From contig JAIYAZ010000005.1 in the NCBI GenBank assembly GCA_027488755.1, positions 1 to 38,986 on the forward strand: a DNA stretch of 38,986 bases, read 5' to 3'. The stretch comes from Verrucomicrobiaceae bacterium (GTDB lineage Bacteria > Verrucomicrobiota > Verrucomicrobiia > Chthoniobacterales > JAATET01). Numbering within the stretch: position 1 is the stretch's first letter; every line of letters starts with the position of its first letter. Position numbers and translations under genes: made by a program. The notes under the pieces were generated by a model that made no database searches, was not told the origin of the DNA, and saw only the letters and a program-made list of their open reading frames with translations. This document shows positions 1-38,986 of this stretch, in pieces.

Positions 1-1
1 C

Positions 2-1102
2 CTCGTCGGCAACGCCATGCTCCCCGGATTCACCGCGCCGAAGATTCTCTGGCTCAAACGCCACGAGCCGGAAAACTTCGCCCGCCTCGCCCACACGCTG
101 CTCCCGCACGATTACCTGAACTTCGTCCTCACCGGCACGTTCACGATGGAATTCGGCGACGCCTCCGGCACCGCCCTGCTCGACATCAAGACCCGCACCT
201 GGTCCGCGCCCGTGGCCAGCGCCATCGACGCAAAGGTGCTCGGCACCCTGCCCGCCGTCCAATCCTCCCGCGAGCCCGCCGGCACCCTGCGCGACGACCT
301 CCTCACCCGCTGGGGCTTCACCGCTCCCGTCGTGGTGAGCGCCGGCGGCGGCGACAACATGATGGGCGCCATCGGCACCGGCAACGTCCAGCCCGGCGCC
401 ATGACCGCCAGCCTCGGCACTTCCGGCACGCTCTACGCCTACGCGGCCAGCCCCGTCATCGACCCCGACGGAGAAATCGCCGGCTTCTGCGACAGCACAG
501 GCGCCTGGCTCCCGCTGCTTTGCACGATGAACGTGACCGTCGCCACCGAGCACGTGCGCAAGCTCTTCGGGTGGAGCCACGATCAATTCGAGCAGGCCGC
601 CGCCGCCATCGCGCCGGGCGCGGACGGACTCACCTTCCTGCCCTACCTCCAGGGCGAGCGCACCCCGAACTACCCGAACGCCTCCGGCGTGCTGCACGGC
701 CTCACCACCGCGAACTACACGCCCGGCCACCTCGCCCGCGCCACGATCGAGGGCGTCACCCTCGGCCTCGCCTACGGCATGGAAAAATTCCGCCACCTCG
801 GCGTGAACCCCACCGAAATCCGTCTCATCGGCGGCGGCAGCCGTAGCGCGCTCTGGCGTCAGCTCTGCGCCGACATCTTCGGCGCCCCCGTCGTCACGCT
901 CGAGCAATCCGAGGGGGCCGCCCTCGGCGGTGCGATCCAGGCCCTCGCCCTCGTCGAGGAGCAATCCATTCCCGCCCTCGCCGCGCGCCTCGTCCGCCTC
1001 AACGAAGCCGAACGCTGCCTGCCCCGGCCGGAACTCACCGCCCTCTACGCGGAGAAACTCGCCGCGCAGACCGCCCTCGGCCGCACGCTCTTCGCCGCGT
1101 AA
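2..1102 (+). CDS. xylB: Xylulokinase, C-terminal 366 residues (5' end outside window)
   Basis: FGGY-family sugar kinase that phosphorylates D-xylulose to xylulose 5-phosphate, feeding the pentose phosphate pathway in the cytoplasm. The reading frame is open from the left edge, so about 130 residues of a roughly 490-500 residue enzyme are missing. Seen in the sequence: the XylB-typical PGFTAPKILWL segment, the DYLNFVLTG segment, the SAGGGDNMMGAIGTG loop, SLGTSGTLYAY, and in the second FGGY domain GGGSRSALWRQL followed by EGAALGGAIQAL, which form the nucleotide site. The family assignment is strong. Specificity for xylulose rather than another ketose is inferred from similarity to the E. coli XylB pattern. 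The gene ends only 6 bases from the stop of the convergent glycosyltransferase gene. Confidence 0.9.
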   Translation, partial: LVGNAMLPGFTAPKILWLKRHEPENFARLAHTLLPHDYLNFVLTGTFTMEFGDASGTALLDIKTRTWSAPVASAIDAKVLGTLPAVQSSREPAGTLRDDLLTRWGFTAPVVVSAGGGDNMMGAIGTGNVQPGAMTASLGTSGTLYAYAASPVIDPDGEIAGFCDSTGAWLPLLCTMNVTVATEHVRKLFGWSHDQFEQAAAAIAPGADGLTFLPYLQGERTPNYPNASGVLHGLTTANYTPGHLARATIEGVTLGLAYGMEKFRHLGVNPTEIRLIGGGSRSALWRQLCADIFGAPVVTLEQSEGAALGGAIQALALVEEQSIPALAARLVRLNEAERCLPRPELTALYAEKLAAQTALGRTLFAA

Positions 1103-1108
1103 CGCCGC

Positions 1109-3511
1109 CTACTCCGGCGACGCCGCCCAAAACCGCTCGAAGGCCTCGTGCCAGTCGCGCGACTCGACTTTCTTGCGCGCGGCCGTCGCCATCGAAACCC
1201 GCAACGCCGGATCCACCGCCAGCCGGCGCACGCGGTCGGCGATCTGCTCCACGTCATGCGCCCGGGTGATGTAGCCATCCACCCCGTCCTCGATCAAATC
1301 CCGCGGACCGCCCACATCGCTCACGATCACGGGCAGCGCGCTGGCGTGGGCCTCAAGCACCACGTTGCCAAACGTGTCCGTCGTGCTCGGGAAGACAAAG
1401 AAATCCGCCGACGCGTAGCCGTTCGCAAGATCCTCCCCGCGCAGGTAGCCGGTGAAAATTGCGTCGGGCAGCAGCCGCTTCATCTCGGCAAGATACGGCC
1501 CGTCGCCGACAAAAACCGGCCGCACCGGCAACTGCCATTCCGCCAGCCGCTGCGTGACCGCCACGATGGTATCGAGCCCCTTCTCCTTGGAAACCCGGCC
1601 GACGTAGAGCATGGCCATCTCACCCTCGCGCAGACCACGCGAACGCCAGAACTCCGCGCTGCGCCGCTCAGGCCGGAAGAGATCGATGTCGAGCCCGCGC
1701 GGAAGAATGCGGAGCTTTTCGGCCGGAATGCCGCGCGCCGCCCAACTCTTCCGGTAGTCCTCGGAGTTCACCCACACGACGTCGAGCTGGCTGTAAAACC
1801 AGTGCATGAAATTCCAAGTGAGCGTCTCCATGAAGGAGTCATCCGTAAGAATCCGCACGTATTGCGGGAAGTCCGTGTGATAAATGCCCGCCGTCCGCAG
1901 CCCGAGCACCTTGGCGGCCGCCAACGCGACCAGCCCGACCGGACCGGGCGTGCTGATGATGATCTCGCCGAAGTTCTCGCGCGCGATCCAGTCCACGATC
2001 GCGAGGATCGGCGGAAAACTCAGGCGCTGCAGCTCATACTCGGGCAGCTCGAACTCGCCAACCGGCGGGAAATTTTTCAGCGGGATGCCCATCTCCTCGA
2101 TCTCGGAGCGCGACACGACGACCGTGATGTCATGACCCGTCGCCACGCCGGCCGCCGTCATGCGCCGGATCGTCGTCGCCACGCCGTTCACGTCCTCAAG
2201 CGTGTCGGTGAACCACACGCGCCGCGTGTTGCTCAGCCCCGGCGGCACCTCGCCGCAGGCCGCCACGCTCAGCTCGCGCAGCAACGCGCGGCGCGGCATG
2301 CGGAAGGCATGAATGTAGGGGCTCAGCAGCGCGACAATCGGCACCAGCGGACTGATCGTCTGGATGCTCTCGATGAACTTGCCCCCCGTGATCTGCGCGA
2401 TGAACTGCGTGAAAAACCGGTAGCCGAGCTGGTTGGCCATCAGGTTGGCCATGAGGAACGCCCGCCGCTCCGGCTCGGGCACGCCGGTCGTCACCGTGGC
2501 CAGCGCCGCCTTCACGCTCGGCTGCGAGAAGTAACCCGAGAGTTCCTTCCACAGCGAGGCGTTGCCCGGCTTAGCCATCTCGAAAATCTTCCCGCTCAGC
2601 ACGCCCTGCGCGAGAAAGCTCATCTTTTCGCCGAAGGTGAACACGGTCGGATCGCGCCCCTCCATGAAGCGCGAAAACATCTTCTCCACGAGCCCCATGC
2701 CCGGCTCGTCGCTGCGCACGGCAAAGCGGTCCTTCGCAAACTGGAACGCGACGTTATACGTGCCATGCGCCATCACCAGCGCGTCGCCCGGCTTGCCGCC
2801 CGTCTCGCAGCGGCCCGCCGCGACGTGCGCGAGAAACTCCGCGGGGCTTGCCGCCGGGGGCGTGCCCGTCCACGCGCGGCCCGGTTGAACGCCGCCGTGA
2901 TCGTCCGATCCGCCGATGAGCACCTTGCGCCACGGCTCCTCGTGCGTCGGCTCGAGGCCAGTGTTCGCTACGAATCGCTCGATGTCCCGCGGCGTCAACC
3001 TTTCCAGCGCGAACCGCGTCGCCTCGCTCTGCACGGCGCCGTAGCGACCGTTGAGGCCCTCGAAGTGCCGGAAAAGCAGGAGCAGCTTTTGAAAGTGCCG
3101 CGGGGTGAGCTGGTCATTGAGCGGATGAAACGGGTGGGCGATCGCGTGCACGAGACCCGCGCCGGCGAGGTAGGCCTGAAACTGGTAAATGTTCCCCCGC
3201 AGTTCCTGGATGTCACGGTGCTGCGCCTCCGTCAGGCCGTAAACGAGCACATGGACCTTGCAGCCGTCCTCGGGGAAGGCCGCCGTCACCTCCTCGCTCA
3301 AAAACACCCCCGGCAACGCGCCGATCTCCAGGCCGCCCGCCAGCGTGTCCTGATCCGTGATCGTCACAAACTGCATCCCGCTCCCGCGCAGCTTGTCGTA
3401 AAGCGCCTTCGGGTCGGTGTAGCTCGCCGGAAAGTCTAGCCGCCGCAGCGCCCAATCGGCCGCCCGCGTGCTGAATTTCGAATAAACGTGAAGGTCGGCG
3501 CGGGCTCTCAT
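1109..3511 (-). CDS. PHP-domain / GT4 glycosyltransferase fusion protein
   Basis: An 800-residue two-part protein. Residues 1 to about 260 resemble a PHP (polymerase and histidinol phosphatase) domain: ADLHVYSKFS at the start, TITDQD at 51-55, HAIAHPFHPLND near 122-133 and GGSDDHGG near 205-212. A middle part of about 170 residues with no recognised motif follows. From about residue 430 there is a GT-B glycosyltransferase of family GT4, with the nucleotide-sugar site GRVSKEKG near 635 and an E-x7-E-like block, DTFGNVVLEAHA, near 720. Two expected PHP metal ligands are changed (second His of DLHxH to Tyr10, His of TDHD to Gln54), so hydrolase activity is uncertain. The GT part resembles lipid-glycan mannosyl/glucosyl transferases such as MgtA or SQD2; donor and acceptor are unknown. 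The start ATG overlaps the stop of the upstream DUF2334 gene (ATGA), which implies translational coupling. Confidence 0.85.
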   Translation of the reverse strand: MRARADLHVYSKFSTRAADWALRRLDFPASYTDPKALYDKLRGSGMQFVTITDQDTLAGGLEIGALPGVFLSEEVTAAFPEDGCKVHVLVYGLTEAQHRDIQELRGNIYQFQAYLAGAGLVHAIAHPFHPLNDQLTPRHFQKLLLLFRHFEGLNGRYGAVQSEATRFALERLTPRDIERFVANTGLEPTHEEPWRKVLIGGSDDHGGVQPGRAWTGTPPAASPAEFLAHVAAGRCETGGKPGDALVMAHGTYNVAFQFAKDRFAVRSDEPGMGLVEKMFSRFMEGRDPTVFTFGEKMSFLAQGVLSGKIFEMAKPGNASLWKELSGYFSQPSVKAALATVTTGVPEPERRAFLMANLMANQLGYRFFTQFIAQITGGKFIESIQTISPLVPIVALLSPYIHAFRMPRRALLRELSVAACGEVPPGLSNTRRVWFTDTLEDVNGVATTIRRMTAAGVATGHDITVVVSRSEIEEMGIPLKNFPPVGEFELPEYELQRLSFPPILAIVDWIARENFGEIIISTPGPVGLVALAAAKVLGLRTAGIYHTDFPQYVRILTDDSFMETLTWNFMHWFYSQLDVVWVNSEDYRKSWAARGIPAEKLRILPRGLDIDLFRPERRSAEFWRSRGLREGEMAMLYVGRVSKEKGLDTIVAVTQRLAEWQLPVRPVFVGDGPYLAEMKRLLPDAIFTGYLRGEDLANGYASADFFVFPSTTDTFGNVVLEAHASALPVIVSDVGGPRDLIEDGVDGYITRAHDVEQIADRVRRLAVDPALRVSMATAARKKVESRDWHEAFERFWAASPE

Positions 3512-4302
3512 GAGGCGGAATCGTCGCGGGCGCGCTGGCGCCCGAGCCAGTCCTCATAGGTGATGGCCTCCCGCGTCGCAAGCGCGCGGCGGAGACATTT
3601 TCGCGCGTGCCGGCGGATTTGCGGAAACGCCCAGTCCGGCGGGTGCAAACCCACCCGCACCAGCGGCCGGTCGCCCAGTGCCCGCAGCAACGCGGAGTTC
3701 CACCCCAGGCTCACGACCCGGCGCCAAACCGCCCGCACGCTATAAACCAGACTCTGCGAACGATGCACCTCGTCCCGCTCCAGGTCCTCCACCCGGCCGA
3801 TCCGCGTCGTGTAGGCATAGCCCGCCCGACGCACCGCCCGCTCCGCCTGCTCGCCCAGCAACCAGGCCGGCGCGATGAACCCGACCGGCGCCAGCCCCAC
3901 GGACCGGAACTCCTCCCGTGCTTGCGTCACCCGCGCGAGCGCCTCGGCCTCGTCCAAATCATAAAACTCCCCCTCCCCCGCCGTGTAACTCTCCGTCATA
4001 AGCCGCGTCCCCAGCCCCACCCCCGGCCGGGACTCCCGCTGGTGAAAATACCCGTGCACCACCGCCTCATGCCCCGCCGCCACCATCTCGCGCAACCACG
4101 CGCAAAACTCCGGGTCCGCCTGAAAATGACCGCGATGATGGTGGTTCGGGATCACCAGCAACGACGTCCGCGCCACCCCGATCTCCGCCAGATCGGCCAG
4201 CATCTGCCGCGTCACCCCCGCCGTGCGCGGGCTCACGTCGTGAATCGACACCACCAGCCCGCGCTCCTGGCCGGGGGGAAGTTTGGGGGACCTGATTTGC
4301 AT
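3508..4302 (-). CDS. DUF2334 polysaccharide-deacetylase-like protein
   Basis: A 264-residue protein with the NodB/polysaccharide-deacetylase-like fold of the DUF2334 (COG3233) group. Visible signatures are LVVSIHDVSP near the N-terminus (metal-binding Asp after His), IPNHHHRG, HEAVVHGYFH (the H-x3-H metal pair) and GFIAPAWL (the PxW block), in the family order. The substrate is unknown; relatives are presumed to act on cell-surface sugars. The chosen ATG at 4302 has GGGAG four bases upstream on the minus strand; an in-frame ATG at 4317 would add five residues. No signal peptide is evident. The gene overlaps the following PHP-glycosyltransferase by 4 bases, so the two probably act together on an envelope glycan (inference). 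It faces away from ftsH, with only about 35-50 bases between the two starts. Confidence 0.8.
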   Translation of the reverse strand: MQIRSPKLPPGQERGLVVSIHDVSPRTAGVTRQMLADLAEIGVARTSLLVIPNHHHRGHFQADPEFCAWLREMVAAGHEAVVHGYFHQRESRPGVGLGTRLMTESYTAGEGEFYDLDEAEALARVTQAREEFRSVGLAPVGFIAPAWLLGEQAERAVRRAGYAYTTRIGRVEDLERDEVHRSQSLVYSVRAVWRRVVSLGWNSALLRALGDRPLVRVGLHPPDWAFPQIRRHARKCLRRALATREAITYEDWLGRQRARDDSAS

Positions 4303-4350
4303 TCGACTCCCGCGCATGTTACCTGACAGGATTGCCTGAACAGAAGCCCC

Positions 4351-6453
4351 ATGTCCGATAACGATCCCCGCAGCCCTAAAAATCAACGCCCGAACGGCGG
4401 CGACCCCCAGTTTAATTGGCGGGGCGTCGTTTTCCTCGCCGTCACCATCGCGCTGCTCGGCGGAGCCTTTCTCTTCCGCGGGGGCTCGTTGATGCAGAAC
4501 GAGACCATCACCTACCCCGTTTTCCAGCAACTCGTCGCCGAGAACAAAATCGTCGCCAACGAGCAGCAGCCGCTCAAATACATCGTCGAGCAGGGCAGCA
4601 AAATCGAATACCTCTCCGGCTTCTACCGGAAGACCGGCAGCGCCAGCGTCAGCACCCCGGCCGCCACGCCCTCCAGCCCCGCGGCCACCGCCCTCGGCAT
4701 CAAGCCCGTCGACCCCGCCAACGTCCCCTTCCGCGTCAACGTCTTCGCCCAAAGCAACGGCCCGGAAATCCGCGAACTCCTGGCCAAGGCCAAGATCCCC
4801 GTCACCTACGTCGAGGACAGCAACATGCTCGCGCAGATCCTCGCCGGATTCCTGCCCATCGCCCTCTTCCTCCTCATCCTCTACTTCTTCTTCCGCTCGC
4901 AGATCAAAATGGCCGGCAAGGGCGCGCTGAACTTCGGCAAGTCCAAGGCCCGCATGCTCGCCCGCGACAAAAACAAGATCACCTTCAAGGACGTCGCCGG
5001 CGTCGAGGAAGCCAAGGACGAGGTCCAGGAACTCGTCGAATTCCTCAAGGACCCCAAGAAATTCCAGAAGCTCGGCGGCCGCATCCCGAAGGGCGTCCTC
5101 ATGGTCGGCCCTCCCGGCACCGGCAAAACCCTCCTCGCCCGCGCCATCGCCGGCGAGGCCGACGTCCCGTTCTTCTCCATCAGCGGCTCGGACTTCGTGG
5201 AAATGTTCGTCGGCGTCGGCGCGAGCCGCGTGCGCGACATGTTTGAGCAGGGCCGCAAATCCGCCCCCTGCCTCATCTTCATCGACGAAATCGACGCCGT
5301 CGGCCGGCACCGCGGCCATGGCATGGGCGGCGGTCACGACGAACGCGAACAAACCCTCAACCAGCTCCTCGTCGAGATGGACGGCTTCGACGCGCAGGAC
5401 GGCGTCATCATCATCGCCGCGACGAACCGCCCCGACGTCCTCGACCCCGCCCTCCTCCGCCCCGGCCGCTTCGACCGCCAGGTCACCGTGAACCTCCCCG
5501 ACGTCAAGGGCCGCGAGGAAATCCTCCGCGTCCACTCGAAAAAGGTCAAAATGGCCGAAGACGTCGACCTCGGCATCATCGCCCGCGGCACCCCCGGCTT
5601 CTCCGGCGCGGAACTCGCCAACGTCATCAACGAAGCCGCTCTCAGCTCCGCTCGCAAGGGCCTCAAGGCCATCACCACCCACGAGCTCGACGAAGCCCGC
5701 GACAAGGTCCGCTGGGGCCGCGAACGCCGCAGCCTCGCCATGAGCGAATCCGAAAAGATCGCCACCGCCTGGCACGAGGCCGGCCACGCCCTCCTCAACG
5801 TCGTTCTCGAGCACACCCACCCCCTCCACAAGGTCACCATCATCCCGCGCGGCCCCGCGCTCGGTGCCACCATGTATCTCCCCGAGGGCGACAAATACTC
5901 CACCCAGCGCAAGGAAGCCCTCGCCCTCCTCGCCGTCACCATGGGCGGCCGCATCGCCGAGGAAATGTTCACCAACGACGTCTCCAACGGCGCCAGCGGC
6001 GACATCATGCAGGCCACGAAACTCTCCCGCCGCATGGTCTGCGAATGGGGCATGAGCAGCCTCGGCATGATCCGCTTCACCGACGAAAACGAACACGTTT
6101 TCATGGGCCGCGACATGGGCCGCGCCCGAGAATACAGCGAGGCCACCGCCCAGCAAATCGACGCCGAAGTCAAAAAACTCATCGACGACGCCTACGCCCA
6201 CGCCCAGCAGGTCCTCGAACAATACCGCGCCAAGGTCGAGCTCATCGCCAAGGCCCTCCTCGAGTTCGAAACCCTCGAAGGCTCCCAGGTCAAGGACCTC
6301 ATCGAACTCGGCCACATGCGCCAGCCGCCCGTGCCCGCGCCCAAGCCTCCGCCGCTCCCGCCCACCCCGCTGGCCAGCGACGTCCCCGATCCCGTCAAGC
6401 CCCCGCGCCCCGACCTCCCGCCCGGCGGCCTCCCCGCGCCCACCCCGGCCTAA
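4351..6453 (+). CDS. ftsH: ATP-dependent zinc metalloprotease FtsH
   Basis: A 700-residue membrane AAA+ protease that extracts and degrades membrane and short-lived cytosolic proteins. Two membrane segments lie near residues 29-46 and 163-185, with a periplasmic domain of about 115 residues between them. The AAA module has Walker A GPPGTGKT (253-260), Walker B IFIDEID ending at 315, and the second region of homology [20 protein letters not shown] from 356. The protease domain carries HEAGH (475-479) and a third zinc ligand Asp551 in ASGDI. All catalytic residues are present. The C-terminal 42 residues (659-700) contain 20 prolines, which is not usual for FtsH. A perfect hairpin plus T-run terminator follows the stop. 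The symbol is certain at family level. Confidence 0.97.
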
Positions 6454-6497
6454 ACCTCTTCCCCGCAGCGCGCCCCCTCGCACGCCCGCCCCCCCTC

Positions 6498-6528
6498 GCG
6501 CCGCCCCTCACCGGGCGGCGCTTTTTTT
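6498..6528 (+). terminator. Rho-independent terminator of ftsH
   Basis: A perfect 9-bp GC stem (GCGCCGCCC at 6498-6506 with GGGCGGCGC at 6513-6521), a 6-base loop and seven T residues at 6522-6528. It lies 45 bases after the ftsH stop and before the porin gene, so the two genes are separate transcription units. Confidence 0.9.
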
Positions 6529-6581
6529 GCGCGTTTTCGCTTCCCCAACTCCATTCGACCGCTTATTTGAGAAAGAGTCTC

Positions 6582-7976
6582 ATGTTCATAAGTCCTATGC
6601 GTCTTCCCTATCTCCTGCTCCCCGCCTTGCTGGCCGCCGGCGCGCTGACCCTCACCAGCGCTCCCGCGCAGCAGCAAATCCTCCAGGATCAGGAATCCAC
6701 CCCGGGCCCCCTCACCGCTTGGCTTGACGGCGAACACGCCCTCGGCGACCTCAACGGAACCCGCACCTTCCTCGAAAACAAGGGCGTCGAATTCTTCGGC
6801 GGCTACACCGCCGAGGTCTGGGGAAACACCCGCGGCGGCCTCAAAACCGGAGCCGTCTACACCGGCCTGCTCGACTTCGGCCTCAACCTCGACTTCGAAA
6901 AACTCGTCGGCTGGCAGGGCGCCAGCTTCAGCACCACCTGGCTCTGGCTCAGCGGTCGCGACGCCTCCGAGGACCTCGTCGGCAATTCCCTCACCATCTC
7001 AAACATCGCCGGCTTCAACACCTTCCGGAACCTCGAGCTCTGGTTCCAGCAGGAGCTCTGGGCCCGCGAAAACGGCCCCGCCCTGCTCTCCCTGCGCGTC
7101 GGCCAGCTCACCGCCGACAGCGAGTTCCTCATCTCCGACTACGCCGCCACCTTTATCAACGGCACCTTCGGCTGGCCCGACTTCGCCTACACAAACCTCC
7201 CCGAAGGCGGCCCCGGCTACCCCATGGGCGCGCCCGGCGTCCGCCTCGCCGTCTCGCCAACGCCCTGGCTCACCGTCCTCGCCGCCGCCTACCAGGGCAA
7301 CGTCTTCGCGCAAAACGTCAACCGCGCCGGCTTCTACTGGCGCCTCGACCGCACCCAGGGCTACACGTGGCTCGGCGAAAGCCAGTTCCGCTGGAACCAC
7401 GCCGCCGAAGAGACCGGCCTCCCCGGCCAGCTCAAACTCGGGGCCTGGTTCAGCTCCGCGAACTTCGCCGCCGCCTCCGGCGACACCATCTACTGGGGCA
7501 ACTCCGGCTACTACGCCGTCCTCGACCAGATGCTCTTCCGCGAAGGCGAACCCGCCACCCCGCCCACCGACGGCAAGACCACCGCGAAATCATTCAAAGA
7601 GCCCGTCCCCCTGGAGAAATCCAGCCAGGGCCTCGATGCCTTCGGCCGCATCTCCTTCAACCCCCAGGACCGCAACACCATCGGCTTCTACTTCGACGCC
7701 GGCCTCGTCTACACCGGCCTCATCCCCGGCCGCGACGACGACCAACTCGGCCTCGCCCTCGGCTTCGCCGACCTCAGCAACGGCGCCGCGCAAACCCTCT
7801 TCGACGAAGGCTCCCGCCAGGTCGGCTACGAAGCCGTCCTCGAACTCACCTACGTCGCGCAAATCACCCCCTGGCTCAGCCTCCAGCCCGACGCCCAATA
7901 CATCATCCGCCCCGGCAGCACCGGCGACCTCGGCAACGCCTTCGTCCTCGGCGCCCGCGCCGCCGTCACCTTCTAA
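6582..7976 (+). CDS. OprB-type carbohydrate-selective porin
   Basis: A 464-residue outer-membrane beta-barrel protein of the OprB family, which forms channels favouring sugars. The N-terminus from the internal Met at 6597 is a signal peptide (MRLPYLLLPALLAAGALTL, cleavage after SAPA). The body alternates aromatic-rich strands such as FFGGYTAEVWGNTRGG, GLLDFGLNLDFEKL, LSLRVGQLTADSEFL and FINGTFGWPDF, typical of OprB, and ends in Phe, as outer-membrane barrels do for BAM recognition. ATG 6582 has a purine-rich GAAAGAG four bases upstream; starting at 6597 would remove five residues and give a cleaner signal peptide. The gene stands alone after the ftsH terminator. Transported substrate is not readable from the sequence. 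Confidence 0.85.
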   Translation: MFISPMRLPYLLLPALLAAGALTLTSAPAQQQILQDQESTPGPLTAWLDGEHALGDLNGTRTFLENKGVEFFGGYTAEVWGNTRGGLKTGAVYTGLLDFGLNLDFEKLVGWQGASFSTTWLWLSGRDASEDLVGNSLTISNIAGFNTFRNLELWFQQELWARENGPALLSLRVGQLTADSEFLISDYAATFINGTFGWPDFAYTNLPEGGPGYPMGAPGVRLAVSPTPWLTVLAAAYQGNVFAQNVNRAGFYWRLDRTQGYTWLGESQFRWNHAAEETGLPGQLKLGAWFSSANFAAASGDTIYWGNSGYYAVLDQMLFREGEPATPPTDGKTTAKSFKEPVPLEKSSQGLDAFGRISFNPQDRNTIGFYFDAGLVYTGLIPGRDDDQLGLALGFADLSNGAAQTLFDEGSRQVGYEAVLELTYVAQITPWLSLQPDAQYIIRPGSTGDLGNAFVLGARAAVTF

Positions 7977-7997
7977 ACCCGCGCGCCCTCCCCCCGC

Positions 7998-8067
7998 TGT
8001 AGCGGCGGTGTATGACCGCCGAACCCCTCCCAATCAACCGCCCCGCCCGCGGCTGCCGCGCGATCAC
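7998..8067 (+). repeat. Intergenic hairpin repeat, copy A
   Basis: A palindrome with arms CGGCGGT (8003-8009) and ACCGCCG (8015-8021) around the loop GTATG. A near-identical 24-base core (one mismatch) occurs at 14590-14613. The similarity resumes after an 8-base length difference: 8041-8067 matches 14641-14667 at 24 of 27 positions. Copy A lies between the porin and the metal-efflux operon. It looks like a REP-type element; no T-run follows, so a role as terminator is not supported. Confidence 0.7.
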
Positions 8068-8082
8068 CCGCTGGCTCGGCGT

Positions 8083-8111
8083 TTGACATCCCGCGCGGAC
8101 GCGCCTATCTC
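8083..8111 (+). promoter_or_regulatory. Sigma-70-type promoter of the metal-efflux operon
   Basis: A perfect -35 TTGACA at 8083-8088, a 17-base spacer, and a -10-like TATCTC at 8106-8111. Six bases separate the -10 hexamer from TTG 8118 and nine from ATG 8121, so the transcript would be essentially leaderless. No operator palindrome is obvious. Confidence 0.6.
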
Positions 8112-8120
8112 AGCCCCTTG

Positions 8121-8453
8121 ATGGATTTCTTCCGCCGCCACGCCGCCCTCTTCTGGGCGCTTGCCTTCCTCCTCTGGGCGGGCACCGGCGTCGCGCACAC
8201 CTCCGCCCTGGCCGACGAAACGCACTGCGAAGTCGCATGCACCACGGGTGAACTTCCGGATGCCCCCGTCCATCCGCAGCCGGATTCCTCCGCCTCGCAC
8301 TGCTGCCACGCCTTCTCCCCGGGCAATCTCCCGCCCGCCATCTGCGCCGTGCCGCCGCGCTGCCTCCGACTTTCCGCCTGGCTCAGCCTGGCCCCCGCCG
8401 CCGCGCCCGATGCCCCCGCGCGCGAGATCGATCACCCGCCCCAATTGTCCTGA
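8121..8453 (+). CDS. Small Cys/His-rich exported protein at head of efflux operon
   Basis: A 110-residue protein I cannot assign to a family. The N-terminus (residues 7-25) is hydrophobic and looks like a signal peptide or membrane anchor. The remainder contains six cysteines (36, 40, 61, 62, 75, 81) and several histidines, including HCEVAC and HCCHAF, which suggests metal binding in the periplasm. Its place before a CzcC/B/A-like operon recalls CzcI-type or DUF2946-like small proteins at the head of metal resistance loci, but that is inference from position. The start is ATG 8121; an in-frame TTG at 8118 lies exactly 6 bases after the -10 hexamer. The 185 bases to the next large gene hold a 7-bp GC hairpin (8461-8477) and an 18-codon leader. 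Confidence 0.65.
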   Translation: MDFFRRHAALFWALAFLLWAGTGVAHTSALADETHCEVACTTGELPDAPVHPQPDSSASHCCHAFSPGNLPPAICAVPPRCLRLSAWLSLAPAAAPDAPAREIDHPPQLS

Positions 8454-8574
8454 GGCCTCCCGGGCGCATTGCGCCCGCGCATCGCGTTGACCGGGCCCTC
8501 GCACCCGCCCGCCGGCACCATCCACCGGCCGTCTCCCCACCGCCAGCCGGAGGTCCGTCCTCCGCTCAACCTTC

Positions 8575-8578
8575 AGGA
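8575..8578 (+). promoter_or_regulatory. Shine-Dalgarno AGGA for the leader ORF before the CzcC-like gene
   Basis: AGGA sits seven bases before ATG 8586, an ideal spacing. It is one of few clear ribosome binding sites in the window. The CzcC-like start at 8639 has none. Confidence 0.55.
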
Positions 8579-8585
8579 CCACCCC

Positions 8586-8642
8586 ATGCCCGCCAAAACC
8601 CTGCTTCCGCTCGCGCACTCCGACCCGCACCCCGAGCCATGA
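8586..8642 (+). CDS. 18-residue leader peptide coupled to the CzcC-like gene
   Basis: A short ORF, MPAKTLLPLAHSDPHPEP, with a well-placed AGGA site. Its stop TGA overlaps the CzcC-like start (ATGA at 8639-8642), the arrangement seen when ribosomes terminating one frame re-initiate in the next. Because the CzcC-like gene has no ribosome binding site of its own, this ORF may deliver ribosomes to it. The peptide has two histidines and three acidic residues but no known function. It could be a chance ORF; the site plus the overlap is the only evidence. Confidence 0.45.
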   Translation: MPAKTLLPLAHSDPHPEP

Positions 8643-9871
8643 AACCCGCCCCTCTGCTCGCCCTCGCGCTCACCCTCCTGGCCACCCCCGCGACGCCGGC
8701 GGCCACCCCCGCCCTCACCGCGGATTCCGCCGCCCGCCTCGCGCTCGCCCGCAACCCCGAACTCCGCGCCGCCCGCCAGCTCATCACCGAGGCGCAAGCC
8801 CGCGCCCGCGGCACCGGCCGGCTCGCCAATCCCGAGGTCGAACTCGAATTCGGCGCCGGCCCCGACGGCGAGGGCCGCGTCGCCGCCGGCCTCACCCAAC
8901 GCTTCCCCCTCACCGCCCGCCTTCGCTGGGAGCGCCGCCTCTCCGCCCTCAGCATCGAGACGGCCCGCCTCGAGGTCCGCGAACGCGAACGCCAGCTCGT
9001 CGCCGCCACCCGCTCCGCGACGCTCGAACTCGCCGCCGAACGCGAAACCCTCGCCGTCCTCTCCCGCCAACGCGACGCCGCGGAAACCTTCGCCCGGACC
9101 CTCGAGGCCGGCACCCGCGAAGGCCTCGCCTCCCCGCTGGAATCCGGCGAAGCCGCCCTCGCCGCCGCCACCCTCAGCACCGCGCTCGACGCCCGCCGCG
9201 CCCGCGAGGCCACCCTCGCCGGCCAGCTCGCCACCCTCCTCGGCCAGCCCGCCGACGCCCCAATCTCCGTCCGTCCCCCTCCCGCCCTCCCGTCCGCGCC
9301 CCCCGCCAACCGCTCGCCCGGCTTCCTCCCCGCCCTCCGCCTCGCCGAACTGCTCGCCCAGTCCGGCGAAACCGAAGTCTCCCTCGCCCGCGCCTCCCGC
9401 TGGGAGGACATCGGCGTCGGCCTCTTCGCCGAAGGCGAGCGCCTTCGCGACGAACCCGGCGGACTGGAACCCGAAGCCCTCGTCGGCGTCCGGCTCACCG
9501 TCCCCCTGCCCGCCTGGCGCGACGGCTCCGCCGCCGTCGCCGAAAAACAGGCCGCCGCCGACCGCCACCGGCAGCAACGCGACGCCACCCGCCTCGCCGC
9601 TCTCAATGCCGCCCTCGCCGCCCACCGCACCATGACCGCCCGCCACCGCGCCGCGACCCTCGCCTCCACCCAACTCGTCCCCGCCGCCCAGCGCCAGGCC
9701 ACCGCCGCCGAAACCGCCCACCAGCGCGGCGAAATCGACGCCGCCACCCTCTTCCTCGCCCGCGAACGCCTCACCGCCGCCGAGCTCGCCGCCATCGACG
9801 CCCGCCGCGACTTCAACCTCGCCCACTCCGACTGGCTCGCCGCCATCGGCGAACTCACGCCCACGCCATGA
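8639..9871 (+). CDS. CzcC-like outer-membrane efflux protein (TolC family)
   Basis: A 410-residue outer-membrane channel of a tripartite RND pump. A signal peptide covers residues 1-20 (ALALTLLATPATPA). The mature protein has the OEP pattern of two related coiled-coil halves, beginning with LTADSAARLALARNPELRAA and continuing with long Ala/Arg/Glu-rich helices, plus LANPEVELEFGAG and TVPLPAWRDGSA, which match CzcC-type proteins. No acylated cysteine follows the signal sequence. The gene starts inside the stop of an 18-codon leader ORF and ends in a 4-base ATGA overlap with the adaptor gene, so translation of the operon is coupled throughout. The exported metal cannot be deduced from this subunit. 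Confidence 0.88.
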   Translation: MKPAPLLALALTLLATPATPAATPALTADSAARLALARNPELRAARQLITEAQARARGTGRLANPEVELEFGAGPDGEGRVAAGLTQRFPLTARLRWERRLSALSIETARLEVRERERQLVAATRSATLELAAERETLAVLSRQRDAAETFARTLEAGTREGLASPLESGEAALAAATLSTALDARRAREATLAGQLATLLGQPADAPISVRPPPALPSAPPANRSPGFLPALRLAELLAQSGETEVSLARASRWEDIGVGLFAEGERLRDEPGGLEPEALVGVRLTVPLPAWRDGSAAVAEKQAAADRHRQQRDATRLAALNAALAAHRTMTARHRAATLASTQLVPAAQRQATAAETAHQRGEIDAATLFLARERLTAAELAAIDARRDFNLAHSDWLAAIGELTPTP

Positions 9872-10974
9872 AAACCCCGCTCGCCCTCCTCCTCCTTCTT
9901 CTTCCCCTCGGCACCACCGCCGCGACCGATCGCGCCGCCAACACCGTCGTCCTCGACGACCACGCCATCAAAAACCTCCGCCTCGAAACCGCCCTCGCCG
10001 AGGAAACCGTCTTCGAAGACACCGTCTTCGCGCTCGGCCACATCGAGCCCGACCCCGCCCGCGTCGCCGCCGTCACCAGCCGCATCCCCGGCCGCATCGA
10101 CCGCCTCGCCGTCACCCCCGGCCAGACCGTCCGCGAAGGCGAGGAACTCGCCCGCGTCGAAAGCCGCCTCCCCGGCAACCCGCCGCCCACCATCCCCCTC
10201 ACCGCGCCCATCGCTGGCCTCGTCACCCAGCTCGACGTCCGCCGCGGCGCCCCCGTGGAACCCGACCGCACCCTGCTCGAAATCACCGACCTCCGCGAAG
10301 TCCTCGCCATCGCCCGCGTCCCGCAGCACGCCGCCGGCCGCATCCCCCCCGGAGCCCGCGCCCACATCACCGTCGCCGCCGTTCCCGGCGTCCCCTTCGA
10401 AGGCACCTTCCTCCGCTTCGGCACCGCCGCGGACGAAACCAGCGGCACCCTAGACGCCATCTTCGTCCTGCCAAACGCCGACGCCCGCCTCCGCCCCGGC
10501 ATGCGCGCCGAGTTCGCCATCGTCACCGCCCGCCGCGCAAACGTCCTCGCCATCCCCCGCCGCGCCCTCCAGGGCGACCCCGCCAACCGCTTCGTCTACG
10601 TCCGCGACTTCGACCTCAAAAACGCCTTCCTCAAATCCCCCGTCACCACCGGCGCCACCAACGACCGCTTCGTCGAAATCACCAGCGGCCTCTTCCCCGC
10701 CGACGAAGTCGTCACCACCGGCGCCTACTCGCTCGCCTTCGCCGGCGGCGGCACCATCTCGCTCAAGGAAGCCCTCGACGCCGCCCACGGCCACGAACAC
10801 AACCCCGACGGCTCCGAAATCACCAACGCCCCCGCGAAGCCCGCCCCCAACGCACCCGCCGCGACCACCCCCGCCGCCCCCGGCCTCTTCTGGCCCCTCA
10901 CCAGCGCCACCCTCCTCGTCCTGCTCCTCCTCTCGCTCCTCCGCCGCCGCGCGCCGGCCAACGCCCCCCGCTGA
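9868..10974 (+). CDS. CzcB-like RND periplasmic adaptor with C-terminal membrane segment
   Basis: A 368-residue membrane-fusion protein linking the inner-membrane pump to the outer-membrane channel. It has a signal peptide (residues 1-19), a barrel-sandwich (lipoyl-like) domain with SRIPGRIDRLAVTPGQTVREG and its second half PLTAPIAGLVTQLDVRRGAPV, then beta-barrel segments with LRPGMRAEFAIV. The alpha-hairpin between the lipoyl halves is very short (SRLPGNPPP), as in some metal-efflux adaptors. Two additions are unusual: a His-rich HGHEH (307-311) and a predicted membrane helix at 339-358 followed by RRR, so the C-terminus is probably anchored in the inner membrane. It overlaps its neighbours by 4 bases (upstream) and 1 base (TGATG, downstream). 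Confidence 0.88.
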   Translation: MKTPLALLLLLLPLGTTAATDRAANTVVLDDHAIKNLRLETALAEETVFEDTVFALGHIEPDPARVAAVTSRIPGRIDRLAVTPGQTVREGEELARVESRLPGNPPPTIPLTAPIAGLVTQLDVRRGAPVEPDRTLLEITDLREVLAIARVPQHAAGRIPPGARAHITVAAVPGVPFEGTFLRFGTAADETSGTLDAIFVLPNADARLRPGMRAEFAIVTARRANVLAIPRRALQGDPANRFVYVRDFDLKNAFLKSPVTTGATNDRFVEITSGLFPADEVVTTGAYSLAFAGGGTISLKEALDAAHGHEHNPDGSEITNAPAKPAPNAPAATTPAAPGLFWPLTSATLLVLLLLSLLRRRAPANAPR

Positions 10975-13900
10975 TGCTCAACCGCCTCATCCACTGGTCC
11001 CTCGCGCACCGCGCCCTCATCCTCGCGACGGCCCTCCTCGTGCTCGTCACCGGCCTCCACACCGCCACGCGCCTCCCCGTCGAAGTCCTCCCCGACCTCA
11101 CCAAGCCCACCGTCACCATCCTCACCGAAGCCCCCGGCCTCGCCCCCGAGGAAATCGAAACCCAGGTCACCCAACCCCTCGAACGCGCCCTCCTCGGCGT
11201 CCCCGGCCTCACCCGCCTCCGCTCCAACTCCGACGTCGCCCTCTCCCTCATCGCCGTCGAGTTCGGCTGGGGCACCGACATCACCCGCGCCCGCACCCTC
11301 GTCCAGGAACGCCTCCAAACCGCCCGCGACCAGCTCCCCGCCGGCGTCCAGCCCGTCCTCACCCCCGTCGCCTCCCTCATGGGCGAAATCCTCCTCGTCG
11401 GCGTCCGCTCCACCATCCCGCCCGGACAACCCGGCCACCTCACCCCGGCCGAAGTCCGCACCCTCGCCGACTGGACCATCCGCCCCCGGCTCCAGGGCAT
11501 CCCCGGCATCGCCGAAATCCTCAACCTCGGCGGCGGCGTCAAACGCATCGAAATCCAGCCCGACCCCTTCCGCCTCCAGGCCCACGACGTCACCCTCGCC
11601 GAACTCGAAACCGCCGCCGCCCAGGCCGCCACCGCCACCACCGGCGGATTCCTCGACCGCGGCCCCACCGAGATCATGGTGCGCAACCTCGCCCTCACCA
11701 CCGACCTCGACGCCCTCGCCAACACCATCATCAAAAAAACCCACGACCGCCCCATCCGCATCGCCGACGTCGCCACCCTCGCCTGGGGCCTCGAGCCCAT
11801 GCGCGGCGACGCCGCCGTCAGCCGCCACCCCGAGACCAACCCCACCCCCGGCGTCATCCTCTCCGTCACCAAATCCCCCGGCTTCGACACCCGCGCCCTC
11901 ACCGCCCGCATCCAGACCACCCTCGCCGGCCTCACCCTCCCCCCCGGCGTCGAGACCACCCTCCTCTTCCAGCAGAAGGACTTCATCGACCACGCCATCG
12001 GCAACCTCACTTACGCCATCCGCGACGGCGCCCTCATGGTCGCCGTCGTCCTCTTCCTCTTCCTCCTCAACGTCCGCACCACCCTCATCACCCTCACCGC
12101 CATCCCCCTCTCCTTCGCCGTCACCCTCCTCGTCTTCGCCGGCCTCGGCATCTCGGTAAACTCCATGACCCTCGGCGGCCTCGCCGTCGCCATCGGCATG
12201 GTCGTCGACGACGCCATCGTCGACGTCGAAAACGTCTTCCGCCGCCTCCGCGAAAATGCCGCCTCCGCCCAGCCCAGCCCCCGCCTCACCGTCATCGCCC
12301 AGGCCTCCGGCGAAGTCCGCAACTCCATCCTCTACGCCACCGTCCTCATCATCCTCGTCTTCCTCCCGCTCCTCGGCCTCAGCGGCGTCGAAGGCCGCCT
12401 CTTCACCCCCATCGCCGTCGCCACCATCGTCTCCATGGTCGCGTCCTTCCTCGTCTCGCTCACCGTCATCCCCGTCCTCTGCTCCTTCCTCCTCGCGCCA
12501 AAACCCGCCGACGCCCACCGCGAAGGCCGCCTCGTCCGCGCCGCCAAATCCCTCCTCGAGCTCACCCTCCTCCGCCTCAGCCTCGACCACCCCCGCCTCC
12601 TCCTCGCCCTCGTCCTCCTGCTCCTCGTCGGCACCGCCAGCCTGCTCCCCCGCCTGGGCCGCGACTTCCTCCCCCCCTTCCAGGAGGAAACCGCCCTCGT
12701 CGCCGTCACCGCCGCCCCCGGCACCTCCCTCGAGGAAATGCGCCGCATCGCCGACGCCGTCGAACGCCAGATCCTCGCCGTCCCCGAGATCGCCCAGATC
12801 GGTCGCCGCATCGGCCGCGCCGAACGCGGCGACCACGTCGTCCCCGTATCCACCGCCGAATTCGACCTCGACTTCCGCACCTTCCCCGGCGCCCGCGACC
12901 GCCGCACCGTCCTCGCCGACGTCCAGACCCGCATCCGCGCCATCCCCGGCGTCTTCGCCGCCGTCGGCGGACCCCTCGCCGACCGCATCGGCCACATGCT
13001 CAGCGGCGTCTCCGCCCCCATCGCCGTCAAAATCTTCGGCCCCGACCTCGACGTCCTCCTCCGCCTCGGCGGCGAAATCCAGGCCATTGCCCAAACCATC
13101 CCCGGCCTCGAAAACGCCCGCCTCGACCAGCAGGCCCCCATCCCCCAGCTCCGCATCGAGGCCGACCGCGACCGCGCCGCCGCCTACGGCCTCACCCCCG
13201 GCTCCCTCAACGACCAGCTCAGCCACCTCCTCGGCGGCCGCGAAATCGCCACCCTCCGCGACGGCCCCCGCACCATCCCCCTCGTCACCCGCCTCGCCCC
13301 CGCCTGGCGCGACACCCCCGAACGCATCGCCACCCTCCCCATCGAAACCACCACCGGCGAACGCGTCCCCGTCGCCCTCGTCGCGGACCTCCGTGAAACC
13401 CGCGGCCCCAACGTCATCTTCCGCGAAAACGCCCAGCGCCGCTTCACACTCGCCATCAAACCCACCGCCCCCGACGCCGCCGCCCTCGTCGCGCGCCTCC
13501 AGCGCGAAGTCGCCGCCCGCGTCACGCTCCCCCCCGGCACCTACGTCACCTACGAAGGCGAATTCCAGGCCCAACGCGACGCCACCTGGCGCATCGCCGG
13601 CCTCTCCCTTCTTGTCCTCGCCGCCATCGCCCTCCTCCTCGCCGGCTACTTCCGCACCCCCTTCTTCGCCGCCCAGGTCCTCGCCGACATCCCCCTCGCC
13701 CTCCTCGGCGGCCTCCTCCTCACCTGGCTCCTCGTCGGCACCATCAGCATCGCCACCCTCGTCGGCTTCATCGCCGTCGCCGGCGTCGCCGCGCGCAATT
13801 CCATCATGCTCCTCAGCCACTTCCTCCATCTCATGGCCGTGGAAAAAGAACCCTTCGGCCGCGCCCTCATCCTCCGCGGCACCCGCGAACGCCTCGTCCC

Positions 13901-14123
13901 CGTCCTCATGACCGCCCTCTCCGCCGGCATCGGCCTCCTCCCCCTCGTTTTTGCCGCCGGCCAGCCCGGCAAGGAAATCCTCCACCCCGTCGCCGTCGTC
14001 ATCGTCGGCGGCCTCGTCACCAGCACCCTCCTCGGCCTCGCCGTCACCCCCGCCGTCTTCCACGCCCTCGGCCGCCGCGCCGCCGAAAAAGCCATCGCCC
14101 GCCAAGCCCCCGCATGCCAATAA
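10974..14123 (+). CDS. CzcA/CusA-like heavy-metal RND efflux pump
   Basis: A 1049-residue inner-membrane proton antiporter of the HME-RND family, with the usual 12-helix, two-repeat layout and two large periplasmic loops. The N-terminus (LPVEVLPDLTKPTVTI, APEEIETQVTQPLE) is typical of HME pumps. Transmembrane helix 4 carries GMVVDDAIVDVEN (408-420), whose acidic residues are candidates for the proton relay. This differs from the DFG...DGAVV pattern of CzcA proper and is nearer to CusA-like pumps, so monovalent copper/silver is possible but unproven. RDFLPPFQEETALV starts the second repeat and ARNSIMLLSHFLHLM lies near helix 10. Its coding strand is extraordinarily C-rich: 35 C to 5 G in the 60 bases from 12061. 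Confidence 0.92.
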   Translation: MLNRLIHWSLAHRALILATALLVLVTGLHTATRLPVEVLPDLTKPTVTILTEAPGLAPEEIETQVTQPLERALLGVPGLTRLRSNSDVALSLIAVEFGWGTDITRARTLVQERLQTARDQLPAGVQPVLTPVASLMGEILLVGVRSTIPPGQPGHLTPAEVRTLADWTIRPRLQGIPGIAEILNLGGGVKRIEIQPDPFRLQAHDVTLAELETAAAQAATATTGGFLDRGPTEIMVRNLALTTDLDALANTIIKKTHDRPIRIADVATLAWGLEPMRGDAAVSRHPETNPTPGVILSVTKSPGFDTRALTARIQTTLAGLTLPPGVETTLLFQQKDFIDHAIGNLTYAIRDGALMVAVVLFLFLLNVRTTLITLTAIPLSFAVTLLVFAGLGISVNSMTLGGLAVAIGMVVDDAIVDVENVFRRLRENAASAQPSPRLTVIAQASGEVRNSILYATVLIILVFLPLLGLSGVEGRLFTPIAVATIVSMVASFLVSLTVIPVLCSFLLAPKPADAHREGRLVRAAKSLLELTLLRLSLDHPRLLLALVLLLLVGTASLLPRLGRDFLPPFQEETALVAVTAAPGTSLEEMRRIADAVERQILAVPEIAQIGRRIGRAERGDHVVPVSTAEFDLDFRTFPGARDRRTVLADVQTRIRAIPGVFAAVGGPLADRIGHMLSGVSAPIAVKIFGPDLDVLLRLGGEIQAIAQTIPGLENARLDQQAPIPQLRIEADRDRAAAYGLTPGSLNDQLSHLLGGREIATLRDGPRTIPLVTRLAPAWRDTPERIATLPIETTTGERVPVALVADLRETRGPNVIFRENAQRRFTLAIKPTAPDAAALVARLQREVAARVTLPPGTYVTYEGEFQAQRDATWRIAGLSLLVLAAIALLLAGYFRTPFFAAQVLADIPLALLGGLLLTWLLVGTISIATLVGFIAVAGVAARNSIMLLSHFLHLMAVEKEPFGRALILRGTRERLVPVLMTALSAGIGLLPLVFAAGQPGKEILHPVAVVIVGGLVTSTLLGLAVTPAVFHALGRRAAEKAIARQAPACQ

Positions 14124-14152
14124 CCCCCCCTCAACCCCTCAACCTCTCAACC

Positions 14153-14578
14153 ATGAAACTCCTCCTCGCCCTCCTCCTCACCGCCACCGCCCACGCCGGA
14201 AGCAACCACGCCCACACCCCCGGCCCCAACGGCGGCCGCCTCCTCACCGCCGTCGAGCCCCACGTCGAATTCTTCGTCACCCCCGCGCGCACCCTCCGCC
14301 TCACCTTCGTCGACGACGCGAACAAACCCCTCGCCCCCGCAGCGCAGGAAATCACCGTCATCACCGGCGACCGCAGCGCCCCCACCAAAATCACCTTCAC
14401 CCGCGAAGGCAACGCCCTCGTCTCCGCGCAACCCCTCCCGCCCGGCGACAAACTCCCCGTCATCGTCCAAATCAAAGCCACCCCGGACGCCAAACCCGCC
14501 GTCGAAAAATTCAACCTCAACCTCGCCACCTGCCCCGGCTGCCAGCGCCCCGAATACACCTGCACCTGCGCCCACTAA
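14153..14578 (+). CDS. Small exported protein with Cys-rich tail, last gene of efflux operon
   Basis: A 141-residue protein I do not recognise. The N-terminus is a short signal peptide (MKLLLALLLTATAHA), which is why ATG 14153 is preferred over the in-frame ATG 14114 that overlaps the end of the pump gene. The mature protein opens with SNHAHTPGPNGG, has a beta-rich middle similar in style to a small immunoglobulin-like domain (HVEFFV, LRLTFVDD, KLPVIVQIKA), and ends in CPGCQRPEYTCTCAH. The four cysteines (127, 130, 137, 139) and final His make a likely metal site. It sits 29 bases after the pump gene, so a periplasmic metal chaperone or sensor for the efflux system is a reasonable inference. 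Confidence 0.7.
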   Translation: MKLLLALLLTATAHAGSNHAHTPGPNGGRLLTAVEPHVEFFVTPARTLRLTFVDDANKPLAPAAQEITVITGDRSAPTKITFTREGNALVSAQPLPPGDKLPVIVQIKATPDAKPAVEKFNLNLATCPGCQRPEYTCTCAH

Positions 14579-14589
14579 AGCCTCCCCCT

Positions 14590-14667
14590 TGTAGCGGCGG
14601 TCTATGACCGCCGCCCCCCTCACCGCTTCACAATAAACCGCTCCCCCCGCGGCAGCCGCGCGATCAC
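14590..14667 (+). repeat. Intergenic hairpin repeat, copy B, running into the bicupin gene
   Basis: A perfect 8-bp stem GCGGCGGT (14594-14601) / ACCGCCGC (14607-14614) with the loop CTATG. It is the second copy of the element at 7998. It lies between two convergent stops, and the matched 3' flank (14641-14667) falls inside the last codons of the bicupin gene. It may also act as a bidirectional transcription barrier, although no T-run follows. Confidence 0.7.
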
Positions 14668-15735
14668 CGCCGGATCCGCGTCCAGATTGCGCCCCAGCAC
14701 CTCGCTTGAAACCCCGGCCAGAATCTCCGACATCCCGATCGCCTCGAACTCCGGCGCGTTAAACACGCTCAGCAGCAAAAACGGCTCGTCCCCCAGCGCC
14801 TCCACCGCGTGCGCCCCGTTGCGCGGCAGGAACCCGATGTCCCCCACGCCCAGCTCCACCGCGCTCGCCGCCTCCCCGCCCTCGAACAACGTCACCCGCG
14901 CCCGCCCCGCCAGCACGAGATCCCACTCATCCGCGTTCGGATGCCAGTGCGGCTCCCGCACCCCGCCGGGATCCAGCTGCGTAATCGCCCCGATCAACGT
15001 CCGGCTCATCGGGAAATTCTCCTTCGACGCCTGCACAAACCACCCGCCCGGACACCGCATCGGCGGCAGCGCCATCAACGAAAACCCAAACGGCTGCGGC
15101 GGCGGGCCCGCCTCGCCCCGCGGCGTCAGCGCCAGCGCCGGATCCCCCACCGCGCCCGCCCGCAGAATCGGCGCCCGTTCCCCCGCGACCCCCAACTCCG
15201 CGACCGGCACCCCCAGCACCGCCTCCACAATCTCCGCCCGCTCCGTCCGCAAAAAATCCGTCACCTCGAACGCATTCACCTCGCTCGACGTCCCGTCGTC
15301 ATAAACCGACGTAAACACGCACCCCTCCGCCCCATACGCCCACACGCTGTGCCCGTGACCGCGCGGCACCGACCACACGTCCCCCGCCCGCAACTCCTGC
15401 AGCCCGCTGTTGCCAAACGGATCGTAAACCGACAGCACGCACGCCCCGGAAATCACGTAGCCAAACTCCGCCGCCGCCCGGTGCCAATGCAACCCGCGCA
15501 AACTCCCCGGCTGCATCGACACGTAGGACGCCGCCATGTCCTGGATCGCCGGCGTATCCGCCACCGTCGTCTCCTTGATCCAGCCGCCCGGAAACTCCCG
15601 CCGCGGCCGCACATTAAACGACGGCCCCGTCCCCGACTTCCCTCCCCCGCCCGCGGCCACCGCCGCCGTCAGATTCCCCAGGGAGGACACCCCCGCCAAC
15701 GCGAGAGTCGTGCGCATGAAATCCCGTCGATCCAT
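14620..15735 (-). CDS. Tat-exported bicupin, oxalate decarboxylase family
   Basis: A 371-residue protein with two cupin domains resembling Bacillus OxdC, which splits oxalate to formate and CO2 using manganese. A Tat signal MDRRDFMRTT (twin Arg 3-4) precedes a hydrophobic run. Cupin 1 has HWH (83-85), Glu90 and His129; cupin 2 has HWHPNADEW with His263, His265, Glu270, and His309. All eight metal ligands are thus present, though Glu90 is one residue further from the His pair than in OxdC. The lid that in OxdC reads SENST is SEVNA here (151-155); its catalytic Glu is kept as Glu152. The enzyme is therefore probably active, most likely in the periplasm; decarboxylase versus oxidase cannot be settled by reading. 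It converges on the efflux operon and diverges from the HupE gene. Confidence 0.82.
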   Translation of the reverse strand: MDRRDFMRTTLALAGVSSLGNLTAAVAAGGGGKSGTGPSFNVRPRREFPGGWIKETTVADTPAIQDMAASYVSMQPGSLRGLHWHRAAAEFGYVISGACVLSVYDPFGNSGLQELRAGDVWSVPRGHGHSVWAYGAEGCVFTSVYDDGTSSEVNAFEVTDFLRTERAEIVEAVLGVPVAELGVAGERAPILRAGAVGDPALALTPRGEAGPPPQPFGFSLMALPPMRCPGGWFVQASKENFPMSRTLIGAITQLDPGGVREPHWHPNADEWDLVLAGRARVTLFEGGEAASAVELGVGDIGFLPRNGAHAVEALGDEPFLLLSVFNAPEFEAIGMSEILAGVSSEVLGRNLDADPAVIARLPRGERFIVKR

Positions 15736-15741
15736 GCGCGC

Positions 15742-15769
15742 ACCCTACCGCAATCCGCCGTCCCGCCAA
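15742..15769 (-). promoter_or_regulatory. Putative promoter of the bicupin gene (leaderless)
   Basis: On the minus strand, TTGGCG (15764-15769), a 16-base spacer and TAGGGT (15742-15747). The -10 hexamer ends six bases before the ATG, so transcription would begin at or next to the start codon. Confidence 0.45.
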
Positions 15770-15807
15770 ATCGCGATTCCGCATTGCCATGCGGCCCCCG
15801 CCCGCGC

Positions 15808-16407
15808 ATGAAGAAACGCACACCCGCGATGAAAAACCCCACCCTCCCGCTCGCCGCCCTTCTCCTCGCCCTACCCACCCTCGCGCACGCCCACACCGGC
15901 GCCGGCTCCACCCACGGCCTCACCTCCGGTTTCGCCCACCCCATCCTCGGCCTCGACCACCTCCTCGCCATGGTCGCCATCGGCCTCTGGGCCGCGCAGA
16001 CCGGTGGCCGCGCCCTCTGGGCCATCCCGGCTACCTTCGTCGGCGTCATGGCGCTCGGCGGCGCCCTCGGCATTGCCGGCGTTGCCGTGCCCTTCATCGA
16101 GCCCGGCATCCTCGTCTCGGTCCTCCTCCTCGGCCTGCTCATCGCCCTCGCCGTGCGCCTGCCCCTCGCCGCCGCCCTCCCGCTCGTCGGCCTCTTCGCC
16201 CTCTTCCACGGAGCCGCCCACGGTGACGAAATGCCCCCCGACGCCTCCGGCCTCACCTACGCCGCCGGCTTCCTCCTCGCCACCGCCGCCCTCCATGCCG
16301 CCGGCATCGGGCTTGGCCTCGGTTTCAACCGCCTCGCCGACGCCCCCCTCGTCCGCTTCGCCGGCGCCGCCATCGTCGTCACCGGCCTCACCCTCGCCCT
16401 CAGCTAA
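15808..16407 (+). CDS. HupE/UreJ family nickel/cobalt permease
   Basis: A 199-residue inner-membrane protein with a cleavable leader (LPLAALLLALPTLAHA) and about six further hydrophobic segments. The family signature HPILGLDHLLAM (H-x5-DH) and a second FHGAAHGDE block, both rich in metal-binding His and Asp, are present. HupE/UreJ proteins take up nickel or cobalt, sometimes across the outer membrane, to serve hydrogenase, urease or cobalamin enzymes. No such enzyme is encoded in the window. The start could also be ATG 15829, seven codons later; neither start has a good ribosome site. The gene is divergent from the bicupin and separated by 119 bases from the K+ channel gene. Confidence 0.85.
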   Translation: MKKRTPAMKNPTLPLAALLLALPTLAHAHTGAGSTHGLTSGFAHPILGLDHLLAMVAIGLWAAQTGGRALWAIPATFVGVMALGGALGIAGVAVPFIEPGILVSVLLLGLLIALAVRLPLAAALPLVGLFALFHGAAHGDEMPPDASGLTYAAGFLLATAALHAAGIGLGLGFNRLADAPLVRFAGAAIVVTGLTLALS

Positions 16408-16526
16408 CCTCCAGGGCCCCCTCATTTCCGCTTACCGCTTCTTTTCCGCGTCCCCCCGCATTTTTTCCGCCCCCTTTCCGAGTTCCCGATTCCCTCCCGG
16501 CCCCGCGCGTGCCATAACCCGCAGCC

Positions 16527-17543
16527 GTGCCAGGGAGCGCACCCAAGAACCACCACATCCGCCGCATCCTCACGCAGATCCTCATCGGCGTGGGGATCTT
16601 CGCGACCGTCGTCGCCCTCGCGACCCTCGTTTACATCCTTGAGGGCTGGGACCCCGGCAACGCCCTCTACATGGTGATCATCACCATCTTCGGCGTCGGT
16701 TACGGCGAGGTGGAGCCCGTCGACACCGGCATCGAGCGCTTCACCACCATGCTCACCATCATCGCCGGCCCCGTGGCCACCGTCTACGTGCTCGGCGCCC
16801 TCGTCAAAATCATCACCGAGAAGGAATTCCAAAAAGCCTTCGCCGAAAACCGGAAGCTCAAAACCATGGACGCCCTCAAACGCCACACCATCATCTGCGG
16901 CTTCGGCCGCATCGGCCAGACCATCGCCCGCGAACTCCACCGCGCCGGCCAACCCTTCCTCGTCCTCGACCGCGACGCCGCCCGCCTCGCCGAAGCCGAG
17001 GCCCACGGCTACCTCACCATCGACGGCGACGCCGGCGACGAAGACGTCCTCACCCGCGCCCACATCGACACCGCGCGCAACCTCGCCGCCGTCCTCCCCA
17101 ACGACATGGTCAACGTCTTCATCACCCTCACCGCGCGGAACATGAACCCCGCCCTCCGCATCCTCGCCCGCGCCGAAAACCCCGCCACCGAGAAAAAACT
17201 CCGCCAGGCCGGCGCCAACGACATCATCCTCCCCGCCTTCGCCGGCGGCATGCAGATCGCCCACCGCATCACCCGCCCCTCCCTCCTCGGCGTCCTCGAC
17301 GACGACGCCTCCTTCCTCAAAAACGACCTTGAGGAACTCGACGTCGAAATCAGCGAAACCCCCATCGAACCGGACAGCCACCTCGCCGGCCAGCCCCTCA
17401 CCGCCTTCCTCGACGGCATGAAAGGCCGCTGCATCGTCCTCGCCCTCCGCCACGCCGACGGCACCAACAGCCAGCACCCCGCCCCCCACACCCTCCTCCA
17501 ACCCGGCGACCGCATCGTCAGCCTCATCCGCCGCGCCGGCTAA
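16527..17543 (+). CDS. Two-helix potassium channel with RCK (TrkA-N/TrkA-C) domains
   Basis: A 338-residue channel protein: an N-terminal pore module of two membrane helices (about 14-37 and 73-95), then a cytoplasmic RCK N lobe with the Rossmann motif GFGRIG (125-130) and DRD (148-150), and a C-terminal TrkA-C lobe. Such channels gate K+ flux in response to nucleotide or ion binding. The selectivity filter reads FGVGYGE (55-61) instead of the common TTVGYGD: GYG is kept, the filter Thr is Gly56 and Asp is Glu61. The start is GTG 16527. An in-frame TAA at 16515 and the position of the first helix rule out other plausible starts. K+ selectivity is likely but less certain because of the filter change. 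Confidence 0.85.
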   Translation: MPGSAPKNHHIRRILTQILIGVGIFATVVALATLVYILEGWDPGNALYMVIITIFGVGYGEVEPVDTGIERFTTMLTIIAGPVATVYVLGALVKIITEKEFQKAFAENRKLKTMDALKRHTIICGFGRIGQTIARELHRAGQPFLVLDRDAARLAEAEAHGYLTIDGDAGDEDVLTRAHIDTARNLAAVLPNDMVNVFITLTARNMNPALRILARAENPATEKKLRQAGANDIILPAFAGGMQIAHRITRPSLLGVLDDDASFLKNDLEELDVEISETPIEPDSHLAGQPLTAFLDGMKGRCIVLALRHADGTNSQHPAPHTLLQPGDRIVSLIRRAG

Positions 17544-17605
17544 AAAATCCAGAACCCCGGAAAAAGCCCCCCCTTTCCCCTTTTCCGCGTCCTAATCCCG
17601 GAAAA

Positions 17606-19606
17606 CTAAAACCCTCCCCGCCGCAGATTCGTGCGAGGATAGTCATCCGGTCTTCCCGTCCGCTTCGGCTTATCTTTCCCCTTTGTTCCCGCGGATTTCG
17701 GGCTCACTTTGGGAAAGTCCTCTTGCTTTGAGGCACGGTAAATCTCCGGCTCTTCCCGAACGACCTCCTCGTCCCGGAAAACCTGCCGCCCATGCTCCGC
17801 GACATAATCGCGGATCACCTTCAAAAACCGCCGCGCAAATTCCACGCTCTTCTTCCGCCCCACGCCCGGCGTCCCCTCAAACGCCAGGTCGCTGTCCGGA
17901 TAAAACCGCGCCATGTGCCGCAGCGACGCGTCGGAAAAAATGATGTAGGGCGGCACGTTCTTCGCCGCCGCGATCTCCCGCCGCAGCCCGCGCAGCAGCT
18001 GAAACAGCGCGTCATCGAACGCAAAGTCCCCCGCCACCTTCCTCCGCGCCGGCCGGGCCTCCGCCCGCTTCGCCGCCGGCGCCCGCCGCACCCGCACCGC
18101 CCGTCGCTCGCGCAGCACCGCCAGCCCCTCGTCCGTGAGGTCCACCGTCGCGAACTTGTCGTCCGTCCGGCTCGCGTAACCCAGCCGGATCAACTCCGCC
18201 GCCAGCTGCTTCCAGCCCTCCGCGCTCACGTCGCGGCCGATGCCATGCGTCGGCAGCCGGTCATGCCCGCGCTCCACGATCCCCGCCGCCTCCGAGCCCC
18301 GAAGGATTTCCACCACGTGATTCAACCCGAAGCTGAACCCGCTCGCCTGCCGCACGCGGTAAAGGCACGACAGAAACTTCTGCGCCGGCACCGTCACGTC
18401 CAGCTCCTCGGGCGGATTCGTGCAATTGTCGCAGCCCCCGCAGTTCGCCTCGGGAAAATCCTCGCCAAAATACGCCAGCACCGCCCGCCGCCGGCACCCG
18501 CCGCTCTCGGCAAACTCCGCCATCACGTTCAACTGCCGCACCGCCGCCTGCCGCTCCTCCGCGTCCGGTTTCTCGTCGATCATCCGCTTCTGCTTGAGAA
18601 TGTCCCCGCGGCTGTAAAGCAGCAGGCACTCGCCCGGCAGACCGTCCCGCCCCGCGCGCCCCGTCTCCTGGTAATAACTCTCCAGGTTGCGCGGCAGATC
18701 GTAATGCACCACGAAACGCACGTTCGGCTTGTTGATGCCCATGCCGAAGGCAATCGTCGCGCAGATCACCCGCACCTCGTCGCGGAGAAACGCCTCCTGA
18801 TTCCCCGCGCGCACCGCCGCGTCCAGCCCCGCATGATACGGCAGCGCGCTCACCCCCGCCGCGGTCAGCTTCTCCGCCAGCGACTCCACCGACTTCCGCG
18901 ACAGGCAGTAAACAATCCCGCTGTCCTGCGGCCGCTCCGCCAGAAAATCCACCACCTGCTCAAACGCCCCGGCCTTCGGCGCCACGCGGTAAAACAAATT
19001 CGGCCGGTTGAAGCTCGCGACGTATTCCCGCGGCTCCCGCAGCGCCAGCCGCTCCACGATATCCTGCCGCACGCGGCTCGTCGCCGTCGCCGTCAACGCC
19101 ATCACCGGCACCTCCGGCAGCACGTCCCGCAGCTCGACCAGCCGGCGGTATTCCGGGCGGAAGTCATGCCCCCATTCGCTGATGCAATGCGCCTCGTCCA
19201 CCGCGATCAACGTCACGCCCCATTTCCGGATGTCCTCCAAAAACCCGGAAAGCAGCATCCGCTCCGGCGCGACGTAAAGCAGCCGGTAATCGCCCGCGTG
19301 CAGCCCCCGCAGCCGCCGCCGCGCCTCGTCCGGCTCCAGCGCGGAATTCAAAAACGTCGCCGCCACGCCGTTCGCCACCAGCGCGTCGACCTGATCCTTC
19401 ATCAACGCAATCAACGGCGAGATCACCAGCGTCAACCCCGGCCGCAGTAGCGCCGGCAGCTGGTAACACAGCGACTTGCCCCCGCCGGTCGGCAGCAGCG
19501 CAAACACGTCCCGACCCGCCAGCGCGTCGCCGATGATCTCCGCCTGCAACGGCCGGAACTCATCGTAACCGAACACCTCCTTCAACTTCGCGCGCGCCGC
19601 CTTCAT
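17606..19606 (-). CDS. recQ: ATP-dependent DNA helicase RecQ
   Basis: A 666-residue 3'-5' helicase used in recombination and fork repair. Motifs in order: FGYDEFRPLQ (12-21, motif 0), Walker A LPTGGGKS (38-45), DEAH (137-140), LTATAT (171-176), arginine-finger motif QETGRAGRDG (313-322), the RQC zinc site Cys371/Cys389/Cys392/Cys395, a winged-helix part, and an HRDC domain near 555-630. The last 40 residues are basic and proline-rich. I chose ATG 19606; the frame stays open to 19744, but the extra 46 residues have no family match and would overlap the divergent gene. AGGA lies ten bases before the start. The gene converges with the K+ channel gene; the 62 bases between them hold only a weak 7-bp inverted repeat (17558-17587). 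Confidence 0.95.
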   Translation of the reverse strand: MKAARAKLKEVFGYDEFRPLQAEIIGDALAGRDVFALLPTGGGKSLCYQLPALLRPGLTLVISPLIALMKDQVDALVANGVAATFLNSALEPDEARRRLRGLHAGDYRLLYVAPERMLLSGFLEDIRKWGVTLIAVDEAHCISEWGHDFRPEYRRLVELRDVLPEVPVMALTATATSRVRQDIVERLALREPREYVASFNRPNLFYRVAPKAGAFEQVVDFLAERPQDSGIVYCLSRKSVESLAEKLTAAGVSALPYHAGLDAAVRAGNQEAFLRDEVRVICATIAFGMGINKPNVRFVVHYDLPRNLESYYQETGRAGRDGLPGECLLLYSRGDILKQKRMIDEKPDAEERQAAVRQLNVMAEFAESGGCRRRAVLAYFGEDFPEANCGGCDNCTNPPEELDVTVPAQKFLSCLYRVRQASGFSFGLNHVVEILRGSEAAGIVERGHDRLPTHGIGRDVSAEGWKQLAAELIRLGYASRTDDKFATVDLTDEGLAVLRERRAVRVRRAPAAKRAEARPARRKVAGDFAFDDALFQLLRGLRREIAAAKNVPPYIIFSDASLRHMARFYPDSDLAFEGTPGVGRKKSVEFARRFLKVIRDYVAEHGRQVFRDEEVVREEPEIYRASKQEDFPKVSPKSAGTKGKDKPKRTGRPDDYPRTNLRRGGF

Positions 19607-19727
19607 CGGCCGCGCATCCTGCGGAAACCCGCGCCGCTTGGGAATCGCAAACCCGCCGCCGCCCGCCCCGCCAACGATTTCCGGCTGGCGCTGACGCCCA
19701 AGTTGCGAAACAAATTGCCAAATTGTA

Positions 19728-20633
19728 ATGGACCGATTCACCACCTACCTCCTGGCGGGAATGGCGGTGCTGCTCGCGACGGCGGCCAGCATCGCGTATT
19801 TCTCCCGCCCGCAGGAGGCGGCCGATCCCTCCCATTCGGCCCCGCCCATCCCCTCGCCGGCCCGCTCGCCCTCCCCGTTCTCGCCGCCCACCACCGCCGC
19901 CAACGTCGGCCAGATCCCCGTCAGCCCCGGCTCCCCGCTCGCCACCCCCTCCCTCCTGCTCTCCGCGTCCGCGCCCACGTCCGTGGTGCCCGCCGCGCCG
20001 ACGCCCGTGCCGTGGACCCCCGTCAACCCCGGCCAGGTGCAAACCCTCGTCTACCCCGGCTTCACCGTCGTCTACTCCCTCACCCTCGGGAACCCGCTCG
20101 TCGCCCAATACGCCATGGTCGGCGGCGCCAAACCCAAACGCTACCCGCCCGCCGTCGCCGTCAAAACCCCCAACCCCCGCCTCATCACCGCCGCCGGCTA
20201 CAGCCGCGCGCAGATGGCTCTGGGCAGCTCCATCGGCCTCTACTTCGGCAAAACCTCGGTGCCCAACACCGAGCTTATGACCAACATCGCCCCCATGGCC
20301 CCCGCCTGCCTCCAAGGCCCCTGGGCGCAGTTCGGCCCCCTCGAAGCCCGCTGGGCCGGCGAGTTCGGCTGGATCGAAATCGTCGCCGGCACGATCTTCG
20401 CGAGTCCGCCCACGCAGGTCGGCGGCATCGTCATCCCCGTCGCCTTCTTCCGCGCCTACCGCCGCTCCTATGGCGATGCCCTCGCCTTCATCATCCCGCA
20501 GACCGCCTCCGGCACGGACCTCAAGCCCTACCTCACCAGCATCGCGACCATCGAGGCCGCCACGGGCATGGACATCTTCCCGAACACGCTCGACCTCAGC
20601 TCCCGCGAGCAGGTCGCCCCCGCCGTCTGGTAG
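19728..20633 (+). CDS. Membrane-anchored NUC-fold protein lacking nuclease active-site residues
   Basis: A 301-residue protein: a membrane helix at 5-25, a Pro/Ser/Ala-rich linker (about 30-105), and a C-terminal domain that aligns by eye with DNA/RNA non-specific endonucleases (Serratia nuclease type). The DRGHxAP block appears as YSRAQMALGSS (158-168), followed by TNIAP and CLQGPWAQFGPLE (194-206), the counterpart of SNxxP and LNQGxWxxLE. The general-base His is Gln162, the first Asp of DRGH is Ser159, and the magnesium-binding Asn is Leu195; the Arg (160) and a downstream Glu (206) remain. It is therefore probably not a nuclease but a binding protein built on that fold, facing the periplasm. 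It is divergent from recQ and converges with argB. The family call is from motif order only. Confidence 0.6.
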   Translation: MDRFTTYLLAGMAVLLATAASIAYFSRPQEAADPSHSAPPIPSPARSPSPFSPPTTAANVGQIPVSPGSPLATPSLLLSASAPTSVVPAAPTPVPWTPVNPGQVQTLVYPGFTVVYSLTLGNPLVAQYAMVGGAKPKRYPPAVAVKTPNPRLITAAGYSRAQMALGSSIGLYFGKTSVPNTELMTNIAPMAPACLQGPWAQFGPLEARWAGEFGWIEIVAGTIFASPPTQVGGIVIPVAFFRAYRRSYGDALAFIIPQTASGTDLKPYLTSIATIEAATGMDIFPNTLDLSSREQVAPAVW

Positions 20634-20654
20634 CGGTCCCGCCGCCCGCGCCGG

Positions 20655-21536
20655 CTAGAGCGTGATCTCGGTGCCGATGCCCGAGTTAGTGAATATCTCG
20701 AGCAGCAGGCAATGCGGCACCTGCCCGCCCACGAGGTGGATCTTGCCGACCCCCTTCTCCAGCGCGCGCACCGCACTCTCGACCTTCGGGATCATTCCGC
20801 CGTCGATCACCTTCTCCCGGATGAGCCCGGCGATCTGCTCCGCCGTCACCGAGGGAATCAGCGAATCCTTCTGCGCGGGATTGCGCATGATGCCCGGCAC
20901 GTCGCTCACAAAGATGAGCTTCTGCGCCTTCAAGCCCGCCGCCAGCGCCGCCGCGGCCACGTCGGCGTTGATGTTCAGCACCTGCCCGTCCGCCGTCGCG
21001 CCAATCGGAGAAATCACCGGCACGATCTCCCGCTTCACCGCGTCGAGCACCGCCGCATCATTCACCGCGACCGCCTCGCCGACAAAACCAATGTCCGCCT
21101 CCGTGCCATCCTCCACGCGCTGCGGCGGCAGCTTGCGCGAAACAAACACCGTGCGCCCGGACAGCCCGACGGCCTTGCCGCCATGCTCATGGATCGACGC
21201 CACGATGGCGGGATTGATTTCGTCGTCCAGCGTCTCCTGCACGATGCGCACCGACACCTCGTCCGTCACGCGCAGGCCGTTCACAAACCGTGGCGTGATG
21301 CCCGCCGCCCGCATCTTCGCGGAGATCGCCTTGCCGCCGCCGTGCACGATCACGGGATTGATCCCGACCGCCTCCAGGAACACAACGTCCCGCAGCAACC
21401 GCTCGACCTGCTGCTCGTCCTCCATCGCGCTGCCGCCGTATTTGATGACGAACGTCTGTCCGCGAAATTGCTGAATGAACGGCAGCGCCTCGATGAGACT
21501 TTCCGTGCGCGCTGCCGGCGTGAGTTTGGTGGCCAT
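20655..21536 (-). CDS. argB: N-acetylglutamate kinase
   Basis: A 293-residue amino-acid kinase that phosphorylates N-acetylglutamate, the second step of arginine synthesis. IKYGGSAM (31-38) and VHGGGK (64-69) bind phosphates, and VNGLRVTDE and GLSGR occur in the family order. The N-terminal extension (TESLIEALPFIQQFRGQT, 11-28) corresponds to the helix that forms the hexamer in arginine-inhibited kinases, so feedback control by arginine is likely; this fits the cyclic pathway implied by argJ. It lies nine bases downstream of argJ, last in argC-argJ-argB. Confidence 0.97.
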   Translation of the reverse strand: MATKLTPAARTESLIEALPFIQQFRGQTFVIKYGGSAMEDEQQVERLLRDVVFLEAVGINPVIVHGGGKAISAKMRAAGITPRFVNGLRVTDEVSVRIVQETLDDEINPAIVASIHEHGGKAVGLSGRTVFVSRKLPPQRVEDGTEADIGFVGEAVAVNDAAVLDAVKREIVPVISPIGATADGQVLNINADVAAAALAAGLKAQKLIFVSDVPGIMRNPAQKDSLIPSVTAEQIAGLIREKVIDGGMIPKVESAVRALEKGVGKIHLVGGQVPHCLLLEIFTNSGIGTEITL

Positions 21537-21545
21537 TGGTAAAAC

Positions 21546-22736
21546 TTATTCTCCGAGGTTCAGCCGCACGTATTCCTCCGTGAGGTCCGTGGTGAACACC
21601 ACGTGCGACGCCGCGCCCGCATGCAGGTCGACGGTGACCTTGAAGGCCTTCTTAGCCGCCACGGCCTGAAGCCGCGCAAACGGCGTCTTCGCCGGCATGC
21701 CGCCGCGCACCGCGGGCACCCGGTCGTAATCAATGTCCGCACAGTCGGGGTCAAACGCCGCGCCGGAATACCCAACCGCGTCGAGAATGCGGCCCCAGTT
21801 CGGATCACCGCCCGCCCACGCACACTTCGTCAGCGTCGAGTTCGCCACCGCCTCAGCCGCCCGCTTCGCGTCCTTCGCGGTCTTCGCCCCGCGCACCTCG
21901 ACCTCGACGAAACGGCTCACGCCCTCGCCATCGAGCACGATCTTCTTCGCGAGATCCAGCGCCACGGCCTCCAGCGCCGCCTGAAAATCCGCGAGCTCCG
22001 GTCGCCCCGCCGCCTCGCTGGCCAGCAGGATCACCGTGTCGTTCGTGCTCATGTCGCCGTCGATGGTGATGCGGTTGAACGACCGCTCAACCGCCAGCCG
22101 CAGCGCCGCCCGCAACTCCGCGCGGGTGAGCGCGGCGTCCGTCGTGATCACGCTCAACATCGTCGCCATGTTCGGGTCAATCATGCCCGCGCCCTTCGCG
22201 AGCCCGCCGACGCGGAAGGTTTTTCCGCCCGAGACAAACTCCACCGCGCACTCCTTCGGCACCGTGTCGCTCGTCATGATCGCCTTCGCCGCGGCCAGGC
22301 TGCCCTTGCGGTTGATCCCGCCAGCCAGCGCGGGCACCTTCGCGGTCATCTTTTCGATCGGGAGCGGCACTCCAATGCGGCCGGTCGAGCACACGAGCAC
22401 CTCCTCGGGCTTCACCTCCAGGGCCAGCGCCGCCGCCGCGGCCATCGCCGCCGCGTTTGTCAGCCCAGGCGCGCCCGTGCACGCGTTCGCGTTGCCGCTG
22501 TTTAAAATCACCGCCCGCGTGCGCTTCGCCCGCAGGTTCGCCATCGAGAGCAGCACCGGCGCAGCCTTCACCTTGTTCGTGGTGAAGGTCGCCGCCGCCA
22601 GCGCGAGCCCATCCGCCACGATCAGCGCCATGTCGTCGCGCGTGCCTTCGGGATACTTGATGCCGGCCGAGATCGCCCCAGCGGTAAAACCACGGGCCGC
22701 GCACACGCCGCCCGAAACCTTGCGAAGTTTGGTCAT
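21546..22736 (-). CDS. argJ: Bifunctional glutamate N-acetyltransferase / ornithine acetyltransferase
   Basis: A 396-residue enzyme that moves the acetyl group from acetylornithine to glutamate, recycling it, and in bifunctional forms also uses acetyl-CoA. It is made as a precursor that cuts itself before a threonine: KGAGMIDPNMATML (181-194) holds the site, with Thr192 as the nucleophile of the beta chain. LNSGNANACTG (78-88) and STGRIG (117-122) are the conserved oxyanion-region motifs. Length and motifs are complete. It starts seven bases after the argC stop with no visible ribosome site, so coupled translation is likely. Mono- versus bifunctional activity cannot be read; no argA or argE is in the window. 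Confidence 0.97.
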   Translation of the reverse strand: MTKLRKVSGGVCAARGFTAGAISAGIKYPEGTRDDMALIVADGLALAAATFTTNKVKAAPVLLSMANLRAKRTRAVILNSGNANACTGAPGLTNAAAMAAAAALALEVKPEEVLVCSTGRIGVPLPIEKMTAKVPALAGGINRKGSLAAAKAIMTSDTVPKECAVEFVSGGKTFRVGGLAKGAGMIDPNMATMLSVITTDAALTRAELRAALRLAVERSFNRITIDGDMSTNDTVILLASEAAGRPELADFQAALEAVALDLAKKIVLDGEGVSRFVEVEVRGAKTAKDAKRAAEAVANSTLTKCAWAGGDPNWGRILDAVGYSGAAFDPDCADIDYDRVPAVRGGMPAKTPFARLQAVAAKKAFKVTVDLHAGAASHVVFTTDLTEEYVRLNLGE

Positions 22737-22743
22737 ATCGAAA

Positions 22744-23778
22744 TTAAAGCAGCGCCGTGGTCTCGTCGAACCCGGCCATGAGGTTGAAGTTCTGCACGGC
22801 CTGCCCGGCAGCGCCCTTCACGAGATTATCCTCCGCGCTCAGCAGCAGCAGCCGCCCCGCGCGCGCGTCAAAGCGCACCGCGATGTCCACGAAGTTTGTT
22901 CCGTTCACGTTCTTCGTGTCCGGCAGCGCCTCGCGCACCCGCACAAACGGCTCGTCCGCATAGGCCGCGTCGAGCGCCGCCCGCACCTGCTCCGGCGTCG
23001 CCCCCGGCGCGAGCCGCGTGAAGGTCGTTGTATGAATGCCCCGCGTCATCGGCGCAAGGTGCGGCACAAACGTGATCACCACCGGCCGGCCCGCCGCCGC
23101 GCCCAGCTCCTGCTCGATCTCGGACAAGTGCCGGTGCTTGGGAATCCCATACGCCCGCAGGCTCTCGTTGCACTCCGCGTAAAGCAACGTCACGTCGGCC
23201 TTACGCCCCGCCCCGCTCACCCCGCTCGCGCTCGCCACCGCGATGTCGCCGGCGTCGATCAACCCCGCCCGCAGCAGCGGCACCAGCGGCAGCAGAATGC
23301 TCGTCGGATAGCACCCCGCCGAGGCCACCAGCCGCGCCCCCGCGATCTGCTCCCGATGCAGCTCGGGAATGCCGTAAACCGCCTCGCTCAAAGCCTCCGG
23401 GGCCGGATGCTCCTCGCCGTAAAACTCCCGGTAAACCTCCGCATCCCGCAGCCGGAAATCCGCGCTCAGGTCAATCACCCGCCGGTCCGCCGACACCAAC
23501 GGCAGCGCAAACTCCGCCGCCAGCCCATGCGGCAGCGCGAGAAAGAAATACTGCGCCCCCGTCGCCAGCAGCACGTCCACGTTCGAGTCCACGAAGTTCA
23601 CCCCCGCAAACGTCGGCAGCCCCGCCAGCCTCGGCAGCACGTCCCCCACCGGCTTGCCCGCATGCGTGCGCGAACTCACCCCCGCGATGCGAATGCTGGG
23701 ATGGCGGGCCAGCAAGGCGCACAGCTCCTCTCCCGAGTAGCCATTGGCACCCACGATTGCGACGGGAACGACGGACAT
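22744..23778 (-). CDS. argC: N-acetyl-gamma-glutamyl-phosphate reductase
   Basis: A 344-residue NADPH enzyme for the third step of arginine synthesis. The Rossmann motif GANGYSGEE (10-18) opens the protein and the catalytic cysteine is Cys156 in SAGCYPTS. VSGAGRK and the late LVKGAAGQAVQNFNLM are standard for the family (type 1). ATG 23778 is chosen because the Rossmann strand begins at residue 6; the frame stays open upstream, but the extra part lacks similarity. A TACGGT hexamer ends six bases before this ATG, suggesting a leaderless transcript. It is the first gene of argC-argJ-argB. Confidence 0.97.
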   Translation of the reverse strand: MSVVPVAIVGANGYSGEELCALLARHPSIRIAGVSSRTHAGKPVGDVLPRLAGLPTFAGVNFVDSNVDVLLATGAQYFFLALPHGLAAEFALPLVSADRRVIDLSADFRLRDAEVYREFYGEEHPAPEALSEAVYGIPELHREQIAGARLVASAGCYPTSILLPLVPLLRAGLIDAGDIAVASASGVSGAGRKADVTLLYAECNESLRAYGIPKHRHLSEIEQELGAAAGRPVVITFVPHLAPMTRGIHTTTFTRLAPGATPEQVRAALDAAYADEPFVRVREALPDTKNVNGTNFVDIAVRFDARAGRLLLLSAEDNLVKGAAGQAVQNFNLMAGFDETTALL

Positions 23779-23784
23779 GTGCGC

Positions 23785-23814
23785 ACCGTAACGAACCCCG
23801 GGGACCAGTGACGA
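23785..23814 (-). promoter_or_regulatory. Putative leaderless promoter of argCJB
   Basis: On the minus strand, TCGTCA (23809-23814, 4 of 6 matches to -35), an 18-base spacer, and TACGGT (23785-23790), six bases before the argC ATG. I see no arginine-repressor box. Confidence 0.35.
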
Positions 23815-23868
23815 GTGAGAATCACGCGGCGCCGTTTCCCGCCAGCCCGCGTGCGGCCAAATTCTCAC
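23815..23868. repeat. Nested inverted repeat between argC and tRNA-Pro
   Basis: Outer arms GTGAGAAT (23815-23822) and ATTCTCAC (23861-23868), inner arms CACGCG (23823-23828) and CGCGTG (23848-23853), with a 19-base loop and a 7-base bulge on one side. It lies upstream of both divergent promoters and touches the tRNA promoter -35. It may be a protein-binding site or a structured DNA element. Confidence 0.5.
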
Positions 23869-23870
23869 GC

Positions 23871-23899
23871 TTGACCGCACCCCCGCCCTGTCGTTTACT
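23871..23899 (+). promoter_or_regulatory. Promoter of tRNA-Pro
   Basis: TTGACC (23871-23876, 5 of 6 matches) and TTTACT (23894-23899, 4 of 6) with the optimal 17-base spacer, about 35 bases before the mature tRNA 5' end. Confidence 0.65.
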
Positions 23900-23934
23900 T
23901 CCTCTCCGCTGTGGCACCGCCACACATCGAAAAA

Positions 23935-24008
23935 CGGGCTGTGGCTCAGCTTGGTAGAGCGCTTGAATGGGGTTCAAGAGGTCGTGGGTTCGAATCCCGC
24001 CAGCCCGA
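23935..24008 (+). tRNA. tRNA-Pro (anticodon GGG)
   Basis: A complete cloverleaf. The acceptor pairs CGGGCTG (23935-23941) with CAGCCCG (24001-24007). The D arm is GCTC/GAGC with GG in its loop. The anticodon stem CTTGA/TCAAG encloses the loop ATGGGGT with anticodon GGG at 23969-23971. The T arm is GTGGG/CCCGC with TTCGAAT in the loop. Discriminator A73 and a first pair C1-G72 agree with proline identity. CCA is not encoded; a run of six T follows at once. The tRNA reads CCC (and CCU) codons, which fits the C-rich coding here. Confidence 0.95.
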
Positions 24009-24035
24009 TTTTTTCGATATCGCGGGATTAGAACC

Positions 24036-25058
24036 ATGGTTCGACCGCCCTCGCTCTTCGCCGTCGGCATTGCCGCATTGTTTCTCCCGCAACCCGTCCA
24101 CGCGGAAGCCCGCCCCCACCGCAACGACCTCCCGCCCCGCCTCCAGTGGAACGCCAACAAGGGCTACTGCGGCGAAACCTCCTTCATCGTCGCCGGCCTT
24201 TCTTTCGGCCAATACGTCTCGCAGTTTACCGCCCGCGTGGCCGCCATTGGCAAGACCCCGCAGAATGAGGGCGAGCTCCTCCTCGGCGTGAACGACCACC
24301 GCGCCGCCCGCGCCCTCCGGCTCGACCTCATCACCGCCCCGCCGGACTCCTCCCGCGACGCCCGGGCGTTTCTCTCCTGGGTCAAACGCCAGGTCCTCCG
24401 CGACCGGCCGGTCATCATCGGCGTCTTCGAAAACAAATTCCGCTTCACCGGCACGCGCGATCCCCTCGCCGGCGACCCCGACTACGACCACATCGTCCCC
24501 GTCGTCGGCTGCACGTCCACCGACCCGTATACTCCCGACCGCGCCCAGCCCACCGACCGCATTCGGTTTTCCGATAACGGCCTCTGGGGCGTCTCCGCGA
24601 ACCGTCCCTATTACTTCCGCCCCCGCGTCGACGGCTTCCCCGCCACCCGCGCCGAAGCAAACGAACCCAAGCGGCCCATCTACTCGCTGCCCGCCCTCCG
24701 CCAGCACGGCGTCGCGATCCCCGGCGTCCTCGACCGCTTCCGCGACACCCTCCCCGTCCGCATTGAAACGAGCGTCAACGCCGAGCTCCCCTCCATGCCG
24801 CGCGGCTCCACCCGGCGCCCGCCCGCCGGGGCCGTCACCCTCTTCGTCACCGTCACCGGCCTCCGCCCCGGCGTCACCTACCACCTCTACCGATACGACC
24901 GCCTCGGCCAAATCCCCAACGCCCGCTTCAACGCCCGCGCCGCCGCCGCCGCCGAACGCCGCACCTTCACCCCAAAGAACTCCCGCTACCGTTTCGCGGA
25001 GACCATTCTCTCCGACGAGGTCGCCGCCTATCGCTGCGTGCGCGCCACGGCCCCGTAA
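24036..25058 (+). CDS. Exported papain/C39-like putative cysteine peptidase
   Basis: A 340-residue protein with a signal peptide (about 1-24, ending VHAEA). The mature part contains QWNANKGYCGETS with Cys45, DYDHIVPVVG with His152, and FSDNG with Asp180/Asn181: the Cys, His, Asn/Asp order of papain-like and C39-like enzymes, where GYCGE matches the nucleophile block. The C-terminal third (from about 240) has VTLFVTVTGLRPGVTYHLYRY, which resembles a fibronectin-type strand pattern. The substrate is unknown, and enzymatic activity is inferred from motif order only. The start ATG 24036 lies 28 bases after the tRNA; the frame is open further upstream through the tRNA but is not coding there. Confidence 0.65.
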   Translation: MVRPPSLFAVGIAALFLPQPVHAEARPHRNDLPPRLQWNANKGYCGETSFIVAGLSFGQYVSQFTARVAAIGKTPQNEGELLLGVNDHRAARALRLDLITAPPDSSRDARAFLSWVKRQVLRDRPVIIGVFENKFRFTGTRDPLAGDPDYDHIVPVVGCTSTDPYTPDRAQPTDRIRFSDNGLWGVSANRPYYFRPRVDGFPATRAEANEPKRPIYSLPALRQHGVAIPGVLDRFRDTLPVRIETSVNAELPSMPRGSTRRPPAGAVTLFVTVTGLRPGVTYHLYRYDRLGQIPNARFNARAAAAAERRTFTPKNSRYRFAETILSDEVAAYRCVRATAP

Positions 25059-25103
25059 CCAAGCCCGCCGCGCGTCATAGCCCGGCTTTCCCCGCCCCCG
25101 GGG

Positions 25104-25132
25104 TTGATCAATCGCCCCCGGCCCGCCATAGT
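25104..25132 (+). promoter_or_regulatory. Putative promoter of cysI
   Basis: TTGATC (25104-25109) and CATAGT (25127-25132), each 4 of 6 matches, with a 17-base spacer. The predicted transcript starts about 10 bases before the ATG. No riboswitch-like structure is visible in the 90-base gap. Confidence 0.4.
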
Positions 25133-25148
25133 GTTCCGTTCCGTTCCA

Positions 25149-26864
25149 ATGAGTTCCGAGACCGCCACCACCAAACCCCTCGTCGCCAACGAGGGCATCA
25201 AAACCGCGTCGCACCTCCTCCGCGGCCCCATCGCCGCCGACATGGCCGACACCTCCACCGGCGCCGTCTCCGAGGACACCAACCAGCTCCTGAAATTCCA
25301 CGGCCTCTACAGCCAGGACGACCGCGACCAGCGCATCGCCCTCAAAAAAGCCGGCCAGGAAAAAGCCTACAGCTTCATGCTCCGCGTCCGCCTGCCCGGC
25401 GGCAAGGCCACCCCCGCCCAGTGGATCGTCCTCGATAACCTCGCGAACCAGTTCGCCTCCCCCTCGCTCCGCCTCACCACCCGCCAGACCTTCCAGTTCC
25501 ACGGCATCCTCAAAGGCAACGTCAAACCCCTCGTCCAGGGCATGCATCAGGCGCTGCTCGACTCCATCGCCGCCTGCGGCGACGTGAACCGCAACGTCAT
25601 GGCCCCGCCGAACCCCGAGCAGGACCCCATCCTCGAGCAGGTCTACGCCGACGCCCGCGGCTGGAGCGAATTCGCCCTGCCGAAAACCCGCGCCTACCAC
25701 GAAATCTGGCTCGACGACGAACTCGTCGCCGGCGGCGAGGAAAACGAGCCCCTCTACGGCCCGACCTACCTCCCCCGCAAATTCAAGGCCGGCTTCGCCC
25801 TGCCCCCGCGCAACGACGTCGACATCTTCTCCCAGGACCTCGGCTACATCGCCATCGTCGAGGACGGCAAACTCGCCGGCTACAACGTCATCGTCGGCGG
25901 CGGTCTCGGCATGAACCACGGCAACGCCGAAACCTTCGCCCGCCTCGCGGACGTCCTCGGCTTCATCACGCCCGACCAGGTCAACGCCATCGGTGCCGCC
26001 GTCCTCACCACCCAGCGCGACTTCGGCGACCGCACGAACCGCAAGCACGCCCGCCTGAAATACACCATCGCCGACCGCGGCATCGATTGGTTTCGCGGCG
26101 AGGTCGAGCGGCGCGCCGGCTTCACGCTTCAGCCCGCCCGCCCCTTCACCTTCACAACCATCGAGGACCCCCACGGCTGGCACCAGAACGCCGACGGCAC
26201 CTGGTTCTACGGCCTCCACATCCTCAGCGGCCGCATCAAGGACGTCGACGGCTGGCCCATGAAGACCGCCCTCCGCGAGATCGCCGAAATTCACACCGGC
26301 GACTTCCGCCTCACGCCGTCCCAGAACCTCACCATCTCCGGCGTCACCGCCGAGGAGAAACCGAAGATCGACGCCATCCTCGCCAAACACGGCCTGGACA
26401 AGGAAAACGAGCGCTCGCGCCTCCGCCTCAACGCCCTCTCCTGCGTCGCCCTCCCCACCTGCGGCCTCGCCCTCGCCGAGAGCGAACGCGCCCTGCCCGA
26501 CATCCTCGAAAAATTCGAAACCGTCCTCGACGACGCCGGCCTCCGCGACGACGCCATTAGCCTCCGCGTCACCGGTTGCCCGAACGGCTGCGCCCGCCCC
26601 TACCTCGCCGAAATCGGTCTCGTCGGCCGCGCGCCCAACAAATACGCCCTCTTCCTCGGCGCCCGCTACGACGGCACCCGGCTCAACCGCCTCTTCGCCC
26701 CGAGCGTGACCATCGACGACGCCGTCACCCTCCTCACGCCCATCATCAAACGCTACGCCCTCGAGCGGCAGCCCGGCGAAGGCTTCGGCGACTACTGCGA
26801 CCGCACCGTCCTGCCCGCGGACGCCACGCTCCACAGCGTCGGCACCCCCGCCCCGGCCGCATAA
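25149..26864 (+). CDS. cysI: Assimilatory sulfite reductase hemoprotein subunit
   Basis: A 571-residue siroheme and [4Fe-4S] enzyme that reduces sulfite to sulfide with six electrons. The four cluster-binding cysteines are in SCVALPTC (432, 438) and TGCPNGC (477, 481), almost the same numbering as E. coli Cys[18 protein letters not shown] near 120 and the C-terminal [16 protein letters not shown] are also diagnostic, the latter favouring CysI over nitrite reductase. The length is normal. ATG 25149 is chosen over an upstream in-frame ATG because it gives the family N-terminus. No cysJ, cysH or cysDN is nearby, so the electron donor is not known. The next gene begins 35 bases later and may be co-transcribed. 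Confidence 0.94.
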
Positions 26865-26899
26865 CCCGCACAGGCCGGACCAACGGCCTTCCCCAGCTT

Positions 26900-27670
26900 A
26901 TGGCCTCTCCTCTCCGCGTCACCGTCTGGGGCGAATACCGCCACGAGAAGAAAAACCCCCGGGTCGCCGCCCACTACCCGGACGGCATGCACGCCACCAT
27001 CGCCGCCTTCCTCCGTCGCGATGCCGCCAACGTCGTCCGCACCGCCACCCTTGACGAGCCCGACCACGGCCTCGGCGGCGACGTGCTCGATACCACCGAC
27101 GTCCTCGTCTGGTGGGGGCACATGGCCCACGGTGAGGTGAGTGACGAAATCGTCGCCCGCGCCCAGGCCCGCGTCCTCGAGGGCATGGGCCTCATCGTGC
27201 TGCATTCCGGCCATTACTCGAAACTCTTCAAGGCCCTGCTCGGCACCACCTGCTCGCTCAAATGGCGGGAATCCACCGACAAGGAACGCCTCTGGAACAT
27301 CGCCCCCGCCCACCCCATCACCCAGGGCATCGGCGAATACTTTGAAATCCCCGCCGAGGAAATGTATGGCGAACCCTTCGGCATCCCCGAGCCCGACGAA
27401 CTCCTCTTCATCTCCTGGTTCACCGGCGGCGAAGTCTTTCGCAGCGGAGCCACCTGGCGCCGCGGGAACGGCCGCATCTTCTACTTCCGGCCCGGCCACG
27501 AAACCTACCCAACCTACCACCACCCCGAGGTCCAGCGCGTCATCCAAAATGCCGTCGCCTGGGCCCGCCCCACCGTGCGCATCCCCGACGCCTGCCCGAA
27601 CTCCCCCGCGCTTGAGCCCCTCCCGCCGGACCCCGAATCCGCGGAACGCCCCACCACCGGCCACCGCTAA
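26900..27670 (+). CDS. ThuA-domain protein (trehalose-utilisation type)
   Basis: A 256-residue cytosolic protein with the ThuA/glutamine-amidotransferase-like fold. [46 protein letters not shown] and [16 protein letters not shown] follow the family order, including the conserved His in LHSGH. ThuA proteins act with Gfo/Idh/MocA dehydrogenases in degrading trehalose, maltitol and related disaccharides through 3-keto sugars. The neighbour six bases downstream is such a dehydrogenase. The start ATG 26900 lies just before the first strand. The true sugar is unknown. Confidence 0.85.
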
Positions 27671-27676
27671 AGCACC

Positions 27677-28753
27677 ATGCCGTCCCCCCGGAAACGCAGC
27701 GTCGGCCTCGCCACCATCGGCACCGGCGGCATGGCCCACGCCCACGCCCAGGCCTTCGCCGCCATCCCCGGTTGCCGGCTCGTCGCCGCGTGCGACGTGG
27801 ACCGCGCCCGCGCTGACGCCTTCGCCGCCACCTTCGGCATCCCGCATGCCTCCACCGATCTCGCCGCCACCCTCGCCCTGCCCGGGGTCGACGCCGTCAG
27901 CATCGTCACCCCCGACGCCTTCCATCTCCCCGTCACCCTCGAGGCCCTCACCGCCGGCCGCCACGTGCTCTGCGAAAAACCCCTCGCGCTCAACGCCCCC
28001 GACGCCCTCACCATGCTCGCCGCCGCCGAGCGCGCCAACGTGCGCCACCTGGTGAACTTCTCCTACCGCAACTGGGCCTGCCTCCAGGCCGTCCAGACCG
28101 CCGTCGCCCGCGGCGACATCGGCGAAATCCGCCACGTCGAAGCCAGCTACCTCCAGGCCTGGCTCCCCAGCAAAATCTGGGGCGACTGGCGCACCTCCCC
28201 CCAATGGCTCTGGCGCCTCTCCACCGCCCACGGCAGCCGCGGCGTGCTCGGCGACGTCGGCGTGCACATCCTCGATTTTGCCACCTTCCCCACCGGCCCC
28301 CTCCGCGAAGTCTTCTGCCGCCTCCGCGCCTTCGACAAAGCCCCCGGCAACCGCATCGGCGACTACCCGCTCGACGCCAACGACTCCGCCGTCATGACCG
28401 TCGAATTCGCCAACGGAGCCCTCGGCGTCATCCACACCAGTCGCTGGGTCGGCGGCCACGCGAACCGCCTCTTTCTCAAGCTCGCCGGCACCAAGGGCAC
28501 CCTCGAAATCGACTCCGAGCGCTCCACCACCAGCTACCGCGTCTGCCGCGGCCGCGACCTCGACCGCGCGCAATGGCGCGAGGTCCCCGCCCCCCCGCGA
28601 CCGTCCATCTACGAGCGGTTCATCCGCTCGATCCGCACCGGACGCCCCGAACAGCCCGACTTCGCCCGCGGCGCGGAAATCCAGCGCGCCGTCGACGCCT
28701 GCTTCGAGAGCGACCGCCTCCGCCGCCCCGTCACCCTCGCCGCCACGCCCTAA
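27677..28753 (+). CDS. Gfo/Idh/MocA family oxidoreductase (ThuB-like position)
   Basis: A 358-residue NAD(P)-dependent sugar dehydrogenase. The N-terminal Rossmann domain has IGTGGMAHAHAQAF (14-27) and the EKP motif in LCEKPLALN near 99-107. The C-terminal domain contains GDVGVHILD, where His and Asp are the usual catalytic pair, and ends normally. Relatives oxidise sugars or inositols, often at C3. Six bases separate it from the ThuA gene, so they form an operon and probably one pathway; that makes a disaccharide or glycoside substrate plausible. There is no signal peptide, so the protein is cytosolic. The exact substrate cannot be stated. Confidence 0.88.
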   Translation: MPSPRKRSVGLATIGTGGMAHAHAQAFAAIPGCRLVAACDVDRARADAFAATFGIPHASTDLAATLALPGVDAVSIVTPDAFHLPVTLEALTAGRHVLCEKPLALNAPDALTMLAAAERANVRHLVNFSYRNWACLQAVQTAVARGDIGEIRHVEASYLQAWLPSKIWGDWRTSPQWLWRLSTAHGSRGVLGDVGVHILDFATFPTGPLREVFCRLRAFDKAPGNRIGDYPLDANDSAVMTVEFANGALGVIHTSRWVGGHANRLFLKLAGTKGTLEIDSERSTTSYRVCRGRDLDRAQWREVPAPPRPSIYERFIRSIRTGRPEQPDFARGAEIQRAVDACFESDRLRRPVTLAATP

Positions 28754-28763
28754 GCCCCGGGCT

Positions 28764-29798
28764 TCACCGGGCCTTCATCACCCGCAGCGTCACCTCGACC
28801 GTCGCCGGGCCGGTGCCCCCCTCCGGGTTCCCCGCCACATTCACCCGCTGAAAATCCGCTTCGATCCGCGCCCGGTAAACCCCGGGTTTTTCCGGCGTGC
28901 CCACAAACCGGCCGGCCACCAACCGCACGCCACCCGGCAGACGCCCACCCACCACGCGCGGCACGCTCGTCAACTGCGACGCCCGCACCACCAGCCCGCC
29001 CGAGCGCACCGGCCGGTCCGCCGTCCACTCCAACACCAGCTGCGGCGCGACCTCCACCAACGCGGCGAAATCCTCCCGGAGCGTCTCATTGTCAAACAGG
29101 GCCCGGCTCTCCGCCGCCGACTCATCCCGCGCCAGAAGCAAGACCTGCACCACGCCGCTCTCCAGCCGCATATTCCGGTAGGCGCTCGCGCTCGCCGCCT
29201 GCGTGCTGCCACAGCCGATCGCGCGAAAATCCCCGCCCAGCCGGGGAAAGCGACCCAGCAACATCCCCACCGGATACGAGTAAGCCAGTGGGCGCCCCGT
29301 CACCCAATCATTGCTCAAGTGAAGCACCGGAGAAACCCGCTCCGCTTTCCCCTTGTAACCGGCCCTGCGCAAAGCCCACGCGAGGTCCTTGCCATCGGGA
29401 AACGCAAACCCAACCCAACCCTGCCGCATCATTTCCCGCACCAGCAACTGCGCCGCGCGCCCCAACGCCGCATCCTGCTTCAACCTCGGTCGACCCGCAT
29501 GAATCCTCGCCCGATTCACCACGTCCGTCGTCACCGCCGCGTCAGCGTAGTAGCCCCCGTAGATACCGTTGAACTTCGTCTCCCGAGGCGTCCCCTCATC
29601 CAACGGCGGCCCGCCCGGCCGCACAAACACGAGTCCGGCATAACCATCCGCCGCCGGCCGCGCCGCCAGCTCGTAGTCCCAGAGCACGCCCCGGTTCTCC
29701 GCCGTAAACCTGGGCTCCCACGCCCAAAGCCCGCGCAACGAAACAAAAGCCAGGGCCACCCCCAACACCGCGACACGGAAACCCGGAATCATTTGCAT
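28764..29798 (-). CDS. Exported protein with degenerate CAP/SCP-like domain
   Basis: A 344-residue protein with an N-terminal signal/anchor (1-26). Residues of about 90-235 follow the bacterial CAP pattern: VVNRARIHAGRPRLKQDAAL, a long helix, PDG (134-136), RRAGY, and FRAIGCGST (191-199). The two histidines that mark CAP cavities are absent: the one before PDG is Phe131, and the one before the FRxIGxG block is not found. The C-terminal 90 residues (GRFVGTPEKPGVYRARIEAD and following) resemble a small immunoglobulin-like putative Ig domain. The function is unknown. ATG 29798 is chosen because it opens the hydrophobic leader. A terminator upstream separates it from the small lipoprotein gene. 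Confidence 0.6.
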   Translation of the reverse strand: MQMIPGFRVAVLGVALAFVSLRGLWAWEPRFTAENRGVLWDYELAARPAADGYAGLVFVRPGGPPLDEGTPRETKFNGIYGGYYADAAVTTDVVNRARIHAGRPRLKQDAALGRAAQLLVREMMRQGWVGFAFPDGKDLAWALRRAGYKGKAERVSPVLHLSNDWVTGRPLAYSYPVGMLLGRFPRLGGDFRAIGCGSTQAASASAYRNMRLESGVVQVLLLARDESAAESRALFDNETLREDFAALVEVAPQLVLEWTADRPVRSGGLVVRASQLTSVPRVVGGRLPGGVRLVAGRFVGTPEKPGVYRARIEADFQRVNVAGNPEGGTGPATVEVTLRVMKAR

Positions 29799-29835
29799 GA
29801 AGCCCGAACCTGCTCCACCACCCTCGATTTGCAAA

Positions 29836-29868
29836 GAAAAAGGGGCCGCCCGCTCAAGCGAGCCGCCC
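29836..29868 (-). terminator. Terminator of the small lipoprotein gene
   Basis: On the minus strand, a stem GGGC-G-GCTCGC / GCGGGC-G-GCCC (one G.G mismatch, one T.G pair) with the loop TTGA, then C and five T (29841-29837). It follows the lipoprotein stop by 25 bases. Confidence 0.65.
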
Positions 29869-29893
29869 TCTTTCCCGAGCAAAGTCGTCGCCC

Positions 29894-30022
29894 TTAGCGC
29901 GGCGTCGAGCTGCCATACATCGTCGGATCCTGCGCCGCATCCGGCCCGGGAGCCATGTGCGAGCAGGCGCCAAGCGCGACAACGATTCCAACGGCGAGAA
30001 CGGCGGCGAGGAGGGTTTTCAT
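29894..30022 (-). CDS. 42-residue small lipoprotein
   Basis: A very short gene encoding MKTLLAAVLAVGIVVALGAC followed by 22 polar residues ending GSSTPR. The hydrophobic leader ends in the lipobox LGAC, so Cys20 should be lipidated. The mature part is short, with PGPDAAQDP in the middle. It resembles the tiny entericidin-like or other small lipoproteins common in this phylum, but no family can be named. TAGGTT lies nine bases before the ATG and a terminator follows, so it appears to be its own transcription unit, divergent from the TlpA-like gene. Confidence 0.7.
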   Translation of the reverse strand: MKTLLAAVLAVGIVVALGACSHMAPGPDAAQDPTMYGSSTPR

Positions 30023-30097
30023 ACGCCCGCAAACCTACGAATCCCCGGGCGGATCGGCGATCAAATTCCCTCCCCGAATTTTGTCGCCGTTGGAGCA

Positions 30098-30126
30098 TTT
30101 ACAAATTCCCGGACGCGTCTTATCGG
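30098..30126 (+). promoter_or_regulatory. Promoter of the TlpA-like gene (leaderless)
   Basis: TTTACA (30098-30103, 5 of 6 matches), a 17-base spacer and TATCGG (30121-30126). Six bases then separate it from ATG 30133, so transcription would begin at the start codon. Confidence 0.5.
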
Positions 30127-30132
30127 TCGGTC

Positions 30133-30603
30133 ATGATTCGACGACTTTCCCTTCTCGCCGTCACCCTCCTGCTCGGGCTCTCTTCCGCCACGGCCGAGGT
30201 CACCCCGGAAAGCCTCGTCGGCAAACCCCTGCCCAAGCTCGGTTCCCTCGACTACCTCAAGGCCAAGCCCGACCTCGCGGGCAAACCCGCCGTCATCGAG
30301 TTCTGGGCCACCTGGTGCCCGCCGTGCCGCGAAAGCATTCCCCACCTCAACGAACTCTACAAAACCTACGGCCCGAAAGGCCTTCAGGTGGTGGGCATCA
30401 CCGACGAGCCGAATCAAGTCATCCGCGCCTTCGTCAAAACCCTGCCCATCGACTACCCCGTCGCCTCGAGCCGGCAGGACGCCTCGGCCAACTTCGGCGT
30501 CAGCGGCATTCCCCACGCCTTCCTCGTCAACAAGGAAGGCATCATCGTCTGGCAGGGCCACCCCATGAGCCTGCCCACCGCCGAAATCGAAAAGCTCCTT
30601 TAG
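30133..30603 (+). CDS. TlpA/ResA-like thioredoxin-fold protein
   Basis: A 156-residue exported thiol-disulfide protein. The signal peptide is MIRRLSLLAVTLLLGLSSATA. The thioredoxin fold follows with the active site WCPPC (Cys62, Cys65), the conserved cis-proline in GIPHAFLV, and VIEFWATW before the active site, typical of the TlpA/ResA/DsbE group that keeps periplasmic cysteines reduced, for example for cytochrome c maturation. The partner is unknown; no cytochrome genes are nearby. Its stop overlaps the stop of convergent obgE by four bases. ATG 30133 is selected by the signal peptide and by a promoter six bases upstream. Confidence 0.88.
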   Translation: MIRRLSLLAVTLLLGLSSATAEVTPESLVGKPLPKLGSLDYLKAKPDLAGKPAVIEFWATWCPPCRESIPHLNELYKTYGPKGLQVVGITDEPNQVIRAFVKTLPIDYPVASSRQDASANFGVSGIPHAFLVNKEGIIVWQGHPMSLPTAEIEKLL

Positions 30604-31736
30604 TCCTCCGCGGGCCCGGCGGTCTCCGCCTCCGGCTCCACGGCCGCCGCGCCAACTTCCACCTGCGCCTCGCGCAGGTATTCGCGCACGAGGTCGATGC
30701 CCTCGCCCGCGCCCGCCGCGATCGGCAGCACCTTCGCCTTGCGCACCGAGCGCTTGAATCGCTTCAAATTCTCCGCCGCCTCGGGCAGGTCCATCTTGTT
30801 GGCCACCACCGCCCACGGCCGCGCGCTCAGCGTCGGATCATACAGGTCCAACTCCGCTCGCAGCGTCTTGAAATCCGCCACCGGGTCCCGCCCCTCGCTG
30901 CCCGCCATGTCCACGACAAACAGCAGCAGCCGGCAACGCACAATGTGCCGCAGAAACTCGTGCCCGAGCCCCTTGTTCTCGTGCGCCCCCTCGATGAGCC
31001 CCGGAATGTCGGCCACCGTCAGCCGCTCGTAATTGGGATACTCCACCACGCCGACGACCGGGTTCAGCGTCGTGAACGGATACGCCGCCACCTTCGGATG
31101 CGCCGCGGAAAGTTTGCCCAGCAGCGTCGACTTGCCCGCGTTCGGAAATCCCACGAGTCCCGCAAACGCAATCGTCCTCAGCTCCAGCAAAAACCAGCCC
31201 TCCTCGCCGTCCTCGCCCGGCGTATGCTGGCGCGGCGCGCGGTTCTTCGAGCTCTTGAAGTGTGTGTTGCCCTTGCCCCCACGTCCGCCCTTGCAGAGCA
31301 CAAACTCCTGCTCCGGCTCCACGAGGTCCGCCAGCAACTCACAGTCCTCCGCCTGCACCTTCGTCCGCACGCGCGGCGTCTCCTCGTCGTCGAAGCCGTC
31401 ATCGTAAGGATCCGGCGCCTTCGGGGTGAACGCCTCCGGCAGCCGGTAAACCAGCGTGCCCACGGGCACCCGCACCACGTTCGGCGGGGCCGACTTGCCG
31501 TGCTTATCCTTGCCCTGGCCGTGCGCGCCCTTCTTCGATCGGATGATCGGCTCGTAATACAGCGACACCAGATTGTCCGTGTGCGGGTCGGCGCGCAGAA
31601 TGATGTCGCCGCCGTTGCCGCCGTCGCCGCCATCCGGCCCGCCGCGCGGCACAAATTTTTCCCGCCGCATGCTCACGCACCCGTTGCCCCCGGCCCCGGC
31701 AATGCCGTGCACGCGAATCTGATCCACAAACTTCAT
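30600..31736 (-). CDS. obgE: GTPase ObgE/CgtA with acidic insertion
   Basis: A 378-residue ribosome-associated GTPase needed for 50S assembly and growth control. The glycine-rich Obg domain (RGGPDGGDGGNGG, 31-43; KGGRGGKGN, 149-157) is followed by the G domain with GFPNAGKS (196-203), DIPGLIEGA and NKMD. The Obg domain carries an insertion of about 25 residues (roughly 101-126) with a YDDGFDDEE acidic patch that ordinary Obg proteins lack. The C-terminal tail is acidic and short, as in many species. It lies downstream of the glycogen synthase gene by 65 bases and could share its transcript. Confidence 0.97.
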   Translation of the reverse strand: MKFVDQIRVHGIAGAGGNGCVSMRREKFVPRGGPDGGDGGNGGDIILRADPHTDNLVSLYYEPIIRSKKGAHGQGKDKHGKSAPPNVVRVPVGTLVYRLPEAFTPKAPDPYDDGFDDEETPRVRTKVQAEDCELLADLVEPEQEFVLCKGGRGGKGNTHFKSSKNRAPRQHTPGEDGEEGWFLLELRTIAFAGLVGFPNAGKSTLLGKLSAAHPKVAAYPFTTLNPVVGVVEYPNYERLTVADIPGLIEGAHENKGLGHEFLRHIVRCRLLLFVVDMAGSEGRDPVADFKTLRAELDLYDPTLSARPWAVVANKMDLPEAAENLKRFKRSVRKAKVLPIAAGAGEGIDLVREYLREAQVEVGAAAVEPEAETAGPAED

Positions 31737-31801
31737 GTCGACACGTTCTCACGCGAACCCGCGTGGAGGCGAAGGAATTTATCGCCCGGCCCGAGCGAAC
31801 C

Positions 31802-33004
31802 TCACCGCACCAGCGTCGCGTAAAGCTCAACCGTCCGCTTCGCAATCGCGTCCCAGCCAAACATCGCCTCCGCCCGCCGCCGGCCCGCCCGCCCGTAGGC
31901 CTCGCGCCGCGCCGGGTCCCGCATCAGCGCATTCACCGCGTCCGCCAGATCCCGCGCAAACCGCGCCGGGTCCCGCGGCTCGAACGGACTCTCCGCCATT
32001 TGATCCAGCGGCACGAGCGTGCCCGTCTCGCCGTCCACCACCACCTCGCGAATCCCGCCCACCGCGCTCGCCACCACCGGCGTTTCGCAGGCCATCGCCT
32101 CAAGGTTGATGATCCCGAAGGGCTCGTAGATCGACGGACACACAAACACCGCCGCATGACTGTAGAGTTCAATCTTCGTCTTCGTATCGACCATCTCCTC
32201 GATCCAGATCACCCCCGGCCGCACCGCCTGCGCCGCCGCCACCGCGGCCTGCATCTCCGCCGCGATCTCCGGCGTGTCCGGCGCGCCCGCGCAGAGCACG
32301 ACCTGGAAGCCCGGGTCGAAATTCTTGATCGCGTTCACGAGGTGAATAATCCCCTTCTGCCGCGCAATCCGGCCCACAAACAGCACGTAGGGCTGCCGCG
32401 CATCGATCCCAAAGCGCTCCAGCGCCCCGCGCGCCTCCGTGCGGCGGTATTCCTCGAGGTCGATCCCGTTGTAAATGATCGGCACCCGCTCGGGCGCGAC
32501 GTTGAACAACCGCAGAATGTCGTCCCGCGTGCCCTCCGACACCGCGATCACCGCGTCCGCCATCTCCAGCGCCGTCCGCTCGATCCAGCACGTAAAGTCA
32601 TATCCCCCCCCGAGTTGCTCCCGCTTCCACGGCCGCAGCGGCTCCAGGCTGTGCACCGTGATCACGAGCGGAATCCCGTAGTTCTGCTTCGCGAAGATCC
32701 CGCCAAGGTGGGCATACCACGTGTGACAATGCACCACGTCCGCGTCGATGTTGGTCGTGTTGAAATCCAGGCACCGCTGCACCGCCCCAAACGCCGAACG
32801 CAACGGCTTCGGGCACGTGTAACCCGAGGCATCGAGGCCGAAGCCGCGCACCGTGGGATTGCCCGCCAGCACGTCCTGATCCCCGAACGCCCGCACCTCC
32901 ACGTCGATGTGTTTCGCCAGCCCGCGGCTGAGGTAGTCGACATGCACCCCCGCCCCTCCGTAGATCGTGGGCGGATACTCGTTCGTGAGGAGAAGCGTCT
33001 TCAT
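31802..33004 (-). CDS. GT4-type glycogen / maltose-1-phosphate synthase
   Basis: A 400-residue GT-B glycosyltransferase of the actinobacterial GlgA/GlgM type. LLLTNEYPPTIYGGAGVHVDYL opens the first domain (donor loop GGAG); ITVHSLEPLRPWK is the block typical of the group, followed by NGID, GRIARQKG in the second domain, and the catalytic-region EPFGIINLEA. GlgM makes maltose 1-phosphate from ADP-glucose and glucose 1-phosphate for the GlgE alpha-glucan route; older annotations call it glycogen synthase. I cannot tell the two roles apart here, so I give no symbol. It sits 18 bases behind pgl in the same direction, linking sugar-phosphate metabolism and storage glucan synthesis. Confidence 0.85.
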   Translation of the reverse strand: MKTLLLTNEYPPTIYGGAGVHVDYLSRGLAKHIDVEVRAFGDQDVLAGNPTVRGFGLDASGYTCPKPLRSAFGAVQRCLDFNTTNIDADVVHCHTWYAHLGGIFAKQNYGIPLVITVHSLEPLRPWKREQLGGGYDFTCWIERTALEMADAVIAVSEGTRDDILRLFNVAPERVPIIYNGIDLEEYRRTEARGALERFGIDARQPYVLFVGRIARQKGIIHLVNAIKNFDPGFQVVLCAGAPDTPEIAAEMQAAVAAAQAVRPGVIWIEEMVDTKTKIELYSHAAVFVCPSIYEPFGIINLEAMACETPVVASAVGGIREVVVDGETGTLVPLDQMAESPFEPRDPARFARDLADAVNALMRDPARREAYGRAGRRRAEAMFGWDAIAKRTVELYATLVR

Positions 33005-33022
33005 GGGGGAGGGAAAACGGGG

Positions 33023-33700
33023 TTACGCGCCCAGCAGCCAGGTCAGACGGCCATCCGTCGGCGCGACCTTCGCGCTCGGGTAATCCGACGTGCCGCTGAA
33101 CACCTCGGCAAGCACGGCATCCTTGCCCTTGCTGTTCACGAGAAAACACACGTGCCGCGCCGCATCGAGCAGCGGATACGTCATCGTCAACCGCCACATC
33201 GCGACCTTCGGCACGTAATTCTCCACCACCAGCCGCTCCCGCTCGGTCAGCGCCGGCGTGCCGGGAAACAACGAAGCCGTATGCCCATCGTCCCCCATGC
33301 CCAGCAGCACGAGGTCATGGCGAAACACCCCGCCGCCCGCGCGCCCGCGCAGCTCGCCCTCATAAGCCCGCGCGGCCTCCGCCGGATCCAGCTCGCCCTT
33401 CATCCGCAGCACGTTCGCCGCCGGAATCGGCACCTGGTCGAGCAGCGCCTCGCACGCCATGCGGTAATTGCTCTGCGCGTCATCCGGCGGCACGCAACGC
33501 TCGTCGCCGAACGTGATCACCACCCGCTCCCAGTCCAACCCGCTCTGCGCCATCGCCGCATACACCGGCTTCGGCGTGTTGCCGCCGCTCAGCGACAGGC
33601 TGAACGTCCCGCGCGCCGCCAGCGCGGCCTGCGCCTCCTTGACGATCAGGGCCACGGCGTCGCTCACGAAATTCTGCGAATGAATGATCTCGGGTTTCAT
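33023..33700 (-). CDS. pgl: 6-phosphogluconolactonase
   Basis: A 225-residue DevB/SOL-type lactonase that hydrolyses 6-phosphogluconolactone in the oxidative pentose phosphate pathway. SLSGGNTPKPVY (35-46), TFGDERCVPPDD, SNYRMA and GMGDDGHTASLFPG are diagnostic and in order. The length is normal. It lies between sixA and the glycogen synthase gene with 18-base gaps on both sides, so an operon is likely. No zwf or gnd gene is in the window. Confidence 0.95.
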   Translation of the reverse strand: MKPEIIHSQNFVSDAVALIVKEAQAALAARGTFSLSLSGGNTPKPVYAAMAQSGLDWERVVITFGDERCVPPDDAQSNYRMACEALLDQVPIPAANVLRMKGELDPAEAARAYEGELRGRAGGGVFRHDLVLLGMGDDGHTASLFPGTPALTERERLVVENYVPKVAMWRLTMTYPLLDAARHVCFLVNSKGKDAVLAEVFSGTSDYPSAKVAPTDGRLTWLLGA

Positions 33701-33718
33701 GGGTGGAAAAGTCTAGCC

Positions 33719-34189
33719 TCACATCAGCCGCACCGGCACGGAGAATTCCAGCGTGCCCGCGCCAAAACGCGCCCCGCGCAGCGCCACGCCCGTGAGCGAA
33801 GCCTTGCGCACGTGCAGTGCCCCGCTCGCCGGCAGGCCGATGGCCGCCGCAATCGCCTCGCCGAAATCCGGCTCATGCCCGACCACCATCACGTGCTCGA
33901 AGCGCGCGTAGGCCGCCAGCCCCTCAAAGAAGGCGTCCGGCGTCATTCCGCAGGCCAGCCACCGCTCGACCACCACCTCACGGCCGTCCAGCCGCGCCGA
34001 AACCGCCCGCGCCGTCTGCTCCGCGCGAACGACCGGACTCGAAACAATCACGTCGGGAATCAGCCCATACCGCACGCAAAACTTCCCCACCTTGTCCGCC
34101 TGCTCCGTTCCCTTCGCCGTGAGCCGGCGGGCAAAGTCCGTCGTCACCGCATCCTCCGCCTCCGCGTGTCGCAGGAAATAAACGAGCAT
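33719..34189 (-). CDS. sixA: Phosphohistidine phosphatase SixA
   Basis: A 156-residue histidine-phosphatase-fold protein. The catalytic LRHAEAE (His8) and the second His105 in VVGHEPDF are present, along with the family blocks LTAKGTEQA and VSSPVVRAEQTA. SixA removes phosphate from phosphohistidine of phosphorelay or phosphotransferase proteins. No such partner is encoded nearby. It lies 39 bases after fabG and 18 bases before pgl on the same strand. Confidence 0.9.
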   Translation of the reverse strand: MLVYFLRHAEAEDAVTTDFARRLTAKGTEQADKVGKFCVRYGLIPDVIVSSPVVRAEQTARAVSARLDGREVVVERWLACGMTPDAFFEGLAAYARFEHVMVVGHEPDFGEAIAAAIGLPASGALHVRKASLTGVALRGARFGAGTLEFSVPVRLM

Positions 34190-34228
34190 GGCGTGGGGAG
34201 TGTGAGGTGAGTGGTCCGTCGGGCGCCC

Positions 34229-34975
34229 CTACATGCTCATACCGCCATCCACCGCGAGCACCTGGCCCGTGATGTAGGCCGCCTCGCCGCTCGCGAGGAA
34301 CGCCACCGCCGCCGCAATGTCATCGCCCGCGCCGAAGCGCGCCTGCGGGATCTGCGCCTGCGCGCCCTTGCGCACCTCTTCGTTGAGCACGGCCGTCATG
34401 TCCGTCTCGATGAAACCCGGCGCCACCACGTTCACCGTGATGCCGCGCGACGCAAACTCCCGCGCGATGCTCTTCGTCATACCGATCAGCCCCGCCTTGC
34501 TCGCCGCGTAATTCGCCTGCCCGGCCAGCCCCATCAATCCGCTCACCGAGCTGATGTTGATGATGCGGCCGCTGCGCTGTTTCACGAGCGGACGGGCCAC
34601 CGCGCGCACAAAGTTGAACGCGCCCTTGAGGTTCGTGCTCAGCACCGCATCCCAGTCGTCGCTCGACATGCGCATTGCCAGCGTGTCGCGCGTGATGCCC
34701 GCGTTGTTCACCAAAATATCCACCCGTCCAAAGTCCGCCAGCACCTGCTCACCGACCTTCTGCACCGCCTCGAAATCCGCCACGTCCACCGCGTAGGGCC
34801 GCGCCGCCTCGGGATGCTCGGCGTTGATCGCGTCCGCGACCTTCTGCGAATTGGCCTCCGTGCGGCTCACAATGGCGACCTTCGCGCCCTCGGCGGCGAA
34901 CCGGCGGGCAATGGCTTCGCCGATCCCGCGACCGGCTCCCGTGACAATGGCGACTTGGTTGGCAAAACGACTCAT
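34229..34975 (-). CDS. fabG: 3-oxoacyl-ACP reductase FabG
   Basis: A 248-residue short-chain dehydrogenase that reduces 3-oxoacyl-ACP with NADPH in fatty-acid elongation. The cofactor motif TGAGRGIG (12-19), NNAG (90-93) and the catalytic Ser143, Tyr156 and Lys160 are all there. The surrounding sequence, SSVSGLMGLAGQANYAASKAG, is close to that of true FabG proteins, which supports this over other reductases. A TTAGAT hexamer lies nine bases before the ATG. It appears to head the minus-strand cluster fabG-sixA-pgl-glycogen synthase. Confidence 0.93.
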   Translation of the reverse strand: MSRFANQVAIVTGAGRGIGEAIARRFAAEGAKVAIVSRTEANSQKVADAINAEHPEAARPYAVDVADFEAVQKVGEQVLADFGRVDILVNNAGITRDTLAMRMSSDDWDAVLSTNLKGAFNFVRAVARPLVKQRSGRIINISSVSGLMGLAGQANYAASKAGLIGMTKSIAREFASRGITVNVVAPGFIETDMTAVLNEEVRKGAQAQIPQARFGAGDDIAAAVAFLASGEAAYITGQVLAVDGGMSM

Positions 34976-35060
34976 AGTCCGCCCATCTAACCAGACCGCT
35001 CACCGCCCGGAGAAGTCATTTTCCTCTCCGCCCGCCCTCGTGCATGCTGCGGCAGCCCGC

Positions 35061-36617
35061 GTGAAAAATCCGTCACCCACCAAGGACCTCTACCGCCAGC
35101 TCCGCGCCCTCCCCCCGGAGCAGCTCTGGAACGACGAAGTGCCCGCCTTCGACCGCGCCTCCCCCGCCGAACGCACCGCCCGCGTCGGCCTCATCCGCGC
35201 CCTCGGCGTCGTCCTCGCGGAATCCGGCACCGCCGATCAACGCACCGCCGCCGCCACTTGGCTCCACGCCCTCCTCGACGACCCCGACGAAAAAATCCGC
35301 CGCTACGCCGCCGCCGCCCTGCCAAAAATCGCCCCCGGCCCCGCCACCGAAGTCGCCCTCCTCGCCCGCTTCGCGCGTGCCGCCAACGAACGCGAAAAAC
35401 GCCACCTCGCCCGCGACCTCGAGCGCGTCGGCGGCGCCGCCACCCTTGCCCACAAGCCCGACCCCGCCCTCGAACGCGCCGCCCTCAAGGCCCGCGCCAA
35501 CGTCCAGCGCACCACCACCCCCACCACCATCCGGCTCGACCACGCCATTAAACATCCGCCCGCCGGCCTCCGCATCCACCTCCACTGCCGCGCCGGCCTC
35601 GAGGACCTCGTCGCCGAAGAAGCCCAGACCCTCGATCCCCGCCGCTTCCGCATTCTCCAGCCCGCCCGCGCCCGCGTCGCGCTCGCGCCCCTCGGCCCGT
35701 TCACCCTCGCCGACCTCCTCACCCTCCGCTGTTTCCACACCGCCGCCCTTGTCCTCGGCACCTCGCCCGCCGGCCGCGACGGCTCCCCGAACCCCGAAGC
35801 CCTCGCCGCCCTCATCGCCGCCCCCGCCACGCTCGCCCTCATCGACGCCTTCACCACCGGCCCCCTCCGCTACCGGCTGGAATTCCCCGGCGCGGGCCAC
35901 CGCCGCAGCGCCGTGCGCGAAATCGGCGAACGCGTCTTCGCCCTTGAGCCCCGCCTGCTCAACGACTCCCGCGACGCCCCCTGGCAAATCGACGTGCGCC
36001 CCACCCCCGCCGGTCACCTCGTGGAACTCCGCCCCCGCCTCCGCCCCGACCCGCGCTTCGCCTACCGCGGCGCCGACGTGCCCGCCGCCTCCCACCCCCC
36101 ACTCGCCGCCGCCATCGCGCGCCTCGCCGGCCCCGGTCCCGCCCGCGAAATCGTCTGGGACCCCTTCTGCGGCTCCGGCCTCGAACTCATCGAACGCGCC
36201 CTCCTCCACCCCGGCGCCGCCCTCCACGGCAGCGACCTCGACCCCGCCGCCGTCGCCATCACCCGCGCCAACCTAGCCGCCGCCCTGCCCGGACTCAACC
36301 CGCCCCCGGACCTGCACGCCGCCGACTTCCGCGACGTCCCCCGCCTCGCCGGCTGGCGACCCGGTGCCCTCACCCTCATCGTGACGAATCCCCCGCTCGG
36401 CCGCCGCGTCCCCATCCCCGACCTCCCCGAGCTCATCGCCGACCTCTTCGCCATCGCCGCCCGGTATCTCCGCCCCGGCGGCCGCCTCGTGCTGGCCAAT
36501 CCCCTTCCAATCACCCCCGCCGGCCTCCCCTTGCAACGCACCCACCGCCGCAAAATCGACCTCGGCGGCTTCCACTGCCACCTCGAACGCTACGTCCGCA
36601 CGAAGGACAACCCGTAG
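35061..36617 (+). CDS. HEAT-like repeat / RNA methyltransferase fusion
   Basis: A 518-residue protein. The first roughly 140 residues are Ala/Leu/Arg-rich paired helices (DDPDEKIRRYAAAALPKIAP) that look like HEAT repeats. A middle region beginning LRIHLHCRAGLEDLVAEEA is like the THUMP-linked ferredoxin part of RlmL/Trm14-type enzymes. The C-terminal SAM-dependent methyltransferase has DPFCGSG (367-373) for cofactor binding and NPPL (443-446), the counterpart of the (D/N)PPY base-modifying motif. A 23S rRNA or tRNA guanine-N2 methyltransferase is the likely role. The start is GTG 35061 (the only other option is GTG 35040). It diverges from fabG and is three bases before chrA. Confidence 0.72.
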   Translation: MKNPSPTKDLYRQLRALPPEQLWNDEVPAFDRASPAERTARVGLIRALGVVLAESGTADQRTAAATWLHALLDDPDEKIRRYAAAALPKIAPGPATEVALLARFARAANEREKRHLARDLERVGGAATLAHKPDPALERAALKARANVQRTTTPTTIRLDHAIKHPPAGLRIHLHCRAGLEDLVAEEAQTLDPRRFRILQPARARVALAPLGPFTLADLLTLRCFHTAALVLGTSPAGRDGSPNPEALAALIAAPATLALIDAFTTGPLRYRLEFPGAGHRRSAVREIGERVFALEPRLLNDSRDAPWQIDVRPTPAGHLVELRPRLRPDPRFAYRGADVPAASHPPLAAAIARLAGPGPAREIVWDPFCGSGLELIERALLHPGAALHGSDLDPAAVAITRANLAAALPGLNPPPDLHAADFRDVPRLAGWRPGALTLIVTNPPLGRRVPIPDLPELIADLFAIAARYLRPGGRLVLANPLPITPAGLPLQRTHRRKIDLGGFHCHLERYVRTKDNP

Positions 36618-36620
36618 CCG

Positions 36621-37820
36621 ATGCCTCCCTCGCCACCCGCTCGCCCCGAACGCCCGCGCGTGGGCGAGGTGTTCGCCGCGTTTCTCCGGCTGGGCCTAAC
36701 GTCCTTCGGCGGCCCCGTGGCGCACCTCGGCTATTTCCACGCCGAATTCGTCGCCCGCCGCCGCTGGCTCTCGGAGGCCGCCTACGCCGACCTCGTCGCC
36801 CTCGGCCAATTCCTGCCCGGCCCGGCCAGCAGCCAGGTCGGTTTTGCGCTCGGCTACCTCCGCGCGGGCCTGCCCGGCGCCCTCGCCGCCTGGCTGGGCT
36901 TCACCCTGCCCTCGGCGCTGCTGATGATCGCCGCCGCTTATGGCGTGGCCGCATTAACCCCCGGCACGGGTTGGCTGCTCGGACTCAAGGTCGCCGCCTG
37001 CGCGGTGGTGGCGCAGGCCGTGGGGCAAATGGCCCGCCGGCTCTGTCCCGATCTCGCCCGCATCCTCCTCGCCCTCGCTGCCGCGGCGCTCGCGCTGCTC
37101 ATCCCGCTGGCAATCGGGCCGGTCGCGGTGATCGCCCTCGGGCTCATCGTGGGGGCAATGGCCTTTCCCGCCGCAAACGGCGTTGACCCGACGGCCGCGG
37201 AAGCCCTGCCCACGCCCGGTCCGGTGCTCTCGACCGCCTGCCTCGTCGCCTTTTTCGCGCTGCTCGCCGGTCTGCCCCTGCTCGCGCTCACGGGTCAGCC
37301 CGCGCTGGTGCTCGCGGACGCCTTCTACCGGGCCGGCGCCCTGGTCTTCGGCGGCGGCCATGTTGTGCTGCCGCTGCTCGAAGCCGGCACGGTCGGGCAC
37401 GGCAGCGTCACCCCGGGAACCTTCCTCGCCGGCTACGGCGCGGCCCAGGCCCTGCCCGGACCGCTCTTCTCCTTCGCCGCGTATCTCGGCACGCTGGCCG
37501 GCCCCGGCTGGCTCGCCGGGCTCGGCTGCCTGATCCTCCTCTTTCTCCCGGCGGGCCTGCTCGTGCTCGGCGCGCTACCGCACTGGCAGCGCTGGCGCTC
37601 GCTGCCTCGCGCCCGCGGCGCGCTCGCCGGGGCCAACGCCGCCGTCGTCGGCCTCCTGCTCGCGGCCCTCATTCACCCCGTGGGCACCGCGGCACTCACC
37701 TCCTGGCCCGCGGTCGCGCTCACGCTGGCCGCCCTCGCCGCCCTCACGCTGGGCAAATGTCCCCCGTGGGCGGTGGTCGCGCTCTGCGCGCTGGCCGGCG
37801 GGCTGGGGCTCCTCGCTTAA
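36621..37820 (+). CDS. chrA: Chromate transporter, ChrA family (two CHR domains)
   Basis: A 399-residue inner-membrane protein of about ten or more helices in two homologous halves. The N half carries LGLTSFGGPVAHLGYF with the ALGQFLPGPASSQVGF block, and the C half GALVFGGGHVVLPLLE with AAQALPGPLFSFAAY, matching the long-chain ChrA layout. ChrA exports chromate in resistant bacteria, although many family members have unknown anion substrates. The codon choice differs from most of the window (many CTG, GCG, GTG; 25 C and 21 G in the 60 bases from 37081). Its stop overlaps the stop of the convergent glycosyltransferase gene by four bases (TTAA). Confidence 0.88.
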   Translation: MPPSPPARPERPRVGEVFAAFLRLGLTSFGGPVAHLGYFHAEFVARRRWLSEAAYADLVALGQFLPGPASSQVGFALGYLRAGLPGALAAWLGFTLPSALLMIAAAYGVAALTPGTGWLLGLKVAACAVVAQAVGQMARRLCPDLARILLALAAAALALLIPLAIGPVAVIALGLIVGAMAFPAANGVDPTAAEALPTPGPVLSTACLVAFFALLAGLPLLALTGQPALVLADAFYRAGALVFGGGHVVLPLLEAGTVGHGSVTPGTFLAGYGAAQALPGPLFSFAAYLGTLAGPGWLAGLGCLILLFLPAGLLVLGALPHWQRWRSLPRARGALAGANAAVVGLLLAALIHPVGTAALTSWPAVALTLAALAALTLGKCPPWAVVALCALAGGLGLLA

Positions 37821-38986
37821 ACGGGCAGACCGGCCACGCCGCGGTAAAGCGCGTCGAGATCACGGGCGACCGCCTCGCGGGAAAACTGCGCCCGCACCAC
37901 CTCGGACCCCGCAAGGGCCAACCGGGCGTATTGCGCGGAATCGTTAAGCAACGACTCCACGGCCGCCGCCAGCGCGGCAGGGTCCCGCTCGGGGCAAAGC
38001 CGGCCGTTCACGCCGTCCTCGATGACCTCGACAATGCCGCCGTGCCGCGTGGCCACCACGGGCAGCCCGGTCGCCATGGCTTCAAGCAACGCGTTCGGCA
38101 CACCCTCGACATCCCCGCCGACCGTTTCGCTCGGATGCAAAAAAACGTGGGCCGAGTCCAGCAGCCCGCGCAGCGCGACCTGGTCGAGGAAGCCGGCGAA
38201 CTCCACCCGGTCGACCACGTCGAGCGCCTGCGCCTGCGCCCGCAGCTCGCCCTCAAGCGGTCCTGCCCCCGCCAGCGTGAAGGTCAGGCGCGGATGCCGC
38301 GTCGCCAGCGCGGCAAACGCCGCGAGGCTCGTGGCATATCCCTTTTTCGGCACGAAGCGACCGGCCTGCACGAGGCGGATCGGTCCCGCAGCCGGCACCT
38401 CCCGCGCGACAAACTCCAGCTCCGGCAGCGCCGTGCGCAGCACGCCCAGCTTGTCCGCCGGGCAGCCCAGTGCCCGCACGCCCTCCGCCAGCGCCGCGCT
38501 CCGCGCCACGACCCGCGCCGCCCGCGCAAACACCGCCCCGCGCGCCGCCGCGTAGGCCGGCGTCGCGATGGCGCCGGCGACGTCCGCGCCATGAAACGAG
38601 ACCACCACGGGAATCTCCAACCGCTCCAGCAGCGGAAGCAGGTGCACCGCGACATTGCCAAAAAACACGTGCAGCACCCGCGCCTCCGCCGCGCGCAACG
38701 CCGCCTCCATCCGCCGCGCCTCGCTCCGCGTGATCTGCCACGGCCCGCCGCCCAGCCGCCGCTCCCGCGCCCGGGCCAGGAAACGCCACGGCGAACGCGA
38801 CACCACGGCCAGCGCGTCGACGGGGAAACTCCCGCGGTTCTCGACCTTTTGCGCGAGCACAAACGGCCGCCACGCCGGCGCCACCGCGCCAATCTGCCGG
38901 TGCACGTGGTGCATCTCCGGCTTGAGGTAGGTCGCGCAAAAAAACGCGACCACCGGGGCATCACCAGAACTCAATCCCAAACAGGA
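37817..38986 (-). CDS. GT4 glycosyltransferase, N-terminus cut by window end
   Basis: About 389 residues of a GT-B glycosyltransferase. The frame is open to the last base, so the start lies just outside; only a few residues can be missing because the first strand (VVAFFCATYL) is present. The second domain has GRFVPKKGY and the catalytic block EGVPNALLEAMATGLPVV, with GGDVEG before it as in WcaL-like colanic-acid or exopolysaccharide transferases. An envelope or exopolysaccharide role is therefore the best guess; donor and acceptor are unknown. A TTG at 38980 could be a start inside the window, but it lacks a ribosome site. Confidence 0.85.
   Translation of the reverse strand, partial: SCLGLSSGDAPVVAFFCATYLKPEMHHVHRQIGAVAPAWRPFVLAQKVENRGSFPVDALAVVSRSPWRFLARARERRLGGGPWQITRSEARRMEAALRAAEARVLHVFFGNVAVHLLPLLERLEIPVVVSFHGADVAGAIATPAYAAARGAVFARAARVVARSAALAEGVRALGCPADKLGVLRTALPELEFVAREVPAAGPIRLVQAGRFVPKKGYATSLAAFAALATRHPRLTFTLAGAGPLEGELRAQAQALDVVDRVEFAGFLDQVALRGLLDSAHVFLHPSETVGGDVEGVPNALLEAMATGLPVVATRHGGIVEVIEDGVNGRLCPERDPAALAAAVESLLNDSAQYARLALAGSEVVRAQFSREAVARDLDALYRGVAGLPV

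Follow-up and report, generated by a model that had tools for sequence, protein, structure and literature searches.

What is left of a membrane-anchored nuclease when its fold is kept and its active site is not? The question is raised by a gene on the plus strand of the window, i.e. the whole stretch of 38,986 nucleotides that was analysed, whose product is labelled a DNA/RNA non-specific endonuclease by family profiles. As a statement of function, this label is almost certainly wrong. We consider the protein to be a pseudo-nuclease, in which a NUC fold has been reused for a role other than cutting, and put the probability of this reading at roughly 85%. The gene would offer a sequence-based case of an extracytoplasmic nuclease fold that was stripped of its whole active site yet retained, and, on the bacterial side, an equivalent of the inactive nuclease-like domain found in ENPP proteins.

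Gene and domain architecture

The reading frame is open over 301 codons plus stop, and the choice of start codon is backed by an MDRF N-terminus common to all four congeners (the window protein and its counterparts in three further genomes of the genus, which belongs to the uncultured Verrucomicrobiota). PF01223 (Endonuclease_NS; 33.4 bits against a cut-off of 23) is the sole Pfam domain in the 301 amino acids. The gene is divided as follows:

19728..20633, + strand: whole gene, encoding a predicted membrane-anchored protein with a putatively catalytically dead NUC (Endonuclease_NS) domain; 301 amino acids plus stop
19734..19802, + strand: predicted N-terminal membrane helix, residues 3-25
19806..20009, + strand: poorly conserved Pro/Ser/Ala/Thr-rich linker, residues 27-94
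20037..20630, + strand: NUC-fold domain, residues 104-301

The N-terminal membrane helix and the Pro/Ser linker had already been described in the initial annotation, and both are seen in the 301-residue frame. In the full-length model, pLDDT is ~80 over residues 1-20, and the Kyte-Doolittle maximum over 19 residues is 1.86; membrane association itself is a prediction from helix 3-25. Since most intact relatives in the class have a membrane helix as well, the anchor was probably inherited rather than newly acquired. The linker, modelled with low pLDDT and only 27-33% identical among the congeners, has a higher Pro and Ser content than its counterpart in most intact relatives.

The C-terminal domain is clearly homologous to NUC. 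While a phmmer search of the PDB with the single window sequence gave no match, a profile of intact relatives did match, and comparison by hhalign of a profile of the four congeners with a profile of 14 intact class relatives returned a probability of 99.8% (E 5.6e-28). AlphaFold2 (AF2) modelled residues 95-301 with a pLDDT of 93.3 and a pTM of 0.90 from 49 aligned proteins taken from the window, the congeners and viral contigs. Most of the 49 are active-type viral-contig relatives, which steer the model towards the family fold; with an alignment of only three sequences, pLDDT was 36.8. The closest solved structures are EndoG (VIA Z 22.1, rmsd 2.2 over 181 residues), EXOG, Serratia nuclease (Z 21.7) and NucA. 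The Serratia-nuclease (NUC) fold proposed at the outset is therefore borne out by the Pfam score, the profile comparison and Z-scores of ~22, and the structure prediction that had been suggested as a check yielded this fold rather than an unrelated one. The likeness to the enzymes of PF01223 thus lies both in the fold (Z ~21-22, rmsd 2.2-3.4 over 178-194 residues) and in sequence homology.

Loss of the active site

Where the enzymes of PF01223 carry a DRGH box with the general-base His, a Mg-binding Asn and a catalytic Glu at W+4, i.e. four residues after the Trp aligned with W199, the window protein has none of the three. The positions concerned are:

20202..20213, + strand: SRAQ (residues 159-162) where DRGH is expected; ARGP, SAGT and ARGP in the other congeners
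20283..20285, + strand: Asn186, aligned counterpart of EndoG Asn163 (EndoG roles from PMC2653514)
20310..20312, + strand: Leu195 in place of the Mg-binding Asn (Serratia Asn119)
20334..20336, + strand: Gly203 in place of the catalytic Glu (Serratia Glu127, W+4)
20343..20345, + strand: Glu206, conserved in the genus, not the catalytic Glu

Across 33 aligned intact relatives from the class, identity is 100% at each of four positions: the Asp and the His of the DRGH box, the Mg-binding Asn and the W+4 Glu. These positions read S/A/S/A, Q/P/T/P, L/L/L/L and G/A/A/A in the four congeners. More broadly, the consensus residues D159, H162, N166, Q178, Q190, N195 and E203, each identical in 33/33 intact relatives, are all changed in every congener; N186 and W199 are retained in all four.

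These alignments agree with the initial annotation on the SRAQ box, with Gln162 in place of the His, and on Leu195 standing where the Mg-binding Asn would be. Its further statement that Arg160 stays holds for three of the four species, the fourth having Ala, and its assignment of Glu206 as the retained active-site Glu has to be abandoned. Multiple and profile alignments place a one-residue deletion after W+4, and in the model the helix is continuous from before W199, so that Gly203 takes the W+4 position; the Glu206 column holds Ala, Ser or Ile in six intact relatives. The loss of the active site is hence more complete than had been described. As to conservation among close homologues, Leu195 is invariant and Gln162 is not, which leaves no evident role for Gln itself, and none of the four congeners has either the His or the Asn.

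In human EndoG, Ala in place of the His, or of either Asn, alone cuts kcat more than 1000-fold (PMC2653514). Because the window protein has lost the His, the Mg-binding Asn and the Glu together, we infer that nuclease activity is very unlikely. By descent and predicted fold it belongs to PF01223, yet it lacks the residues by which a DRGH nuclease is defined.

Distribution in the genus and constraint on the domain

The protein was found in all four species of the genus examined, and Asp, His, Mg-binding Asn and Glu are missing in each. The counterparts in the three further genomes are 51-52% identical and share both the MDRF start and the terminal Trp. Trp is likewise the last residue (window 20628-20630) in nearly all intact class relatives (L006-L053) and in both dead groups, the window-type one and a second one (L161-L181) described below. 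A search for an intact NUC copy elsewhere in the genus genomes found none, the one NUC-type gene per genome being the dead one, and no relatives of the window-type dead group were found in viral contigs.

The tree unites the four congeners in a single clade (support 100/100) whose stem is long, at 2.64 changes per site, while its inner and end branches measure 0.17-0.29, a shape that points to rapid change first and constraint afterwards. Rough dN/dS values (Nei-Gojobori, 197 codons, six pairs) are 0.12-0.30 for the domain versus 0.34-1.11 for the linker; as dS lies at 1.1-3.05, near saturation, in a sample of four species, it is the contrast between domain and linker that can be trusted. Judged from these values, the domain is under purifying selection and not decaying.

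A probable role other than cutting

According to the most economical scenario, the ancestor would have been a membrane-anchored nuclease of the NUC family, a kind still common in the class, whose general base, Mg ligand and catalytic Glu were lost in the ancestor of the genus. After a phase of fast change, a new role would have brought the sequence under purifying selection. The protein is predicted to be anchored in the inner membrane by its N-terminal helix, with the flexible linker holding the compact NUC-fold domain beyond the membrane, most probably in the periplasm. In that compartment, the domain is more likely to serve as a binding module or scaffold for a protein or some other ligand of the cell envelope than to work as a nuclease. 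That it binds or scaffolds something other than nucleic acid is a view we hold with moderate confidence.

Nucleic acid is a competing candidate ligand. Like a silenced entry nuclease of the EndA/NucM type, a dead NUC domain could still bind periplasmic DNA or RNA and so serve uptake or adhesion, and active relatives of the fold do bind nucleic acid. The predicted pI of ~9 in all four congeners and the invariant, clade-specific R242/Y244/R245/R246 fit this view. Yet the charges are few (13-17 Lys and Arg among 197 residues, net +3 to +6), and Arg160 of the former DRGH box varies. ComEC is encoded in all four genomes, although it is also present in 10 of 14 control genomes and so carries little weight, and no competence gene was seen adjoining the gene. 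Taken together, retained nucleic-acid binding appears unlikely. As for the initial proposal of a nuclease fold reused for binding, the reuse of a dead fold is well founded (loss in all four congeners, a confidently predicted fold, purifying selection), while extracellular DNA, one of the ligands it had named, gained no positive support. A protein partner, the other, is possible; the gene context points to none.

The fold might instead have been redesigned into another enzyme, with a different active site built on the NUC scaffold. Invariant polar residues are numerous in the genus, e.g. K135, T147, N180, T181, N186, E206, E217, D250 and R293, and several of them are clade-specific changes; invariance across four sequences is, however, weak evidence, no new catalytic motif can be recognised, and the vacated catalytic positions hold Ser or Ala, Gln, Pro or Thr, Leu, and Gly or Ala. 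We regard such a redesign as quite improbable. Loss of a whole active site can also be an early sign of decay, but the frame is open in four species, with the same length class, MDRF start and terminal Trp, and the domain has a dN/dS well below 1. A decaying pseudogene or an assembly error is thereby ruled out for practical purposes. Also considered was a regulatory heterodimer in which the dead protein would be the silent partner of an intact NUC paralogue, which is unlikely because no other NUC gene exists in the genus genomes.

Comparison with known systems

A dead domain of the NUC fold is already known from ENPP1-3 and autotaxin, and that of autotaxin has been described as inactive (PMC6826961). 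The likeness to the window protein lies in the NUC fold, with the predicted structure matching the nuclease-like domain of autotaxin at a Z of ~20. In ENPP1-3 and autotaxin, however, the dead domain sits C-terminal to a phosphodiesterase, whereas the bacterial window protein has it as its sole domain, preceded by a membrane helix and a linker. Going by its residues, the window protein would be furthest from a nuclease in the way it works, and nearest to the inactive domain of autotaxin, ENPP1 or ENPP3 without the phosphodiesterase. Among bacterial proteins, EndA and NucM combine the NUC fold with membrane association (PMC6384898), the latter being predicted for the window protein. Unlike it, they keep DRGH and the Mg-binding residues and cut DNA. 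A literature search for dead bacterial NUC proteins, or for NUC together with msrA, found none, a weak negative since subscription papers lay mostly outside the search.

Gene neighbourhood

The window gene sits between recQ, which runs in the opposite direction, and argB, which runs towards it (neighbours were named by eye from translations). The other species have rsmH and a rhodanese-type protein, a sufS/sufU/transporter cluster with an HtrA-like protease, or an RND pump in these places. As the neighbourhood differs in all four species, it gives no lead to a partner. msrA was looked for beside the window-type genes and was not found within the flanks examined at the four loci. Elsewhere in the window, a tRNA-Pro (ggg) gene adjoins argC (23935-24008, + strand); the long reading frames that overlap it on both strands are probably not genes.

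A second dead group in the class

The class search drew 384 genomes. All 41 intact-type class proteins examined keep the GH of DRGH (one as DVGH, one as NRGH). Single variants of the box are DVGH (L047), NRGH (L138) and, from a viral contig, HQGH (L059). Six further class proteins lack this GH, all of them from one other family, f21; an intact copy is present as well in two of the genomes concerned. A family-wide search gave matches in 24 of 44 f21 genomes, and in the 20 full-length dead-type proteins aligned, Asp, His, Mg-binding Asn and Glu are missing throughout.

The f21 group (L161-L181) shares with the window group the membrane helix, the NUC domain without Asp, His, Mg-binding Asn and Glu, and the terminal Trp. 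It differs in its Lys/Arg-rich N-terminus and in lying beside msrA. The latter adjoins the dead NUC gene in 21 of 21 well-covered loci (a GCFWC motif in all, PF01625 confirmed in two), compared with none of 32 intact-class loci within the flanks examined. In the six loci measured, msrA lies directly upstream and co-oriented, with gaps of 9-39 bases (L190:6798-8471, L191:5699-7259, L192:5835-7568, L193:6058-7643, L194:6641-8329 and L195:6579-8285). The msrA-linked group therefore supplies a testable partner, which the window gene alone does not.

Whether the two groups lost their active sites once or twice was addressed by profile comparison and by tree tests. Set against the intact family, the f21 profile gives an E of 7.4e-38, as opposed to 4e-14 with the window group; the window group, too, resembles the intact family more than it does the f21 group. 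This profile comparison leans towards two origins. In the tree tests, a common origin was neither shown nor rejected, with an AU p of 0.47 and the groups joined in 14% of bootstrap trees. The f21 group probably, though not certainly, represents an independent loss. More speculative, and in our estimate rather doubtful, is the wider proposal that non-catalytic envelope proteins arose from membrane-anchored NUC enzymes of Verrucomicrobiota on two or more occasions, one of them in this genus and another, with MsrA as partner, in the other family. If true, the bacterial NUC fold would be a recurrent source of periplasmic adaptor proteins.

Two minor observations concern the f21 loci. In three of the six loci read, MsrA begins like a lipoprotein, as judged by eye, and in two f21 genomes the msrA-linked dead NUC gene appears broken or in pieces (L183 and L187, G551:C21; L182, G546:C13).
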